Shown piece by piece: positions 1 to 64,000 of a stretch of 64,000 nt of DNA; within the stretch, counting starts at the first letter, position 1, and every line of letters begins with the position of its first letter. The notes under the pieces were generated by a model, which saw only the letters and a list, made by a program, of their open reading frames with translations, did not search any database and was not told the origin of the DNA. The DNA lies in contig NZ_BNAU01000005.1 in assembly GCF_014653945.1 (NCBI RefSeq), positions 310,001 through 374,000 on the forward strand, given 5' to 3'. Source of the DNA: Amycolatopsis deserti. Lineage in GTDB: Bacteria > Actinomycetota > Actinomycetes > Mycobacteriales > Pseudonocardiaceae. The position numbers and the translations under genes were made by a program.

Positions 1-1
1 A

Positions 2-301
2 CCGCTCGTCCGGCTGGGCTTCGACGCGGCCGGCTGGTCCGCGGTGCTGGACCGGACCGACTGGCGCGCGATGATCATGGCGACCGAGATGGCCCTGCCG
101 ATGGCCGCGTGGATGCGGGTCCGCCGGCACGGCTGGGGCTCGATCGCCGAGATGACCGTGTGGATGTACGTGCCGTTCGCGGTGCTGCTCGTGCCGTATT
201 GGGCCGGCGCGATCTCCGGCGGCGCGCTGATGGGGATCGGCCACGGCCTGATGGGCTTGGCCATGGCGGTGGTGGTCCACCGCCACCGCCACGACCACTG
301 A
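2..301 (+). CDS. Membrane protein, C-terminal part (cut by window edge)
   Basis: Only the last 99 codons are visible; the frame is open from the first bases of the window, so the true start lies outside. The visible part has a charged cytoplasm-like stretch (WMRVRRHGWG) followed by two hydrophobic segments, roughly residues 53-72 (MTVWMYVPFAVLLVP core) and 74-92 (Gly/Met-rich), and ends in a His-rich tail (HRHRHDH). I do not recognise the family; the His-rich tail could bind metal, but that is speculation. It ends 4 bases before the end of the convergent P450 gene. Confidence 0.6.
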   Translation, partial: PLVRLGFDAAGWSAVLDRTDWRAMIMATEMALPMAAWMRVRRHGWGSIAEMTVWMYVPFAVLLVPYWAGAISGGALMGIGHGLMGLAMAVVVHRHRHDH

Positions 302-305
302 CCGC

Positions 306-1526
306 TCAGCCGAGCACGACCGGGAGGCGGTCCAGGCCGTGCACGAGCGTGCTCTCCCGCCAGCGCAGCTCGCCCGGCTCGCCGTCGAGCTCGATCGCGG
401 GGAAGCGGTCGAGCAGGCGGCCCAGCGCGACCTCCGCCTCGAGCCGGGCCAGCGGCGCGCCGACGCAGTAGTGGATGCCGTGGCCGAACGCCAGGTGACC
501 GCCCGCCGGGCGGGTCAGGTCCAGACGGTCCGGGTCGGGGAACCGCTCGCCGTCGCGGTTGGCGCCCACCAGCGAGATCATCACGAACTCGCCGGCCGGG
601 ATCTCGACGTCGCCCACCGGCACCGGCTCGGCCGTGAAGCGCAGGGTCGCGATGTTGATCGGCCCCTCGAAGCGCAGGAACTCCTCGATCGCGCCGGGCA
701 GCAACGACGGGTCCGCGCGCAGGGCGGCGAGCTGGTCCGGGTGCCGCAGCAGCGCCAGAACGCTGTTGCCGATCAGGTTGACCGTGGTCTCGTGTCCGGC
801 GACGAGCAGCAGGAACGCCATCGCCACCAGCTCCTCGGGCGAGAGCTGGTCGCCCTCGTCCGACACGTGCACCAGGTCGGACAGCAGGTCCTGGGTCGGG
901 GCCGCGCGCTTGGCGTCGACCAGCGCGGTGAGGTAGCCGGCCATCGACCGGGCCGCGTCGTGGAAGTTCGCCTCCGGGCCGGAGTTGAGCAGCGTGTTCG
1001 ACCACTCGCGGAACTCGCCGCGCTCCGCTTCGGGGATGCCGAGCAGCTCGCAGATCACCGTGATCGGCAGCGGGTAGGCGAACGCGTCGAGCAGGTCGGC
1101 GCGGCCTCGCGCGGCCATGGCGTCCAGCAGCTCGTCGGTGATCTGCTCGATGCGCGGCCGCAGCCGGGCGACCGTGCGGGCGGTGAAGGCCTTGTTGACC
1201 AGCTTGCGCAGCCGGGTGTGGTCCGGCGGGTCGGTGTTGAGCATGTGGTGACGCAGCAGGGCGCCGGACGGGTCGTCGCTGCCCGTCCCGCCGGTCGCGG
1301 TCAGGCGGGCCTCGAACAGCTCCTGCGCCCGCTCCGCGTCCTTGCTCAGCCGCGGGTCCGCGAGCAGCGCCTTGGCCTCGGCGTACCCCGAGACCAGCCA
1401 GACCCTCAGGCCACGGGGCATGATCGCCGGCCGCACCGGCCCCTCCTCGCGCAACGCGCGGTAGAGGGCGTGCGGATCCTGGATGATGTCGTCGTCGAGC
1501 CTGATCGGTTCGTCCACCACGCGCAT
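306..1526 (-). CDS. Cytochrome P450 monooxygenase
   Basis: Soluble bacterial class I P450 of 406 residues, the usual length. Visible landmarks are the I-helix oxygen-activation motif AGHETT at residues 243-248, the K-helix ExxR within EEFLRF, and the heme-binding loop FGHGIHYCVG with the thiolate Cys at residue 354. The ATG is preceded by GGGAGG at good spacing. No ferredoxin or ferredoxin reductase gene is adjacent, so electrons must come from partners elsewhere. The sequence looks like the large CYP105/107-type group of actinomycete P450s; the substrate cannot be told from sequence. It probably stands alone: the next upstream gene on the same strand is about 70 bases away and unrelated. Confidence 0.95.
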   Translation of the reverse strand: MRVVDEPIRLDDDIIQDPHALYRALREEGPVRPAIMPRGLRVWLVSGYAEAKALLADPRLSKDAERAQELFEARLTATGGTGSDDPSGALLRHHMLNTDPPDHTRLRKLVNKAFTARTVARLRPRIEQITDELLDAMAARGRADLLDAFAYPLPITVICELLGIPEAERGEFREWSNTLLNSGPEANFHDAARSMAGYLTALVDAKRAAPTQDLLSDLVHVSDEGDQLSPEELVAMAFLLLVAGHETTVNLIGNSVLALLRHPDQLAALRADPSLLPGAIEEFLRFEGPINIATLRFTAEPVPVGDVEIPAGEFVMISLVGANRDGERFPDPDRLDLTRPAGGHLAFGHGIHYCVGAPLARLEAEVALGRLLDRFPAIELDGEPGELRWRESTLVHGLDRLPVVLG

Positions 1527-1597
1527 TCGTGGTCCTCCCAGTGACGTTCGTGCTCCGGCAAGGCGTCAACGGACCGCGGGCGCGAATGGTGCCCGCC

Positions 1598-2005
1598 TCA
1601 CCGGTTGGTGAGCGCGTCGGCGACCCGGTCCACCACCCCCTTCCAGTGCTCCCGCTGCCGGGCGCGCTCCTCGGGGCCGGCCAGCCACTCCTGGTGGAAG
1701 CGGACCACGGTCCCGTCGCTCGACGGGGACACCGTCACCTGCACCGTCGAGTCGTGGTCCCAGTCCTTCGGCCGCCAGGTCAGGCGGATGCGGTCGAGCT
1801 CGCGGAGGCTGCGGACCTCGCCCACCGTGCCGTCCGCGGTTTCGTAGCGCTCCCCCTTTCCCCCGGGCACAGCGGCGCCGAGCCAGACCGCCGCACCCGC
1901 CTCGCTGGTGAGGAACTCCCACACGGTGGTGGCCGGGTGCGACAGCGTCCGCGAGACGCCGATCTGCCAGCCCGCGTCGGCGGTCCGGCCCACTTCCTTG
2001 GTCAT
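1598..2005 (-). CDS. SRPBCC/AHSA1-type ligand-binding domain protein
   Basis: A 135-residue protein starting MTKEVGRTADAGW. It has the pattern of the SRPBCC helix-grip fold: an N-terminal strand, then TTVWEFLTS (helix after the first strand), a central region of alternating strands (VGEVRSLRELDRIRLTW, then VQVTVSPSSDGTVVRFHQEW), and a long C-terminal helix ending in VADALTNR. Such START-like proteins bind hydrophobic ligands or act as small stress proteins. The frame extends 17 codons further upstream, but that would run towards the divergent kinase promoter, so the internal ATG at 2005 is preferred. Ligand and role are unknown. Confidence 0.85.
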   Translation of the reverse strand: MTKEVGRTADAGWQIGVSRTLSHPATTVWEFLTSEAGAAVWLGAAVPGGKGERYETADGTVGEVRSLRELDRIRLTWRPKDWDHDSTVQVTVSPSSDGTVVRFHQEWLAGPEERARQREHWKGVVDRVADALTNR

Positions 2006-2067
2006 GGGCTCATGATGGCAGGAGGCACCGACAGTTCCGGGACGTTCATGCGGCACGATGGGAGATC

Positions 2068-2691
2068 GTGCGGTACCGGCCCATCACCTTCGACCGGCTC
2101 GCCGGGGAACTGGCCGAGCGCGTGCTCTCGCTGGACACGCCGTGGGTGCGCGTCGCCGTGAACGGCCCGGCCGGCACCGCGGCGCTCGCCGACGCGCTGG
2201 TCGACCCGCTGCGGGTGGGCGGCCGCGCGGTGCTGCGGGTGTCCACTGTGGATTTTCTGCGCCCGGCGTCGCTGCGGTTCGAATACGGCAAGGAGAACCC
2301 GGACTCGCGCTACTGGTCCTGGTTGGACGAGGGCGCGTTGCGGCGCGAGGTGCTGGACCCGTTGGGGCGCAACGGAAGCGGCTTGGTGCTGCCCGCGCTG
2401 TGGGACGCGGCGCGCGACCGGGCGACGCGCCGGGAGCGGGTGCCGCTGCCATCGCCGGGTGTGCTGGTGGTGGACGGCGAGATGCTGCTCGGACGTGGCC
2501 TGCCGCTCGAGCTGACGGTGCACCTGCAACTGTCCGCGGGCGCATTGCGGCGCCGCCTGCCCGAGGACGAGCAGTGGGCGCTGCCGGCCTTCGAGCGGTA
2601 CGAGGAGGAGGTGCGGCCCGCGGAGATCGCGGACGTCGTAGTACGCGCCGACGACCCCCGGCACCCGGCGATACTGGAGCGGGCCGTGTGA
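2068..2691 (+). CDS. Uridine kinase-like P-loop protein
   Basis: A 207-residue protein with GTG start and GGGAGA ribosome-binding site. It matches the actinobacterial group annotated as uridine kinase: VRVAVNGPAG takes the place of the P-loop, followed by a VDFLRPASLRFEYG strand-helix and a VLVVDGEMLLGRGL strand that resembles the Walker B region. The P-loop is degenerate: no GKS/GKT is visible after NGPAGT. Phosphoryl transfer is therefore doubtful, although this is typical of the group. It is divergent from the SRPBCC gene with only 62 bases between starts, so they share a promoter region. Confidence 0.75.
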   Translation: MRYRPITFDRLAGELAERVLSLDTPWVRVAVNGPAGTAALADALVDPLRVGGRAVLRVSTVDFLRPASLRFEYGKENPDSRYWSWLDEGALRREVLDPLGRNGSGLVLPALWDAARDRATRRERVPLPSPGVLVVDGEMLLGRGLPLELTVHLQLSAGALRRRLPEDEQWALPAFERYEEEVRPAEIADVVVRADDPRHPAILERAV

Positions 2692-2958
2692 TGGCCGCCG
2701 GGTGGTGACCCTGTGCGGGGGTCGACCGGCCACGTGAGGCTCACCGGATGGCGACCCGCAGCGCGACGCGCGCGGGTCGTGGCGGCGACCGGCACCAACT
2801 CAACCGACCGCCCGACGCTCGCCGGGTGGCGGCCCCGCCGCGACGAGTGCCGCCCCGTGAGGCTCGCCGGGGGCGACCCGCAGCGCAGCCGGCCGCGCGA
2901 CGCTCGGCGTGGCGCGGCCGAACCACCACGCCGGGGCAACCCCCGCACCGCGTGCGGG
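2692..2958. repeat. Intergenic spacer with imperfect direct repeat
   Basis: No gene is recognised here. A stretch of about 42 bases starting at 2733 (cgtgaggctcaccgg...) recurs in diverged form starting at 2856 (cgtgaggctcgccgg...), 123 bases later. A third weaker relative lies around 2808-2830 (gacgctcgccgggtggcg). The repeats are GC-rich and are not in a common reading frame with a plausible start. Confidence 0.5.
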
Positions 2959-4113
2959 TCAGGTCGTGGTGACCGGATCGCCGCTGAGGAACGTCCGCAG
3001 CCGGGCGCCCAGCAGGTCCCACCGCCACTGCTCGGTGACCCAGGTCCGGCCGGCGGCGCCCATCTTGCGCGCACGGGACGGGTCGGTGAGCAGCGGGGTG
3101 AGGGTCTCGACCAGCTGGTGGACGTCGCGGCCGTTGACGACGTGGCCGGTCACCTCGTCGAGGACCGTCTCCGGCGCGCCACCCGAGTTGCCCGCGACGA
3201 CCGGCAGACCCGTCGCCGAGGCCTCCAGGTACACGATGCCGAGGCCCTCCACGTCCAGCCCCTTGCCGCGGGTGCGCGCGGGCATCGCGAAGACGTCCCC
3301 GGCGGCGTAGTGCGCGGGCAGCTCCGGCCACGGCACCGAGCCGGTGAAGACGACGTCGGCGGCGACGCCCCGCTCGTCCGCGAGCCGTTCCAGCGACTTG
3401 CGGTACGGACCACCGCCGACCAGCAGGAGCGCGACGTCCGGGACCCGGCGGCGCAGTTCGGGCAGGGCGTGGATGAGCATGTCCTGGCCCTTGCGCGGCA
3501 CGAGCCGGGACACGCACACCACGGTCGGCCGGTCGCCGAGGCCGTGCCGGGCGCGGATCTCGGCGCGGGCGGCGTCGTCCGGTTTGAACACGTCCGGGTC
3601 GACGCCGGGCGGCAGCAGTTCGAGCCCGGCGGACGGGCCGAACGCCGACGCGAACCGGCCGCGGGTGTACTTGCTGACGTAGGTGATCACGTCGGTGGTG
3701 TCGCCGATGCGGCGCAGCGCCTGGCGGGCCAGCGGCAGCATCGACCAGCCGACCTCGTGCCCGTGGGTGCTCGCGACCACCCAGTCCGCGCCCGCGGCCC
3801 GCAGCGGCTGGGCGAGCAGCGCCAGCGGCGCGGCGGCGCCGAACCAGACGGCCTGGCAGTCGTGCGCGCGCAGGATGTCCTTGGCGCGGCGCAGCACGTC
3901 CGGGGTGGGCAGCATGAGCGAGGTGGGGTGCCGGACCACCTCGAACGGCGCGGCGGCGTCGAACTCGGGGTGCGAGCCGGAGGGCTTGTCCCAGGAGGGT
4001 GCGTAGACGACGAGCTGGTCCGGCGGCAGCAGGCGCGCGAAGGAGTTCAGGTAGTTCTGGATCCCCCCGGGCCGCGGCGGGAAGTCGTTGGTCACCAGCA
4101 GGGTCCGAAGCAC
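2959..4113 (-). CDS. pimB: GDP-mannose-dependent PIM mannosyltransferase PimB'
   Basis: A 384-residue GT4-family retaining glycosyltransferase with two Rossmann domains. In actinobacteria PimB' transfers the second mannose from GDP-mannose to phosphatidylinositol monomannoside on the cytoplasmic face of the membrane, early in PIM/lipomannan synthesis. The N-terminus LLVTNDFPPRPGGIQNYL, the central THGHEVGWSMLP, the VSRLVPRKGQD donor-domain start and the late EGLGIVYLEASATGLPVVAG (E-x7-E motif) match the mycobacterial PimB' (Rv2188c) as I remember it almost segment by segment. The GTG start follows the ripC terminator, so it probably has its own promoter. Its position next to a RipC-like gene matches the M. 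tuberculosis order. Confidence 0.9.
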   Translation of the reverse strand: MLRTLLVTNDFPPRPGGIQNYLNSFARLLPPDQLVVYAPSWDKPSGSHPEFDAAAPFEVVRHPTSLMLPTPDVLRRAKDILRAHDCQAVWFGAAAPLALLAQPLRAAGADWVVASTHGHEVGWSMLPLARQALRRIGDTTDVITYVSKYTRGRFASAFGPSAGLELLPPGVDPDVFKPDDAARAEIRARHGLGDRPTVVCVSRLVPRKGQDMLIHALPELRRRVPDVALLLVGGGPYRKSLERLADERGVAADVVFTGSVPWPELPAHYAAGDVFAMPARTRGKGLDVEGLGIVYLEASATGLPVVAGNSGGAPETVLDEVTGHVVNGRDVHQLVETLTPLLTDPSRARKMGAAGRTWVTEQWRWDLLGARLRTFLSGDPVTTT

Positions 4114-4177
4114 GGGCTGGAGACTACTAGGGCGGACGACCGGGTTCGCGGCCCTGTCGGTGCCCCCCGGGAAGACC

Positions 4178-4213
4178 GAGGGGCGGCACCGGCGATGGCC
4201 GGTGCCGCCCCTC
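4178..4213 (-). terminator. Hairpin between ripC and pimB
   Basis: A perfect 16-bp stem (gaggggcggcaccggc and its complement) with a GATG loop, just downstream of the ripC-like stop. On the minus strand it is followed by a short T/C-rich stretch (gguctucccg-like), so it fits a terminator for the ripC-like gene. Confidence 0.7.
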
Positions 4214-4227
4214 GTCGTGCGGTGAAC

Positions 4228-5283
4228 TCAGCTCAGCGCGACGCGCCGGGCCGAGACGTAGTTGTTCTGCAGCGGCGAGATCTTGACGACGTCCCCGGTC
4301 TCGGGGGCGTGCACCATCTTGCCGTCGCCCAGGTAGATGCCCACGTGGTGGATCGGCGAACCGAAGAACACCAGGTCGCCGGGCTGCAGCTGGGCCCGCG
4401 AGACCGCGACCCCGGCCGTGGCCTGCGACTGGCTCGTGCGCGGCAGGGTGATGCCGGCCTTGCCGTAGGCGTACAGGGTCAGGCCCGAACAGTCGAACGA
4501 GCTGGGACCGGTGTCGCCCCAGCCGTACGGGCTGCCGAGCTTGCTCAGCGCGACGTCGATCGCCGTCTGGGCGGCCGCCGTCGGGGCCGGCACGTTCGGC
4601 GCGTTGCCGCCGGTGTCCTTCTGCGCGGCCCGCTCGGACGCGGTGAGCCGCTGACGCACCTGGTCCAGCTGGTCGAGCTGGGCCTGCAGGGCGGCCTGCC
4701 GCGCGTGCAGGTCGTTCAGCAACGTCGCGGCCGCATCCTTGGCGGCCTGCGAACGTGCCTGGGCGTCGGCTGCCGCCGCCTGGGCGCCGGCCGCCGCCTG
4801 GACCGCCGCGTTGTAGTCGGCGAGCGCCTTGTTCTTCTCGTCGGCGAGCACCTCCAGGGCGGAGGAGCGCTCCAGGAAGTCCTGCGCCGAGGTGCCGTTC
4901 AGCAACGCGGACAGCTTGTTGAACTGCACGCCACCGACGAACGAGGCGTCGGCGAACTGGTCGACCACGCCCTGGTACTGCTCCTTCGCGGCCAGCGCCT
5001 GCTGCCCGGCCGCGTTGGCCGCGGCGAGGTCGGCGTTGGCCCGGTCCAGGTCGGCCTGTTTGGCGTCGAGGTCGGCCTGCGCCTGCATGGCTTCCTCGTT
5101 CAGCTGCTCGGCCTGAGCGGCGAGCTGCCGGTACTGCGCCAGCGCGTCCGCTGCGTTGGCGGGCTGCTGGGGGGCGGGGAGGGGGACCGCGCCGGCCGGG
5201 GCCGTGGGGAAACCGCCGACCGCGAGTACCGCGGCGGCGGCGAGGGCTCCTGCGACCACGCGCTTGATGGGTTGCGACTGCAC
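4228..5283 (-). CDS. Secreted NlpC/P60 peptidoglycan endopeptidase, RipC-like
   Basis: A 351-residue exported cell-wall hydrolase, taking the GTG at 5283 that follows an AAAGGAGA site at good spacing. Order of parts: a Sec-type signal peptide (residues 1 to about 32, ending AGA-VPLP), a long helical coiled-coil region rich in Ala/Gln/Asp (about 40-220), a short linker, then a C-terminal NlpC/P60 domain. The catalytic Cys is in FDCSGLTLYAYG (Cys265) and the His in HVGIYLG (His313). These enzymes cut the D-Glu to meso-DAP bond of peptide stems. Size, layout and the pimB neighbour match M. tuberculosis RipC (Rv2190c). The coiled coil probably keeps the enzyme inactive until it is bound by an activator, as in related proteins; that is inference. 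Confidence 0.88.
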   Translation of the reverse strand: MQSQPIKRVVAGALAAAAVLAVGGFPTAPAGAVPLPAPQQPANAADALAQYRQLAAQAEQLNEEAMQAQADLDAKQADLDRANADLAAANAAGQQALAAKEQYQGVVDQFADASFVGGVQFNKLSALLNGTSAQDFLERSSALEVLADEKNKALADYNAAVQAAAGAQAAAADAQARSQAAKDAAATLLNDLHARQAALQAQLDQLDQVRQRLTASERAAQKDTGGNAPNVPAPTAAAQTAIDVALSKLGSPYGWGDTGPSSFDCSGLTLYAYGKAGITLPRTSQSQATAGVAVSRAQLQPGDLVFFGSPIHHVGIYLGDGKMVHAPETGDVVKISPLQNNYVSARRVALS

Positions 5284-6014
5284 GCCGCGCGTGTCTCCTT
5301 TGCACTCATGTCGCCGCCGGCCGCCGCGAGGAGGTCGGGGGACCCTCCACACGGACCGGCGCGGGCGGACACAAGCACCCGAACCGGTCTACAGCGGTTA
5401 CCCGGCATGTCCAGACGCAGGGGGTAGCGCATCTGGGTTCATGCGTGGGTCCGGCACAGCTCCCCGACAAGCTGCTCCGGCGACAATCTCGCGTCGCCGC
5501 CACGGGCGCGACGGCTGCCGGGCGCGAGATCTCGGCTAGGTTACGAAACGACCGCCGTCGCGTCCACCAGGCACCAGGTAAAAACTTTGCGTAACCACCT
5601 CCGATCCCGTTCGGACCAGCAGTTCCCCTGTGGGTGTGACCAGCGCAACAGTTTGCCAGGTCACAACTACTGACCGTTTGCCGCGCGAAGCGACCGTTTG
5701 TCTCCTTGGGCGTGTTGCTTCGGTCTGCCGGCCCCGCGCCAATGATCGGGACCGCGCGCCCGGCGAGCGTTCCGATGCGACGGCCCCATCACCGACGAGC
5801 CTCGAGGCAGTGAGAGAGCCGCCGGATCCGAGCGGCACCTCCGCCCGGCAGCGGCCGGTCAACCCGGCACCGCAGCCGCAACCGCCCGGCGGGCTCACCG
5901 CGTCCCAACACCTCCCGGCAACCGCCCGGCGGGCTCACCGCGTCCCAACACCTCCCGGCAACCGCCCGGCGGGCTCACCGCGTCCCAACTCCTCCCGGCG
6001 CTCAGGCGACCACG
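5284..6014. other. Long intergenic region upstream of the RipC-like gene
   Basis: About 730 bases without a convincing gene. The part nearest the RipC-like gene (5284-5700) is less GC-rich than its surroundings and should hold that gene's promoter and 5' leader. I compared it by eye with the c-di-AMP (ydaO) riboswitch often found before NlpC/P60 genes and did not see the conserved core. The far end holds the 40-bp tandem repeat described separately. Open frames across it show no start with a ribosome-binding site and cross the repeats in shifting frames. Confidence 0.6.
5881..6000. repeat. Three tandem copies of a 40-bp repeat
   Basis: Unit accgcccggcgggctcaccg plus cgtcccaacacctcccggca, at 5881-5920, 5921-5960 and 5961-6000. 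The first two copies are identical and the third differs in only two bases (aact for aaca, final g for a). The unit length is not a multiple of three, so the array cannot encode a protein repeat. It lies 15 bases beyond the stop of the small Cys-rich gene. Confidence 0.9.
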
Positions 6015-6245
6015 TCACCCAGCCCGGCGCTCGGGCAGCCGCACGTGCGGGCGGCGCCCCCGGGTGATCGCTCGCGGTGGGGGGACCAGCCCGGCATCCG
6101 CCAGCAGCTCGACCGCGGCCAGCTCCTCGAGATCGAGTTCGACCACCGGCGGCGCGTCGACCACGGCGCTCAGCACGCAGTCACCGCAGGCGCGGCCCCG
6201 CAGCGTGCACCGGTTGCACTCGATGATCACGGTGTTGTCGTTCAT
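6015..6245 (-). CDS. Small four-Cys protein, function unknown
   Basis: A 76-residue protein starting MNDNTVIIECNRC, with a strong GAGGAGG site before the ATG at 6245. Near the N-terminus is a C-x2-C-x6-C-x2-C arrangement (CNRC ... CGDC) that looks like a zinc or Fe-S binding knuckle, followed by an acidic, leucine-rich helix (VVELDLEELAAVELLADAG) and a basic tail (RGRRPHVRLPERRAG). I do not know the family. It lies downstream of the NYN-domain gene on the same strand with a 134-base gap. The Cys knuckle could bind metal or nucleic acid. Confidence 0.75.
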   Translation of the reverse strand: MNDNTVIIECNRCTLRGRACGDCVLSAVVDAPPVVELDLEELAAVELLADAGLVPPPRAITRGRRPHVRLPERRAG

Positions 6246-6379
6246 GGCGTGCCTCCTCGTTCCTACTGAGGTGCACGGTACGAGTGACCACCGACAATTT
6301 CGGGCACGCGTATCGAACGAATGGACCAACGGTGCACGAACAAACCGCTGACCAGCGGAAACACCGCCGGAAAAAATCC

Positions 6380-7750
6380 TCAGACCCGCCCCAGACGCGC
6401 CAGCAACACCGCCGAAGCCACCGGGTGCGCCCCCGATCGCCGCACCGAGTCGGCCACCGCTCGGTCCGTCGAGGCCACCACCAGCGGCCGCCCCTGGGGC
6501 TCGGCCGCCACCAGCGACCGGATCACGTCGTCCGCGATCACGCCGGGGTCGGAGAACAGCACGCGCACCCCGCGGGCGCTCACGGTCGGCACCGACATCA
6601 CCTCGGCGCCGTCGAACACCACCGTGATCTCCGCGCCGGTCCGCGCCGCCAGCGCCCCGAGCTGCTGGACCAGCCGGTTGCGCTGATCAGCCAGCGCCAG
6701 CTCCGGATAACCGGTCTTGGTCACGTTGTAGCCGTCGACGATCAGGTGGACGCTCGGCAGCGCGAGCAGACGGTCCAGCACCGCGGGATCCCGCACCTGC
6801 CGCCCGGCCCCGGTCCCCGACGACGCGCCCAGCACGGTGTCCGCCGGCCGCCGCGAGCTGCTGTCCAGCGACAACTCCCGGCGCAACCCGGACACGGCGC
6901 CCTGCAGCGTGTCCACGAGCAGCGACAACCGCACCTCGTCGGCCTCCCGGGCCTCCTTCGCGGACTGGCGCGCGATCTCCGCGTCCGCCGCGGCCCGCTC
7001 GGCCCTGGCCCGCTCGGCGGCCGCCCGCTGGCGCTCACGCTCCAGCTGAGCGGTCACCGCGGCGACCTCCTGCTCCCGCCGCACGTCGGCCTGCGCGAGC
7101 AGCTCACGCGCCTCTTCAGCGGCGTCCTTGGCCTGCCGCAGCTGGGTGCCCTGCTCCCGCAGCCGGTTGCGGAGCTTGGTCAGCTCCTCCTCACGCTCCT
7201 GGCGGGCGCCCTCGACGGCCTCCAGCGCCTGCGTCAGCTCCTCGCGCACCCGCGCCAGTTCGGCCTCCAGCCGCTGGCTGCGCGCCACCGCGGCGTCGCG
7301 CTCGGCCCGCAGCGCCGTCTCCGCCGCGTTCTTGACCACCAGCCGCACCCGTGTCGCCGCGCTGGCCTCGCCCAGCAGGACGGCCGCCACCGCGGCGGCC
7401 ACCGGATCGGGGTCGTTCGGGTCGAGCGCGTCCGGCCGGTACTCGCGCACCCACTCCAGGACGGCGGTGCGGAACGCGGTCGAGTCCTCCAGCGTTGTGA
7501 GGAGCGCCGCACCACCCAGCTTGGCCCGCTTCGCCGGCGCGAACTTCGCGACCGGCCGCAGCTGCTGCGGGATGTCGATGCGCGGGATCTTCCCCAGTGC
7601 CTCGGCGGCCAGCTCGGCGAGCCGGCCGCGCACCGGCTCGGGCAGATCGCGCCAGTTCACGGACTTGGCGTCCGGCTCCGGGCGCGGGCTCGCCGCGGGC
7701 GCCCGGAGACCGGGGTCTTCGGGCTCTTCGGCGTGCACTGAGGGAAACAT
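6380..7750 (-). CDS. NYN-domain (PIN-like, YacP-type) RNA-associated protein
   Basis: A 456-residue protein starting at the ATG at 7750. Residues 1-130 form a helical domain (GRLAELAAEALGKIP, then PNDPDPVAAAVAAVLLGEASAA). A long coiled coil of about 130 residues rich in Glu/Arg/Ala follows, and the C-terminal 150 residues form a NYN/PIN-like domain. Acidic active-site candidates are the Asp of VHLIVDGYNV, the Asp of EITVVFDGAEV and the Asp pair in GVIADDVIRSL, matching the YacP/DUF901 group of predicted RNases. RNA cleavage has not been shown for this member. It is divergent from the nuclease fusion gene with 84 bases between starts, so the two are likely co-regulated. Confidence 0.85.
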   Translation of the reverse strand: MFPSVHAEEPEDPGLRAPAASPRPEPDAKSVNWRDLPEPVRGRLAELAAEALGKIPRIDIPQQLRPVAKFAPAKRAKLGGAALLTTLEDSTAFRTAVLEWVREYRPDALDPNDPDPVAAAVAAVLLGEASAATRVRLVVKNAAETALRAERDAAVARSQRLEAELARVREELTQALEAVEGARQEREEELTKLRNRLREQGTQLRQAKDAAEEARELLAQADVRREQEVAAVTAQLERERQRAAAERARAERAAADAEIARQSAKEAREADEVRLSLLVDTLQGAVSGLRRELSLDSSSRRPADTVLGASSGTGAGRQVRDPAVLDRLLALPSVHLIVDGYNVTKTGYPELALADQRNRLVQQLGALAARTGAEITVVFDGAEVMSVPTVSARGVRVLFSDPGVIADDVIRSLVAAEPQGRPLVVASTDRAVADSVRRSGAHPVASAVLLARLGRV

Positions 7751-7834
7751 CCGTCCAGGGTAGTCCGCTTCGGTAACGATCACCGGTCGTGCCGTGATCC
7801 GGGATTGTCGGTCCCCCTCCCTAGGGTGCCGATC

Positions 7835-9544
7835 ATGCACCTGGCGGACCGCGCGCAACTGACCTTCGACGAACTCGGCACGCCGTTGCGGGACACCACG
7901 TTCGTCGTGTTCGACCTGGAGACCACCGGGACGAAGCCGGGCCCGGACGGGATCACCGAGATCGGCGCGGTCAAGGTCCGCGGCGGCGAGGTGCTGGGCG
8001 AGTTCGCCACCCTCGTCGACCCGGGGATGCCGATCCCGCCGCAGATCGTCGCGCTGACCGGCATCACCTCGGCGATGCTGCACGACGCGCCGAAGATCGA
8101 CCGCGTGCTGCCCGCGTTCCTGGAGTTCGCCAGCGGTGCCGTGCTGGTCGCGCACAACGCGCCGTTCGACACGTCGTTCATGCGCGCGGCCTGCCTGCAC
8201 CACGGCTACCCGTGGCCCAAACCGGCCGTGGTGTGCACGGTCCGGCTGGCGCGCCGTGTGCTGACCCGCCAGGACAGCCCCAGCTTCCGGCTGTCCGCGC
8301 TGGCGGCCCTGTTCGGCTCGCCGGTCACGCCCAACCACCGCGCGCTGGAGGACGCCCGCGCCACCGTCCACGTGCTGCACGCGCTGCTGGAGCGCGTCGG
8401 CAACGTGGGCGTGCAGTCCTTGGAGGAGCTGCTCGACTACCTGCCTGAGGTGACGCCGTCCCAGCGGCGCAAGCGTGGCCTGGCCGCCCACCTGCCGGAA
8501 CGCCCTGGCGTCTACCTCTTCCGCGGCCCCGGCGACGAGGTGCTCTACGTCGGCACGGCGAGCAACCTGCGGCGCCGGGTGCGCCAGTACTTCACCGGCT
8601 CGGAGAGCCGCGGCCGGATCCGCGAGATGGTCGCCCTCGCCGAGCGGGTCGACGGCATCGAGTGCAGCCACGCCCTGGAGGCCCAGGTCCGGGAGCTGCG
8701 GCTGATCGCCGCGCACCGGCCGTCCTACAACCGGCGGTCGAAGAACCCCCGCAAGTCGTGGTGGATCGTGCTGACCGACGAGGCGTTCCCGCGCCTGTCG
8801 GTGGTCCGGCTGCCCAAGGACGGCGCACTCGGGCCGTTCTCCTCGCAGGTCACGGCCAAGATCGCGGCGGACGCGCTGGCGAGCGCGGCCGGCCTGCGCA
8901 CCTGCACCCAGCGGATCCCCGCGCATTCGCCGTCCGGCCGGCCGTGCGCGCTCGCCGAACTGGGCCGCTGCGGGGCGCCGTGCGCCGGTCACCAGAGCGT
9001 CGAGGAGTACTCCCCCGGCGTGCACGCGATCGTCGAGCTGGTCTCCGGCCGCGGCACCCGGCCACTGGACTCCGCGCGGCGCCAGCTGGACGAGCTGGCC
9101 GGGGCCGAGCACTTCGAGCAGGCCGCGCGGCGGCGGGACGAGCTGGCCGTGCTGGTGCGCGCGGTGGACCGGGCGCACCGGCTGTCCTCGCTGGCGGCGA
9201 TCCCCGAGCTGGTCGCCGCGGCGCCGGACGGCAACCGCGGCTGGGAGTTCGCGGTGATCCGGCACGGCAGGCTGGCCTCCGCCGGGGTGGCCCGCCGCGG
9301 TGTACCGCCGATGCCGGTGGTCGAGCAGCTCGTCGCCGCCGCGGAGACGGTCGAGCCCGGTCCGGGCCCCCTGTACGGGGCGCCGCCGGAGGAGACCTCG
9401 ATCCTGCTGCGCTGGCTCACCCGCCCCGGCGTCCGGCTGGTGCGCACCGCGGTGCCGTGGTCGGAGCCCGCGCACGGCGCCGGCCCGTGGCGCGGCTGGC
9501 TGGAACAGGTCGCCACCGCGGTGTCGCTGGAGCAGGCCGGGTAG
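7835..9544 (+). CDS. DEDDh exonuclease / GIY-YIG (UvrC-like) nuclease fusion
   Basis: A 569-residue two-nuclease protein starting MHLADRAQLTF. Residues about 25-195 are a DnaQ-type 3'-5' exonuclease: DLETTG (Exo I), HNAPFDTSF (Exo II) and NHRALEDA (Exo III with the DEDDh His). Residues about 210-300 are a GIY-YIG domain (GVYLFRGPGDEVLYVG, then NLRRRVRQYF), followed by a UvrC-like Cys-containing region (LGRCGAPCAGH) and a helical segment like the UvrB-contact helices. The UvrC RNase H-like half and HhH domains are absent. It matches the mycobacterial protein Rv2191 in domain order and neighbourhood. A role in DNA repair is likely from its parts but is not proven. Confidence 0.92.
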   Translation: MHLADRAQLTFDELGTPLRDTTFVVFDLETTGTKPGPDGITEIGAVKVRGGEVLGEFATLVDPGMPIPPQIVALTGITSAMLHDAPKIDRVLPAFLEFASGAVLVAHNAPFDTSFMRAACLHHGYPWPKPAVVCTVRLARRVLTRQDSPSFRLSALAALFGSPVTPNHRALEDARATVHVLHALLERVGNVGVQSLEELLDYLPEVTPSQRRKRGLAAHLPERPGVYLFRGPGDEVLYVGTASNLRRRVRQYFTGSESRGRIREMVALAERVDGIECSHALEAQVRELRLIAAHRPSYNRRSKNPRKSWWIVLTDEAFPRLSVVRLPKDGALGPFSSQVTAKIAADALASAAGLRTCTQRIPAHSPSGRPCALAELGRCGAPCAGHQSVEEYSPGVHAIVELVSGRGTRPLDSARRQLDELAGAEHFEQAARRRDELAVLVRAVDRAHRLSSLAAIPELVAAAPDGNRGWEFAVIRHGRLASAGVARRGVPPMPVVEQLVAAAETVEPGPGPLYGAPPEETSILLRWLTRPGVRLVRTAVPWSEPAHGAGPWRGWLEQVATAVSLEQAG

Positions 9545-9598
9545 GGCGGCGGGGAGCTACGATCGCCGCGCTACCCAATTCATGCGAGGAGGACGCGA

Positions 9599-9886
9599 GT
9601 GATCACCGCGATCGTGCTGATCCATGCCGTGGCGGACAGCATCCCGGAGACCGCGCAGGCGATCGCCGACATCGACGGCGTGGCGGAGGTGTACTCGTGC
9701 GCCGGCGACGTCGACCTGATCGCGATCGTGCGCGTGCACGCCCACGAGGAGCTCGCCGACCTCATCCCGGCCAGGATCGGCAAGGTGCCCGGCGTGATCG
9801 ACACCGACACGCACATCGCGTTCCGGTCCTACTCCACCGCCGACACCGAGTCCGCGTTCGCGATCGGCGTCGAAGACGCCGACTGA
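9599..9886 (+). CDS. Stand-alone Lrp/AsnC effector-binding (RAM) domain protein
   Basis: A 95-residue protein with GTG start and a strong GAGGAGG site. It consists only of the RAM (regulation of amino-acid metabolism) alpha-beta sandwich: ITAIVLIHA strand, IADIDGVAEVYSCAGDVDLIAIV central part, then the TDTHIAFRSYS strand. The DNA-binding helix-turn-helix of Lrp/AsnC regulators is missing and nothing upstream encodes it. Such stand-alone RAM proteins form dimers or larger rings and bind amino acids; they may modulate true Lrp regulators. It lies 54 bases after the nuclease fusion and ends at a shared bidirectional terminator. Confidence 0.9.
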   Translation: MITAIVLIHAVADSIPETAQAIADIDGVAEVYSCAGDVDLIAIVRVHAHEELADLIPARIGKVPGVIDTDTHIAFRSYSTADTESAFAIGVEDAD

Positions 9887-9904
9887 CACCGACTGACACG
9901 GCGA

Positions 9905-9944
9905 ACGAGAAAGGGCCCCCGGATCGCTCCGGGGGCCCTTCTCG
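9905..9944. terminator. Bidirectional terminator between RAM protein and qcrB
   Basis: Strong hairpin: gagaaagggcccccgga pairs with tccgggggcccttctc with a single-base bulge and a short TCGC loop. It sits between two convergent genes and has A-rich and T-containing flanks on each side. Confidence 0.85.
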
Positions 9945-9954
9945 TGACCGTGGA

Positions 9955-11625
9955 CTAGTGGTCCGGGGTCTTCCAGCCCGACGGGACCTCGCCCTTGCTG
10001 GGCAGCTCGCCCGGGACGTGGCCGTTGCCGTGCCCGTCGCCGCGGGCCCGGTCGAGCGCCGACGTCTCCTCCACCGGGTCCGGCGCCAGCAGGGTGCCCG
10101 GCACCGCACGCCCGGCCGCGCCGAGCTTGTTCATCTTCTTCGGCACCGCCGCGCCCTGGTACTCCAGCGGGATGGCGTGGCCGTGGTCGTCCACACCGCC
10201 CAGCGGCTGGTGGATCTCGATGAACTCACCGTGCGGCAGGCGCTTGATGATGCCGGTCTCGATGCCGTGCTCCAGCACCTCGCGGTCGGACCGCTGCAGG
10301 CCCAGGCAGATCCGGTAGGTGATGAAGTACGCCAGCGGCGGTAGCACCAGGATGCCGATACGGCCGGCCCACGTGGTCGCGTTCAGCGAGATGTTGAACT
10401 TGTCCGCGATGATGTCGTTGAACCCGGACAGCTCGACCACCATGAAGAACGCCAGCGCCATCATGCCGATCGAGGTGCGGACCGGTGCGTCGCGCGGGCG
10501 CTGCAGCAGGTTGTGGTGCGCGGTGTCGCCGGACAGCTTCCGCTCGATGAACGGGTAGGCGATGAGCAGCGCGAACAGGACCGGCATCCACACCGCGCCG
10601 GCGAAGAACACCGCCGGGACCGTGTAGTTGCCCAGGTAGAGCTCCCACGCGGGGAAGATCCGCAGCAGACCGTCGGCCCAGGCGAGGTACCAGTCCGGCT
10701 GCGAACCCGCGGACACCTGCCCCGGGTTGTACGGGCCCAGGTTCCAGATCGGGTTGATCTGGAAGATGCCCGCCATGATCGACAGGACACCGGTGACGAT
10801 GACGAAGAAGGCACCGGCCTTGGCGGCGAACACCGGCATGATCCGGACGCCGACGACGTTGGTCTCCTTGCGCCGCACGCCCGGGAACTGGGTGTGCTTC
10901 TGGTACCAGACCAGCGCCAGGTGCACGCCGACGAGCGCGAGCATGATGCCCGGCAGCAGCAGGATGTGCAGCGTGTACATGCGCGGCACGATCTCGTCGC
11001 CGGGGAACTCCCCGCCGAACAGCGCCCAGTGCAGCCAGGTGCCCATGATCGGCACCGAGAGCACGATGCCCGACAGGGTGGCGCGGATACCGGTGCCCGA
11101 CAGTAGGTCGTCCGGCAGCGAGTAGCCGAAGAAGCCCTCGAACATGCCCAGGATCAGCAGCAGCGCGCCGATGACCCAGTTGGCCTCGCGCGGCCTGCGG
11201 AACGCTCCGGTGAAGAAGATCCGGAACATGTGCACCATCATCGCCGCGACGAACACCAGCGCGGCCCAGTGGTGCAGCTGGCGGACGAACAGACCGCCGC
11301 GGACCTCGAACGAGATCTCCAGGGTCGTCTGGAACGCGCGGGACATCTCGACGCCCTGCAGGTTCTTGAACGGCCCGTGGTAGACGACCTCGGCCATCGA
11401 CGGATCGAAGAACAGGGTCAGGTAGACACCCGTGATGATCACGACGATGAAGCTGTAGAGCGCGATCTCACCGAGCAGGAACGACCAGTGCGTCGGGAAG
11501 ACCTTGTTCATCTGGTGCCGCAGGCCCTTGGCCAGGCGGTACCGCTGGTCCATGTTGTTCGCGGCCTCGGCGGCGTGCCGCTCCAGCGCGCTGGACCCCC
11601 GGGTCGGCGTGGTGAGTGAACTCAT
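9955..11625 (-). CDS. qcrB: Cytochrome bcc complex cytochrome b subunit
   Basis: A 556-residue membrane subunit of the actinobacterial menaquinol:cytochrome c reductase (complex III). It holds the two b hemes and both quinone sites. The N-terminal part has the cytochrome b helices with the heme-ligand regions [15 protein letters not shown] and [19 protein letters not shown]. The later part ([25 protein letters not shown]) includes the Qo-site region in the actinobacterial form, followed by further helices and a long soluble C-terminal tail typical of this phylum. Its ATG overlaps the qcrA stop (ATGA), so translation is coupled. It is the last gene of ctaE-qcrC-qcrA-qcrB. Confidence 0.97.
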
Positions 11626-12794
11626 GACTTGCGCTCCCAATAGGCGGGGCCGACCGGCTCGATGAAGTCTCCCCGCGCCACGAAGTACCCCTCATCGTTG
11701 ACCGTGATGGGCAACTGCGCAAGCGCGCGGGTCGCCGGGCCGAAGATGGGCTTGGCGTAGTGCAGGGCGTCGAACTGCGACTGGTGGCACGGGCACAGGA
11801 TCCGGTTGGTCCGCTGCTCGTACAGGGAGGTCGGGCATCCGACGTGGCTGCAGATCTTCGTGTAGGCGTAGTAGTCGCCGAAGTTGAAGTCCTCCTGGCC
11901 GGCCCGCTTGACGACCCGCTGGGCGTCCTCCGGACGCAGGCGGATCAGCATGACCGGGGCGTCCGCGCGCATGAACACCGCGGCCAGCGCCTCGTGGTCG
12001 CCGCGCTCGCTCTCCCGGAACGGGTAGACCGTCTCCATGGCGCCCGCGTCCAGGTCCTCCGGGCGCAGCAGGACGACCTCGTCGCTCTTGCCGGTGTAGC
12101 GGCGCAGGTAGACGGTCTCGCCCGGGTGCTCCGGCTTCCACGGCGTGTGGGCCAGGTTGTCCTTGGACTCGGGGTCAGCCCACGGGTTCTTGATGAACGA
12201 CGCGACCGGCAGGGCGACCAGGCCAAGCCCCATCACACCGGCGCCGAGGCCCGCGGTGCGCTTGACCAGCGAACGGCGGCCGATGGTGCTGCGGTTACCC
12301 GCGTCGGCCAGCTGCGCGACGATGGTCTTGCGGTCGATCTCGGCCGAGCCCTTGCCGTCGCCGTCGTGCCGCTCCTGCACCGCGAGCTCGTTCGGGATGA
12401 ACCGCTTGGTGTAGAGCAGGACGCCGATGCCCAGCGCGAGGATCGACAGGCCGAGCGTGAAGCCCAGCACGGGGGTGTACAGCGCGTACTTCTCGTACTC
12501 GCCGGTGTCCGGAGCCTTGTACTCCCACCACTCCGGCCAGCAGATGGTCACCAGGAAGCCGAGACCGGCCAGCGCCGCGATGGTGAACCACAGCGCGACG
12601 ACCCGCTCCGCGCGCTTCTCCGCGCGGGTGCCCTTGACGGGCCACGGGTCCGGGTAGTCGACGAGCTCGACGCCATCGAGCTTCGTGCCCAGCTTCACCA
12701 GCTGGTCGCGGTCCATCTCGGCCAGTTCGGCCTCGGAAGGCTGGGGAACCCCCGGCTCGCGCCCGGCGCCCGGGTGCTCTTCCATGCTAGTCAT
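11622..12794 (-). CDS. qcrA: Cytochrome bcc complex Rieske iron-sulfur subunit
   Basis: A 390-residue protein with three predicted membrane helices in the middle ([55 protein letters not shown]) as in other actinobacterial QcrA, unlike the single helix of mitochondrial Rieske proteins. The C-terminal 2Fe-2S domain has ligands Cys315 and His317 (CSHVGC) and Cys334 and His337 (CPCH), with Cys320 and Cys336 able to form the stabilising disulfide. An RRSLVKR stretch before the third helix suggests Tat-dependent insertion. The ATG at 12794 overlaps the qcrC stop by 4 bases. Confidence 0.97.
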
Positions 12795-13609
12795 GCCCTC
12801 GATCCAATCCACAAAGTCACGCCGACGATGGCGCCGATGCCGACGATCCACGCGACGAGTGCCTCCGAGGCCGGCCCCAGTCCGCCGATGCCGTTGCCGC
12901 CGGGGTTGTTGTTCCCGTCGGACACGGACTTGACGTAGGCGACGATGTCCCGCTTCTCCTCGGGGGTGAGCTGCCGGTCGGAGAACTTCGGCATGTTCTG
13001 CGGACCGCTCAGCATCGCCGTGTAGATCTGCTCTTCGCTGGCCGGGCCGAGCTCCGGCGCGAACTTGCCGGCCGACAGGGCACCGCCCTGGCCGGTGAAG
13101 TTGTGGCAGGACGCGCAGTTGAGGCGGAACAGCTCGCCACCGCGCGCCGGGTTGTCGCCGCGCAGCGCCTCACCGGTCTGGGCGGGCCGCTCCGGGCCGC
13201 CGCCGTTGGCCTGGATGTAGGCGCCGACCGCGTCGATCTCCTCCGGGGTCAGCTTCGCCGGCTTCCGCTCCGCCTGGGCTTCCTGGCGGACCGCCGGCAT
13301 GCGACCGGACGAGGTCTGGAAGTACACGGCCGCGTCGCCGACGCCGATCAGGCTCGGGCCGCGGTCCTCCACGCCCTGCAGGTTCGAGCCGTGGCAGCTG
13401 ATGCAGCTGTTGTTGTAGACCTGCTGGCCCAGGCGCAGCTGCGCCGGGTCGCCCTGCGCCTGCGCCGTCTGCGGCTGCGGCACCAGGAGGGCGTAGCCCA
13501 GGCCCGCGCCGACCAGCGCCACACCGAGCGCGAGCGCGCCGGCGAGGCGGCGGCGCAGCTTGGTGCGGGCACCGAACCGGCGCCTGGAGGTGTTCTTGCT
13601 GGTGGTCAT
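12791..13609 (-). CDS. qcrC: Cytochrome bcc complex diheme cytochrome c subunit
   Basis: A 272-residue membrane-anchored diheme cytochrome cc, the actinobacterial replacement for cytochrome c1 plus soluble cytochrome c. An N-terminal helix ([21 protein letters not shown]) exports and anchors it. Two heme c sites follow: CISCHG (Cys69-Cys72-His73) and CASCHN (Cys165-Cys168-His169). Distal Met ligands are likely in GRMPAV and NMPKFS. A second hydrophobic helix lies at the C-terminus ([20 protein letters not shown]). It passes electrons from QcrA directly to CtaC in the bcc-aa3 supercomplex. The start is 54 bases after the ctaE stop. Confidence 0.97.
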
Positions 13610-13663
13610 TCTTCGGCAACCCTTGCTGTCAGTTCAGGCCGGTCCATGGGGTGGCTGGCGCGG

Positions 13664-14293
13664 TCACGGGATGATGTAGATGACCGCGAACAGGCCGATC
13701 CACACGATGTCGACGAAGTGCCAGTAGTAGGACACGACGATCGCCGAGGTCGCCTGCGCGGGGGTGAACTTGCTCAGCTTCGTGCGGATGAGCAGGAAGA
13801 CGAAGGCGACGAGACCACCGATCACGTGCAGACCGTGGAAGCCGGTCGCCAGGAAGAACACCGTGCCGAAGGCGCCGGACGGGATGGTCACGCCCTCTTC
13901 GACCAGGGTGACGTACTCACCGGCCTGACCGGCGACGAAGATCGCGCCCATGATCAGGGTGATGACGTACCAGCGGCGCAGCCCGTAGACGTCACCGCGC
14001 TCGGCGGCGAACACGCCGAGCTGGCAGGTGAACGACGACGCCACCAGGATGATGGTGAAGGGCAGCGCGTACGGGATGTCGAGGTGGATGGGCTCGTCGG
14101 TCGCCGGGTTGATCGGCGGCCAGACCCCCGTGGCGTTCTGCGCCTTGACCGTGAAGAACATCGCGAACAGCCCGGCGAAGAACATGAGCTCGCTGGAGAG
14201 CCACACGATCGTGCCGACACTGACCATGTTCGGCCGGTTCAGCGAGTGCACCCGCTGGCTGATGGTGGGAGCTGCCGTTGTCACGGGTCGCAT
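13664..14293 (-). CDS. ctaE: Cytochrome aa3 oxidase subunit III
   Basis: A 209-residue seven-helix-type heme-copper oxidase subunit III. The start is the ATG at 14293, preceded by AGGGAG; it gives the N-terminus [22 protein letters not shown]. Recognisable segments are [18 protein letters not shown], the WPPINPA loop, [20 protein letters not shown] (the conserved helix region) and the C-terminal [19 protein letters not shown]. It is the promoter-proximal gene of the ctaE-qcrCAB run. The gene for subunit I (ctaD) is not in the window, as is normal for this group. Confidence 0.97.
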
Positions 14294-14389
14294 TATGTCT
14301 CCCTGCGATGCGACCTGCTTGGTCGGGTCCGGCACGCCGCGCCGGGGGTGTCGGTCACAGTGACGAACGCGGAGGGTGAGGATCAGGGC

Positions 14390-14821
14390 GTGGGATTCTT
14401 CGATCGGGTGCGTGACCTGCTGCGAAAGCGTGGCGGACCGGACCTCACCGTGGACACCGAGGGTGTCGTCGTCGTGGCCGAGGCCTTCGACGTCGCCGAA
14501 GCCGACTCGTCGGTGCTTCGGAGATCACACCTCTGGCGGGCGGACGAACCGGCGATCCTGCGCCACCACCTCGTTCTGCCACCGGATCGGGTCACCGAGG
14601 CGGCGTCGGTGCTCGCCCAGGACGGGTGGGAGCTGCGCCCGGAAGACGGCGGCGAGGGCCCCGTCCGGGTGCACGCGCTGCGCGTGCAGAAGCTGGACGC
14701 GCTGCACTGCGCGCAGGAACGGGCGCGGATGGCCGGTCTGGCGCAGCGGCTGGACGGCGACTGGCTCGGCTGGGACGCGTTACAGCCGATGGGCCTGGGT
14801 GGAACCGGGCGGGACGGCTAG
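14390..14821 (+). CDS. Conserved-looking protein of unknown function, possibly RraB-like
   Basis: A 143-residue acidic soluble protein. The GTG at 14390 ([17 protein letters not shown]) has a GAGG site; another in-frame GTG lies at 14360. The second half ([37 protein letters not shown]) resembles the C-terminal end of RraB-type (regulator of RNase E B) domains, where a similar ERARLAALAERxGGxxxGW pattern occurs, but the match is only by eye. It is divergent from ctaE (96 bases between starts) and is followed 41 bases later by a receiver-like gene and then trpD, all on the plus strand. Confidence 0.7.
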
Positions 14822-14862
14822 CATCGACACGACCAGTACAGCGACGAAGCCGGAGGGTCGAC

Positions 14863-15273
14863 TTGTCCGAACAGTCCACGCGGATCCTGGTGTTCAGCCA
14901 CCGACCAGAAGTGCGGGAGTCGATCATCACGGCGGTCGGCCGCAGGCCCGCCACCGACCTGGGCCGGGTCGACTACGTCGAGGCCTCCGGAGTGGCCGAC
15001 GTGCTGGCCGAGATGGACGAGGGCGCGGTCGATCTGGCGATCCTGGACGGCGAGGCCCAGCCGACCGGCGGCATCGGGCTGTGCCGGCAGTTGAAGAACG
15101 AGATCGACGACTGCCCCCCGATCGTGATCGCCGTCCGGCGCAAGGACGACCGCTGGCTGGCGACCTGGTCCCAGGCCGACGCCGTCCTGGTCCATCCGCT
15201 CGACCCGCTGACCGCGGCGGAGACGGTCGCGGACGTGCTGCGGGCCCGCCGGGTCCCGGTCGTCCGGGGCTGA
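14863..15273 (+). CDS. Atypical stand-alone receiver-like protein
   Basis: A 136-residue protein starting at TTG (GGAGGG seven bases upstream); no ATG or GTG lies near the conserved start. It looks like a single CheY-type receiver domain: strand TRILVFSH, a helix, strand [14 protein letters not shown] with the Asp that would be phosphorylated, strand PPIVIAVRR, and VLVHPLDP at the end of strand five. The Lys of the canonical K-P pair is replaced by His, and the acidic pair after strand one is replaced by Ser-His (FSHRP). Mg-dependent phosphorylation is therefore doubtful. No kinase is adjacent. It lies 50 bases before trpD and may be co-transcribed. Confidence 0.75.
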
Positions 15274-15323
15274 GGCGCCGCGACGAACTCAGGCCGGTTC
15301 GCCGGCCTGGAGGAAAGGTGACC

Positions 15324-16349
15324 ATGGGCACGCAGACTTGGCCCACGCTGCTCAACCAGCTGATCGCCGGCGCGGATCTGTCCGCCGAGGACACCGCGTG
15401 GGCGATGGACCAGGTGATGTCCGGGGAGGCCACCCCCGCCCAGGTCGGCGGCTTCCTGGTCGCGCTGCGCGCGAAGGGCGAGACGCCGGCCGAGATCACC
15501 GGGCTGGCCGACGCGATGCTGGCGCACGCCCGGCGGGTGCGGATCTCGCGGGACGCGGTGGACATCGTCGGCACCGGCGGGGACCGGTCCGGGTCGGTGA
15601 ACATCTCGACGATGGCCTCGCTGGTGACGGCGGCGGCCGGGGTGCCGGTGGTCAAGCACGGCAACCGGGCGGCGTCGTCCAAGGCCGGGACCGCGGACGT
15701 GCTGGAGGCCCTCGGGGTGGCGATCGACCTGCCGCCGGAGGGGGTGCGGCGGTGTGTGGAGGAGCTGGGGATCGGGTTCTGCTTCGCGCCGGTGTTCCAC
15801 CCCGGGTTCCGGCATGCCGGGGCGCCGCGCCGGGAGCTGGGGGTGCCCACGGCGTTCAACCTGCTGGGGCCGTTGACGAACCCGGCCCAGCCGACGGCGG
15901 GGTTGATCGGGTGCGCGTTCCCGGACAAGACGGAGGTGCTGGCGCGGGTGTTCGCGCGCCGGGGCACGTCGACGCTGGTGGTCCGCGGGGACGACGGCCT
16001 GGACGAACTCACCACGACGACGACCAGTTCGGTGTGGGTGGTGTCGGCGGGTTCGGTGCGCGCGACGTCGCTCGATCCGGCGTCCTTGGGCATCCCGCGC
16101 GCGACGGCGGAGGACCTGCGGGGCGGTGACCCGGCGGTGAACGCGGAGGTCGTGCGCGAGCTGGTGGCGGGCAAGCCCGGGCCGGTGCGGGATGCGGTGT
16201 TGCTGAATGCCGCTGGTGCGCTGGCCGCGCATGCCGGGTTCACCGAGTCGCTGGAGGAGGATCTGGCGGCGGGGCTGCGGAGGGCCGCGGAGGCCGTGGA
16301 TTCCGGTGCGGCTGCCGAGCTGCTGGCCCGGTGGGCGGCTTTCCGCTGA
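15324..16349 (+). CDS. trpD: Anthranilate phosphoribosyltransferase
   Basis: A 341-residue enzyme of tryptophan synthesis that joins anthranilate and PRPP. Landmarks: the N-terminal helical region ([27 protein letters not shown]), the PRPP-binding GTGGD motif in [38 protein letters not shown], the [20 protein letters not shown] segment and the [18 protein letters not shown] motif (here [14 protein letters not shown]). It stands apart from the rest of a trp operon, as in M. tuberculosis where trpD also lies beside ctaE. The ATG is preceded by GGAGGAAAGG. It is followed by the long repeat array rather than a gene. Confidence 0.96.
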
Positions 16350-16403
16350 CGTTTCTCGGTTGCGGGGGTTTGCGGCTGGGCTGGTGGTGGGCGTGCGAGA
16401 GGG

Positions 16404-16471
16404 CCAGTCGCGCGGGTGCGAGGGGGCGGCTCGCGCGGGTGCGAGAGGACGGCTCGCGCGGGCGCGAGTGG
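16404..16471. repeat. Three copies of a 23-bp tandem repeat
   Basis: Units start at 16404, 16427 and 16450, exactly 23 bases apart. They share the core ctcgcgcgggYgcgag (first copy: gtcgcgcgggtgcgag). They form the trpD-proximal end of the palindrome array. Confidence 0.85.
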
Positions 16472-16520
16472 CAACCGCATGGCTGGACCAGTGCCGGGCG
16501 TGCGCGAGGACCAACCGCAG

Positions 16521-16655
16521 CCGCACGAGACGACCAGTCACGTGGGCGCCACTGGCAACCGCGCGACTGGACCAGCAGCGAGCACACGAGAGTCCCAAGC
16601 CGCACGAGACGACCAGTCACGTGGGCGCCACTGGTAACCGCGCGACTGGACCAAC
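16521..16655. repeat. Pair of 56-bp direct repeats, 79 bp apart
   Basis: The stretch 16521-16576 (beginning ccgcacgagacgaccagtca) recurs at 16600-16655 with three base changes, one of them near the middle (ggcaacc to ggtaacc) and two at the end. Each copy contains one 22-bp palindrome. Confidence 0.85.
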
Positions 16656-16945
16656 GGCGGGCGCACGACAGGGCCACTCGCACGGGCGCGAGGGAGCCAG
16701 CCGCGCGAGTGCGACTCGCAGCCGCGCGACTGGACCAGCGGCGGCCGCACGAGATGACCACTCGCGCAGGCGCCACTGGCAACCGCACCGCTGGAGCAGT
16801 GGCGGGCGCACGACAGGGCCACTCGCACGGGCGCGAGGGAGCCAGCCGCGCGAGTGCGACTCGCAGCCGCGCGACTGGACCAGCGGCGGCCGCACGAGAT
16901 GACCACTCGCGCAGGCGCGACTGGCAACCGCACCGCTGGACCAGC
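16656..16945. repeat. Tandem pair of 145-bp repeats
   Basis: The stretch 16656-16800 is repeated immediately at 16801-16945. The copies are nearly identical over the first 110 bases, with differences late in the unit (gcgcc to gcgcg before actgg, ggagcag to ggaccag). Each unit holds two 22-bp palindromes. The near-identity implies recent duplication or ongoing homogenisation. Confidence 0.9.
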
Positions 16946-17203
16946 AGCGAGCGCACGAGGGCCAACCACAGCCACACGAGAACGCCAGTCGCGTGGGAGC
17001 GACTGGCAGTAGCGCCGCTGAACCAGTGGCGGCCGCACGACCGGTCCAATCGTGATCGCACGAAGGGGACAGTTCGTGCAGTTGTGACAGGGCCGCCGCT
17101 CGGCGAGCGGTGTCGCACCCTAGCTCCTCAGCCAAGCGCCCGGGCCACCCCACCGGACACACGAAAAGGGGCTCGCCCGGGCCACCCACGCCGGACACAC
17201 GAA

Positions 17204-17237
17204 AGGGCCCGCCCGGCGAATCCACCGGACGGGCCCT
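17204..17237. terminator. Hairpin downstream of ctaF
   Basis: Inverted repeat agggcccgcccgg / ccggacgggccct with a short loop and small internal mismatches, 16 bases beyond the ctaF stop. It is preceded by a roughly 40-base direct duplication (cccgggccaccc...ccggacacacgaaa at about 17138 and 17176). Confidence 0.7.
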
Positions 17238-17253
17238 CCTCAAAACCCCAAGA

Positions 17254-17673
17254 TCACTCGTGGTTCGGCCCCGTGTGGTACTCGAACACCAGGCCGCCCA
17301 CCGTGAGCAGGATCAGGATCCCCCCGACGACCAGCATCCAGATGTGGAAGAACGCCAGCCCGAGACCCACGAACGCCGCCGACGCCGCCAGCCCGATCGG
17401 CCAGTAGCTGCCCGGGCTGAAGAAGCCCATCTCACCGGCACCGTCGCTGATTTCGGCGTCGTCGCGGTCCTCGGGGCGCGGTTCGATCCGCCGGCCCACG
17501 AACCGCATGTAGCTGCCCGCCAGGAGGGACAGCCCGCCGGTCAGGATCAGGGCGACCAGGCCGACCGGCTCGACACCGTAGCCACTGGCCAGGCCGGTCC
17601 ACACGCCGTACACGATCGCGATGAAGAACGCGAAAGCGGTGACCAAGTCGAAAATCCGGGCTTCGACCTTCAT
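17254..17673 (-). CDS. ctaF: Cytochrome aa3 oxidase subunit IV, actinobacterial type
   Basis: A 139-residue membrane protein, the small actinobacteria-specific oxidase subunit. It has four hydrophobic helices arranged as two pairs: VTAFAFFIAIVYGVWTGL and VGLVALILTGGLSLLAGSY, then a polar loop (RRIEPRPEDRDDAEISDGAGE), then WPIGLAASAAFVGLGLAFF and WMLVVGGILILLTVGGLVFEY. The GEMGFFSPGSYWPI segment is the most characteristic part of the family. It lies 52 bases after ctaC on the same strand, as in M. tuberculosis (Rv2199c after Rv2200c), and ends at a hairpin. Confidence 0.95.
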   Translation of the reverse strand: MKVEARIFDLVTAFAFFIAIVYGVWTGLASGYGVEPVGLVALILTGGLSLLAGSYMRFVGRRIEPRPEDRDDAEISDGAGEMGFFSPGSYWPIGLAASAAFVGLGLAFFHIWMLVVGGILILLTVGGLVFEYHTGPNHE

Positions 17674-17725
17674 GACGCTGTCCTCACTGTGCTCATGCTT
17701 CCAACACCCACGTGAACCAACCGGC

Positions 17726-18667
17726 TCAGCCGGACTGCGTCCGCAGCGTGCGGTCGGTGTTGAACGGCTTCGTCGTGGTCGCCTGCGGCGCGCACAGCTC
17801 GCCGCAGTTCAGCGCGGCCAGCGCCTCGGCCGTGGTGTTCGGCTGCCCGGTGGCCGGGTTGATCTGCGTGCGCAGCTGGATGTACCGGTCGAACTGGTCG
17901 GCCGGCAGCGCCCGGACCTCGAAGTTCATGCCCGAGTGGTAGGTGCCGCACAGCTCGGCGCAGCGGCCGACGAACGCCCCGGTCCGGTCGATCGTGTTCT
18001 GGAACGACGGGTCCTGGTTGTTCTTCTCCGGGTCCGGGAACACGTCGCGCTTGAAGTGGAACTCCGGCACCCAGAAGGAGTGGATGACGTCGGCCGACCG
18101 CAGGTTGTACTGGATCCGCTTGCCGGCGGGCAGCACCAGGATCGGGATCTCGCTCGAGCTGCCGACGGTCTTGATGACCTGGCCGTTGGCGTCCTTCGGC
18201 GCGCTCGGGTAGTCGAACTCCCAGTTCCACTGGAACGCGATCACGTCGACCGTGACGTCCGGGTCCGGCTCCTCGGCCAGCACCTTGCTCTCGGTGGTCG
18301 CGGTGAAGAAGAACAGCACGCAGACCATCACGAGCGGCAGCACGACGCAGAACAGCTCGAGCGGCACGTTGTACTGGAACTGCCGCGGCAGGTCGCCCGG
18401 CCCGTCGGTCTTCTTCTTCCGGTGGAAGGCGACCGACCAGAAGATCAGGCCCCACACGATGACACCGACGGCGAGCGCGGCGATGACGGACCAGGTCCAC
18501 AGGACACGCATGTCCTCGGACTCCTTGGTCACGCCGACGGGCCACCCGAACCGCAGCACCTCGTCACCGGAGCACCCGGTCGCCAGGAGCGCGACGAGCC
18601 CGGCCAGTGCGGCGACCTTACCGACTTTCGCCGAACGTGATGCCGGAGTGCGCTCATCCCTGCCCAC
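17726..18667 (-). CDS. ctaC: Cytochrome aa3 oxidase subunit II (lipoprotein)
   Basis: A 313-residue CuA subunit that takes electrons from QcrC. GTG start at 18667. The N-terminus is a lipoprotein signal ending LLATGCSG (modified Cys). Two transmembrane helices follow (VLWTWSVIAALAVGVIVWGL and LFCVVLPLVMVCVLFFFTA), then a periplasmic-side cupredoxin domain. The CuA ligands are visible: Cys236, Cys240, His244 and Met247 in GRCAELCGTYHSGM, together with an earlier His in DVIHSFWVPEF. The gene is divergent from asnB with 166 bases between starts, which must hold both promoters. Confidence 0.96.
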   Translation of the reverse strand: MGRDERTPASRSAKVGKVAALAGLVALLATGCSGDEVLRFGWPVGVTKESEDMRVLWTWSVIAALAVGVIVWGLIFWSVAFHRKKKTDGPGDLPRQFQYNVPLELFCVVLPLVMVCVLFFFTATTESKVLAEEPDPDVTVDVIAFQWNWEFDYPSAPKDANGQVIKTVGSSSEIPILVLPAGKRIQYNLRSADVIHSFWVPEFHFKRDVFPDPEKNNQDPSFQNTIDRTGAFVGRCAELCGTYHSGMNFEVRALPADQFDRYIQLRTQINPATGQPNTTAEALAALNCGELCAPQATTTKPFNTDRTLRTQSG

Positions 18668-18833
18668 TGCGCAGCGCCCTTTCAACCCAGGCCTCCTTGA
18701 CGATTTCTGGCTTACCAGCGGGAGCCTAGCCGAGCTACCGCGATCCGCAGCCCAAGGGGTGACCGTTCGTGGCGGGGGCTGCGGGCATACTGGGCGCTCG
18801 ACATCCGGCCACGACCTCGAGGTGTGAATATCC

Positions 18834-20768
18834 GTGTGCGGCCTGCTTGGACTGCTGTGTGCCACTGAGAACGACGCGGTCAACGCGCGTGAGGCGGTCG
18901 GCGAAGCCATGCGCTGCCAGCGCCATCGCGGCCCCGACGAGCGCGACACCTGGACCGACGCCGAGGTCGTCTACGGCTTCAACCGGCTCGCGTTCATCGA
19001 CGTCGAGCACGCCCACCAGCCCCTGACCTGGGGTCCGCCGGAGTCGCCGAACCGCTACACCCTCAACTTCAACGGCGAGATCTACAACTACCGTGAGCTG
19101 CGGGAACAGCTGACCGCGGAGCACGGTGCGAAGTTCGCCACAGAGGGCGACGGCGAAGCGATCGTCGCGGCCTACCACTACTGGGGCCGCTCCGCGGTGG
19201 CGAAGCTGCGGGGGATGTTCGCCTTCCTGATCTGGGACGCCGAGGAAAAGGTGATCTTCGGCGCACGCGACCCGTTCGGCATCAAGCCGCTGTTCTACAC
19301 GCACGGGCCGGGCGGCACGGCGTTCTCCAGCGAGAAGAAGTCGCTGCTGGAGCTCTCCGGCGTGCTGGGGATCACCAAGCAGCTCGACCGGACCGCCCTG
19401 CAGCACTACCTGACCCTGCAGTACGTGCCGGAGCCGGAGACGCTGCACACGCGCATCCGCCGCATCGAGTCGGGCACGTCCTTCACCGTCTCCCCCGGCG
19501 GCGCGCCGAAGATCGAGCGCTACTTCTTCCCCGAGTTCACCGCCAAGCCGGTGCGCGGCGCCGCCGAGGCGAAGATCCTGCACGAGCGCATCCGCGACGT
19601 GATGCGCGACTCGGTCGGCAAGCACATGATCGCCGACCCGGACATCACCGTCGGCACCTTCCTGTCCGGCGGCATCGACTCGACCGCGATCGCGGCGCTG
19701 GCCAAGGAGCACAACCCGAACCTGATCGCGTTCACCACCGGGTTCGAGCGCGAGGGCTACTCCGAGGTCGACGTGGCGGCCGAGTCGGCGGCGGCGATCG
19801 GGGTGAAGCACGTCATCCGGACGGTGTCAGCGGACGAGATGATGGAGGCGCTGCCGCTCATCGTCTGGTACCTGGACGACCCGGTGGCCGACCCGGCGCT
19901 GGTGCCGCTGTGGTTCATCGCGCGGGAAGCGCGCAAGCACGTCAAGGCGGTGCTGTCCGGCGAAGGCTCCGACGAGCTGTTCGGCGGCTACACGATCTAC
20001 AACGAGCCGCTGTCGCTGGCGCCGTTCGAGAAGGTGCCCGGTGGCCTGCGCAAGGTGATCGGCAAGGTGTCCGAGCGGATCCCGGAGGGCACGCGCGGCA
20101 AGGACCTGCTGCGCCGCGGCGCGCTGCCGCTGGAGGAGCGCTACTACGGCAACGCCCGCATCTTCCGCGACGACCAGCTGCGCGGGGTGCTGAAGACGTT
20201 CCAGGAAGGCGTCGGGCACCAGGACGTCACCGCCGAGCACTACCGCACGTCGGCGAACTGGGACCCGGTCGCCCGGATGCAGCACGTGGACCTGTTCACC
20301 TGGCTGCGCGGCGACATCCTGGTCAAGGCCGACAAGATGACCATGGCGAACTCGCTGGAGCTGCGGGTGCCGTTCCTGGACGCCGAGGTGTTCAAGGTCG
20401 CGGCCGGCATCCCGCTGGACCAGAAGATCACCAAGGAGACCACCAAGTACGCGCTGCGCCGCGCGCTCGAGGGCATCGTCCCGGCGCACGTGCTGAACCG
20501 GCGCAAGCTGGGCTTCCCGGTGCCGATCCGGCTGTGGCTGCGCGACGAGATGTACGACTGGGCGCGCGGCATCATCGCCGACTCGCAGACCGACGAGCTG
20601 CTGGACAAGCAGGCCGTGCAGCGCCTGCTGGACGAGCACCGGGCCGGCACGCTGGACCACAGCCGGCGCATCTGGGCGCTGCTGGTGTTCATGATCTGGC
20701 ACGGCATCTTCATCGAGCACCGCATCAAGCCGGAGATCCCGGAGCCGGTGTACCCCGTGCGGATCTGA
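18834..20768 (+). CDS. asnB: Glutamine-hydrolysing asparagine synthetase
   Basis: A 644-residue two-domain enzyme that makes asparagine from aspartate, ATP and glutamine. The GTG start places the glutaminase nucleophile at Cys2 (MCGLLGLL) after Met removal. The N-terminal Ntn domain includes RHRGPDE and LNFNGEIYNY; the synthetase domain has the PP-loop SGGIDST and the FTTGFEREGYSE region. Length and context match Rv2201, which in M. tuberculosis also supplies amidation of cell-wall peptide precursors in some studies of this family. That role is not shown here. The next gene starts 104 bases later and is unrelated. Confidence 0.95.
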   Translation: MCGLLGLLCATENDAVNAREAVGEAMRCQRHRGPDERDTWTDAEVVYGFNRLAFIDVEHAHQPLTWGPPESPNRYTLNFNGEIYNYRELREQLTAEHGAKFATEGDGEAIVAAYHYWGRSAVAKLRGMFAFLIWDAEEKVIFGARDPFGIKPLFYTHGPGGTAFSSEKKSLLELSGVLGITKQLDRTALQHYLTLQYVPEPETLHTRIRRIESGTSFTVSPGGAPKIERYFFPEFTAKPVRGAAEAKILHERIRDVMRDSVGKHMIADPDITVGTFLSGGIDSTAIAALAKEHNPNLIAFTTGFEREGYSEVDVAAESAAAIGVKHVIRTVSADEMMEALPLIVWYLDDPVADPALVPLWFIAREARKHVKAVLSGEGSDELFGGYTIYNEPLSLAPFEKVPGGLRKVIGKVSERIPEGTRGKDLLRRGALPLEERYYGNARIFRDDQLRGVLKTFQEGVGHQDVTAEHYRTSANWDPVARMQHVDLFTWLRGDILVKADKMTMANSLELRVPFLDAEVFKVAAGIPLDQKITKETTKYALRRALEGIVPAHVLNRRKLGFPVPIRLWLRDEMYDWARGIIADSQTDELLDKQAVQRLLDEHRAGTLDHSRRIWALLVFMIWHGIFIEHRIKPEIPEPVYPVRI

Positions 20769-20872
20769 GGTGGTTTCTGGGCCGTTCCGGTGAAGCGGCC
20801 CGATTCCGCCCCCACCCACACGGGTGACGCGCTACAACTCCTCGCGGAGACACGTGCCGGCGAGGGGGTCCC

Positions 20873-21811
20873 ATGACGCGACCGGGCAGGTTCGCGCGGC
20901 TGCTGCTGGTCCTCCTGGCCGCCGTGCTGGCGATCACCGGCACCCCGGTCGCGCTCGCGCAGACGACGGCGCCCGCTCCGGCGGGCTGTGCGGCGGAGCA
21001 GGCGGCTCTGGCGTCGGTCCAGAGCCAGATCACCGCCCACAACGCCAAGCCGCACGTGTTCACCCTGCCCAGGCAGGCGGGGGAACTCGCGGCCTACGAC
21101 GCCGAAGCCGCGCAGCTCAACGCCGCCCAGGCCACCGCGATCCAGAACCTGCAGGCGTGCGAGCAGCGCGTCCAGGCGATGGCCCAGGCCCGGCAGCGGG
21201 CGCTGGACGACCTGCTGGACCGCGCGAACAGCGACTACACCCCGGCGCCGCCGGACGCCCAGCAGCTGCGGCGGGTGCGCGAGGCGCGCGACAACCTCGC
21301 CGGCAGCGGCTGGCGCCCGCCCAGCCCCGCCCGGCCCGGGCCCGACGGGCAGTGGAACGTGCCGGAGAACACGCCCCTGCGCGAGCTGTACGACGCCGTC
21401 CGCCGGACGACGCCGCAGTGGCCGTTCCCGAACGTCCGGTTGCAGGGGGCGCCGCGGCCGCGGATCGGCGACCCGGACCCGTCGGGGTACAGCCCGGGCG
21501 GCGCGATCGGCCGGGCACCGGGGCCGCGTGGCGGGCCCAACGTCTCGCCCGACCACATCATCCCGATCGCGCAGATGGTGTACCTGCGCGGGTTCACCCG
21601 GCTCAGCCCGGAGAACATGCTGGCGATCGCGAACTCGCCGCTCAACCTGCAGTGGATGTCCCGGCTCGCGAACAGCGCCAAGAGTTCGAAGAGCATGGGC
21701 GCCGTGGCGAAGGCGGATCCGGCGTGGGCGCAGAGCCAGACCGCGCTGGAACGGAGCACGCTGGCGCGGCTGCAGGACATCATCGACCGGTTGCTGGCCA
21801 ACGGTGGATAG
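20873..21811 (+). CDS. Secreted protein with HNH-like nuclease C-terminus (candidate toxin)
   Basis: A 312-residue exported protein. Parts in order: Sec signal peptide with cleavage expected after ALA at residue 29; a helical region about 40-125 rich in Ala/Gln with Cys39 and Cys96 that could form a disulfide; a Pro/Gly-rich linker about 145-215; and a C-terminal domain starting near 218. That domain has NVSPDHIIPIAQMV (Asp227-His228) and, 40 residues on, LANSAKSSKSMG (Asn267, Lys270, Lys273). The D-H-x-x-P plus N-x-x-K-x-x-K pattern is that of HNH/His-Me-finger nuclease domains found at the ends of polymorphic toxins. ATG with GAGGGGGT site. Nuclease activity is inference. It begins a three-gene unit inserted between asnB and adoK. 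Confidence 0.7.
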   Translation: MTRPGRFARLLLVLLAAVLAITGTPVALAQTTAPAPAGCAAEQAALASVQSQITAHNAKPHVFTLPRQAGELAAYDAEAAQLNAAQATAIQNLQACEQRVQAMAQARQRALDDLLDRANSDYTPAPPDAQQLRRVREARDNLAGSGWRPPSPARPGPDGQWNVPENTPLRELYDAVRRTTPQWPFPNVRLQGAPRPRIGDPDPSGYSPGGAIGRAPGPRGGPNVSPDHIIPIAQMVYLRGFTRLSPENMLAIANSPLNLQWMSRLANSAKSSKSMGAVAKADPAWAQSQTALERSTLARLQDIIDRLLANGG

Positions 21812-21820
21812 GCTGATCAC

Positions 21821-22513
21821 GTGGACGAGTTCGACCTCGACGAAATCGCCGCACAACTCGACGACGAGCACCCGGTTCAGCTCGTCGAGCCGGGAACACC
21901 CGAGGCGGACCGGGTGCCGCCGGGCTGGCGGGCCATCGCCGCCTCCGACGATCCCGCGGCTCGCCGGGCCGCCGCGCTGGCGCTGTGGAACCCCGACTTC
22001 CTCGAGCTGGTCCCGCGGTTCGCCCGCGCCCTGCGGGAGAACCTCGCCGACGTCCGGCTGGCCGTCCTGCGGGGTGACCCGGTGCTGCTCTACCTCGTGC
22101 GCCCGGCCCGCCCGCCCTACACCGTGTGGGTCGGCTGGCACCCGGACACCTTCGGCGCGACACCGCCGAACTGGGCGGCGCTTCCCGCTCCGCTGCGCCG
22201 GTTCCTGCGCGAGGTCCACGCCGGGTTCACCGCCACCGACTGGCAGTCGTTCGGGCCCGTGCAGCCGGCGAGCATGATGTCGTTCGCCGAGTGGGCGGGG
22301 TTCGACGGCCCCATCCCCGGCTGGGACGGCAGCGACGGCCGGATCGCCTCGGACCGGCTGTTCTTCGTCGCGAAGGACGGCGGCCTGCTGCACCACTGCA
22401 CGTCCCCGGACCTCGAAGCCGGGAAGGTCGCCCTGGTCTACGAGGGCGACGTCGAGATCGCGGACTTCGCCCCGGCGCTCGACGAGCTGATGGCCGGGCG
22501 GTTCGACTCGTGA
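21821..22513 (+). CDS. SUKH/SMI1-KNR4-like protein, candidate immunity partner
   Basis: A 230-residue acidic cytoplasmic protein with no signal peptide, GTG start 9 bases after the putative toxin stop. The first part (residues 1-75) is acidic and helical. The rest has features of SMI1/KNR4 (SUKH) folds: VWVGWHPDTFGATPPNW, PLRRFLREVHAGF, SFAEWAGFDGPIPGW, then strands RLFFVAKDGGLLHHC and VALVYEGDVEIADF, and a final helix FAPALDELMAGRF. SUKH proteins are common immunity partners of nuclease toxins, so tight linkage behind a secreted HNH-like protein supports that role. The fold call is by eye and could be wrong. Confidence 0.55.
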   Translation: MDEFDLDEIAAQLDDEHPVQLVEPGTPEADRVPPGWRAIAASDDPAARRAAALALWNPDFLELVPRFARALRENLADVRLAVLRGDPVLLYLVRPARPPYTVWVGWHPDTFGATPPNWAALPAPLRRFLREVHAGFTATDWQSFGPVQPASMMSFAEWAGFDGPIPGWDGSDGRIASDRLFFVAKDGGLLHHCTSPDLEAGKVALVYEGDVEIADFAPALDELMAGRFDS

Positions 22514-22926
22514 GCGCACCCCGCCGGACGAAGATCGTCGTCGCGTCCACCGGCGTCGTACTGGTCCTCGCGATCGGCGCGCTGTTGTTCGTCCTGCTGC
22601 GCACCACCGAGGAGGACCGGGTGGCCGAGGCCGTGGACCGGTTCGTGACCGCCGTCGACACCGAGGACCAGGCGGGGATTCTCGACGCGCTGTGCGGGGC
22701 GGAGGCCGCGAGCCTCACCGGCGACGACGACTTCGACCCGGCCTACAACGGGCACACCTCGGGCTCCCCGCGCGAACGGGAGATCGCCGGGGTCCGGATC
22801 GACGGTGACGTCGCCGCCGCCCGGCTGACCCGGCCGGGTCAGCCGCCGACGACGCTCTACCTGCTGCGGGAGAACGGCGGCTGGAAGGTCTGCGCCCCCG
22901 CCGCCGAGCGGTTCGCGGGAGCCTGA
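22510..22926 (+). CDS. Membrane-anchored extracytoplasmic protein, unknown
   Basis: A 138-residue protein whose GTG overlaps the stop of the SUKH-like gene (GTGA), so translation is coupled. After a basic N-terminus (MSAPRRTK) comes one transmembrane helix (IVVASTGVVLVLAIGALLFVLL), then an outside domain of about 105 residues beginning EEDRVAEAVDRFVTAVDTEDQ. This resembles NTF2-like/DUF4878 lumazine-type accessory domains: helices first, then strands IDGDVAAARLTR and TTLYLLRENGGWKVC. Two Cys could pair outside the cell. The domain could guard against the secreted partner at the cell surface or help its export. It ends 5 bases from the convergent adoK. Confidence 0.7.
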   Translation: MSAPRRTKIVVASTGVVLVLAIGALLFVLLRTTEEDRVAEAVDRFVTAVDTEDQAGILDALCGAEAASLTGDDDFDPAYNGHTSGSPREREIAGVRIDGDVAAARLTRPGQPPTTLYLLRENGGWKVCAPAAERFAGA

Positions 22927-22931
22927 CCCCG

Positions 22932-23957
<1,026 letters not shown>

Positions 23958-24061
23958 TTACCGATGGGAAATACCCCGTCGGAGCTAAATCTGACCCGCT
24001 GACCGACACTACTAGCTGGTAGACCTGTCCGGCGCGCGCTGGTCGCCCTAGCGTCGGCTGC

Positions 24062-24232
24062 GTGAGCACCGTGACGGAACCGGAGACCATCGCCGAGCTG
24101 ATCGACGACTGCGCCGACATCCCCGCCGAACTGCGCGCCGCGCACGCCTCGACGCCCCGCCCGCCCGCGCCGCGGGACTGGGCCGTCGACGACGCCTGCC
24201 ACGCACAGGTAGTCGGGCTGGAGGACTATTAG
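24062..24232 (+). CDS. Possible small protein of 56 residues, unknown
   Basis: Small frame starting at GTG (alternative GTG at 24071). It is acidic at the start (VTEPETIAELIDDCADIPAEL), has a Pro/Arg-rich middle (STPRPPAPRDW) and ends CHAQVVGLEDY. Two Cys are present. It ends 12 bases before a perfect terminator hairpin. Support is limited: the ribosome-binding site is weak and I know no relatives. It is divergent from adoK with about 140 bases between starts, a layout that leaves room for a promoter. It could be a genuine small protein or a chance frame. Confidence 0.4.
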   Translation: MSTVTEPETIAELIDDCADIPAELRAAHASTPRPPAPRDWAVDDACHAQVVGLEDY

Positions 24233-24244
24233 TTACGCGGACGC

Positions 24245-24284
24245 GAAAAGGGCGCCGGTCGAAGCATCGACCGGCGCCCTTTTC
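24245..24284. terminator. Perfect bidirectional terminator
   Basis: An 18-bp perfect stem (gaaaagggcgccggtcga and complement) with an AGCA loop. The stem ends in A-run/T-run pairs, so it works as an intrinsic terminator in both directions. It lies 9 bases before the stop side of the IscA-like gene. Confidence 0.95.
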
Positions 24285-24293
24285 AGTGCTGGC

Positions 24294-24665
24294 TCAGTGG
24301 AACGAGTCGCCGCAGGCGCAGGAGCCCGTGGCGTTCGGGTTCTCGATGGTGAAGCCCTGCTTCTCGATCGAGTCGACGAAGTCGATCACCGCACCCTCGA
24401 CGTACGGCGCGCTCATGCGGTCGACCGCGACGCGCAGGCCGTCGAACTCGCGGAACAGGTCGCCGTCGAGCGTGCGCTCGTCGAAGAACAGCTGGTAGCG
24501 CAGGCCCGCGCAACCACCGGGCTGGACCGCGATGCGCAGGTGCATGTCGTCGCGGCCTTCCTGCTCGAGCAGTGCCTTGGCCTTGCTCGCCGCGGCGTCG
24601 CTCAAGGTCACGCCGTGGGTGGCCTCGGCTTCAGCCTGCGTGCTGGTCTGCTCAGCGGCAGTCAT
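24294..24665 (-). CDS. HesB/IscA-type iron-sulfur carrier protein
   Basis: A 123-residue A-type Fe-S carrier that delivers clusters to apo-enzymes. The three conserved cysteines are present: one in QPGGCAGLRYQL and two in the C-terminal SCACGDSF (C-x-C-G). The first 20 residues are a Ser/Thr/Glu-rich extension. The ATG at 24665 follows GAGGGAGA. It corresponds to Rv2204c of M. tuberculosis. Likely clients in the neighbourhood are LipA (two 4Fe-4S clusters) and QcrA, but that is inference. The frame continues upstream, but those codons lie in a region overlapping the divergent gene's leader. Confidence 0.93.
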   Translation of the reverse strand: MTAAEQTSTQAEAEATHGVTLSDAAASKAKALLEQEGRDDMHLRIAVQPGGCAGLRYQLFFDERTLDGDLFREFDGLRVAVDRMSAPYVEGAVIDFVDSIEKQGFTIENPNATGSCACGDSFH

Positions 24666-24837
24666 AGCTCTCCCTCGGGGTCTTGCCGTGCACCGGGTTG
24701 GGGGTGCTCCTCCTTGGTGGAACACCTGGGCCACCCGATCTGTTCCGGGCTGGTTCCCGCCTTGGCGCTTTGAACCATGGTTACACATCCGCGAGGGGGT
24801 TGAACACGTGCGCCGGTGTCTGGAATAAGCTGGTTGA

Positions 24838-25494
24838 GTGAGGTTTCTCCGTCGTAACAGCACGACCACCGCAGACAGCCCCGAAACCGAGGCCGCCGAG
24901 GTGGCCGAAAGCGTCGAATCTCACACCCGGGGCTACACCCCGGCCAAGGGCAGGCCGACGCCCAAGCGCAAGGAGGCCGAGGGCAAGCGCCGCGGCCCGG
25001 TCGCGCCGCCGCCGCGGACCATGCGCGAGGCGATGAAGCGCAACCGCGAGCTGCGCAAGTCGAACCCGGTGAGCAAGGAAGAGCGCCGCCGCCTGGCCAA
25101 GGAGCGCCAGGAGCGGATGGCCGCAGGTGACGACCGGTACCTGCTGCCGCGCGACAAGGGCCCGGTCAAGGCGTACGTGCGTGATCTCGTCGACTCGCGC
25201 CGCCACTTCCTGGGCGCGTTCATGCCGCTGGCGATCGTCGTGTTCGTCGTGCTGCTGGTGCCGTACCCGGCGATCCAGCAGTACGTGACGCTGCTGTGCA
25301 TGGCCGCGATCCTGGTGATGGCCGTCGAGGGCTACTTCAACGGCCGCCGCATCGCCCGGCTGGCGCGGGAGAAGTTCCCGAAGGAGAACATCAGCGGCCG
25401 GTCGCTGGGGTGGTACGCGTTCGTGCGGGCGAGCCAGATCCGCAAGCTCCGGATGCCCAAGCCGCGCGTCAAGGTGGGCGAGAAGGTCTCCTGA
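24838..25494 (+). CDS. DUF3043-type membrane protein
   Basis: A 218-residue protein: a long basic, disordered-looking N-terminal region (residues 1-125, many Lys/Arg, with TMREAMKRNRELRKSNPVSKEERR), two transmembrane helices (FLGAFMPLAIVVFVVLLVPY and YVTLLCMAAILVMAVEGYF), and a basic C-terminal tail with GWYAFVRASQIRKLRMPKPR. This matches the actinobacterial DUF3043 family (Rv2206 in M. tuberculosis). Function unknown. GTG start at 24838, divergent from the IscA-like gene. The last 18 codons plus the following spacer are duplicated at 25818-25911. Confidence 0.88.
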   Translation: MRFLRRNSTTTADSPETEAAEVAESVESHTRGYTPAKGRPTPKRKEAEGKRRGPVAPPPRTMREAMKRNRELRKSNPVSKEERRRLAKERQERMAAGDDRYLLPRDKGPVKAYVRDLVDSRRHFLGAFMPLAIVVFVVLLVPYPAIQQYVTLLCMAAILVMAVEGYFNGRRIARLAREKFPKENISGRSLGWYAFVRASQIRKLRMPKPRVKVGEKVS

Positions 25495-25545
25495 CCCCGG
25501 TGGGAGCCGCTCCAGGCCGTTAGCCAGGCGAACTGAGCTTTCCGG
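25441..25545 (+). repeat. Direct repeat, copy A (3' end of DUF3043 gene plus spacer)
   Basis: Begins cgcaagctccggatgcccaa and contains the last codons and stop of the DUF3043 gene, then gagccgctccaggccgttag and aggcgaact, ending tttccgg. Copy B lies 377 bases downstream. Confidence 0.85.
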
Positions 25546-25817
25546 CCGTTGATACTCATCTCGCTCGCGCCTGGGTCAGTGTGCCGGAATTCGGCCAGCC
25601 CCTGAACCGGATCCACGCGAGGCCGTTCGGCCACCGCGAACACTGGTGTGCACAGTGCTTCCTCAGTTCGTGAACTTCCCAAGATATTGGGTCGCAGCCT
25701 CGTCCGTGCGTCGTACCGCGACACCGCCTCGTCAATTGCCTGCACGAGCCCGCGCGGCGTCCACCATGCGCTGAGATTCAGCTCATCGTCATCTCCTGAG
25801 AGCACCGCGTTACCAAT
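25546..25817. other. AT-richer segment enclosed by the duplicated gene end
   Basis: About 270 bases with visibly lower GC than the surroundings (for example gaacttcccaagatattggg). On the minus strand a frame runs through it from 25853 towards 25332, with readable protein-like text (DDELNLSAWWTPRGLVQAID, then VAERPRVDPVQGLAEFRH). It starts inside copy B and runs antisense into the DUF3043 gene, so an intact gene is unlikely. It may be a fragment of a foreign gene. No family is recognised. Confidence 0.5.
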
Positions 25818-25911
25818 CGCAAGCTCCGGTTGCCGAAGCCGCGCGTCAACCATGACCGACCGAGGTCTCCTGGAGCCGCTCCAGGTCGTTAGCCACGCGA
25901 ACTATTTCCGG
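25818..25911 (+). repeat. Direct repeat, copy B
   Basis: Begins cgcaagctccggttgccgaa, continues gccgcgcgtcaa, diverges for about 16 bases, then ggtctcctggagccgctcca, ggtcgttagccacgcgaact and tttccgg. It ends 13 bases before the aldo/keto reductase start. It lacks an upstream reading frame for the DUF3043 protein. Confidence 0.85.
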
Positions 25912-25924
25912 TACCCTGCCGGAC

Positions 25925-26914
25925 ATGGAGTTTCGCCGTCTCGGCCGCAGTGGCCTGTCCGTCAGTGAGATCGCCTACGGGAACTGGCTCACCCACGGCT
26001 CCCAGATCGAGGAGGACCAGGCCCAGGCCTGCATCAAGGCCGCACTGGACGCGGGCATCACGACCTTCGACACCGCCGACGTCTACGCCAACACCGTGGC
26101 GGAGTCGGTCCTCGGGCGGGGCCTGGCCGGTCAGCGCCGGGAGAGCCTGGAGATCTGCACCAAGGTGTTCTTCCCGACCGGCCCCGGCGGCCCGAACGAT
26201 CGCGGCCTCGGCCGCAAGCACATCATCGAGTCCTGCCACGCGTCGCTGAAGCGGCTGCAGACCGACCACATCGACCTCTACCAGGCGCACCGGTTCGACC
26301 CGACCGTGCCGCTGGAGGAGACCATGTCGGCCTTCGCCGATCTGGTCCGCCAGGGCAAGGTGCTCTACATCGGGGTGTCGGAGTGGACCGCCGAGGAGAT
26401 CACGCGCGGCGCGGCACTGGCCCGCGAGCTGCGGATCCCGTTCGTGTCGAACCAGCCGCAATACAACATGCTCTGGCGCGTCATCGAGGCGCAGGTCGTG
26501 CCCGCGAGCGAGCGCGAGGGGCTGAGCCAGATCGTCTGGTCGCCGATCGCGCAGGGGGTGCTGACCGGCAAGTACAAGCCGGGCCAGCCGCCGCCCGCCG
26601 GGTCGCGCGCCACCGACGAGCGGGGCTCGCAGTTCGTGCGGCGGTTCCTGCAGGACGACGTGCTCGAGCGGGTGGCCCGGCTGGAGCCGCTGGCCGCACA
26701 AGCCGGGCTGACGCTCGCGCAGCTGGCGGTGGCGTGGGTGCTGCAGAACCCGAACGTCGCCTCCGCGATCGTCGGCGCCTCGCGGCCGGAGCAGGTGCAC
26801 GAGAACGTCAAGGCGGCCGGCGTGAAGCTCGAGGCCGACCTGCTCACCGAGATCGACTCGGTGCTGCTGGGCGTCGTCGAAGACGATCCGCGCCTGACCG
26901 CCCGCGCGGGCTGA
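25925..26914 (+). CDS. Aldo/keto reductase
   Basis: A 329-residue NADPH-dependent (beta/alpha)8-barrel reductase. The start MEFRRLGRSGLSVSEIAYGNW is typical of the Kv-beta/YajO-like AKR branch. The catalytic tetrad is visible: Asp and Tyr in TFDTADVYAN, Lys in ICTKVFFP and the His in YQAHRFDP. The cofactor segment is SAIVGASRPEQVHENVKA. It corresponds in position to nothing in the M. tuberculosis block as I remember it, so it was probably acquired or moved here. The cobT start follows 15 bases after its stop, suggesting co-transcription. The natural substrate is unknown. Confidence 0.93.
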   Translation: MEFRRLGRSGLSVSEIAYGNWLTHGSQIEEDQAQACIKAALDAGITTFDTADVYANTVAESVLGRGLAGQRRESLEICTKVFFPTGPGGPNDRGLGRKHIIESCHASLKRLQTDHIDLYQAHRFDPTVPLEETMSAFADLVRQGKVLYIGVSEWTAEEITRGAALARELRIPFVSNQPQYNMLWRVIEAQVVPASEREGLSQIVWSPIAQGVLTGKYKPGQPPPAGSRATDERGSQFVRRFLQDDVLERVARLEPLAAQAGLTLAQLAVAWVLQNPNVASAIVGASRPEQVHENVKAAGVKLEADLLTEIDSVLLGVVEDDPRLTARAG

Positions 26915-26929
26915 CGATAAGTTGGCGCC

Positions 26930-27973
26930 GTGACTGACGTGTCGTTCGCCGACGTCCCCCAGCCCGACGAGCCCGCCCGCGCCGAGGCCCTCCGCCGGCA
27001 CGCCGAGCTGCTCAAGCCGGTGTCCTCGCTGGGTCAGCTGGAGACGCTCGGCGCGTGGGTCGCGGCGTGTCAGGGCTCGGTGCCGCCGCGGCGGTTCCAG
27101 CGGCCCCGGGTGATCGTGTTCGCCGGGGACCACGGGATCGCCGCGAAGGGTGTCTCCGCCTACCGGCCGGAGGTCACCGGGCAGCTGGTGGCCAACCTGC
27201 TCAAGGGCGCCGGCCCGGTCGCGGTCGCCGCGGCGGTGGCCGGCGCCGGGCTGCGGGTGGTCGACATCGCCGTCGACGGGGAGACGCCGGTCGCCGAGTT
27301 CAAGGTCCGGGCCGGCTCCGGGTCGATCGACGTCGAGGACGCGCTCACCGAGGACGAGGTGCACGCCGCGCTGCGGGCCGGGATGGCGATCGCGGACGCC
27401 GAGGTGGACGAGGGCACCGACCTGCTCGTCGCGGGCAGCGTCGGGGTCGGGGTGAGCACGCCGGCCGCGGTGCTGGTCGCCGCGCTGACCGGGGCCGAGC
27501 CGGTGGCCGTGGTGGGCCGCGGATCGGGCATCGACGACAACGCCTGGATGCGCAAGACCGTCGCGATCCGGGACGCGCTGCGCCGGGCCCGCGCGGTGCT
27601 GCCCGATCCGGTCGCGCTGCTCCGCACGGCGGGCGGCGCGGATCTGGCCGCGCTGGCCGGTTTCCTGGCGCAGGCCGCGGTCCGCCGGACCCCGGTGCTG
27701 CTGGACGGCCTCGCGGTCGGCGCGGCGGCGCTGGTGGCCGAGGAACTGGCGCCCGGCGCGCGCTCTTGGTGGCAGGCCGCCCACCGCGACGCCGAGCCGG
27801 CGCACCAGATGGTGCTGGAGCACCTCGACCTGAAGCCGATCGCCGACCTGGGCATCCGGCTCGGCGACGGCACCGGCGCCGCGGCGGCGCTCCCGCTGGT
27901 GATCACGGCCGCGCGGATGCTCACGGACCTGCCGACGCACGCGGAAGCCGGGGTCACGCCACCGAACGCTTGA
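26930..27973 (+). CDS. cobT: Nicotinate-nucleotide:dimethylbenzimidazole phosphoribosyltransferase
   Basis: A 347-residue enzyme of the nucleotide-loop assembly of cobalamin; it makes alpha-ribazole phosphate. Landmarks: [13 protein letters not shown], the [20 protein letters not shown] motif, [14 protein letters not shown], and the C-terminal [19 protein letters not shown]. In that last motif the residue that I remember as the catalytic Glu317 of Salmonella CobT (RLGEGSGA) is Asp313 here. No cobS lies next to it, unlike M. tuberculosis (Rv2207-Rv2208). GTG start, 15 bases after the aldo/keto reductase stop. No cobalamin riboswitch is seen upstream. Confidence 0.93.
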
Positions 27974-28030
27974 TCCGGTCGCCGGCGTGAACGCGCTGGT
28001 GGAGGGCGGGAAACGGCATGGCGCACCAGG

Positions 28031-28156
28031 TCGGCGAGCCGGCGTGAGCCACCCCGTCTGACCGTGCGGACGCTGCACCACTACGACCACGTGGGTCTCG
28101 TGCGCCGGTCCGGGCGGACACACTCCGGGCACCGGCGCGCAAACGCCGCCTCGTGA
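28031..28156 (+). pseudogene. Fragment of a MerR-family regulator
   Basis: On the plus strand, LTVRTLHHYDHVGLVRR followed by SGRTHSGHRR can be read from 28058. This is the second helix and wing of a MerR-type winged helix-turn-helix domain. The usual first helix (a GELARRTG-like stretch) is missing; the upstream in-frame residues are unrelated, and the frame stops at 28154 where about 100 further residues would be expected. It is a decayed remnant lying between cobT and the ilvE terminator. Confidence 0.75.
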
Positions 28157-28159
28157 CAG

Positions 28160-28192
28160 AGCCGCCCCGCCGGGCGAACCGGCGGGGCGGCT
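28160..28192. terminator. Terminator between cobT side and ilvE
   Basis: Perfect 14-bp stem (agccgccccgccgg and complement) with a GCGAA loop, 8 bases from the ilvE stop. It separates convergent transcription units. Confidence 0.85.
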
Positions 28193-28200
28193 TCATGTGA

Positions 28201-29304
28201 TCAGGACAGTTTGTGCATCCAGCCGTGCGGGTCGGGCCGCGTGCCGTCCTGGATGCCGGTCAGCTCGGCGCGCAGCTTCATCGTCACCTCGCCCGGCTGG
28301 CCGCCCGCGATCGTGAACTCGCCGCCGGCGTGCTTGACCCGGCCGACCGGCGTGATGACCGCCGCGGTGCCGCACGCGAACACCTCGGTCAGCTCACCGG
28401 ACGCGGCCGACTTCTCCCACTCGTCGGTGGAGATGCGGCGCTCCTCGATGCCCAGGCCGTGGTCGGCGGCCAGCTTGATCAGCGAGTCGCGCGTGACGCC
28501 GGGCAGCAGCGAACCGGACAGCTCCGGCGTGACGATCCGGGCGTCCGCGCCCGAACCGAACACGAAGAACAGGTTCATGCCGCCCATCTCCTCGACGTAG
28601 CGGCGCTCCACCGCGTCGAGCCACACCACCTGGTCGCAGCCCTGCTCCACGGCCTGCGCCTGCGCCACGAAGGACGCCGCGTAGTTGCCCGCGAACTTCG
28701 CCGCGCCGGTGCCGCCCGGGGCCGCCCGCACGTACTCGGTGGACAGCCACACGCTCACCGGCTTGACCCCGCCGGTGAAGTACGAGCCGGCCGGCGAGGC
28801 GATCACCAGGTACAGGTACTCGCTCGCGGGCGCGTTCACGCCGAGCCCCACCGAGGTGGAGATCATGAACGGGCGCACGTACAGCGTGTCGCCCGGCTTG
28901 CTGGGCACCCAGCGCTCGTCGGCCGCGATCAGCTCGTGCAGCGAGCCCAGGAACAGCTCCTCGGGCAGCTCCGGCATCGCGATACGCGCCGCCGACCTGC
29001 GGAAACGGGCCGCGTTGGCGTCCGGGCGGAAGGCGGCGACCGATCCGTCCGGCTGCCGGTAGGCCTTCAGGCCCTCGAAGATCGCTTGCGCGTAGTGCAG
29101 CACCGAGGTGGCGGGGTCGAGCGTGATCGGTTCGTAGGGCCCGACGTTCGCGTCGTACCAGCCGCGGTCCTTGCTGTACTTGATCGTGACCATGTGGTCG
29201 GTGAAGAACGTCCCGAAGCCCGGCTTCGCCAGTACCTCGGCTACACGCTCCGCGGAAGCGGGAGACGGGTGCGGGGTACGGGTGAAGGGCAACGTGGTCG
29301 TCAT
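28201..29304 (-). CDS. ilvE: Branched-chain amino acid aminotransferase
   Basis: A 367-residue class IV PLP transaminase that makes the last step of leucine, isoleucine and valine synthesis. The PLP Lys is Lys203 in [11 protein letters not shown]. Other family marks are [39 protein letters not shown] and the phosphate-binding [11 protein letters not shown] and [13 protein letters not shown]. Length and segments fit the actinobacterial BCAT (Rv2210c). ATG start. It is monocistronic, with a terminator downstream and the divergent small membrane protein upstream (60 bases between starts). Confidence 0.96.
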
Positions 29305-29364
29305 TCGACCAGGATAACGGTTAGTTGGACTTCCGAGAATCGCCTACTCCCCTACCATGACCGC

Positions 29365-29673
29365 GTGACCGCCAACATGCCGCAGCCCGCCACGCCGAAC
29401 TCGGTGTCCGCCGGACCCGCCTCCGACGTCAAGACGTTCGTCACCGCCGTCCTGCTCACCTTCGCGGTGGGTGAGCTGACGCTCCTCGGCTACGCCCTGC
29501 TCGGCGTGTTCGGCGGGATCATCGGCCTGGTCGGCGGCATCTTCGGAATCGTGTGGTGGCGCAGCATCCACGACAAGAAGGTGTTCCCGCGCGACCTGCC
29601 GGCCAAGTCGGTGATCATCCTCGCGGTCGCGACCGCCCTAATCACGCTGGTGGCGTTCCTGCTCGTCGCGTGA
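29365..29673 (+). CDS. Small membrane protein, unknown
   Basis: A 102-residue protein with about three hydrophobic segments: TFVTAVLLTFAVGELTLLGY, LLGVFGGIIGLVGGIFGIVWW and [20 protein letters not shown], joined by a basic loop (RSIHDKKVFPRDLPAK). GTG start at 29365, with an in-frame ATG four codons in. The Gly-rich middle segment suggests helix packing. I know no function. It is divergent from ilvE, and its 3' end overlaps the convergent membrane protein gene by 32 bases, so the two transcripts would be complementary at their ends. Confidence 0.75.
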   Translation: MTANMPQPATPNSVSAGPASDVKTFVTAVLLTFAVGELTLLGYALLGVFGGIIGLVGGIFGIVWWRSIHDKKVFPRDLPAKSVIILAVATALITLVAFLLVA

Positions 29674-30661
29674 GGACGGCGCCCGCCGCGACGGCCCCGA
29701 CCGTCCCCAGTAGATAGACCGGCGGCAGCCAGGCCAGCAGCGTCACGGCCAGTACCGCCGCCACCACCGCGCGCACGGTGATCCCGGTGATCATCGACAG
29801 CACCGCGGTGACCAGCACCTCGGCCAGCGCGGCCGCGGCGGCCAGCAGCAGCGCCTGGTCCGGCTCCAGCAACACGGCCACCACCGCGGCGATAAGTCCA
29901 CACGCGACGGACAGCCGCGGCCGGGTCAGTTCCGCGCGCACCTGGCCCAGCGCGAGCAGCGCGGCGGGCACAGTGGACAGCACGACGACCCCGGCCAGCA
30001 ACGGATCCAGCACCTGCCCGTCCAGCGCCGCCAGCGCGTCGCGGACGGGCACCCCGGACAGGGCCAGCCGCACCGGGCCGAGCTGGTACAGCGCGCCCGC
30101 GCCGATCGCCAGCACCGCCAGCACCGAACCCACGAGCCAGGACGGGTTGCGCCGGGGCAGCAACGGGAACAGCACCGCGCCCGCCGCGAACAGCCCGCCG
30201 ATCGTGAAGTCCGGCGCGGTCACCGGTTGCGCCGGCTCGATCGCGAAGCTCAGCGCCACGAACCCGGCGCCGGCCACCAGCAGGACGCCCAGCAGCCACG
30301 CCCGGGCGTACCGGGCCAGCCGCAGTCCGGCGGCGTCGGCGGCGGTGATCACGAGCACGACGACCGCACCCGCCCACGCCTGGCCGGGGAACAGGTAGGC
30401 GGCGAACACCGCGGCGCACAGCGGCACCAGCGCGAGCCGGGAGACCAGGCGCGTCGCGGCCAGCAGACGGGCCGGGTTCGGCTCCAGCGCGGGGGGCCGC
30501 GGCACGCAGAACGCCAGCAGCGCCGCCACCACCGCGCCGCCCAGCAGCCACCAGCCGCCCGCCCGCGCGCCCACGGCCAGCGCGATCAGCAGCCCCGCCG
30601 CCAGCCGCACGCCCACCACCTGCCTCTCCCGCCGGGCTCCGTCCTCATTAGCATGGCTCAC
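29642..30661 (-). CDS. Polytopic membrane protein, unknown
   Basis: A 339-residue, Ala/Leu/Val-rich integral membrane protein with about nine or ten transmembrane helices and very short loops. The start chosen is the GTG at 30661 ([23 protein letters not shown]). Segments include [57 protein letters not shown] and [21 protein letters not shown] recognise no transporter signature. It is divergent from pepA, with only 57 bases between starts, so they share a promoter region. Confidence 0.75.
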
Positions 30662-30718
30662 TACCCGGCCGGGTACCCGACCCGGCACGACCGTCGATGG
30701 ATGCGCGAGGAGCCACAA

Positions 30719-32224
<1,506 letters not shown>

Positions 32225-32238
32225 CGATCACCGCGACG

Positions 32239-32266
32239 TGGTGGCCCCGCACGCGCGGGGCCACCA
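32239..32266. terminator. Terminator after pepA
   Basis: Perfect 12-bp stem (tggtggccccgc and complement) with an ACGC loop between the stops of pepA and the convergent small gene. Confidence 0.85.
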
Positions 32267-32279
32267 TCGTGCGGCCGGA

Positions 32280-32612
32280 TCAGCTCTGCGCGCGCTTCTG
32301 CCGCTCTGTGTATTCGCGCATGCGCTTGGGGTAACCGACTTTCGCGACCTCGTAGACCGGGATCGAATGCTTGCGCCCGAACTGCTGCGCGGCGTCCAGG
32401 CTGCCGATCCGCCGCCGCGTCCATTCGCCGTCGTGGGCGATGAGGACGACCGTGGTCTCGGTGACCGTCGTCCGCGGCTCCACGTACGCCTCGACGCCCC
32501 GCCGCGCGGCCGCCCAGCCCTCCAGATGACGCAGGTCAGCGTCACTGGCCCGGCGCAGCGTGCCCGGTTTCCCGGCGCCGCGTCTGCGCTTCAGACCGTC
32601 GAACAGACCCAC
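32280..32612 (-). CDS. Conserved small protein of unknown function
   Basis: A 110-residue protein, taking the GTG that yields VGLFDGLKRRRG; another GTG lies three codons upstream at 32621 with a GGAG site. It is a compact alpha/beta protein: DLRHLEGWAAARRGVEAYVEP, then strands TVVLIAHDGEWTRRRIGS and a helix DAAQQFGRKHSIPVYEVAKVGYP. I recall similar short proteins, sometimes named oxidoreductase without evidence, next to pepA or dlaT in actinobacteria. No catalytic motif is evident. Divergent from lpd, with about 150 bases of less GC-rich sequence between them. Confidence 0.8.
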   Translation of the reverse strand: MGLFDGLKRRRGAGKPGTLRRASDADLRHLEGWAAARRGVEAYVEPRTTVTETTVVLIAHDGEWTRRRIGSLDAAQQFGRKHSIPVYEVAKVGYPKRMREYTERQKRAQS

Positions 32613-32759
32613 CTCGACCACCTCATCTCCGCCTGCCCTCCCCCGCCATTATCCCGGCGATCAGAAGTGCGCCGATTAACACACCCGGCTACCTCGCAGC
32701 GCCGGACTCCGTAGTGACAAGATGATGAGGGTTTGGACGTAAAACGAGGAGTAAATGAC

Positions 32760-34133
32760 GTGAGCGACGCTGGCGCCGACCTGGTGATCCTCGGTGGCGG
32801 ATCCGGCGGCTACGCCGCGGCTTTCCGCGCCGCGGAGCTGGGCCAGTCCGTCATCCTGATCGAGAAGGACAAACTGGGCGGGACCTGCCTGCATCGCGGC
32901 TGCATCCCGACCAAGGCACTGCTCCACGCCGCCGAGGTCGCCGACACCGCCCGCGAGGGCGAGCAGTTCGGTGTGAAGACCACGCTGGAGGGCGTCGACA
33001 TCGCCGGCGTCCACAAGTACAAGGACGGGGTCATCAGCCGCCTGTACAAGGGGCTTCAGGGCCTGGCGAAGGCCCACAAGGTCACCGTCGTCGAGGGCAC
33101 CGGCACGTTCGTCGGCGGCACCACGGTCGAGGTGGACGGCACACGGTACACGGGCAAGAACCTGATCCTGGCCACCGGCTCGTACTCGAAGACCCTGCCG
33201 GGCCTGGAGCTGGGCGGCCGCATCATCGCCAGCGACGAGGCGCTGACCCTGGACTGGATCCCGGAGAAGGTCGTCGTGCTCGGCGGCGGCGTCATCGGCG
33301 TCGAGTTCGCCAGCGTGTGGGCCTCCTTCGGCGTGGACGTGACGATCGTCGAGGCGCTGCCGCGGCTGGTCCCGGCCGAGGACGAGTTCGCCAGCAAGCA
33401 GCTCGAGCGCGCGTTCCGCCGCCGCAAGATCAACTTCAAGACCGGCGTGAAGTTCACCGGCGCCAAGCAGGACGACAACGGGGTGACCGTGTCCCTGGAG
33501 TCCGGTGAGACGCTGGAGGCCGACCTGCTGCTGGTCGCCGTCGGCCGCGGCCCCAACACCGCGGGCCACGGCTACGAGGAGGCCGGCGTGAAGATGGAGC
33601 GCGGTTTCGTCCTCACCGACGAGCGCCTGCGCACCAACCTGCCGAACGTCTACGCCGTCGGCGACATCGTGCCCGGCCTGCAGCTCGCGCACCGCGGCTT
33701 CGCGCAGGGCATCTTCGTCGCCGAGGAGATCGCCGGCCTGCAGCCGAAGGCGATCGACGAGGCCGGCATCCCGCGCGTCACCTACAGCCACCCCGAGGTC
33801 GCCTCCGTGGGCCTGACCGAGGCGGCGGCGAAGGACCGCTACGGCTCCGACGTGAAGACCTTCACGTACGACCTGGCCGGCAACGGCAAGAGCCAGATCC
33901 TCAAGACTTCCGGCGCGATCAAGGTGATCAAGGCGCCGGACGGGCCGGTCGTCGGCCTGCACCTGGTCGGGGACCGGGTCGGCGAACTGATCGGCGAAGC
34001 CCAGCTGATCTACAACTGGGAGGCCTTCCCGGAGGACGTCGCTCCGCTGATCCACGCCCACCCGACCCAGACCGAGGCCCTCGGCGAAGCACACCTTGCC
34101 CTGGCCGGCAAGCCACTGCACGTGCACAGCTGA
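32760..34133 (+). CDS. lpd: Dihydrolipoamide dehydrogenase (E3)
   Basis: A 457-residue FAD/NAD flavoenzyme that reoxidises dihydrolipoamide in 2-oxoacid dehydrogenase complexes. The GTG at 32760 lies 8 bases after GAGGAG; the preceding ATG at 32754 runs into a stop. Marks: FAD-binding [16 protein letters not shown], redox disulfide in [19 protein letters not shown]-binding [21 protein letters not shown] in [10 protein letters not shown], and the C-terminal [15 protein letters not shown] holding the catalytic His-Glu pair of the partner subunit. It lies 41 bases upstream of dlaT, so E3 and E2 are made together. In M. tuberculosis the lpd gene is elsewhere. Confidence 0.96.
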
Positions 34134-34174
34134 GCCGGACCGCAGCCGACAAGATTCAAGGGAGTCAATTCACG

Positions 34175-35959
34175 ATGGCCTTCTCCGTCACACTGCCGGA
34201 GCTCGGGGAGAGCGTTACCGAGGGCACCGTCACCCGCTGGCTGAAGCAGGAGGGTGACACGGTCGCGGTCGACGAGCCGCTGCTGGAGATCTCCACCGAC
34301 AAGGTCGACACCGAGGTCCCGTCGCCGGTCGCCGGCACGCTGCAGAAGATCGTCGCCCAGGAGGACGAGACCGTCGAGGTGGGCGGCGAGCTCGCCGTGA
34401 TCGACGACGGGTCCGGCGGCGGTTCCGCCCCGGCCCAGGAGCAGGAGCCCGCGCAGCAGGCCGAGCCGGAGCCCCAGCCTGAGCCGCAGCAGCAGGCCGC
34501 CCCGCAGCAGGAGGCGCAGCCCGCGCCGAGCGGTTCCGCGCCGAGTGGTTCCGCTCAGGGCACGCCGGTCACGCTGCCCGAGCTGGGCGAGAGCGTCACC
34601 GAGGGCACCGTCACCCGCTGGCTGAAGTCGGTCGGCGACACCGTCGAGGTGGACGAGCCGCTGCTGGAGATCTCCACCGACAAGGTCGACACCGAGGTCC
34701 CCTCGCCGATCGCCGGCACCCTGCTGGAGATCAGCGTGCAGGAGGACGAGACCGTCGAGGTCGGTGGCACGCTCGCCATCATCGGCGACGCGAGCGCCGC
34801 GCCCGCCCCGCAGCAGGAGCAGCAGAAGGCGCCGGAGCCCAAGCCCGAGCCGAAGCCGGAGCCCAAGCCGGAACCGAAGCCCGAGCCGACGCCGGCCCCG
34901 GCCGCGCAGGCGCCGGCGCCGCAGCAGCCGCAGCAGCCCGCGCCCCAGCAGCCGGCTCCGCAGCCGCAGGCCGCCCCGGCCGCGAGCGACGGCAACGGCA
35001 GCGGCCCGTACGTCACCCCGCTGGTCCGCAAGCTCGCCACCGAGCACGGCATCGACCTGGCGACGGTGACCGGCAGCGGCGTCGGCGGCCGCATCCGCAA
35101 GCAGGACGTGCTCGCGGCGGCCGAGGCGAAGCAGAAGCAGAGCGCGCCGGCTCCCGCCGCGCAGGCTCCGGCGGCGGCCGCGCCGAGCGCCCCCGCCGCG
35201 AAGGCCCCGGCGGCCCCGTCGCCGGAGCTGGCCGCGCTGCGCGGCACCGTGCAGAAGGCGAGCCGGATCCGCCAGGTCATCGCGCAGCGCACCCGCGAGT
35301 CGCTGCAGACCTCGGCGCAGCTGACCCAGGTGTTCGAGGTGGACGTCACCAAGATCGCCCGGCTGCGCCAGCAGGCGAAGGCCGCCTTCCAGGAGCGGGA
35401 GGGCGTGAAGCTCACGTTCCTGCCGTTCTTCGCCAAGGCGACGGTCGAGGCGCTCAAGCAGCACCCGAACATCAACGCCTACCTGGACGAGGAGAAGAAG
35501 GAGATCACCTACTTCGGCGAGGAGCACCTCGCCGTCGCGGTGGACACCGAGAAGGGCCTGATCTCCCCGGTCATCCACAAGGCGGGCGAGCTGAACCTGG
35601 CCGGCCTGGCCCGGGCGATCGCGGACATCGCGGCCCGCACCCGCGCGAACAAGATCAAGCCGGACGAGCTGTCGGGCGGCACCTTCACGGTGACCAACCT
35701 GGGCAGCAACGGCGCCCTGTTCGACACGCCGATCATCAACCAGCCGCAGTCCGGGATCCTGGGCGTCGGCGCGGTGGTGAAGCGACCGGTCGTGGTGACC
35801 GACGCGGACGGGCAGGACACCATCGCCATCCGGTCGATGGCCTACCTGGCCCTGACCTACGACCACCGCCTGATCGACGGCGCCGACGCGGGCCGGTTCC
35901 TGACCACGATCAAGAACCGCCTCGAAGAGGGCCACTTCGAGGACGAGCTGGGTCTGTAG
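34175..35959 (+). CDS. dlaT: Dihydrolipoamide acyltransferase (E2) with two lipoyl domains
   Basis: A 594-residue E2 core protein of the pyruvate (and possibly branched-chain or 2-oxoglutarate) dehydrogenase complex. Order: lipoyl domain 1 (about 3-77), Gln/Pro/Glu linker, lipoyl domain 2 (about 129-203), a long linker of Pro/Glu/Lys/Gln repeats, the peripheral-subunit-binding domain ([17 protein letters not shown], about 285-315), an Ala/Pro linker, and the catalytic domain ending with [17 protein letters not shown]. Lipoyl lysines are in both [14 protein letters not shown] motifs. The two lipoyl domains are nearly identical at the DNA level. LipB and LipA genes nearby make its cofactor. ATG with AAGGGAG. 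Confidence 0.95.
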
Positions 35960-35972
35960 CCGCTTGACTGGA

Positions 35973-36023
35973 GACCCCCTCCTCCAGCGTTCCGGAATTG
36001 CGGAACAACTGGAGGAGGGGGTC
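35973..36023. terminator. Terminator after dlaT
   Basis: Perfect 15-bp outer stem (gaccccctcctccag and complement) enclosing a smaller stem gttccg/cggaac, beginning 13 bases after the dlaT stop. Confidence 0.85.
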
Positions 36024-36025
36024 TT

Positions 36026-36127
36026 CGTGGTTTCCAGGGCTGGTTCGTCGAACGCGGCCGGCTGAACCCCGACGAGCCCGTGCGGCTCGGCGACTGGGAG
36101 GCGCACTACCCGTTCGGCGCTGGGCAT
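36026..36127 (+). pseudogene. Possible gene fragment
   Basis: In one frame the stretch reads RGFQGWFVERGRLNPDEPVR then LGDWEAHYPFGAGHP, which looks like real protein sequence, but it begins inside the terminator and has no start or recognisable continuation. I cannot name the family. It may be the remains of a gene lost between dlaT and the epimerase. Confidence 0.35.
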
Positions 36128-36166
36128 CCCCCACACCGACCGCGGCACCGCACTCGATCCGGACGC

Positions 36167-36202
36167 CACGTTCCCTCACCGCAACTGCGGTGAGGGAACG
36201 TG
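36167..36202. repeat. Perfect 16-bp inverted repeat
   Basis: cacgttccctcaccgc, loop AACT, then its exact complement gcggtgagggaacgtg. It lies 32 bases upstream of the epimerase start. There is no T-run, so it is more likely a repeat element or protein-binding site than a terminator. Confidence 0.8.
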
Positions 36203-36234
36203 CGCGAACCGGCGGCGTGAGCAACCATCGGGGT

Positions 36235-37113
36235 ATGCGAGTACTGATCGCCGGCTCCAGCGGGCTCCTCGGCTCGGCGCTCGTCGCCGCGCTGCGCGAC
36301 TCCGGGCACGACGTGCGCCGCCTGGTGCGGCGCCCGGCCCGAGCCGCGGACGAACACTCGTGGGACCCGCCGGCCGGCCGGATCGACGACCGCGCCTTCG
36401 AAGACGTCACCACCGTCGTCAACCTGTGCGGCTCGCCGATGGGACTGCGGTGGAGCGCGGCGCGCAAGCAGATGATCCGAGACAGCCGCGTCGAGCCGAC
36501 CGAGGTGCTGGCCGAAGCCGTCGCCGAGTACCGGATCCCGACGCTGGTGAACGCCTCCGGCATCGGCTACTACGGCGACACCGGCGACACGGTCGTCACC
36601 GAGGAGTCACCCCGGGGCGAGGGGTTCCTGGCCGAGCTGTGCGAGGCGTGGGAGGCGGCGACGGCCGCGGCGGCCGAGGCCGGCTCGCGCGTGGTCAACC
36701 TGCGCACCGGCCTGGTGCTCGCCAAGGACGGCTTGCTCGGGCCGCTGAAGCCGCTGTTCTGGCTCGGCCTGGGCGGGCGGCTCGGCGACGGCCGTCAGTA
36801 CATGCCCTGGATCAGCCTGCGCGACCACGTGGCCGCGATGCGGTTCCTCATCGAGCACGAGACCCTGTCCGGCCCGGTGAACCTGTGCAACCCGGAACCG
36901 GCGACCAACGCCGAGTTCACCCGCGCGCTCGGGCACGCGCTGCGGCGGCCGGCGCCGTGGTGGGTGCCCGGCATCGCGCTGCGCGCCGCGCTCGGCGAGG
37001 TGGCCGACGAGATGGCGCTGATCTCGCAGCGCGCGGTGCCCGCGGTGCTGGAGAAGGCCGGGTTCACGTTCGTGCACACCGATCTCGAGGGCGCGTTGGC
37101 GGTCGCCCTTTGA
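36235..37113 (+). CDS. TIGR01777-type NAD-dependent epimerase/dehydratase-like protein
   Basis: A 292-residue extended-SDR protein. The Rossmann motif is MRVLIAGSSGLLGSAL. Family marks are VVNLCGSPMGLRWSAARKQMIRDSRV, NASGIGYYGDTGD (active-site Tyr region), RTGLVLAKDGLLGPL and WISLRDHVAAMRFL. It matches Rv2216 by position and sequence style. The biochemical role of this family is not settled. The ATG at 36235 is chosen because the Rossmann strand starts at once; an upstream GTG (36219) would add five residues. The next gene overlaps its stop codon. Confidence 0.88.
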   Translation: MRVLIAGSSGLLGSALVAALRDSGHDVRRLVRRPARAADEHSWDPPAGRIDDRAFEDVTTVVNLCGSPMGLRWSAARKQMIRDSRVEPTEVLAEAVAEYRIPTLVNASGIGYYGDTGDTVVTEESPRGEGFLAELCEAWEAATAAAAEAGSRVVNLRTGLVLAKDGLLGPLKPLFWLGLGGRLGDGRQYMPWISLRDHVAAMRFLIEHETLSGPVNLCNPEPATNAEFTRALGHALRRPAPWWVPGIALRAALGEVADEMALISQRAVPAVLEKAGFTFVHTDLEGALAVAL

Positions 37114-37742
37114 CCAGGTGGCTCCCGCTCGGCGGCGCGTTCTTCGTCCTGTTCCTGGGGCTGGGCGTGGCCGTTTCCCGGCCGCCGTTCGCCGTCGACC
37201 TGGCCGTGGCGGGCCTGGTGCAGGGCTGGTGGCGGGGCACCCCGGGGCGGGTGGCGCAGATCGTCAGCGACGCGTTCGGGCCGGTCGTGCCCGCGACGTT
37301 CGCGATCGCGCTGGCCGTCGGGATCCTGGTGTGCTGGCGCCGGGGCCTGCGCTTCCAGGCCGGCGTCTCGCTGCGCGTGCTGGCGGTGCTCGCCACGACC
37401 CGGCTGGTGAGCGTGGTGTTCAAGCCGCTGTTCGACCGTGACCGGCCGCGCGCGTACCCGGAGTTCAGCTACCCCAGCGGGCACGTGGTGTCGATCTCCA
37501 GCACCGGTCTCGCGGCGACGCTGCTGTGCCTGTGGCTGGCGCCCCGGGCCACCAAGTGGGTCGTGACGTTCTTCTCGATCGCCACCGTGCTGTGCGCGGC
37601 GAGCCGGGTGGTGCTCGGGGTGCACTGGGTCAGCGACACCGTCGGAGCTGTTCTCGGCGTGCTCGGCGTGGGTTTTCTCACGGGGTGGGCGGTGCGGTTG
37701 CTACCGCCACAGCCCGTGCCGTCGCGGACGACGTCGGCGTAA
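37110..37742 (+). CDS. PAP2-family membrane phosphatase
   Basis: A 210-residue integral membrane phosphatase of the PAP2 superfamily. The TTG start overlaps the epimerase stop (TTGA), and no ATG or GTG lies near the first helix in this frame. Six helices are likely. The three catalytic motifs are present on the outer face: [15 protein letters not shown] and [12 protein letters not shown], with the nucleophilic His in the last. Substrates may be undecaprenyl pyrophosphate, phosphatidic acid or a PIM/phosphoinositide intermediate; sequence does not decide. Translational coupling to the epimerase suggests shared expression. Confidence 0.88.
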
Positions 37743-37752
37743 CCTGCCAGAC

Positions 37753-38496
37753 GTGAGTCCAAAGTCCTGCCGCGCCACCAGCACCCCCGTCACCGTCAAG
37801 ACCGTCGGCACCATCGACTACCTGCAAGCCTGGGAGCTGCAGCGGGAGCTGGTGAACGCGCGGGCGGACTGCGCGGAGGCGCCGGACACGCTCCTGCTGC
37901 TGGAGCACCCGTCGGTCTACACCGCGGGCAAGCGCACGGAGGAGTCCGACCGGCCCACCGACGGCACGCCGGTGATCGACGTCGACCGCGGCGGCAAGAT
38001 CACCTGGCACGGGCCCGGACAGCTGGTCGGGTACCCGATCGTGAAGCTGGGCGACCCGATCGACGTCGTGCACTACGTGCGGCGCCTGGAGGAGGCGCTG
38101 ATCCGCGTGTGCGACCAGTTCGGTGTCTACACCGGACGGGTCGAGGGCCGCAGCGGCGTGTGGGTGCCCGCCGACGAGCGCGGGCCGGAGCGCAAGATCG
38201 CGGCCATCGGCATCCGCGTGCAGCGCGGCGTGACCATGCACGGCTTCGAGCTGAACTGCAACGCCGACCTGACCGCGTTCGACAAGATCGTGCCGTGCGG
38301 GATCCGGGACGCCGGGGTCACGTCGCTGTCGTTCGAGCTGGAGCGGGACGTCCCGGTCGCCGAGGCGCTCCCCCTGGCCCGCGACGCCGTGCTGGCCGCG
38401 CTGGACGGCGAGCTGGCGGTGTCGGACGACCGGTGGCTGCGCCGCGAGGAGACCGCGCCCACGGCGCCGGGCGTGACGTTCGCCCTCCGGCCCTGA
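37753..38496 (+). CDS. lipB: Octanoyl-[acyl carrier protein]:protein octanoyltransferase
   Basis: A 247-residue enzyme that moves octanoate from ACP to the lipoyl lysine of E2 and GcvH, the first step of lipoate synthesis. The Cys/Lys catalytic pair is Lys148 in [10 protein letters not shown] and Cys182 in KIVPCGI. Other marks are [28 protein letters not shown] and the RSGVWV motif. GTG start 10 bases after the PAP2 stop. Its partner lipA lies 3.3 kb downstream, separated here by four unrelated genes, whereas I remember lipB and lipA as neighbours in M. tuberculosis. Confidence 0.96.
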
Positions 38497-38524
38497 GCCG
38501 CGCCCAGGACCGGAGGAGGCGCGG

Positions 38525-39457
38525 TCACAGCTGCGGGGCGACCTTCGAGGCGATCAGCTCGAGGTGGTCCAGGTCGGACAGGTCCAGCACCTGCAGGTAG
38601 AGCCGGGTGACTCCGGTGGCCTCGCGGTAGCGGCCGATCTTGTCGACCACCTCGTCGACGGTGCCGGCCAGGCCGTTCTGCTTCACCTCGTCGGTTTCGC
38701 GGCCGATCGCGGCGGCACGGCGGGCGAATTCGGCGTCGTCCTTGCCGACAGCCACCACTTGGGCCGCGGAGCGGATGACCGCCTTCGGGTCGCGGCCGAT
38801 CTCGCGGCAGGCGGCGTCCACGCGCTCGAACTGGGCGGCGGCGGTGCCGGCGTCGACGAACGCGGCGTTGAACTCGTCGGCGAAGCGCGCGGCCAGCGCC
38901 GGGGTGCGCTTCTTGCCGGCGCCGCCGATGATCACCGGCGGGCGCGGCGACTGGGCCGGCTTGGGCAGCCCGGGCGCGTCGGCGAGCTGGTAGTGCTTGC
39001 CGTCGAAGGAGAACGTCTCGCCCTCGGGGGTCTCCCACAGGCCGGTGATGATCTCCAGCTGCTCGGCGTAGAGGTCGAAGCGCTCGGCGATCTCCGGCAT
39101 CGGGATGCCGTAGGCCTGGTGCTCGGCGTCGTACCAGCCGGAGCCGAGACCGAAGTCGACCCGGCCGCCGGACATCTGGTCGACCTGCGCCACGGAGATC
39201 GCCAGCACCGACGGGTGCCGGAACGTCGCGGCGGTGACCAGCGTGCCCAGCCGGATGCGGGAGGTCTCGCGGGCCAGCGCGCCGAGGGTCACCCAGGCGT
39301 CGGTCGGGCCGGGCAGCCCGGAGGCCGAGCCCATCTTCAGGAAGTGGTCGGAACGGAAGAAGGCGTCGAAGCCGTTGTCCTCGGTCGCCTTGGCGACGCG
39401 GAGGAGGTCGTCGTAGCTCGCGCCCTGCTGGGGCTCAGTGAAAATCCGAAGGTCCAC
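38525..39457 (-). CDS. LLM-class F420-dependent oxidoreductase
   Basis: A 310-residue luciferase-like (beta/alpha)8 flavin/F420 oxidoreductase. Marks: FRSDHFLKMGSASGLPGPTDAW near the cofactor site, SGGRVDFGLGSGWYDAEHQAYGIP (the typical G-x-G-W-x2-x-E pattern), RPPVIIGGAGKKRTPALAARFADEFN. The pattern fits the F420 subgroup common in actinomycetes rather than FMN luciferases. Substrate unknown. It is on the minus strand downstream of the TetR gene with 17 bases between them, so both are probably one transcript controlled by the TetR operators. It is part of the insertion between lipB and lipA. Confidence 0.92.
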   Translation of the reverse strand: MDLRIFTEPQQGASYDDLLRVAKATEDNGFDAFFRSDHFLKMGSASGLPGPTDAWVTLGALARETSRIRLGTLVTAATFRHPSVLAISVAQVDQMSGGRVDFGLGSGWYDAEHQAYGIPMPEIAERFDLYAEQLEIITGLWETPEGETFSFDGKHYQLADAPGLPKPAQSPRPPVIIGGAGKKRTPALAARFADEFNAAFVDAGTAAAQFERVDAACREIGRDPKAVIRSAAQVVAVGKDDAEFARRAAAIGRETDEVKQNGLAGTVDEVVDKIGRYREATGVTRLYLQVLDLSDLDHLELIASKVAPQL

Positions 39458-39474
39458 GAGCCCACCATATCGAT

Positions 39475-40065
39475 TCAGGTGCGCCGGACGCGGTGCAGCA
39501 GCTGCACGATCACGCTCTCGATCTGGGCGCCGACCTTCTTCGGGTCCGGTGAGCTCGCGATCTCGGTCGCCGCGCTGTGCAGGGCGCCGAACAGCAGCCG
39601 CGCGGTGATCTCGACCGGGACCTCGTCCACCTCGCCCGCCTCGATCAGGTCCTCCAGGCTCGAGCGGATCAGCCCGAAGCTCGCCCTGTCCTCGGCCTCC
39701 CGCCAGCGCTCCCAGCCCATCACCACCGGCGCCTCGTGGATCGCGATGCGCTGGTAGGCCGGGTCGAGGCAGCTGGAGATGAACTCACGCAGCCCGGCCA
39801 GCGCCCGTTCCCACGGCGTGCCGCTGCCGCCCATGATCTCTTCCAGGCGGCCGAAGACCCGGCTCTCGACCTTCTCGAACGCTGCTTCGAAGAGCGCCTG
39901 CTTTCCACTGAAATGGTGGTACAGGGCACCTTTGGTGACGCGGGCGCGCTTGGCGACCTCATCGAGCGAAGTGCTCGCGTAACCCCGTTTGGTGAACAGC
40001 TCCACCGCGCTGTTCACCAGGGCCGACCGCGTGGACTCCGAATAGTCGAGACGCCTGGACCGCAT
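39475..40065 (-). CDS. TetR-family transcriptional regulator
   Basis: A 196-residue regulator. The N-terminal helix-turn-helix is typical: RSALVNSAVELFTKRGYAST, then SLDEVAKRARVTKGALYHHF and SGKQALFEAAFEKVE. The C-terminal ligand domain is variable. The ATG at 40065 gives MRSRRLDYSES; nearby GTG codons are alternatives. Two perfect CATACC-N3-GGTATG palindromes lie 39 and 70 bases upstream, between this gene and the divergent gene at 40194, so it very likely represses both itself and its neighbours. The LLM oxidoreductase directly downstream may be a target that modifies or removes the ligand. Confidence 0.93.
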   Translation of the reverse strand: MRSRRLDYSESTRSALVNSAVELFTKRGYASTSLDEVAKRARVTKGALYHHFSGKQALFEAAFEKVESRVFGRLEEIMGGSGTPWERALAGLREFISSCLDPAYQRIAIHEAPVVMGWERWREAEDRASFGLIRSSLEDLIEAGEVDEVPVEITARLLFGALHSAATEIASSPDPKKVGAQIESVIVQLLHRVRRT

Positions 40066-40103
40066 TGTCACCACGCTCACAAGCTTACGCCGGTTTCCGT
40101 TTC

Positions 40104-40118
40104 CATACCCGTGGTATG
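40104..40118. promoter_or_regulatory. TetR operator 1
   Basis: Perfect palindrome catacc-cgt-ggtatg. It lies between the divergent TetR gene and the gene at 40194. Its sequence arms are identical to those of operator 2. Confidence 0.85.
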
Positions 40119-40134
40119 TTCGCGGTGTCGGCAC

Positions 40135-40149
40135 CATACCGACGGTATG
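40135..40149. promoter_or_regulatory. TetR operator 2
   Basis: Perfect palindrome catacc-gac-ggtatg, with its centre 31 bp (about three helical turns) from operator 1. A further half-like sequence agtatgg follows at about 40162. Confidence 0.85.
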
Positions 40150-40193
40150 CTTCAAACCCAGAGTATGGCCGGGGTCACAAGAGTGGAGGACCC

Positions 40194-40700
40194 ATGAGCT
40201 GGAACGACTTCTACCGACGGCGCGACATCCTGGACGCCGTCCTGACCGCGGCGGCCCGCGACCCGCAGGGCCGGCTGCCCTTCGACGAGATCCCCGGAGC
40301 CGCGGAAGCCTTCGGCACGCGCGAGAACCTCGTGGCCGCGCTGCACTACCGGTGGACCCAGCTGCTCAGCGGCCACCTGCGCGCCCAGACCGAGGGCATG
40401 GGCGAGCACGACGACCACGTGGACGCGGTCAAGCGGGCGTTCACCGCGGCCGTGCGACGCGACCGCACCCTCTACGAGGTGGTCGCCGCCCACCGCGACT
40501 CCTACCCCGCGCTGAAGACCGCGCACCGCGCCGAGCAGGCGATGCTCGCCGTCGCCGCCGGGCTCGCGGAGCCGGACGAGCCGGTGGACGAGGTCGCCAA
40601 GGTCGGCGCCGCCTTCGAGGCACTGCTGACCGAAGGCCCCGGCCTGCGCCCCGCGCGGCCGTTCAACCGCCTGCTGCGGATGCTGGCCCCGAGCGCTTGA
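40194..40700 (+). CDS. TetR-like conserved protein controlled by the divergent regulator
   Basis: A 168-residue helical protein starting MSWNDFYRRRDILDAVL after a GGAGGA site. The sequence reads like a regulator core without a clear helix-turn-helix: LPFDEIPGAAEAFGTRENLVAALHYRW at the front and long helices behind (HVDAVKRAFTAAVRRDRTLYEVV). I recall related proteins of this length in streptomycetes, without assigned function. Its position right after the two palindromes implies control by the divergent TetR protein. It may itself be a TetR-superfamily member in which the DNA-binding half has changed. Confidence 0.75.
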   Translation: MSWNDFYRRRDILDAVLTAAARDPQGRLPFDEIPGAAEAFGTRENLVAALHYRWTQLLSGHLRAQTEGMGEHDDHVDAVKRAFTAAVRRDRTLYEVVAAHRDSYPALKTAHRAEQAMLAVAAGLAEPDEPVDEVAKVGAAFEALLTEGPGLRPARPFNRLLRMLAPSA

Positions 40701-40774
40701 TCCTCTTTAGGGCCCGCCCGTCTCCCACCGCCGCCCTCAACGGTGACGCTTCGCGTCGCTCTACTATCTCGGGC

Positions 40775-41719
40775 ATGAAAACCTGGACCGAGGCCGACAT
40801 CCCCGACCAGACGGGTCGCACGGTTCTCGTCACCGGCGCGAACTCCGGCCTCGGTCTGCAGACCTCGCTGGTGCTCGCCGCCAAGGGCGCGCGCGTGCTG
40901 ATCGCCTGCCGCAACCCGGAACGCGGCGAGCAGGCCCTGCGCACCGTGTCCGCGGGCGCGGCGGTCACCCCCGAACTGATCTCCCTGGACCTCGCCGACC
41001 TCGCCTCGGTGCGCGCGGCCGCGCAGCGCGCCGAAGAGATCACGGGCGGCCGGCTCGACGTCCTGATCAACAACGCCGGCCTGATGGCCGCCCCCAAGGG
41101 CCGCACCAAGGACGGTTTCGAGCTGCAGTTCGGCACCAACCACCTGGGGCACGCGGCGCTGACCTGGCTGCTCATGCCCGCCCTCCGGCGCGGCACGGAC
41201 GCGCGCGTGGTGACGCTGTCCAGCCTCGCCGCCACCGGTGGCCGCGTCGACTTCGACGACCCGGGCTTCGAGCACCGGCGCTACAACCCGGCCGCGGCGT
41301 ACGCGCAGTCCAAGATCGCCAACCAGATCTTCGCGCTCGAGCTGGACCGCCGCCTGCGCGCCGCCGGTGACGACGTGATCAGCGTGGCCGCCCACCCCGG
41401 CTACACGGCCACCAGCCTGAACTCGAACATGGCCAACGCGCAGGGCCACCCGGTCGTGCGCAAGGTCGTCGGCGGGGTGACCTTCCTGGGTGACCTGCTC
41501 ATCGCGCAGGGTGTCCGGACGGGCGCGCTGCCGTCCCTGATCGCGGCCACCGCGCCGGACGTCAACGGGGGCGACTACATCGGCCCGCGCCTGTTCCGCG
41601 GCATCCGCGGCAACCCCACGGTGGTGCCGCCGCTGCGCGCCGCGCTGGACCGCGAGACCGGCCGCAAGCTGTGGGATCTGACCGCCAAGCTGACCGGCGT
41701 GACCCCCGACCCAGCGTAG
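40775..41719 (+). CDS. Short-chain dehydrogenase/reductase (retinol dehydrogenase-like)
   Basis: A 314-residue classical SDR with NADP-binding TGANSGLGLQTSLVLAAKG, the NNAG motif in DVLINNAGLMAAPKG, and the active-site Tyr-Lys pair in YAQSKIANQIFALEL; the catalytic Ser is in VTLSSLAATGG. The WTEADIPDQTGRTVLVTG start is that of the actinobacterial group often named protochlorophyllide reductase-like or retinol dehydrogenase-like. ATG 74 bases after the previous stop. The substrate is unknown. It is the last of the four genes placed between lipB and lipA. Confidence 0.93.
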   Translation: MKTWTEADIPDQTGRTVLVTGANSGLGLQTSLVLAAKGARVLIACRNPERGEQALRTVSAGAAVTPELISLDLADLASVRAAAQRAEEITGGRLDVLINNAGLMAAPKGRTKDGFELQFGTNHLGHAALTWLLMPALRRGTDARVVTLSSLAATGGRVDFDDPGFEHRRYNPAAAYAQSKIANQIFALELDRRLRAAGDDVISVAAHPGYTATSLNSNMANAQGHPVVRKVVGGVTFLGDLLIAQGVRTGALPSLIAATAPDVNGGDYIGPRLFRGIRGNPTVVPPLRAALDRETGRKLWDLTAKLTGVTPDPA

Positions 41720-41755
41720 GTCATCCGCCGCTTCCGGAGGCGTACGCTGGGGCGC

Positions 41756-42757
41756 GTGACTGTTGTGCCTGAAGGTCGGAAACTGCTGCGGCTCGAGGTC
41801 CGCAACAGTGAAACCCCGATCGAGAAGAAGCCGTCCTGGATCAAGACCCGCGCGAAGATGGGGCCGGAGTTCACCGAGCTCAAAGGCCTGGTCCGCCGGG
41901 AGGGCCTGCACACGGTCTGCGAAGAGGCGGGCTGTCCCAACATCTACGAGTGCTGGGAGGACCGCGAGGCGACGTTCCTCATCGGCGGCGACCAGTGCAC
42001 CCGCCGCTGCGACTTCTGCCAGATCGACACCGGCAAGCCGGCCGCGCTGGACCGCGAGGAGCCGCGCCGGGTCGCCGAGAGCGTCCAGGCGATGGGCCTG
42101 CGCTACTCGACCGTCACCGGCGTCGCCCGCGACGACCTGGAAGACGGCGGCGCCTGGCTCTACGCCGAGACCGTCCGCCAGATCCACGCGCTCAACCCGG
42201 GCACCGGTGTCGAGCTGCTGATCCCGGACTTCAACGCCGACCCCGCCCAGCTGGCCGAGGTGTTCGGCTCCGCGCCCGAGGTGCTCGCGCACAACGTCGA
42301 GACCGTCCCGCGGATCTTCAAGCGCATCCGCCCCGGCTTCCGCTACGCGCGGTCGCTGGAGGTCATCACCCGCGCCCGCGAGGCCGGGCTGGTCACCAAG
42401 TCGAACCTGATCCTCGGTATGGGGGAAACCCCCGAGGAGGTCGAGCCGGCGATGCGCGACCTGGTGAACGCGGGCTGCGAGATCCTGACGATCACCCAGT
42501 ACCTGCGCCCGTCGGTGCGGCACCACCCGGTGGACCGGTGGGTCAAGCCGGAGGAGTTCGTCGAGCACGCCAAGGTCGCCGAGGGCCTCGGGTTCGCCGG
42601 TGTGATGGCCGGGCCGCTGGTCCGCTCGTCCTACCGCGCCGGACGGCTGTACGCCCAGACCAAGCGTCACCGCGGCGAGGAGCTGCCGGCGAACCTCGCG
42701 CACCTGGCCGAGGCCGGGCCCGCCGCGCAGGAGGCCAGCAGCCTGCTGACCCGCTGA
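41756..42757 (+). CDS. lipA: Lipoyl synthase
   Basis: A 333-residue radical SAM enzyme that inserts two sulfur atoms into the protein-bound octanoyl chain. Auxiliary 4Fe-4S cluster ligands are Cys55, Cys60 and Cys66 ([12 protein letters not shown]); the radical SAM cluster uses Cys81, Cys85 and Cys88 (CTRRCDFC). The C-terminal Ser ligand of the auxiliary cluster is in [14 protein letters not shown] start at 41756. Its target is DlaT, encoded 6 kb upstream. The IscA-like carrier at 24.3 kb could help with the clusters; that is inference. Confidence 0.97.
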
Positions 42758-42799
42758 AAGTCGGGGGAATTCCCTGACGAAAGTGCGCCGCGAGCCCGA

Positions 42800-42813
42800 T
42801 ACCGTGCACGGTA
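42800..42813. promoter_or_regulatory. Perfect 14-bp palindrome upstream of DedA gene
   Basis: taccgtgcacggta is its own reverse complement and lies 45 bases before the DedA GTG, a fitting place for a dimeric regulator to bind. The regulator is unknown. Confidence 0.5.
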
Positions 42814-42857
42814 GTTTGAAGGGGTCAGCAGGGGCGTAAACGGACAGGGGATCGCAC

Positions 42858-43514
42858 GTGGCGTTGGTAACCGACATCCTGGAATGGCTGCAGGCACTGC
42901 CGCAGCCGGCGTTGGTCGGCGCGACGGGCGCGCTCGTGTTCGCCGAGTGCACGATCGGGCTGGGCTTCATCGCCCCGGGCGAGTCGGGACTGCTGGTCGC
43001 CGCGACCACCGCCAACACCGCGCCGCGGTTCCTGATCCTGTGGGCGGTGGTGGCGGTGTGCGCCACCCTCGGCGACTCGCTCGGGTACGCGATCGGGCGG
43101 AAGTTCGGGCCGCGGCTGCGGGAGACCAAGCTGATCCAGAAGTACGGCACGGACGCCTGGGACAAGGCGACCGACGTGCTGCACCGCAGGGGCGCGTGGG
43201 CGGTGTTCTTCGCCCGGTTCCTGCCGGTGATCCGGACGCTGACACCGGCCGCGGCGGGCACCTCCGGCCTGGAGTTCCGGAAGTTCCTGCCGGCGGCCGC
43301 CGCGGGTGCGGTCAGCTGGTCGCTGCTGCACATCAGCCTGGGCGCCGCCATGGGCGAGGCGGCCAAGCGCATCGAGGGCGTGATGAACACCGGCGGCCTG
43401 ATCGTGGTCGGTGTGCTGGTCGCGGTGGCCGTGTTCTTCCTGCTGCGGTGGAAGAAGAAGAAGGCGATGGGCAAGCTCGAGGAGCGCCCCACGGAGCCCA
43501 GCAAGGCGGAGTGA
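42858..43514 (+). CDS. DedA/VTT-domain membrane protein
   Basis: A 218-residue DedA-family membrane protein, now viewed as lipid scramblase or flippase-like (undecaprenyl phosphate or phosphatidylethanolamine recycling in studied members). Marks: an early acidic residue in FAECTIGLGFIAPGESGL, GDSLGYAIGRKFG, and the conserved FARFLPVIRTLTPAAAGTSGL with its essential Arg residues in RFLPVIRT. Several hydrophobic helices and a Lys-rich cytoplasmic tail (RWKKKKAMGKLEERP) follow. GTG start. Substrate is not determined. It is convergent with cutC and separated from it by one base. Confidence 0.92.
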   Translation: MALVTDILEWLQALPQPALVGATGALVFAECTIGLGFIAPGESGLLVAATTANTAPRFLILWAVVAVCATLGDSLGYAIGRKFGPRLRETKLIQKYGTDAWDKATDVLHRRGAWAVFFARFLPVIRTLTPAAAGTSGLEFRKFLPAAAAGAVSWSLLHISLGAAMGEAAKRIEGVMNTGGLIVVGVLVAVAVFFLLRWKKKKAMGKLEERPTEPSKAE

Positions 43515-43515
43515 G

Positions 43516-44223
43516 TCACCGCGCGGCGGCGATCAGCTCCTTCGCCGCCTCGACGTCGAGGGTGGCGTGCACGCCGAAGTCGACGGCCGTCGCCGGGGTC
43601 TGTTCGGCCGGGCGGCGCGGCGCGGCGTGCACGTGCCGGACCCCGGTCGCGTCGAGCACCTGACGGACGTTGTGCGGCCGGATCCCGCCACACGCCATCA
43701 CCGCCAGCCGGTCACCCGCGGCCGCGGTCATCCGCGCCAGCACCGGCGCACCCTCCACCGCGGTCGGAGCCTGGCCGGAGCTGAGCACCCGCCGCACACC
43801 CAGCTCCGCCAGCACCTCCAGCGCCGCGAACGGGTCCGCGCACACGTCGATCGCCCGGTGGAACGTCACCTCCCGGCCGCCCGCGGCGGCTACCAGCTCT
43901 CCCACCACGACCCGGTCGACCCCGCCGGCCGCGGTCAGCGCCCCGACCACCACGCCCGCCGCCCCGGCCGCGACCGCGTGCCGGACGTCGGCGAGCATCG
44001 CGTCCACCTCGGCCGGCGCGTAGCGGAACCCGCCGTCGCGCGGGCGGATCAGCGCGTGCACCCCGGCCCGCGCGCAGCGCGCCAGTGTGGCCGCGAGCAG
44101 CCCCGGCCCGGGCGTCAGCCCACCGAGCGCCCCGGCGGCGCACAGCTCGACGCGGTCGGCGCCGAGCCGGTCCGCGGCGATCGCACCGTCCACAGTGTCC
44201 GTGCTCAGCTCGACGAACGCCAT
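43516..44223 (-). CDS. cutC: CutC-family protein
   Basis: A 235-residue TIM-barrel protein of the CutC family. It starts MAFVELSTDTVDGAIAADRL and has RVELCAAGALGGLTPGPGLL, HALIRPRDGGFRYAP, VTFHRAIDV and LSSGQAPTAVEG, all typical family segments. CutC was named for copper tolerance in E. coli, but a direct copper role is disputed, and the reaction is unknown. The ATG at 44223 starts the first barrel strand. It lies 19 bases downstream of the acyl-CoA dehydrogenase on the same strand and may be its co-transcribed partner. Confidence 0.9.
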   Translation of the reverse strand: MAFVELSTDTVDGAIAADRLGADRVELCAAGALGGLTPGPGLLAATLARCARAGVHALIRPRDGGFRYAPAEVDAMLADVRHAVAAGAAGVVVGALTAAGGVDRVVVGELVAAAGGREVTFHRAIDVCADPFAALEVLAELGVRRVLSSGQAPTAVEGAPVLARMTAAAGDRLAVMACGGIRPHNVRQVLDATGVRHVHAAPRRPAEQTPATAVDFGVHATLDVEAAKELIAAAR

Positions 44224-44242
44224 CGCCGAGTAGTACCACGGC

Positions 44243-46168
44243 TCAGCCGGTCGCGTACCGCCGCGCGACGTTGTCCTCGGTGGACGCTCCCGCCCGCCAG
44301 TCCGCGATCCACGGGCCGGTTCCCTCACTCGGGTCCAGCACGCCCTCCTCGAGCCAGGTGTAGGCGCCGTCCAGGACCCGGTCGGTGAGCCGGCGGTCGG
44401 CGTCGTCGGTGTTGCGCCACAGGCCCTCGAACAACACCTCGATCCGCACCCGCGCCTGGCGGCAGAACACGTCGGCCAGCTCGTAGGCCGCCTCGCCCTC
44501 GCGCACGTCGTCCTCGCGCTGCATCTCCGCCCGCACGCACGCCGCGGACATGGCGAACAGCTCGGCCCCGATGTCGACGATCCGGCCCAGGAAACCCTGC
44601 CGCTTCTCCAGCCCGGCCTGCCAGCGCGCCATGCCGTAGAACGTCGAGCGCGCCAGCTTGCGGGCCGTGCGCTCGATGTAGCGCAGGTGCGGCGCGAGCT
44701 GCCCGAACTCGGCGAACGACGTGGGCACCTGGCCGCGGCCGGTGACCAGCTGCGGCAGCCACTTCGCGTAGAACCCGCTGGCCTTGGCCGCGGCCTTCGC
44801 CTTCGCGGGCAGGTCCGCCTCCAGGTCGGCGAGCGCGCCGGCGGCGGCCAGGTGCGCGTCGACCGCCTCCCGCGCGATGAGCAGGTGCATGATCTCGGTG
44901 GAGCCTTCGAAGATCCGGTTGATCCGCAGGTCGCGCACCAGCTGCTCGACGCCGGCCGCGCGTTCCCCGCGCGCGGCGAGCGACTGGGCGGTCTCGTAGC
45001 CGCGGCCGCCGCGGATCTGCATCAGCTCGTCGGCGATCTTGCAGGACATCTCGCTGGCGTAGAGCTTCGCCAGCGCCGCCTCGATGCGGATGTCGTTGCG
45101 GCCCTCGTCGCTCATGTGCCCGGACAGCTCCTGCACGCTCTCCAGCGCGTACGTGGTCGCGGCGATGAACGAGATCTTGTTCGCCACCGCGGCGTGCCCG
45201 GCGATCGGTTTGCCCCACTGCACGCGCGCCGCGGACCACTCGCGGGCGATCTTGAGGCACCACTTGCCCGCGCCCGCGCACATCGACGGGATCGACAGCC
45301 GCCCGGTGTTCAGCGTCGCCAGCGCGATCTTCAGCCCCTTGCCCTCACCGCCGACGACCGCGTCCGCGGGCACCCGGACCTGGTGGAAGCGGGTGACGCC
45401 GTTCTCGATGCCCCGCAGGCCCATGAACGCGTTGCGCCGCTCGACGGTGATGCCGGGCGAGTCCATCTCGACGATGAACGCGGTGATCCCGCCGCGGTGC
45501 CCCTCGCTGCGCGGCACCCGCGCCATCACGACGACCAGCTCGGCCACGACGCCGTTGGTGGTCCACAGCTTGACGCCGTCGAGCAGGTAGCCGCCGTCCT
45601 CGGTGGGGGTCGCGGTGGTCGCCAGGCGGGCCGGGTCGGAGCCGACGTCGGGCTCGGTGAGCAGGAAGGCGGTGACCGCGCCCTTCGCGCAGCGCGGCAG
45701 GAACTTCGCCTTCTGCTCGGGCGTGCCGGCCAGCTTGAGCGGTTCCGGCACGCCGATCGACTGGTGCGCCGACAGCAGCACACCCAGCGTCGGGTGGACC
45801 GAGCCGAGCAGCGCGAGCGCGCGGTTGTAGGCGACCTGGGAGAGCCCCAGCCCGCCGTACTCCTCGGGAATTTTGATCCCGAAGCAGCCCAGCTCGGCCA
45901 GACCCTTGACGTACTCGTCGGGGATGCGCGACTCCCGTTCGATGACCGTGCCGTCGAGGGTCTCGGCGTACTCGCGCAGGCGGGTGAGGAACTGCTCGGC
46001 CTTCGCCGCGGCGGCCGGTTCGGCACGCGGGTGCGGGTGGACCAGATCCAGCCGGAAGCGGCCGAGGTACAGCTCCTTGGCGAACGACGGCTTGCGCCAG
46101 CCGCTCTCGCGGGCCTCCTCGGCGACCGCGCGGGCTTCCTTCTCCGTCACCTTCGGCTGATCAACCAC
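44243..46168 (-). CDS. Acyl-CoA dehydrogenase, VLCAD-like long form
   Basis: A 641-residue flavoprotein of fatty-acid beta-oxidation, much longer than the usual 380 residues. The N-terminal part carries the standard acyl-CoA dehydrogenase domains: LGCFGIKIPEEYGGLG, FLLTEPDVGSDPA (flavin and substrate contacts) and RISIPSM-like helix region. The catalytic Glu is expected in RINRIFEGSTEIM. About 190 extra C-terminal residues form a helical domain like that of mitochondrial VLCAD/ACAD9 and the actinobacterial long forms. GTG start with CGGAGG. No electron-transfer flavoprotein gene is nearby. Confidence 0.93.
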   Translation of the reverse strand: MVDQPKVTEKEARAVAEEARESGWRKPSFAKELYLGRFRLDLVHPHPRAEPAAAAKAEQFLTRLREYAETLDGTVIERESRIPDEYVKGLAELGCFGIKIPEEYGGLGLSQVAYNRALALLGSVHPTLGVLLSAHQSIGVPEPLKLAGTPEQKAKFLPRCAKGAVTAFLLTEPDVGSDPARLATTATPTEDGGYLLDGVKLWTTNGVVAELVVVMARVPRSEGHRGGITAFIVEMDSPGITVERRNAFMGLRGIENGVTRFHQVRVPADAVVGGEGKGLKIALATLNTGRLSIPSMCAGAGKWCLKIAREWSAARVQWGKPIAGHAAVANKISFIAATTYALESVQELSGHMSDEGRNDIRIEAALAKLYASEMSCKIADELMQIRGGRGYETAQSLAARGERAAGVEQLVRDLRINRIFEGSTEIMHLLIAREAVDAHLAAAGALADLEADLPAKAKAAAKASGFYAKWLPQLVTGRGQVPTSFAEFGQLAPHLRYIERTARKLARSTFYGMARWQAGLEKRQGFLGRIVDIGAELFAMSAACVRAEMQREDDVREGEAAYELADVFCRQARVRIEVLFEGLWRNTDDADRRLTDRVLDGAYTWLEEGVLDPSEGTGPWIADWRAGASTEDNVARRYATG

Positions 46169-46323
46169 CGAACACCTCCGCGCTCCGCCGTCAACGGGTT
46201 TGTGACCAGTGTTACTCGCTGGTAGTGCGGAAGGGAAGCCCCCTGCCCGAGGTGGTGAACGCCACCCGGCCTCCGATGGCGTCTCCCGGGAACGCGGAGC
46301 ACCATGCGGAGGGAGGTGGTCCG

Positions 46324-47193
46324 ATGCCCGAGGTCGACCTGCCCCGCCCGGTCGGGTTCGTGCTCGGCGGGGGCGGCAGCCTGGGTGCGATGCAGGTCGG
46401 GATGCTGCGCGCGCTCACCGAGGCCGGGATCAAACCCGACCTCGTCGTCGGCACGTCCGTGGGCTCACTGAACGGCGCGGTGCTCGCGCTGGACCCGGAC
46501 GACGCCGGCGAGCGGCTGCGCAAGACGTGGACCCACATGACCCGCCACGAGGCGTTCCCGGGCGGCGTCCTCAGCCAGGTGCGCACCCTGCGGCACAGCA
46601 AGACGCACCTGTTCCCGAACATCGGGCTGTCCACGATCGTCGACGAGCACCTCGGGCCGGGCACCAGGTTCGAGGACCTGGCGCTGCCGCTCGGCGTGGT
46701 CGCCACCGAGGTGGACACCGCGGAGGCCCGGCTGTTCACCTCCGGCGACCTGCGCCCGCCGCTGCTGGCGAGCGCGGCGATCCCGGGCATCTACCCGCCG
46801 GTCGAGCACGACGGGCGCCTGCTCTACGACGGCGGGCTGGTCGCGAACGTGCCGATGCGGCAGGCGCTGACGCTCGGCGCGCGGTCGCTAGTCGTGCTGG
46901 ACTGCGCGTTCCCCGGCCAGATCCCGTCGCCGCCGCAGACCTTCGCCGAGGTGCTCATGTACACCGCGATGGTGAGCATGCGGAACCAGGCCGTGCTGGA
47001 GGCGCCGATCGCGGCTGCCGAGGTCCCGGTCGTCTACCTGCCCGGCCCGCGCCCGGTCCGCCTGAGCCCGCTGGACTTCAGCCGCACCGAGGAGCTGACC
47101 GACCTCGCCTACGAGGCCGCGCGGATCTACCTGCGCGACCTCGCCATCGACGGGCCGGGCCTCTACGGCGGCCCCGGGGTGAAGATCGCGTGA
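46324..47193 (+). CDS. Patatin-like phospholipase
   Basis: A 289-residue Ser/Asp-dyad lipid hydrolase. Marks: glycine-rich oxyanion motif FVLGGGGSLGAMQ, nucleophile Ser45 in VVGTSVGSLNGA (G-x-S-x-G) and Asp169 in YDGGL (the D-G-G/A motif). The start is the ATG at 46324 after GGAGGTGG, giving MPEVDLPRPVG. There is no signal peptide, so it is cytosolic or peripheral on the membrane. Likely substrates are phospholipids or acylglycerols. It is divergent from the acyl-CoA dehydrogenase, consistent with a shared role in fatty-acid turnover. Confidence 0.93.
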   Translation: MPEVDLPRPVGFVLGGGGSLGAMQVGMLRALTEAGIKPDLVVGTSVGSLNGAVLALDPDDAGERLRKTWTHMTRHEAFPGGVLSQVRTLRHSKTHLFPNIGLSTIVDEHLGPGTRFEDLALPLGVVATEVDTAEARLFTSGDLRPPLLASAAIPGIYPPVEHDGRLLYDGGLVANVPMRQALTLGARSLVVLDCAFPGQIPSPPQTFAEVLMYTAMVSMRNQAVLEAPIAAAEVPVVYLPGPRPVRLSPLDFSRTEELTDLAYEAARIYLRDLAIDGPGLYGGPGVKIA

Positions 47194-47310
47194 GCCCGCG
47201 GAAAACGCGGTGATCCGGACCACTCCGGCTGAACAAACCGGGTGTGGGCGCGTCTATCCCGGCGCGGTAGTTTTGCTTGCTCACCCACCATTTTCCCAAA
47301 AAGAGACCAC

Positions 47311-48531
47311 ATGACAGTCAAGAAGACTTTACTTTTCACCCGCAGGGCGCCGATCGCGGCCGGACTGCTCGCCGTGGCGCTCTTTCTTCCGGCCTGCACT
47401 TCCGGCAATTCCGGCAATTCGAACAACGGCACCGGCGCGCCCGCGAGTTCGGGGCAGTCGGCCGCGGTGACGGTGTCGATCGAGCCCTCCAACGCCAAGA
47501 ACATCAGCCCGGCGACGCCGATCGTGGTGAAGGCGGCCAACGGCACGCTCACCGACGTGACCGTTCAGAACACCGCCAAGCACACCACCGTCAAGGGCGA
47601 GTTCTCCGCCGACAAGACCACCTGGACCTCGTCGGAACCGCTGGGTTACGGCAGCACCTACGCCATCGACGCGCACGGCGCCGACCGCAGCGGCAAGACG
47701 GTCGAGCAGCAGGGCCAGGTGACGACCGTGTCGCCGTCGAAGCAGGCCAACCCGAACATGATCCCCGCGCCGGCCGCGGTGGCGCAGACCGGCGTCGGCG
47801 TCGGCCAGCCGATCGTCTTCCAGTTCACCTACGCGGTGAAGAACAAGGCGGACGTGGAAAAACAGCTGTCGGTGGTGTCGAATCCGCCGCAGCAGGGCAG
47901 CTGGTACTGGATCGACGACAAGAACGTGCATTACCGGCCGAAGGAGTACTGGCAGCCGGGCACCACGCTGACCGTTTCGGCGAAGATCTACGGCGTCGAT
48001 TTCGGCAACGGCGTCTACGGCGCGGAGGACCGCACCGAGACCTACCACGTGCACGATTCCTGGATCGCCAAGGCCGACGGCAACACCGAGCAGATGCAGA
48101 TCTTCCACAACGGCCAGGTGGTGAAGACCATGCCGATCTCGATGGGCAAGGACTCCACGCCAACGCACCTCGGCCCGCACGTGATCTCGTTCAAGGCCGA
48201 GAGCTACACGATGGACTCCTGCACCTACGGGGTCTGCCAGGGCGACCCGCGGTGGTACCGGTCCGAGGAGAAGTGGTCCGAGCGCATCTCCAACGACGGC
48301 GAGTTCGTCCACGAGAACCCGAACAGCGTGGGCGCGCAGGGCAGTTCGAACGTGTCGCACGGGTGCATCAACCTCAACGCCGAGAACGCCGAGTGGTTCT
48401 TCCACAACATGGGCCTCGGCGACGTGGTCGAGGTGACCAACTCCGGCGGGCAGCAGCTCCCGGTGTGGGACCTCTACGGCGACTGGGCGTTGTCCTGGGA
48501 GCAGTGGCAGCAGGGCAGCGCGCTGAAGTGA
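47311..48531 (+). CDS. L,D-transpeptidase lipoprotein
   Basis: A 406-residue cell-wall enzyme that makes 3-3 peptidoglycan cross-links. A lipoprotein signal peptide ends LPAC with the lipidated Cys29, followed by a Gly/Ser/Asn-rich tether. Two Ig-like domains (about 50-145 and 150-250) precede the YkuD catalytic domain, with SHGCINL and the nucleophile Cys352. The layout equals that of LdtMt2-type enzymes of mycobacteria. The C-terminal tail (WDLYGDWALSWEQWQQG) is also typical. ATG with AAGAGA. Upstream DNA is AT-richer and likely holds its promoter. Confidence 0.94.
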   Translation: MTVKKTLLFTRRAPIAAGLLAVALFLPACTSGNSGNSNNGTGAPASSGQSAAVTVSIEPSNAKNISPATPIVVKAANGTLTDVTVQNTAKHTTVKGEFSADKTTWTSSEPLGYGSTYAIDAHGADRSGKTVEQQGQVTTVSPSKQANPNMIPAPAAVAQTGVGVGQPIVFQFTYAVKNKADVEKQLSVVSNPPQQGSWYWIDDKNVHYRPKEYWQPGTTLTVSAKIYGVDFGNGVYGAEDRTETYHVHDSWIAKADGNTEQMQIFHNGQVVKTMPISMGKDSTPTHLGPHVISFKAESYTMDSCTYGVCQGDPRWYRSEEKWSERISNDGEFVHENPNSVGAQGSSNVSHGCINLNAENAEWFFHNMGLGDVVEVTNSGGQQLPVWDLYGDWALSWEQWQQGSALK

Positions 48532-48571
48532 CGGTGTGGTGATCGCGGTTCCGGGGCGGCACGATGGGGGC

Positions 48572-49327
48572 ATGACCGCTCCGGAACTCGATCACGCGCG
48601 GCGGCTCGTGGACGGCGCTTCGCGGATCGTCGCGCTCACCGGCGCCGGCGTCTCCACCGATTCGGGCATCCCGGACTTCCGGGGCCCGCAGGGGGTGTGG
48701 ACGAAGAACCCGGCCGCGGAGAAGCTGTCCCACATCGACGACTACGTCGCCAGCCGCGAGGTGCGCGAGCAGTCCTGGCAGGCGCGGCTCGACCACCCGG
48801 GCTGGTGGGCGCGGCCGAACGCGGCGCACCTGGCACTGGTGGATCTGGAGCGGCAGGGCAGGCTGTCGGCGATCCTCACGCAGAACATCGACGGGCTGCA
48901 CCAGAAGGCCGGGAACTCCCCGGACCGGGTCGTCGAGCTGCACGGCACGATGGCCGACACGATCTGCCTGTCCTGCGACGACCGCCGTGACATGCACGAG
49001 ACGCTGGACCGGGTGCGGGCCGGGGAGTCCGATCCGGAGTGCGAGATCTGCGGCGGGATCCTGAAGTCCGCGACGGTGTCGTTCGGGCAGATGCTCGACC
49101 CGCACGTGGTGGACCGCGCCCGCGAAGCCGCGATCACCTGCGACCTGATGCTGGCGCTGGGCAGCTCGCTGACCGTGCACCCGGCCGCCGGGCTGGTGGA
49201 CATCGCCGCGGCCGCCGGGGCGCCGGTGATCATCGTGAACGCCTCCGAGACGCCCTACGACGACGTGGCGACCGTGGTGCTGCGCGAACCACTGGGCGAG
49301 GTGCTGCCGAAGCTGGTCAGCCGCTGA
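48572..49327 (+). CDS. Sirtuin-type NAD-dependent protein deacylase
   Basis: A 251-residue class III sirtuin. NAD-binding motifs [18 protein letters not shown] and [12 protein letters not shown], catalytic His124 (VVELHGTM), and a structural zinc held by Cys132, Cys135 (CLSC), Cys157 and Cys160 (CEIC). It lacks the Tyr/Arg pair that marks CobB-type desuccinylases in an obvious form, so deacetylation is the default expectation. ATG 40 bases after the transpeptidase stop; GGGGG upstream. It overlaps the convergent LtrA-like gene by 11 bases. Targets might include acetyl-CoA synthetase, by analogy with other actinomycetes. Confidence 0.93.
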
Positions 49328-50495
49328 CCGGTTCACCGTGGCTGGCGATCACCACGGTGGCGACCAGCGCGGCGACGACCAGGGCCGTCAGGTACACCGG
49401 CACCGGCGTGAACGACACCGCGAGCGCCAGCACCGCGGCGAGCGGGAAGCCGATCGCGATCGGGCGGCACTCGTTGCGCGGCCCGACGTGCAGCAGCCAG
49501 ACGCTGACCAGGAACACCGCGACCGGCAGGGTGGTGGCGAACGCGGCGACCAGCTCGGGCGCGTGACCGGTGTGGGTCTCGTGGTCCAGCGCGACCTCGA
49601 TGCCGACGCCGACCGCGGCCGCCGAGGTGAAGATCAGGTAGTGGCCGTAGCCCCAGGCGTAGCCGTACCTGAACTGGGCGAGCCGCTGGTGGCCGGGCTG
49701 GTCGAAGTACAGCCACCACATGCCGAACACCAGCACGAGCCCGGCCACCGCGAGGAACACCAGGTCGAGCACGTCGTGGCCGGTGTCGATCGCCTCGCGG
49801 ACCGCGTTCGTGGCGCCGAAGATCGTCTCGCCGAGCACGATCAGCGTGAACAGGCCGTACCGCTCGGCGATGTGGTGGCGGTGCCAGTTCGTCGGCGTGC
49901 GCCGCTCCGCCCAGACCGGCACGAGCATCTCGGCCGCGGCGAGCACCAGGAAACTGGGCAGGAACCACGATTCCGGGACGGCGAGCCGCGCGACCCAGCC
50001 CGCCTGGACGATCGTGATGCCGAGCGCGTACCGCAGCGCGGTAGACCGGTACTCGGGCACGCTCTTCGCGGCCCGCAGCCACTGCGCGACCATCGCCAGC
50101 CGCATCAGCACGTACCCGATCACGATCACGGTGAAGTCGTCGGAAAACGCCTTCCCGACGCCGGCGGCGACCACCAGCGCGCCGCCGATCTGCACGAGCG
50201 TGAGCAGCCGGTAGGGGCCGTCGTCGGTGTCGAACGCGGAGGCGAACCAGGTGAAGTTCACCCAGCCCCACCAGATCGCGAAGAACACGAGCAGGAAGCT
50301 CAGCACCCCGTGGCCGACGTGGTTCTCCGACAGCGCGTGGTGCAGTTCCGCCGCGGCCTGGCCGACCGCGACGACGAAACACAGGTCGAACAACAACTCC
50401 AGCGGGGTCGCCGCGCGGTGCCGCTCGTCGCGGTTCCGCGCGCTCATCGGCCGGTACCAGACACGGAACCGCCGGTTGGCCGGTGCCACGGACAT
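49317..50495 (-). CDS. LtrA-type low-temperature-requirement membrane protein
   Basis: A 392-residue protein with about eleven hydrophobic helices. The N-terminus is TPLELLFDLCFVVAVGQAAAELHH, the recognised LtrA (PF06772) start; ERYGLFTLIVLGETIFGATNAV is the second conserved segment. LtrA was named from a Listeria cold-growth mutant; the molecular function is not known. GTG or ATG start at 50495. Its end overlaps the sirtuin gene on the opposite strand by 11 bases. About 300 bases separate its start from the MFS gene end. Confidence 0.9.
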   Translation of the reverse strand: MSVAPANRRFRVWYRPMSARNRDERHRAATPLELLFDLCFVVAVGQAAAELHHALSENHVGHGVLSFLLVFFAIWWGWVNFTWFASAFDTDDGPYRLLTLVQIGGALVVAAGVGKAFSDDFTVIVIGYVLMRLAMVAQWLRAAKSVPEYRSTALRYALGITIVQAGWVARLAVPESWFLPSFLVLAAAEMLVPVWAERRTPTNWHRHHIAERYGLFTLIVLGETIFGATNAVREAIDTGHDVLDLVFLAVAGLVLVFGMWWLYFDQPGHQRLAQFRYGYAWGYGHYLIFTSAAAVGVGIEVALDHETHTGHAPELVAAFATTLPVAVFLVSVWLLHVGPRNECRPIAIGFPLAAVLALAVSFTPVPVYLTALVVAALVATVVIASHGEPVSG

Positions 50496-50799
50496 GCCTG
50501 ATCCCCTCCCGGTCGGCTGCTGTCCGCCTCATCCCAGCACACCGGGCGGGTGGGCCCGGCTCCCCCTCGTCCGGGCCCACCCACGTGGGTGCCTTCGCAC
50601 CGCCGCACGATCCCCCGCGGACGCCGACGGCACCGGGCCGGGAGTGACCCTGAGTGTCCGTTCTCGAGAGCCAGGAGCGCGGTTCCCATCCCCGGAACGC
50701 GCCCCATCTCGCCACTGTGCGTAGCTGATACCCGGACCGTGAAGGCTAGACAAGGTTTACCCGGTCGCTCTCCGTAGATCTAGCGCTTTCGGGAAACTC
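50496..50799. other. Intergenic region between LtrA and MFS genes
   Basis: No gene is recognised. A strong hairpin lies at 50548-50582: 12-bp perfect stem gggtgggcccgg and complement with an 11-base loop. An overlapping 12-bp palindrome acccacgtgggt lies at 50579-50590. The hairpin could end MFS transcripts on the minus strand or be part of the LtrA promoter region. The remainder shows no repeats or recognisable motifs. Confidence 0.6.
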
Positions 50800-52269
50800 T
50801 CACTCGTATGGAGCAGCAGTTGTGGCGCTGAGTAGTTGATCGTTAGAGCGGCGTGCTCGCCGGGCGCGCAGCTCCGCGATCCCGAGGGCCAGCGCGACGA
50901 CGACGAACCCGACGGCGCACAGCAGCGACAGGGCGAGCGCGGACGGGAAGTCGTTGTCCGAGACGGGAAGGACCGCCCGGAACACGGAGGCGAGCACCGC
51001 GGTGCCGATCGCCGTGCCGATCCGCTGCCCGGTCTGCAACGCTCCCCCGGCGACCCCGGCCATGCGCCTCGGCACGCACTCCAGGGTCAGTGTCGTGTTG
51101 GGCGAGATCACCATGCCTCCACCGATCCCGGCGACCAGCAGGGGCAACGCGACCACGAGCCCGAGGTCCGGCCGGGGCGCGAGCCACGCCAGCAGCGCGA
51201 CGACACCCAGCCCCAGCGCGACGAGGGACAGGCCGGCGACGGTGAGTCGACGGCCCCACCGCGCGACGAGCCGCCCGGCCACGGCCGCGGACACCGCCGC
51301 GCCAACCGCGAACGGGGTCACCGCCAGCCCCGACTCCAGCGGCGTGTACCCCAGGCCCTGCTGGAAGAACATCGCGAACACCAGCCAGATCCCGGCGAAC
51401 CCGCAGAAGTAGACCGCGCCGATCGCCGCACCCGGTGTGTAGCCCGGGGTTTCGGTGAACAGCCGGACGTCCATCAGCGGCGTGCCCTCATGCCGCACGA
51501 CGCGCCTCTCCCAGCGGACGAACGCGAACCCGAGCACCACCGCGATCGGGAACAGCCACCACAGCCGCCGCGGACCGTCCCGTTCGGACTCCACCAGCGG
51601 CAGGAGCACGCACAGCACGGCGAGCCCGAGCAGCAGCACGCCGAGGAAGTCGATCTCCGAGCGCAGCCGCGCGGGACGGCCCTCGGCGCGCGGCAGCAAC
51701 CGCAACGCCAGGATGAACGCGAACGCCCCGATCGGCACGTTGACGAAGAACACCCAGCGCCAGCCGTGCTCCTCGCCGAACACCGCGAGGATGACGCCAC
51801 CCAGGACCGGCCCGACCGCCGTGGAGATCCCGACGACCGACCCGAACACGCCGAACGCCCGGCCGCGTTCGGCGCCGCGGAACAGGTCCTGGATGAGGCC
51901 GGTGTTCTGCGGTGTGAGCATCCCGGCCGCGCACCCCTGCAGCAGCCGCGCGGCCACCAGCACCTCACCCGTCGGCGCCGCCCCGGCGAACGCGCTCATC
52001 GCGACGAACGCCGCCAGCGCGATGAGGAACATCCGCCGCCTGCCCAAAGCATCGCCGAGACGGCCACCCGAGACCAGGACCAGGCCGAAGGTGAGCGCGT
52101 ACCCGGAGACGACCCATTGTGCGGTGCCGGCGTCCCCGCCGATGCCCTTCTGGATGGAGGGCAGGGCGACGTTGACGATGCTGACGTCCAGCAGGCCCAT
52201 GAACCCCGCGGTGAGGGTGACGGCCAGGGCCTTCCAGCGGCGCGGGTCTGCTTCGCGGGTGAGGGTCAC
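50800..52269 (-). CDS. MFS drug-type exporter, DHA2 (14-helix) family
   Basis: A 489-residue membrane exporter. Motif A is GGRLGDALGRRRMFL between helices 2 and 3; GFMGLLDVSIVNVALPSIQ is the typical helix 1 with the D-x-x-I-V-N-V-A-L-P signature of the EmrB/QacA group; a motif C-like GSVVGISTAVGPVLGGVI follows in helix 5. Fourteen helices are expected. Substrates are usually hydrophobic or cationic drugs or the host's own metabolites. It lacks an adjacent regulator gene; its start side faces the palindromic element at 52.37-52.50 kb. Confidence 0.94.
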   Translation of the reverse strand: MTLTREADPRRWKALAVTLTAGFMGLLDVSIVNVALPSIQKGIGGDAGTAQWVVSGYALTFGLVLVSGGRLGDALGRRRMFLIALAAFVAMSAFAGAAPTGEVLVAARLLQGCAAGMLTPQNTGLIQDLFRGAERGRAFGVFGSVVGISTAVGPVLGGVILAVFGEEHGWRWVFFVNVPIGAFAFILALRLLPRAEGRPARLRSEIDFLGVLLLGLAVLCVLLPLVESERDGPRRLWWLFPIAVVLGFAFVRWERRVVRHEGTPLMDVRLFTETPGYTPGAAIGAVYFCGFAGIWLVFAMFFQQGLGYTPLESGLAVTPFAVGAAVSAAVAGRLVARWGRRLTVAGLSLVALGLGVVALLAWLAPRPDLGLVVALPLLVAGIGGGMVISPNTTLTLECVPRRMAGVAGGALQTGQRIGTAIGTAVLASVFRAVLPVSDNDFPSALALSLLCAVGFVVVALALGIAELRARRARRSNDQLLSATTAAPYE

Positions 52270-52368
52270 CCATCCATGGTGGCCTTTGGGTCCGGGTTGC
52301 GCGCGCTACGCGGGTATCTGCGCTGCGCGCGGCTGAAAGCGCCGGCTTCGCTTCGCTACGCCCCGATT

Positions 52369-52501
52369 GAGTGCCCCTCCCGAACCCGATCTTTCAGTGT
52401 TCGGTTGCCGAGAAGCGGCGTCAAGGCTGGAAAGCGTGCCTTGACCCCGCTGCTCGGCAACCGATTTGGCTGGGGATCGGGTTGCGGGAGAGGGGTGGCT
52501 C
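52369..52501. mobile_element. MITE-like long palindromic element
   Basis: A 133-bp imperfect palindrome. The inner part (52403-52462) has 25-bp arms (ggttgccgagaagcggcgtc... against its complement) with two mismatches and a 10-base loop. The outer arms extend the pairing: gag-cccctcccg-aacccgatc on the left matches gatcgggtt-gcgggagagggg-ctc on the right with small gaps. No protein is encoded. Size and long inverted arms are like those of a MITE or REP-type element, or a very strong bidirectional hairpin. It lies between the MFS start and the dnaE1 stop. Confidence 0.6.
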
Positions 52502-52555
52502 GTGGGGTGGTGTCGTTTCGTTGCCGAGTGGCGGTTTTGTCGTGGTTTGCGGCTT

Positions 52556-55500
52556 TCAGGTGCCTGCGGTGATGCCGGGGATGCCTTTCAGCTCGCCCAT
52601 CAGCATGGAGCTGACCTTGACCGGGTAGTCGTAGAGGGCGAACGTCGTCTCGCGTTGTTTGCCCACCAGCTTCAGCCGGACGGGCGTTTCGCCGCGGTGG
52701 GCGAGCAGCGTCGACTTCAGCTCGCCGACCACGCTCTTGTCCAGGCGTTCCGCGGTGCACCGCAGCACGAGCGGGGGCTCGTCCTCACCGTTGCCGATCT
52801 CCGACAGGTCCAGCGGCACCAGGCCGCCCCCGAAGACCGACATCTTGTCCTCGCGCCAGTTGACCCGGCCCTTGACCAGGACGGCGTTGTCCTCGATCAG
52901 ATCGGCCGAGAACATGGCGTAGGCCTTGGGGAAGAACAGCACCTCCAGCGAGGCGTCCATGTCCTCCACCGTGCAGATGGCCCAGGGCTCGCCCTTCTTG
53001 TTGACCCGCCGCTCCAGCGAGGTGATCAGACCGGAGATAACCAGCTCACCTTCCTTGGGCGGGTTGTCCAGGATCGCGGCGATCGGGCGCGGGGCGTGCT
53101 TGCGCAGGATCCGTTCGGCGCCGTCCAGCGGGTGGGCCGAGACGTACAGGCCCAGCATCTCCCGCTCGTAGGCCAGCAACTGCTTGCGCGGCCATTCCTC
53201 GTCGCCGAACTTCAGGTGCGCCAGCGGTGAGGACGCGGGCGCGGCCTCGGCCGCCTCGCCGTCTCCGCCGAACGCCCCGAACAGGTCGAACTGGCCCATC
53301 GCCTCCTGGCGTTTGAGCGGCACGACCGCGTCCACCGCGTCTTCATGGACCTGGATCATCGACAGGCGGGTGTTGCCGAGGGAGTCGAACGCGCCGGCCT
53401 TGATCAGCGATTCGATGACCCGCTTGTTGCAGGCCACCAGCTCCGACTTGTCGAGGAAGTCGGTGAACGAGGTGTACTTGCCCTTCTCCTGGCGGGTCTT
53501 GATGATCGACTCCACCACGTTGGCGCCGACGTTGCGGACCGCGCCCATGCCGAAGCGGATGTCGTTGCCGACCGCGGCGAAGCGCTGTCCCGACTCGTTG
53601 ACGTCCGGCGGCAGCACCTTGATCCCGAGGCGGCGGCACTCGGACAGGTAGACCGCGGACTTGTCCTTGTTGTCACCCACCGAGGTGAGCAACGCCGCCA
53701 TGTACTCCGCGGTGTAGTTCGCCTTGAGGTACGCCGTCCAGTACGACACCAGGCCGTACGCGGCCGCGTGGCTCTTGTTGAACGCGTACCCGGCGAACGG
53801 GAGGATCGTGTCCCACAGCGCCTGGATGGCCTCGTCGGAGAAGCCGTTCTCCTTCATCCCGGCGTGGAAGCCCTCGAACTCCTTGTCGAGGACCTCCTTC
53901 TTCTTCTTGCCCATCGCGCGGCGCAGCACATCCGCTCGGCCCATCGAGTAGCCGGCGACCTTCTGCGCGATGTGCATGATCTGCTCCTGGTAGACGATCA
54001 GGCCGTAGGTGTCGGCCAGGATCTCCTTCAGGGGCTCTTCCAGCTCGGGGTGGATCGGCTTGACCTGCTGCCGGTTGTTCTTCCGGTCGGCGTAGTCGTT
54101 GTGGGCGTTCATGCCCATCGGGCCGGGCCGGTACAGCGCGCCGACCGCGACGATGTCGTCGAACACCGTCGGCTGCATCCGGCGCAGCAGGTCCCGCATC
54201 GGGCCGCCGTCCAGCTGGAACACGCCGAGCGTGTCACCGCGGGAGAGCAGCTTGTAGGTCTCCGGGTCGTCGACGCCGAGGGTGTCCAGGTCGATGTCGA
54301 TGCCGCGGTTGGCCTTGATGTTGTCGATGGCGTCACCGATGACGGTGAGGTTGCGCAGACCCAGGAAGTCCATCTTCAACAGGCCGATGGCCTCACAGGA
54401 GGGGTAGTCCCACCCGGTGATGATCGACCCGTCGTCGCGCTGCCACAGCGGGATGGCTTGCATCAGCGGCTCGCTGGACATGATGACCGCGCAGGCGTGC
54501 ACGCCGGCGTTGCGGATCAGGCCCTCGATCCCGCGCGCGGTGTCGAAGATCGTGGAGACCTCTTGGTCGGTCTCGATCAGCGTGCGGACCTCGGCGGCCT
54601 CGCCGTAGCGCTCGTGCTGCGGGTCCACGATGCCGGACAGCGGGATGTCCTTGGCCATGATCGGCGGCGGCAGCGCCTTGGAGATCTTGTCCGCGATCGC
54701 GTAGCCCGGCTGGCCGAAGTGCACCCGCGCGGCGTCCTTGATCGCGGCCTTCGTCTTGATGGTGCCGAAGGTGATCACCTGGGCGACCTTGTCCGCGCCG
54801 TACTTCTCGGTGGCGTAGCGGATCATCTCGCCGCGGCGGCGGTCGTCGAAGTCGATGTCGATGTCGGGCATCGACACGCGCTCGGGGTTGAGGAACCGCT
54901 CGAACAGCAGCTTCTGCGGGATCGGGTCCAGGTTCGTGATGCCCAGGACGTAGGCGACCAGCGAACCCGCCGCCGAACCGCGGCCAGGGCCGACCCGGAT
55001 GCCGACCTTGCGGGCGTAGTTGATGAGGTCGGCGACGACGAGGAAGTAGGCCGGGAAGCCCTTGCCGATGATGACCTCGAGCTCCATGTCGAGCCGCTCG
55101 CGGTACCCCTCCGGCGCGCCGTCGGGGAACCGCCACGCCAGGCCGCGGTCGACCTCGGCGCGCAGCCACGACGCCTCGTCGTGCCCCTCCGGCACCTCGA
55201 AGACCGGCATCCGGTCCTTGTGGGTGTAGACGTCCTCGTACGACTCGACCCGTTCGGCGATGAGCAGGGTGCTGTCGGCGGCGCCGGGCACCTCGGTGTC
55301 CCAGTACTCGCGCATCTCCGCGGCCGACTTCAGGTAGTAACCGTCACCGTCGAACTTGAACCGGTTCGGGTCGTTGAGCGTCTTGCCCGACTGCACGCAC
55401 AGCAACGCCGAGTGCGAGGCGGCCTGGTCCTTGGTGACGTAGTGCGAGTCGTTGGTGGCCAGCGGCTTGAGGTCGAGCAGCTTGCCGATCTCCAGCAGCC

Positions 55501-56131
55501 CCTCCCGCACCGACCGCTCGATCGGCAGGCCGTGGTCCATCAGCTCGAGGAAGAAGTTGTCCGCCCCGAAGATGTCCTTGTAGTCCGAGGCCGCCTGGAT
55601 CGCCTCGGCCTTCTGCCCCAGCCGCAACCGCGTCTGCACCTCACCCGAGGGGCACCCGGTGGTGGCGATGATCCCCGAGGCGTTCTCCGCGATCAGCTCC
55701 CGGTCCATCCGCGGCTTGCGGTAGTAACCCTGGATCGAGGCCAGCGACGACAGCTTGAACAGGTTCCGCAGACCCGTGGCGTTCTCCGCCAGCATCGTCA
55801 TGTGCGTGTACGCACCGCCGCCGGAGACGTCACCGCCCTCACCGAACTCGTCCGAGCCCCGCTGCGACGCCTGCCCCCAGAACACCGGCTTCTTGTGGAA
55901 CCGCGACTCCGGCGCGATGTAGGCCTCGATCCCGATGATCGGTTTCAGCCCGGCCTTGCGCGACTGCTGGTAGAACTCGTCCGCCCCGTACATGTTGCCG
56001 TGGTCGGTCATCCCGACCGCGGGCATGCCGAGGCGACTCGCCTCGGCGAACAGCGGGGCGATCTTCGCCGCACCGTCGAGCATCGAGTACTCGGTGTGCA
56101 CGTGCAGGTGGACGAAGGAATCGTTCGACAC
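52556..56131 (-). CDS. dnaE1: DNA polymerase III alpha subunit, DnaE1 type
   Basis: A 1191-residue replicative polymerase. The GTG at 56131 after GGGGAGG gives [20 protein letters not shown]. Order: PHP domain with HLHVHTEYS and [12 protein letters not shown] (metal-bound proofreading exonuclease in mycobacterial DnaE1), palm with catalytic acids in [10 protein letters not shown] (about residue 420) and a later Asp, thumb and fingers ([23 protein letters not shown]), tandem helix-hairpin-helix, the OB-fold ([19 protein letters not shown]) and a C-terminal tau-binding part. Length and PHP completeness fit DnaE1 rather than DnaE2. It probably stands alone, with the TetR gene divergent from it. 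Confidence 0.96.
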
Positions 56132-56270
56132 CAGCAAGAACCTCCCCTGTGTTTCACGCGGACTCCCGGCCTGGAGGGTCAGCGTAGCTCGCGGCACCGA
56201 CAAAAAACGCGCCGACGTGCCGAGCGAGGTTTATTTGACCTACAGTTCCAGTTTGAGCTACGGTCGGGGC

Positions 56271-56843
56271 ATGGCGAGAGCGAAGGCCTTCGACGTGGAC
56301 ACGGCCGTGGACCGGGCGATGGAGGTCTTCTGGGCGAACGGGTTCGGCGGCACCACGCCCCAGCAGCTGGTCGACGCGCTGGGCATCGGGCGGGGCAGCC
56401 TGTACAACGCGTTCACCAGCAAGCACGCCCTCTACGAGCGGGCGTTGCGGCGCTACTACGAGCGGGAGACGGTCCGGCTGATCGAGATCCTGGACGGGCC
56501 GGGGCCTGCCCGTGAGCGGCTGCGCGCCGCGCTCGAGCTGATCGTCGAAGCAGCCCGCGAAGACCGGCGGGGCTGCATGATGGCCAACGCGGCGGTCGAG
56601 TTCGGCGAGACCGACGAGGTGGTCAACCACCTGGTGCGGCGCACCTTCGAACGGCAGGAGGCGGCCTTCCGCAGCACCATCGAGGAGGGCCAGCGGGCGG
56701 GCGAGATCGACCCGGCCGCCGACGCCCGCGCGCTCGCCGCGTTCCTGCTCACCACCATCAACGGCATCCGGGTGCTGGCCAAGGCCGACCCGGACCCGCG
56801 GCGGCTGGCGGGCCTGGCCGAGACGGCGTTGCGCGCGCTCTGA
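56271..56843 (+). CDS. TetR-family transcriptional regulator
   Basis: A 190-residue regulator starting MARAKAFDVDTAVDRAMEVFW. The helix-turn-helix is in GFGGTTPQQLVDALGIGRGSLYNAFTSKHALYE. The C-terminal domain has RRGCMMANAAVEFGETDEVV, a pattern seen in many AcrR/TetR regulators of oxidoreductase genes. The SDR gene follows 67 bases downstream on the same strand. Similar AT-rich sequences with the shared core CT-N2-AGTTC occur before this gene (56237-56249) and before the SDR gene (56878-56896), so it probably represses both. Divergent from dnaE1. Confidence 0.92.
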   Translation: MARAKAFDVDTAVDRAMEVFWANGFGGTTPQQLVDALGIGRGSLYNAFTSKHALYERALRRYYERETVRLIEILDGPGPARERLRAALELIVEAAREDRRGCMMANAAVEFGETDEVVNHLVRRTFERQEAAFRSTIEEGQRAGEIDPAADARALAAFLLTTINGIRVLAKADPDPRRLAGLAETALRAL

Positions 56844-56877
56844 ACCCACCGACCCGCAGCCGTTTGCGCTGCGCTCA

Positions 56878-56896
56878 TTTTGTAACTCTAGTTCAA
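56878..56896. promoter_or_regulatory. Possible TetR operator before the SDR gene
   Basis: The AT-rich stretch tttgtaactctagttcaag has inverted AACT/AGTT arms. It shares the CT-N2-AGTTC core with ttgacctacagttcca at about 56235, upstream of the TetR gene. It lies 15 bases before the SDR start, where bound repressor would block transcription. Confidence 0.45.
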
Positions 56897-56910
56897 GAAA
56901 GAGAGAGCAC

Positions 56911-57666
56911 GTGGACCTGCAGCTGGAGGGCAAGACGGCGGTCGTGACCGGCGCGAGCAAGGGGATCGGGCTGGCGATCGTCCGGGCGCTGATCGCCGAG
57001 GGCGTGACCGTGTTCGCGGCGGCACGCACGGTGAGCGAGGGCGTCCCGGTGCGGGCCGACCTGACCACACCCGAGGGGGTGGCGCTGCTCGCCGAGCGGG
57101 CCGGCGACGTGGACATCCTGGTCAACAACCTCGGCGGGGTGACCACGACCAGCATGCGGGCCGGAGGTTTCCTCGACATCGACGACGACGCGTGGCAGCG
57201 GACGTACGATCTGAACCTGTTCGCCACCGTGCGGGTGACCCGGGCGCTGCTGCCCGGGTTGCTGCGGCGGCGCGGAGTGGTGATCAACATCTCGTCGATC
57301 GGAGCCCGGGCCGCGTTCCCGCCGGTGGACTACGGCACGGCCAAGGCGGCGCTGACGAACCTGACGAAGGCGCTGGCCGAGGAGTTCGGGCCGCGGGGCC
57401 TGCGTGCGCTCACGGTCAGCCCGGGCCCGACGCGGACCGCCAACTGGGCCGACCCGGACGGGTACGCGGGTGAGCTGGCGGCGGCCGCCGGGGTTCCGCT
57501 GGCGGAGTACCTGGCCGGCGTCCCGGCCGCGATGGGCATCACGACCGGCAGGCTGACCGAGCCCGAGGAGACGGCCGCGCTGGTGACCTTCCTCGCCTCG
57601 CCGCGGTCGGGCAACCTGACCGGCGCCGACTACCTGGCCGACGGCGGGGTGATCAAGACCGTGTAG
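56911..57666 (+). CDS. Short-chain dehydrogenase/reductase
   Basis: A 251-residue classical SDR. Coenzyme motif TGASKGIGLAIVRALIAEG, NNLGG in place of NNAG, catalytic Ser in NISSIGA and Tyr-x3-Lys in VDYGTAKAALTNL, and the C-terminal TGADYLADGGVIKTV. The Asp-rich start MDLQLEGKTAVVTG is common in 3-oxoacyl-ACP reductase-like SDRs. GTG start with a purine-rich gaaagagaga leader. The preceding TetR gene and a shared operator-like core suggest inducible expression. Substrate unknown. Confidence 0.93.
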   Translation: MDLQLEGKTAVVTGASKGIGLAIVRALIAEGVTVFAAARTVSEGVPVRADLTTPEGVALLAERAGDVDILVNNLGGVTTTSMRAGGFLDIDDDAWQRTYDLNLFATVRVTRALLPGLLRRRGVVINISSIGARAAFPPVDYGTAKAALTNLTKALAEEFGPRGLRALTVSPGPTRTANWADPDGYAGELAAAAGVPLAEYLAGVPAAMGITTGRLTEPEETAALVTFLASPRSGNLTGADYLADGGVIKTV

Positions 57667-58640
57667 TGACGAGCATCCGCTTGACAGGGCCGAAGCGGCG
57701 CGGCGAGCCTCGGGGCGTGGTGATCCCTCTGGTTCAGGTAGTCCGCGACGGGCTCGTGGAAAGTGTCCACTTCGGATCGCGGGTCGTCCTCGGCCCCGGT
57801 GGCGAGGTGCTCGAGGCCGGGGGTGACGTCGACGAGCCGGGTTACCCCCGGTCGACGGCGAAGCTCATGCAGGCCACCGGCATGGTGCGGCTCGGGCTCG
57901 ACCTGCCGCCCGATCTGCTCGCGCTGGCCGCCGCCAGCCACTCCGCCGAGGAGTTCCACCTGGCCGGCGCGACCCGGATCCTCGCCGAGGCGGGGCTCAC
58001 CGAGGACGACCTGAAGTGCCCGGCGCACCTCCCCCACGACCCCGTCCTGCACGACCGGTGGATCGCCGAGGGCCGGGCGCCGCGCCGTCTCGCGCACTGC
58101 TGCTCGGGCAAGCACTCGGCCATGCTCGCCACCGCGAAGCTGAACGGCTGGTCCACCGGCGACTACCTCGACCCGGCACACCCGCTGCAGGCCGCGCTCG
58201 CCGAAACGGTGGCCGAGCTGGCCGGGGAACCGGTCGCGCACACCGCGGTCGACGGGTGCGGCGCGCCGCTGTTCGCCATCTCCCTGCGCGGCCTGGCGCG
58301 GGCCGTCCAGCGGGTCGCCACCGCGCCGCACGGGACGGCGGAGCACCGCGTGGCCGAGGCGATCCGCAAGCACCCGGAGATGCTGGCCGGCCCGAACCGG
58401 GACGTCACCCAGCTCATGTCGGCCGTGCCCGGGCTGATCGCCAAGGACGGCGCCGAGGCCGTGCAGATCGCGATCCTGCCGGACGGCACCACGGTCGCCG
58501 TCAAGATCGCCGACGGTTCCGCGCGCGGCCGCATGCCGGCGACCCTGGCCGCCCTGCGCCGCGTCGCGCCCGAGTACGACTGGGACGACGTGGTAAAACG
58601 CTGTCCCAGCCTGGACGAGCCCAATATGGTCGGTCTGTGA
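57666..58640 (+). CDS. L-asparaginase II family protein
   Basis: A protein of the asparaginase II family (PF06089, the plant/Rhizobium thermolabile type, not the E. coli AnsB type). Marks: SHSAEEFHLAGATRIL, CSGKHSAMLATAKLNGW, HTAVDGCGAPLFAISLRGLARAV and PNRDVTQLMSAVPGLIAKDGAEAV. The GTG at 57666 shares one base with the SDR stop and gives 324 residues; the GTGs at 57717 and 57720 would give about 306 residues starting at VIPLVQVVRDG, where homologues usually begin. It converts asparagine to aspartate and ammonia. The class V aminotransferase gene overlaps its stop. Confidence 0.88.
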   Translation: MTSIRLTGPKRRGEPRGVVIPLVQVVRDGLVESVHFGSRVVLGPGGEVLEAGGDVDEPGYPRSTAKLMQATGMVRLGLDLPPDLLALAAASHSAEEFHLAGATRILAEAGLTEDDLKCPAHLPHDPVLHDRWIAEGRAPRRLAHCCSGKHSAMLATAKLNGWSTGDYLDPAHPLQAALAETVAELAGEPVAHTAVDGCGAPLFAISLRGLARAVQRVATAPHGTAEHRVAEAIRKHPEMLAGPNRDVTQLMSAVPGLIAKDGAEAVQIAILPDGTTVAVKIADGSARGRMPATLAALRRVAPEYDWDDVVKRCPSLDEPNMVGL

Positions 58641-59824
58641 CAACACTGCGTGAAGAAGACGTCGACCGCCTCCGTCGCGACACCCCGGGCACGGACGAGG
58701 TCGTGCACCTCAACAACGCCGGCTCGGCGCTGCCGCCGCGGCAGGTCACCGACACCGTGCTCGACTACCTGCGGGAGGAGTCGGTGCGCGGCGGCTACGA
58801 AACGGCCGCCGCGCACTCCGACCGCATCCGGGGCGTCTACGACAGCATCGCCGGCTTCCTCGGCGCCGACGCCGCCGACATCTCGGTGACCGACAGCGCG
58901 ACCCGCTCGTGGCAGGCCGTGTTCTACGCGTTCCGCTTCTCGCCGGGCGACCGCATCCTGACCGGCCGGGCGGAGTACGCCAGCAACGCCATCGCCTACC
59001 TGCAGATCGCCCGCCGAACCGGCGCCGTGGTCGAGGTCGTCGAGGACGACGAGAGCGGGCAGCTGGACATCGCCGACCTGGAGCGGCGGCTGGACGACAA
59101 GGTCAAGCTCATCGCGATCACGCACGTGCCCACCCAGGGCGGCCTGATCAACCCGGCCGAGGAGGTCGGCGCGATCGCCGAGCGGGCCGGGATCCCGTTC
59201 CTGCTCGACGCGTGCCAGTCGGCCGGGCAGCTGGACCTCGACGTGCGCCGCCTACGCTGCGACGCCCTGTCCGCCACCGGCCGCAAGTACGTCCGCGGGC
59301 CGCGCGGCACCGGTTTCCTCTACACGCACCCGCGGCTGCGGGAGCGGCTCCAGCCCGCGATGCTCGACCTGTACTCGGCCACCTGGACCGCGCCGACGGA
59401 GTTCGAGATCGCGCTGGACGGCACCCGGTTCGAGACCTGGGAACGCAACTACGGCCTGGTGCTCGGTCTCGGCGCCGCCGTCGACTACGCCCAGCGGACC
59501 GGGCTGCAGGCCATCGAGGAGCGGGTGACCGCGCTGGCGGCGCGGCTGCGCGCCGACCTCGAGCAGATCCCCGGCGTCACCGTGCATGACCAGGGCAAGC
59601 GCAAGTCCGGCATCGTGACCTTCAGCGTCGCCGGGATCGACGCCGCGGACGTCCGCGAGAGGCTGGCCGCGGCGAAGATCAACACCTCGATCACGCGCCC
59701 CACCTCCTACCAGTTCGACCAGGAGGTGCGGCGCCTGCCCGGCATGGTGCGGGCGTCCGTGCACTACTACAACACCGAGGACGAGCTGCGCGCGCTCACG
59801 GAGGTCGTGGACAAGCTGGCGTAG
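58637..59824 (+). CDS. Class V PLP-dependent aminotransferase
   Basis: A 395-residue cysteine desulfurase-like fold enzyme. The GTG overlaps the asparaginase stop by 4 bases (GTGA). Marks: HLNNAGSALPPRQV at the N-terminus, the PLP-ring contact in AITHVPTQGGLINPAEE and LLDACQSAGQLDLDV (Asp of the cofactor), and the PLP lysine in SATGRKYVRGPRGTGFLY. No conserved catalytic Cys of SufS/NifS is visible in the usual loop, so sulfur transfer is unlikely; the group includes isopenicillin epimerase-like and uncharacterised aminotransferases. Coupling to asparaginase suggests a joint role in amino-acid metabolism, not yet defined. Confidence 0.9.
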   Translation: MTTLREEDVDRLRRDTPGTDEVVHLNNAGSALPPRQVTDTVLDYLREESVRGGYETAAAHSDRIRGVYDSIAGFLGADAADISVTDSATRSWQAVFYAFRFSPGDRILTGRAEYASNAIAYLQIARRTGAVVEVVEDDESGQLDIADLERRLDDKVKLIAITHVPTQGGLINPAEEVGAIAERAGIPFLLDACQSAGQLDLDVRRLRCDALSATGRKYVRGPRGTGFLYTHPRLRERLQPAMLDLYSATWTAPTEFEIALDGTRFETWERNYGLVLGLGAAVDYAQRTGLQAIEERVTALAARLRADLEQIPGVTVHDQGKRKSGIVTFSVAGIDAADVRERLAAAKINTSITRPTSYQFDQEVRRLPGMVRASVHYYNTEDELRALTEVVDKLA

Positions 59825-59828
59825 CCGG

Positions 59829-59972
59829 TCATTCGCTGCGCAGGACCGCGGCGATCGGGGTCCGCGCGGCGCCGCGGGCCGGGATGAGCGCCCCGGCCAC
59901 GGCGATGACGAGCCCGGCCAGCACCAGCACGGCCGCCATCGGGGCGCGGTAGACGTCCAGGACGAAACCGAA
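59829..59972 (-). pseudogene. Remnant of an FtsX-type ABC transporter permease (C-terminus)
   Basis: About 48 codons reading FGFVLDVYRAPMAAVL, then VLAGLVIAVAGALIPARG and AARTPIAAVLRSE-stop. This is the last helix and the P-A-R-x-A-A-R-x-x-P-I-x-x-L-R-x-E tail of MacB/FtsX permeases, which are normally 350-850 residues. Upstream (towards higher coordinates) the frame continues only as antisense of the response-regulator fragment. The rest of the permease gene is gone. Confidence 0.8.
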
Positions 59973-60335
59973 GACGTCGGACTGCTCAAGGACGTCACGC
60001 CGGAGCACCTGGTGGCCGCGGTGCGCCTGGTCGGCACCGGCGACGCGCTGCTCGCGCCGTCGATCACGCGGCGGCTGGTGGAGCGCTTCGCCTCGCCCAC
60101 GGCACCCCGTCCCGCGCTGCACCGCGACCTCGCCGTCCTGACCCCGCGGGAACTGGAGGTCCTCACCCTCATCGCGCGGGGCCGCTCGAACGCCGAACTC
60201 GCCGCGGAGCTGACCCTCAGCGAGGCGACGGTGAAGACCCACGTGGCCCGCATCTTCGCCAAGCTGGCGTTGCGCGACCGCGCCCAGGCCGTCGTCCTCG
60301 CCTACGAGACCGGGCTCGTCGCACCGGGCGACTGA
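59973..60335 (+). pseudogene. Remnant of a LuxR-type response regulator (C-terminal half)
   Basis: Reads GLLKDVTPEHLVAAVRLVGT from about 59979, the last strand and helix of a receiver domain (the K of G-x-L-x-K-D is present), then LTPRELEVLTLIARGRSN and AELAAELTLSEATVKTHVAR, a complete LuxR helix-turn-helix, and a natural stop. The first roughly 95 residues with the phosphorylated Asp are missing. A GTG at 60012 could still start a 107-residue DNA-binding protein without a receiver. It overlaps the convergent GH3 gene end by 34 bases. Confidence 0.75.
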
Positions 60336-62614
60336 ACCGGCGTGGTCAGCACGCGGTCGTGGCCCGCCTCCCGCACCGGTCCGGTCAGCTCGAACGTGGC
60401 GCGGCAGGGCAGGTCGTCGGCGGAGCGGCCGGCGAACACCTCGATCGTGCCCGGTTCGACGATCCGGCGCAGGTCCAGGCCGGTGAACGCGAGCCGGTCG
60501 GCGTGCAGCCGGAACACCACCGTCCGCGCCTCTCCCGCGTCGAGGGTGATCCGCGCGAACCCGGCCAGCTGCCGCACCGGACGGGTCACCTGCGCCAGCA
60601 CGTCCCGCACGTACAGCTGCACCACCTCGTCCCCGGCGCGATCGCCGGTGTTGCGCACCCGCACCGAGACCTCGACCTCGCCGTCGGTGGGCACCTCATC
60701 GGCGCTCAGCGTCAGGTCCGAGTACTCGAACGTGGTGTAGGAAATGCCGTGCCCGAACGGGAACAGCGGGCTCGGGTCCAGGTTGCTGATGCCTTCGCTG
60801 TTGCCGCCCAGCGGCGGCTGCAGGTAGGTGCTCGGCTGCGCGCCGGCCACCCGCGGCACCTGCACCGGCAGCCGTCCGCCGAAGTTCGTCCGTCCGGAAA
60901 GGACACCGGCCAGCGCCGGTCCGCCCTCCTCGCCGGGCATGAACGCCTGCACCAGGGCCGCCGCCCCGGTGTGGTTCCCCAGCGCGTACGGGCGTCCGGA
61001 CACCACGACCACCACCACCGGCGTGCCGGTCGCGAGCAGTTCGGTCAGCAGCTCGTCCTGCACACCGGGCAGCCGCAGGTCCGGTGCGTCGCACCCCTCG
61101 CCGGAGGTGCCCTCGCCGAACAGGCCGGCGCGGTCGCCGACCACCGCCACGCACACGTCCGCCGCCCGCGCGACCTCCACCGCCTCGGCGAACCCGGACC
61201 GGTCCTCGTCCCGGATCGGGCAGCCCGCCGCCGAGGTGATCACCGCGTCCGGCAGCTCCGCGCGCAGCGACTCCAGCAGCGACGGCGCTGCCACCCCGAT
61301 GCCGTACTCGGGATACCGCGGCAGCACGTGGTTCGGGTAGGAGTAGCAGCCCATGAACGCCAGCGGGTCGTCCGCGCACGGGCCGACCACGGCGATCCGC
61401 CGCGCGCTCAACGGCAACGCGCCGTCGTTGGACAGCAGCACCACCGACTTCTCCGCCAGCTCCCGCGCGATCGCCCGGTTCCGCGGCGAGTCGAGATCCA
61501 CCGGCCGCGCCCGCGGCGCCCAGTCCGCGTCGAGCAGGCCCAGCTCGGCCTTCTGCCGCAGCAGCCGCCTGACCGCACGGTCCACAAGGGACTCCGGCAC
61601 CTCGCCCGAGCGGACCAGTTCGATGAGTTCCTTGCCGTAGCACAGGGTGTCCGGCAGCTCGACGTCGATGCCCGCGGTCAGCGCGAGCGCCCCGGCCTGC
61701 CCGGTGCTGTCGGCGACCCGGTGCATGCTGCCCAGGAACGCGATGGCCCAGTAGTCGGACACCACCACGCCCTCGAAGCCCCACTCCTCACGCAGGATCC
61801 CGGTCAGCAACGGCACGTTCGCCGCGGCCGGCACCCCGTCGAGATCGACGTAGGCGTTCATCACCGACCGCGCGCCGCCCTCGCGGATCGCCATCTCGAA
61901 CGGCGGCAGGATCACGTCCCGCAGCTCGCGCGGGCCGATCGACACCGGCGCGTGGTTGCGGGCCGCGCGCGACGCCGAGTACCCGGCGAAGTGCTTGAGC
62001 GTGGCGATGATCCCGTTGCCCTCCAGGCCCCGCACGTACGCGGTGCCCAGCGTGCCGACCAGGTACGGGTCCTCGCCCAGGGTCTCCTCGACCCGGCCCC
62101 ACCGGTAGTCCCGCACGACGTCCAGCACCGGCGAAAGCCCCTGGTGCACACCGGAGGTGCGCATGTCCTCCGCGATCGCCGACGCCATCCGCTCGACCAG
62201 CTCCGGGTCGAACGTCGCCGCCCACGCCAGGGCCGCCGGGTACACGGTGGCGCCGTAGGTGGTGAACCCGGTGAGGCACTCCTCGTGCACGATCGCCGGG
62301 ATCCCGAGCCGGGTCTCCGCCACGACCTCCCGCTGCAGCGCCTCGACCCGGGCCGCGCCGTCGGCGGCGCTGATCGGGGCCGTGCCGAACACGCGCGTCA
62401 GGTGCCCGATGCCGTTCTCCCGCGCCTGCTCGAACGGCACCCCGCCGCGCGCGAACACGTCCTGCATCGGCGCGACGTTGCCGTTCAGCTGCTCGTTGCC
62501 CGGCCACGCGCTGCCCAGCTGCGCCACCTTCTCCTCGAGGGTCATCTCCGCCAGCAGCGCCTCGGCTCGGGCGGCGGCGGGCAGCGCGCTGTTCCGCCAG
62601 GTCGGTTCCGTCAT
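60302..62614 (-). CDS. Glycoside hydrolase family 3 beta-glycosidase
   Basis: A 770-residue intracellular GH3 enzyme (no signal peptide) starting MTEPTWRNSALPAAAR. Order: TIM-barrel domain with the KHFAGY motif, VNAYVDLDGVPAAAN and the nucleophile Asp287 in VVVSDYWAIAF; alpha/beta sandwich domain (ELAEKSVVLLSNDGALPL ... EGTSGEGCDAPDLRLPG); and a C-terminal fibronectin III-like domain (VRNTGDRAGDEVVQLYVRD). It probably cleaves beta-gluco- or beta-xylo-oligosaccharides after uptake. Its ATG overlaps the lacI stop (ATGA) and has AAGGAG, so it is co-transcribed with the regulator. Confidence 0.95.
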   Translation of the reverse strand: MTEPTWRNSALPAAARAEALLAEMTLEEKVAQLGSAWPGNEQLNGNVAPMQDVFARGGVPFEQARENGIGHLTRVFGTAPISAADGAARVEALQREVVAETRLGIPAIVHEECLTGFTTYGATVYPAALAWAATFDPELVERMASAIAEDMRTSGVHQGLSPVLDVVRDYRWGRVEETLGEDPYLVGTLGTAYVRGLEGNGIIATLKHFAGYSASRAARNHAPVSIGPRELRDVILPPFEMAIREGGARSVMNAYVDLDGVPAAANVPLLTGILREEWGFEGVVVSDYWAIAFLGSMHRVADSTGQAGALALTAGIDVELPDTLCYGKELIELVRSGEVPESLVDRAVRRLLRQKAELGLLDADWAPRARPVDLDSPRNRAIARELAEKSVVLLSNDGALPLSARRIAVVGPCADDPLAFMGCYSYPNHVLPRYPEYGIGVAAPSLLESLRAELPDAVITSAAGCPIRDEDRSGFAEAVEVARAADVCVAVVGDRAGLFGEGTSGEGCDAPDLRLPGVQDELLTELLATGTPVVVVVVSGRPYALGNHTGAAALVQAFMPGEEGGPALAGVLSGRTNFGGRLPVQVPRVAGAQPSTYLQPPLGGNSEGISNLDPSPLFPFGHGISYTTFEYSDLTLSADEVPTDGEVEVSVRVRNTGDRAGDEVVQLYVRDVLAQVTRPVRQLAGFARITLDAGEARTVVFRLHADRLAFTGLDLRRIVEPGTIEVFAGRSADDLPCRATFELTGPVREAGHDRVLTTPVQSPGATSPVS

Positions 62615-63630
62615 GGTGCTCCTTGCAGGTTCGTCGTCGAATCGCGCACCACCAGGTTGGTGGCCAGCTCCACGTGGTGTGAGTCGAGGGTTTCGCCCGC
62701 GGCCAGGCGCATCAGCGTGCGCAACGCGACGCGGCCCATGTCCTGCAACGGCTGCCGCACGGTGGTCAGCGCGGGCGTGGCCAGCTCGGCGAGCATGGTG
62801 TCGTCGAAGCCGACCACGGACAGGTCCTCGGGTACGCGCAGGCCGCGCCGCCGGGCGGCCTCCATCACGCCCAGCGCGGTCGCGTCGCTTCCGGCGAACA
62901 CGGCGGTCGGCGGCTCCGGCAGGTCGAGCAGCCGGCCGCCCATCTCCAGGCCGTCCGGGTAGCCGAACGCGCCGTGCAGGATCAGCCGCGGGTCGACGGT
63001 GACGCCGGCGTTCTCCAGCGCCGCGCGGTAGCCGTGCTGACGGGCCTGGCTGCACGAAGCCTGCACCGGGCCGCCGGCGTAGGCGATGCGGCGGTGGCCC
63101 AGGCGCAGCAGGTGCTCGGTGGCGGACACCCCGCCGTTCCAGTTGGTGGCGCCGACGCTGGTCACCTCGACGCGCGGCAGGTTCAGCGGATCGATCACCA
63201 CGAGCGGCAGCCCGGCCCGGTCGAAACCCTCGACCTGGGCGCGGGTCAGCGCGGAGGTGACCACGATGAGCCCCTCGCGGCCGGCCAGGCGCAGGCGCCG
63301 GGCCCAGTCGTCGTCGTCGGACTCCGGCAGGCGCCCGACCACGACGTCCACCCCGGTCTCGGCGCCGGCCTCGGTGACGCCGCGCAGCACCTCCAGCGAG
63401 TACGGGCTGACCAGGTCGTCGAACACCAGGTCCACCACGCGCGCCGGCCCGACCGTGCGCCGCCCGGACTGCGGCACGTAACCGAGTTCCTTCAGCACGT
63501 CCTGCACCCGCTGCCGGGTGGCCGCGGCCACGTCACCGCGGCCGTTGAGCACCTTGGAGACCGTCGGCAGCGAAACCCCGGCGGCCTCCGCGACCATCGC
63601 GAGCGTCGCGCGCTGGGAACCGGCAGGCAC
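62611..63630 (-). CDS. LacI-family transcriptional regulator
   Basis: A 339-residue repressor. The GTG at 63630 is preceded by GGAGG and gives VPAGSQRATLAMVAEAAG; the ATG at 63648 has no ribosome-binding site. The LacI helix-turn-helix is TLAMVAEAAGVSLPTVSKVL with hinge helix RRTVGPARVVDLV after it. The periplasmic-binding-like domain includes VTSALTRAQVEGFDRAGLPLV and FAGSDATALGVMEAARRRGL, VPEDLSVVGFDD. Two operator-like palindromes (63654 and 63754) lie between it and the divergent ABC substrate-binding gene, so it should repress both the lacI-GH3 unit and the uptake operon until its sugar ligand is present. Confidence 0.95.
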   Translation of the reverse strand: MPAGSQRATLAMVAEAAGVSLPTVSKVLNGRGDVAAATRQRVQDVLKELGYVPQSGRRTVGPARVVDLVFDDLVSPYSLEVLRGVTEAGAETGVDVVVGRLPESDDDDWARRLRLAGREGLIVVTSALTRAQVEGFDRAGLPLVVIDPLNLPRVEVTSVGATNWNGGVSATEHLLRLGHRRIAYAGGPVQASCSQARQHGYRAALENAGVTVDPRLILHGAFGYPDGLEMGGRLLDLPEPPTAVFAGSDATALGVMEAARRRGLRVPEDLSVVGFDDTMLAELATPALTTVRQPLQDMGRVALRTLMRLAAGETLDSHHVELATNLVVRDSTTNLQGAP

Positions 63631-63653
63631 CGCAACCTCCAACCACATTGTTG

Positions 63654-63668
63654 CCGAAAAGTTTCAGG
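63654..63668. promoter_or_regulatory. LacI operator-like site 1
   Basis: ccgaaaagtttcagg, imperfect dyad CCGAAA-AG-TTTCaGG, just upstream of the lacI start codon region. It is similar to the perfect site 100 bp away. Confidence 0.65.
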
Positions 63669-63753
63669 CGACTATAACGCTATTTTCCTTGGCGAAACAG
63701 CTCTTGACGCTCTCGTGCCAGCCGAATATCTTCCGACACACACCAGAGTGTTT

Positions 63754-63767
63754 CCGAAAACTTTCGG
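63754..63767. promoter_or_regulatory. LacI operator-like site 2
   Basis: ccgaaaactttcgg, dyad with arms CCGAAA/TTTCGG around AC, 24 bases before the substrate-binding lipoprotein start. Spacing of exactly 100 bp to site 1 would allow looping. Confidence 0.7.
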
Positions 63768-63790
63768 ACCTTCGATGGGGAAGGCGCATC

Positions 63791-64000
63791 ATGACACTGG
63801 TCAAGCGGCGCACCGCCGTGATCGCGGCCGGACTGGCCGCGGTTCTCTCCCTCACCACCGCCTGCGGCTCCAGCGGACCCGCCGGCGGCAAGGGCGCCAC
63901 CGCGTGGGCGCTGACCGGCGGGGACGAGCAGACGTTCCGGACGTCGTTCGAGTCCTCCGGGGTCGACGCCCAGTACTTCGGCAACGACGCCTACAAGCAG
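63791..64000 (+). CDS. ABC transporter substrate-binding lipoprotein (start only)
   Basis: The first 70 codons are visible and the gene runs off the window. MTLVKRRTAVIAAGLAAVLS is a lipoprotein signal peptide with lipobox LTTAC and the lipidated Cys, followed by a Gly/Ser tether and the start of an extracellular sugar-binding domain (ATAWALTGGDEQTFRTSFES). The style is that of family 1 carbohydrate-binding proteins (MalE/UgpB-like). Together with the LacI regulator and the GH3 enzyme it marks a sugar-import locus; the permease genes should follow outside the window. Confidence 0.85.
   Translation, partial: MTLVKRRTAVIAAGLAAVLSLTTACGSSGPAGGKGATAWALTGGDEQTFRTSFESSGVDAQYFGNDAYKQ

Follow-up and report, generated by a model that had tools for sequence, protein, structure and literature searches.

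A variably present actinobacterial cassette encoding a candidate Sec-exported HNH-type toxin, a putative immunity protein and a membrane-anchored NTF2-like partner

Introduction

Polymorphic toxins of the T2SS/Sec class, in the parts of the survey by Zhang et al. (2012, PMC3482391) considered here, carry a signal peptide and an interchangeable C-terminal domain, with a candidate immunity gene directly downstream. Sec signal peptides are also found on exported alarmone synthetases, enzymes toxic in the cytoplasm, whose hosts include Streptomyces and whose signal-peptide members are reported to lack adjacent immunity genes (PMC12691689). A further relevant group is the Rv0361 family (NF051431); in M. 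tuberculosis, Rv0361 itself has been detected both in membrane and at the cell surface (PMC2891697, consulted in part), and no toxin link was seen in the portion of the Rv0361 literature covered.

Many antibacterial nuclease toxins have been studied behind dedicated injection machines, whereas the three-gene cassette of Amycolatopsis deserti described here has the anatomy of a toxin/immunity pair with a Sec-like signal only.

Results

The analyzed window, a stretch of 64,000 nucleotides, contains three plus-strand open reading frames at 20873-21811 (gene 1, 312 aa), 21821-22513 (gene 2, 230 aa, GTG start) and 22510-22926 (gene 3, 138 aa, GTG start), with a 9-base gap between genes 1 and 2 and a GTGA overlap between genes 2 and 3. 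Their neighbors are an asnB-like gene (18834-20768, plus strand) on one side and an adoK-like kinase gene (22932-23921, minus strand) on the other, the names asnB and adoK being those that we, like the author of an earlier note on this DNA, take to apply. That note's description of the three genes and their junctions was confirmed on the sequence, and its statement that asnB and adoK are neighbors in relatives proved correct: among 19 same-genus genomes, the two genes were side by side without the cassette in 16, including one 99% relative, while two genomes carried the cassette and one was not assignable. The cassette is conserved, yet variable in presence at this site. Its gene arrangement is not due to chance, because it recurs in other genera and at other loci. 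Compared with the copy in genome G187, dN/dS was 0.43 for gene 1, 0.38 for gene 2 and 0.43 for gene 3. Gene maps of all loci were drawn with a home-made codon-bias caller, which may miss small genes, and loci L027 and L017 are on the same contig (125,144 bases).

Gene 1 (20873-21811) encodes a putative Sec-exported toxin. Hydropathy indicated a signal peptide at residues 1-30 (20873-20962), with a mean Kyte-Doolittle value of 2.46 over the 17 residues 10-26 and the sequence A-L-A-Q after this hydrophobic stretch; the cleavage site was placed by eye. Features of T7SS (ESX) substrates were not seen, as the gene 1 protein gave no Pfam match at all, a WXG100 or LXG N-terminus included, and has a signal-peptide-like start instead. 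No WXG100 match was obtained within the window; the nine in the genome are on contigs C2, C3 and C6. The signal is followed by a region that we term the N-module (residues 39-96; 20987-21160), with the pattern C...HNAKPHxFxxPxQ...AYxAEAxxLN...C, in which C39, H56, N57, Y75 and C96 were invariant in 18 aligned homologues. C39 and C96 are the sole cysteines of the protein. The N-module is predicted to form a helical hairpin with a disulfide. A Pro/Gly-rich middle region (residues 113-204; 21209-21484) contains the motif LQGxxRPxxGDxxP.

The remainder of the protein (residues 205-312; 21485-21808) was assigned as an HNH-type nuclease domain by hhalign to GmrSD_C and by its match to a T6SS PAAR effector. 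The active site of HNH, or His-Me finger, domains consists of a conserved H, N and H/N/K in that order. The same order was found in gene 1, with Asp227-His228 (21551-21556) as the predicted catalytic pair, Asn258 within NLQW (21644-21646), invariant in the 18 homologues, as the predicted HNH asparagine, and N267xxK270xxK273 (21671-21691) as the predicted third motif. The motifs D227-H228-I-I-P and N267-S-A-K270-S-S-K273 were exactly as reported in the earlier note. Each of the 14 loci carrying gene 2 retains D227, H228, N258, N267 and K270, which does not hold for K273. When 17 gene-1-type domains (alignment A10, without L088 and L091 and with L089) were aligned by hhalign with 23 GmrSD_C domains, drawn from 23 of 30 returned loci, a probability of 91 and an E value of 1.1e-6 were obtained, while five control comparisons gave E values of 0.17 to 0.78. 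Similarly, the GmrSD_C protein of L025 matched the 17-sequence HNH model with an E value of 4e-6. None of the 18 gene 1 homologues matched a Pfam nuclease family, and sequence searches with genes 1 and 2 gave no relevant solved structure. From the GmrSD_C comparisons and the residue pattern, the C-terminal domain is most likely an HNH family relative and a predicted nuclease.

The common N-terminal part and exchangeable C-terminal domains typical of polymorphic toxins were observed, the alternatives including NS nuclease domains and others. Seven of 297 family genomes have the N-module joined to a different C-terminus, and a small gene followed in six of the seven. Two of the seven were scanned, and both were NS nucleases (PF13930). 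Of these, L022 is followed by a gene for a SUKH_6 protein, and L018 had no evident downstream partner. The gene 1 HNH domain was also found at the end of a PAAR-like protein of Rhizobium tumorigenes (PF13665, E value 3.1e-24; domain match, 52 bits), whose gene sits after VgrG and DUF2169 genes. The gene following this toxin matched the gene 2 model with an E value of 1e-4 (best domain, 2.6e-4) among 7,699 ORFs, in which the first match unlike gene 2 had an E value of 0.33. In a plasmid search, gene 1 matched two records, both of the R. tumorigenes T6SS effector, and gene 2 matched none. A phage origin was considered and set aside, with no confirmed match of gene 1 or its HNH domain in viral contigs and phage records.

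Gene 2 (21821-22513) encodes 230 residues without a hydrophobic stretch and is predicted to be a cytoplasmic immunity protein. Its N-terminal half (residues 1-111; 21821-22153) aligns, at model positions of about 10-91, with the protein encoded next to the Rhizobium T6SS toxin, and its C-terminal half (residues 112-228; 22154-22504) has a weak SUKH-like pattern, LPxxLxxFLxxxHxGF. Among 18 loci with both the N-module and the HNH domain, gene 2 was directly downstream in 14, the placement expected of a cognate immunity gene, whose protective function is predicted; in all 14, the five residues predicted to be catalytic were intact. Among the four exceptions, three (L088, L091 and L029) had lost at least one catalytic residue and one (L094) had them intact (Fisher p 0.005 for the association of gene 2 absence with residue loss, ignoring shared descent). 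Thus, gene 1 does not occur mostly without gene 2, the outcome that the earlier note had named as counting against it, and its proposal of a toxin with its own immunity gene was borne out in this respect. Among 297 family genomes, full-length copies of genes 1 and 2 occurred in the same three. Gene 2 was also seen on its own. In favor of immunity, the site that holds all three genes in L102 has gene 2 but neither toxin nor gene 3 in L082; on the other side, several mycobacterial loci hold gene 2 relatives without the toxin. A genome search found no gene 2 for L094 or for L089, both with catalytic residues kept, but distant relatives can escape this search, which missed a gene-2-like ORF of L090 found by another one. 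L089, which has a middle-region match (E value 7e-6) and the HNH domain but no N-module, was left out of the 18. G062, the fourth genome matched by gene 2, was not counted, its match (E value 6.6e-6, residues 87-193) being an in-frame part of a putative membrane protein of 511 aa, and the weak gene 2 matches L084 to L087 were left out of alignment A8. Pairwise identities across 13 full cassettes gave Spearman correlations of 0.05 to 0.44 that set no part apart, with no sign that gene 2 is tied to the HNH domain more tightly than to other parts. From its pairing with the toxin gene, we infer that gene 2 is the immunity gene of gene 1.

Gene 3 (22510-22926) encodes a 138-residue protein of the Rv0361 family, matching NF051431 with an E value of 5e-16 and 59.2 bits, above the cut-off of 37; the whole 7.7-Mb genome has four such matches, gene 3 included. 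A single N-terminal transmembrane helix (22537-22599; mean Kyte-Doolittle value 2.88 for residues 14-30) is followed by a probable NTF2-like domain (22615-22902), suggested by a profile match to 3duk (E value 0.004; 3k7c, 0.013), and this domain probably lies outside the cell. C62 was invariant and C128 nearly so in 17 aligned rows. No match to an Imm-NTF2 profile was obtained; PF12893 (E value 0.019, below cut-off) was the sole Pfam family listed up to an E value of 10 with HMMER filters on. Gene 3 adjoined the toxin gene in every one of the 17 loci that could be assessed, including 12 that had not gone into the first model, which supports the suggestion that the third gene takes part; L030 was left out, as its contig ends about 90 bases past gene 2. 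It also adjoined the three toxins with lost catalytic residues (L088, L091 and L029), and the Rhizobium T6SS locus gave no gene 3 match. Being beside intact and damaged toxins alike and undetected at the T6SS locus, gene 3 therefore tracks the Sec-exported form rather than the nuclease/immunity pair.

Discussion

Read from the sequence, the export-like signal, the resemblance to HNH domains, the pairing of genes 1 and 2 behind both Sec and T6SS, the patterns of loss and the constant company of gene 3 point to a Sec-exported polymorphic toxin with an immunity gene and an envelope partner, which we consider the probable nature of the cassette. The predicted parts of this reading are the nuclease activity, an interaction of gene 2 with the HNH domain, the location and role of gene 3 and entry into target cells. 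Counting against it are the lack of Pfam nuclease and solved-structure matches, the intact catalytic residues of L094 and L089 where no gene 2 was found, the toxin-free mycobacterial loci with gene 2 relatives, the NS nuclease L018 with no evident partner and identity correlations that give gene 2 no closer tie to the HNH domain. The overall reading of the earlier note, an exported HNH-type toxin with an immunity gene and a third gene, was thereby supported in part, the SUKH label being the exception.

The gene 1 product would be made with a signal peptide and exported unfolded via Sec, folding outside, where the disulfide would close the N-module hairpin. After uptake by a susceptible neighbor, the HNH domain would cut nucleic acid. 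The gene 2 protein would remain in the cytoplasm and block the HNH domain of unexported toxin or of toxin returning from sister cells. Gene 3 would be anchored in the producer membrane with its NTF2-like domain outside, most likely binding the exported toxin by a feature unrelated to its nuclease activity; such binding would hold the toxin at the surface, aid folding or spare the producer.

Whether gene 2 truly belongs to the SUKH superfamily appears close to an even question, leaning slightly against. SUKH proteins are the usual partners of HNH toxins in the part of the survey considered (PMC3482391), and L083, a gene 2 relative, matched PF09346 over profile positions 18-112. This match (E value 0.016; 16.3 bits against a cut-off of 25.4) was the sole one to PF09346 among 21 gene 2 proteins scanned, while the gene 2 protein of the cassette gave no SUKH profile match above cut-off, and neither it nor 19 of the 20 others matched any SUKH family; it had a weak HEAT_2 match (E value 0.016, below cut-off). 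For profile-profile comparison, the SUKH set was built from 15 of 16 loci and one L022 protein, and L120, from which too short a stretch had been extracted, was then dropped; the E value was 0.0051 before this bad row was dropped and 0.0037 after. The C-terminal half scored 23.6 against the 15 sequences, more than each of 60 controls, of which 59 were column-shuffled and one, the highest at 16.3, was reversed, but the hhalign probability was 9 with a match of 29 columns, the full-length protein gave a probability of 3.5 and an E value of 0.012, and the N-terminal half, common to the Rhizobium partner, falls outside the match. By hmmscan and profile-profile comparison, SUKH membership was thus retained as a weak resemblance, and the identity proposed in the earlier note was not established.

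Gene 3 might itself be a second, extracytoplasmic immunity protein that intercepts the toxin at the membrane, with gene 2 guarding the cytoplasm. NTF2-fold immunity proteins are known (Imm-NTF2, in the part of PMC3482391 considered), gene 3 is NTF2-like and membrane-anchored by profile match and hydropathy, and in L094, with catalytic residues kept and no gene 2 detected, gene 3 overlaps the toxin stop codon. This is nevertheless unlikely: gene 3 stays beside L088, L091 and L029, whose toxins are damaged, and is gone along with the toxin in L082, where gene 2 remains, the reverse of the pattern of gene 2. Less probable still is a secreted scavenging nuclease with no antibacterial role, for which gene 2 would be a mere safeguard against leakage. 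Many relatives do have proteins with the related GmrSD_C domain (33 of 41 genomes, exported and cytoplasmic kinds pooled), and in L025 the next same-strand gene is a second HNH-like gene and no gene 2 relative. Against this stand the other C-termini of the N-module, with a small gene following in six of seven family examples, the recurrence of the HNH domain and a gene 2 relative behind a T6SS PAAR protein, and a cassette site that is present or absent between near-identical strains.

Returning to the exported toxin with its envelope partner, a broader proposal can be made tentatively, at somewhat less than even chance. Actinobacteria would possess a toxin delivery unit that uses Sec alone and has the membrane-anchored NTF2-like gene 3 protein as an obligate partner of the exported toxin. 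Acting as a receptor, folding factor or surface tether, this partner would recognize the toxin outside the cell whether or not the nuclease is active. Carriers of the Sec, T6SS and perhaps T7SS types would exchange the nuclease/immunity pair as a cassette, and toxins with a dead nuclease would retain the gene 3 partnership for another use. If the cassette works, it raises the question of how an externally released protein enters an actinobacterial neighbor. It would also point to gene 3 as a testable candidate partner. Because pairs of related toxin and immunity genes occur with Sec as well as with a T6SS carrier, delivery routes could be compared directly with one kind of catalytic domain.

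Among known systems, exported alarmone synthetases share with the cassette a Sec signal peptide on a cytoplasm-toxic enzyme; the cassette differs from them, as far as described in the sections used, in its enzyme and in the adjacent candidate immunity gene. Gene 3 resembles the Rv0361 family in combining a transmembrane helix with an NTF2-like domain. The layout DHxxPL ... NL ... NxxK of gene 1 is like that of GmrSD_C (PF07510) HNH proteins, but none of the 18 homologues matched PF07510 in hmmscan up to an E value of 0.1. The PAAR/DUF4150-HNH effector of the T6SS on R. tumorigenes pRt932 (WP_161959354.1) has a related HNH domain and a downstream protein distantly related to gene 2; unlike gene 1, it lies behind VgrG, with no hydrophobic start, no N-module match and no gene 3 match. 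The cassette is like the T2SS/Sec class in its signal peptide, its interchangeable C-terminal domain and the candidate immunity gene directly downstream. The leader domains described for the Sec class in the part of that survey considered (PMC3482391) do not include its N-module, gene 1 lacks a Pfam repeat or processing domain, and, unlike those toxins, the cassette has a constant third gene for a membrane NTF2-like protein. We therefore read the cassette as a variant of Sec-exported polymorphic toxins in which this third gene is the novel part.

Gene layout and protein features

Three plus-strand ORFs, gene 1 (20873 to 21811), gene 2 (21821 to 22513), and gene 3 (22510 to 22926), lie between flanking genes that we take to be asnB (18834 to 20768, plus strand) and an adoK-like kinase gene (22932 to 23921, minus strand). 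All the features that the earlier note had described for them, namely the gap, the overlap, and the motifs, were present as given. Judged by hydropathy only, the start of gene 1 resembles a signal peptide, gene 2 has no hydrophobic stretch, and gene 3 has a single N-terminal helix. The gene 1 product, P0001, matched no family in Pfam, and none in NCBIfam came close to the cut-off; the sole Pfam match of the gene 2 product, P0002, was a subthreshold HEAT_2. The gene 3 product, P0003, belongs to the Rv0361 family of membrane proteins (NF051431, 59.2 bits versus a cut-off of 37) and is one of four NF051431 matches in the 7.7-Mb genome. Within the leader upstream of gene 1 (20769 to 20872), GCGCTACAACTCCTCGCGG is common to the window and the same-genus genome G187 and is a possible promoter.

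A site-variable cassette and its relatives

The adoK-like gene was found in all 19 same-genus genomes. The 3' ends of asnB and adoK were 55 to 725 bases apart, without gene 1 between them, in 16; the three-gene cassette occupied the site in two (the window genome and G187), and a contig end interrupted it in one. In the nearest relative, G130 (99% in AdoK and across the final 250 residues of AsnB), the gap is 82 bases. Between the window genome and G187, synonymous divergence was 0.43 to 0.70 for the cassette versus 0.18 for asnB, and dN/dS was 0.43, 0.38, and 0.43 for genes 1 to 3 versus 0.12 for asnB. The pattern of presence and absence, the synonymous divergence, and the dN/dS values fit a cassette of functional genes that was gained, lost, or exchanged at one site. 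Lentzea albidocapillata carries the same three genes in unrelated surroundings.

Full-length gene 1 was found in 3 of 297 family genomes, and full-length gene 2 in the same 3. Profile searches, with many partial matches, detected gene 1 in 9 of 397 genomes of the order and in 16 of 301 genomes of the family of G484, and gene 2 in 16 of the same 301. Searching genome contigs with the HNH domain (gene 1 residues 205 to 312) gave four loci, in Lentzea, [Mycobacterium] manitobense, Geodermatophilus amargosae, and Mycobacterium sp. ACS4331. After surroundings were fetched, 18 loci, window included, combined this domain with the Cys-to-Cys N-module (residues 39 to 96).

Domains of the candidate toxin

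The C-terminus of gene 1 is a predicted HNH-type nuclease domain. The alignment of a 17-domain HNH profile with 23 GmrSD_C domains covered the DHxxP, NL, and NxxK motifs (probability 91, E 1.1e-6); five control comparisons gave E values of 0.17 to 0.78. No Pfam nuclease family matched any of 18 gene 1 homologues. A tblastn search with P0001 led to a Rhizobium tumorigenes plasmid protein whose last 120 residues scored 52 bits with the HNH profile (GmrSD_C subthreshold, E 0.048). Its PAAR-like domain (PF13665, E 3.1e-24) and its position downstream of VgrG and DUF2169 genes make this protein very likely a T6SS effector. At L089, an intact HNH protein lies next to a degenerate HNH copy (3598 to 4548; D-R for D-H) whose frame has about 180 more residues.

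The N-module matched no specific Pfam family in the proteins scanned, only coiled coils. At seven family loci (L018 to L024), it precedes NS nucleases (PF13930, two proteins scanned) and other C-termini. A small gene came next in six of the seven, with no evident downstream partner at L018; the only NS-nuclease partner scanned was SUKH_6, and two other partners scanned had no match. A PknH_C-like membrane or lipoprotein gene (Pfam in two) precedes the N-module gene at all seven loci as another constant envelope partner, and these seven PknH_C-like genes resemble each other at 7e-65 or better. The N-module also lies between a WXG-like start, assigned by reading, and another C-terminus at L105 (3486 to 4715) and L106 (3883 to 5454), and is thus not limited to Sec export. 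At L104, an FHA/ABC-type gene precedes one for a short, exported-looking N-module protein (4072 to 4695) whose tail is acidic, perhaps a nontoxin use of the module.

Gene 2 as a candidate immunity gene

Gene 2 lies directly 3' of gene 1 in 14 of the 18 loci, and the predicted catalytic residues D227, H228, N258, N267, and K270 are kept in all 14 of these toxins. Where gene 2 is not beside the toxin, H228 is changed to R and N267 to A (L088), D-H, N267, and K270 are lost (L091), K270 is changed to M (L029), or the residues are intact (L094). Presence of gene 2 was associated with intact residues (Fisher p 0.005, 18 loci, shared descent ignored). A nonexhaustive search of six whole genomes did not find gene 2 in those of L094, L088, L029, and L089 and found it only away from the toxin locus in that of L091; it missed the downstream ORF of L090 and gave two weak matches on another contig of that genome. 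When 7,699 ORFs were searched with the gene 2 model, matches included the ORF directly 3' of the 1035-codon HNH frame at L090 (1.8e-5), the protein encoded next after the Rhizobium T6SS toxin (E 1e-4), and an ORF in a Neorhizobium T6SS island (0.0014), the next match being at 0.33. The frame ahead of gene 2 at L092 starts like a WXG protein, as judged by reading, and its HNH end is truncated. The site that holds all three genes in G704 (L102) has gene 2 in G675 (L082) but neither the toxin nor gene 3. Against an immunity role stand L089 and L094, whose residues are intact and where gene 2 was not detected, and several mycobacterial loci that carry gene 2 without a toxin. On balance, gene 2 likely behaves as the immunity gene of gene 1.

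Toxin-less mycobacterial relatives of gene 2 are joined to an extra C-terminal domain at three loci or more; it is conserved in the orphans L078, L080, and L081, with no toxin match within the fetched stretch. In a Neorhizobium galegae T6SS effector island, a relative in two pieces (L162, 4001 to 4649) lies downstream of GH-E nuclease and ankyrin genes.

The earlier note had called gene 2 SUKH-like, and the sequence comparisons uphold a resemblance, not membership of the family. The C half of gene 2 scored 23.6 against 15 SUKH-set sequences (E 0.0037, probability 9, 29 columns; 22.7 and E 0.0051 with a bad row still included), versus a maximum of 16.3 in 60 reversed or shuffled controls. PF09346 matched 1 of 21 gene 2 proteins, that of L083, below the cut-off (E 0.016, profile positions 18 to 112).

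Gene 3 as a probable third component

Gene 3 adjoins the toxin in all 17 testable loci, 12 of them outside the five seeds of the first gene 3 model (at L096 the contig ends within gene 3); it is downstream in the same orientation in 14 and divergent in 3 (L029, L099, and L102). It also adjoins all three toxins with lost catalytic residues, and no match to it came up at the Rhizobium T6SS locus or near the HNH proteins without an N-module (L089 and L090). This company suggests that gene 3 belongs with the Sec-exported toxin form and that it probably has a target other than the nuclease reaction. The standing of gene 3 as a third component, raised as a possibility in the earlier note, is well supported by the same company. 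Among the 14 loci joining an N-module to other C-termini, L109 had a weak gene 3 match 3 kb away, and the second gene 3 model scored the PknH_C-like partner frame of L022 at E 0.0005, a relation regarded as unproven. The gene 3 profile matched NTF2-like solved structures (3duk, E 0.004). At L088, the gene 3 frame has 267 residues upstream of the helix, 101 of them Pro or Gln.

Comparison with known systems

The titles and abstract openings of the literature searched, with most subscription journals outside coverage, held no description of the three-gene cassette. PMC2891697 locates Rv0361 to the membrane and surface fractions, and the Sec-exported alarmone synthetases described in PMC12691689 lack immunity genes; Zhang et al. 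2012 (PMC3482391) catalogues systems that include Sec export, Tox-HNH with Imm-SUKH, and Imm-NTF2. The cassette is likely a toxin with its immunity gene and would represent a variant form of the Sec-exported polymorphic toxins.
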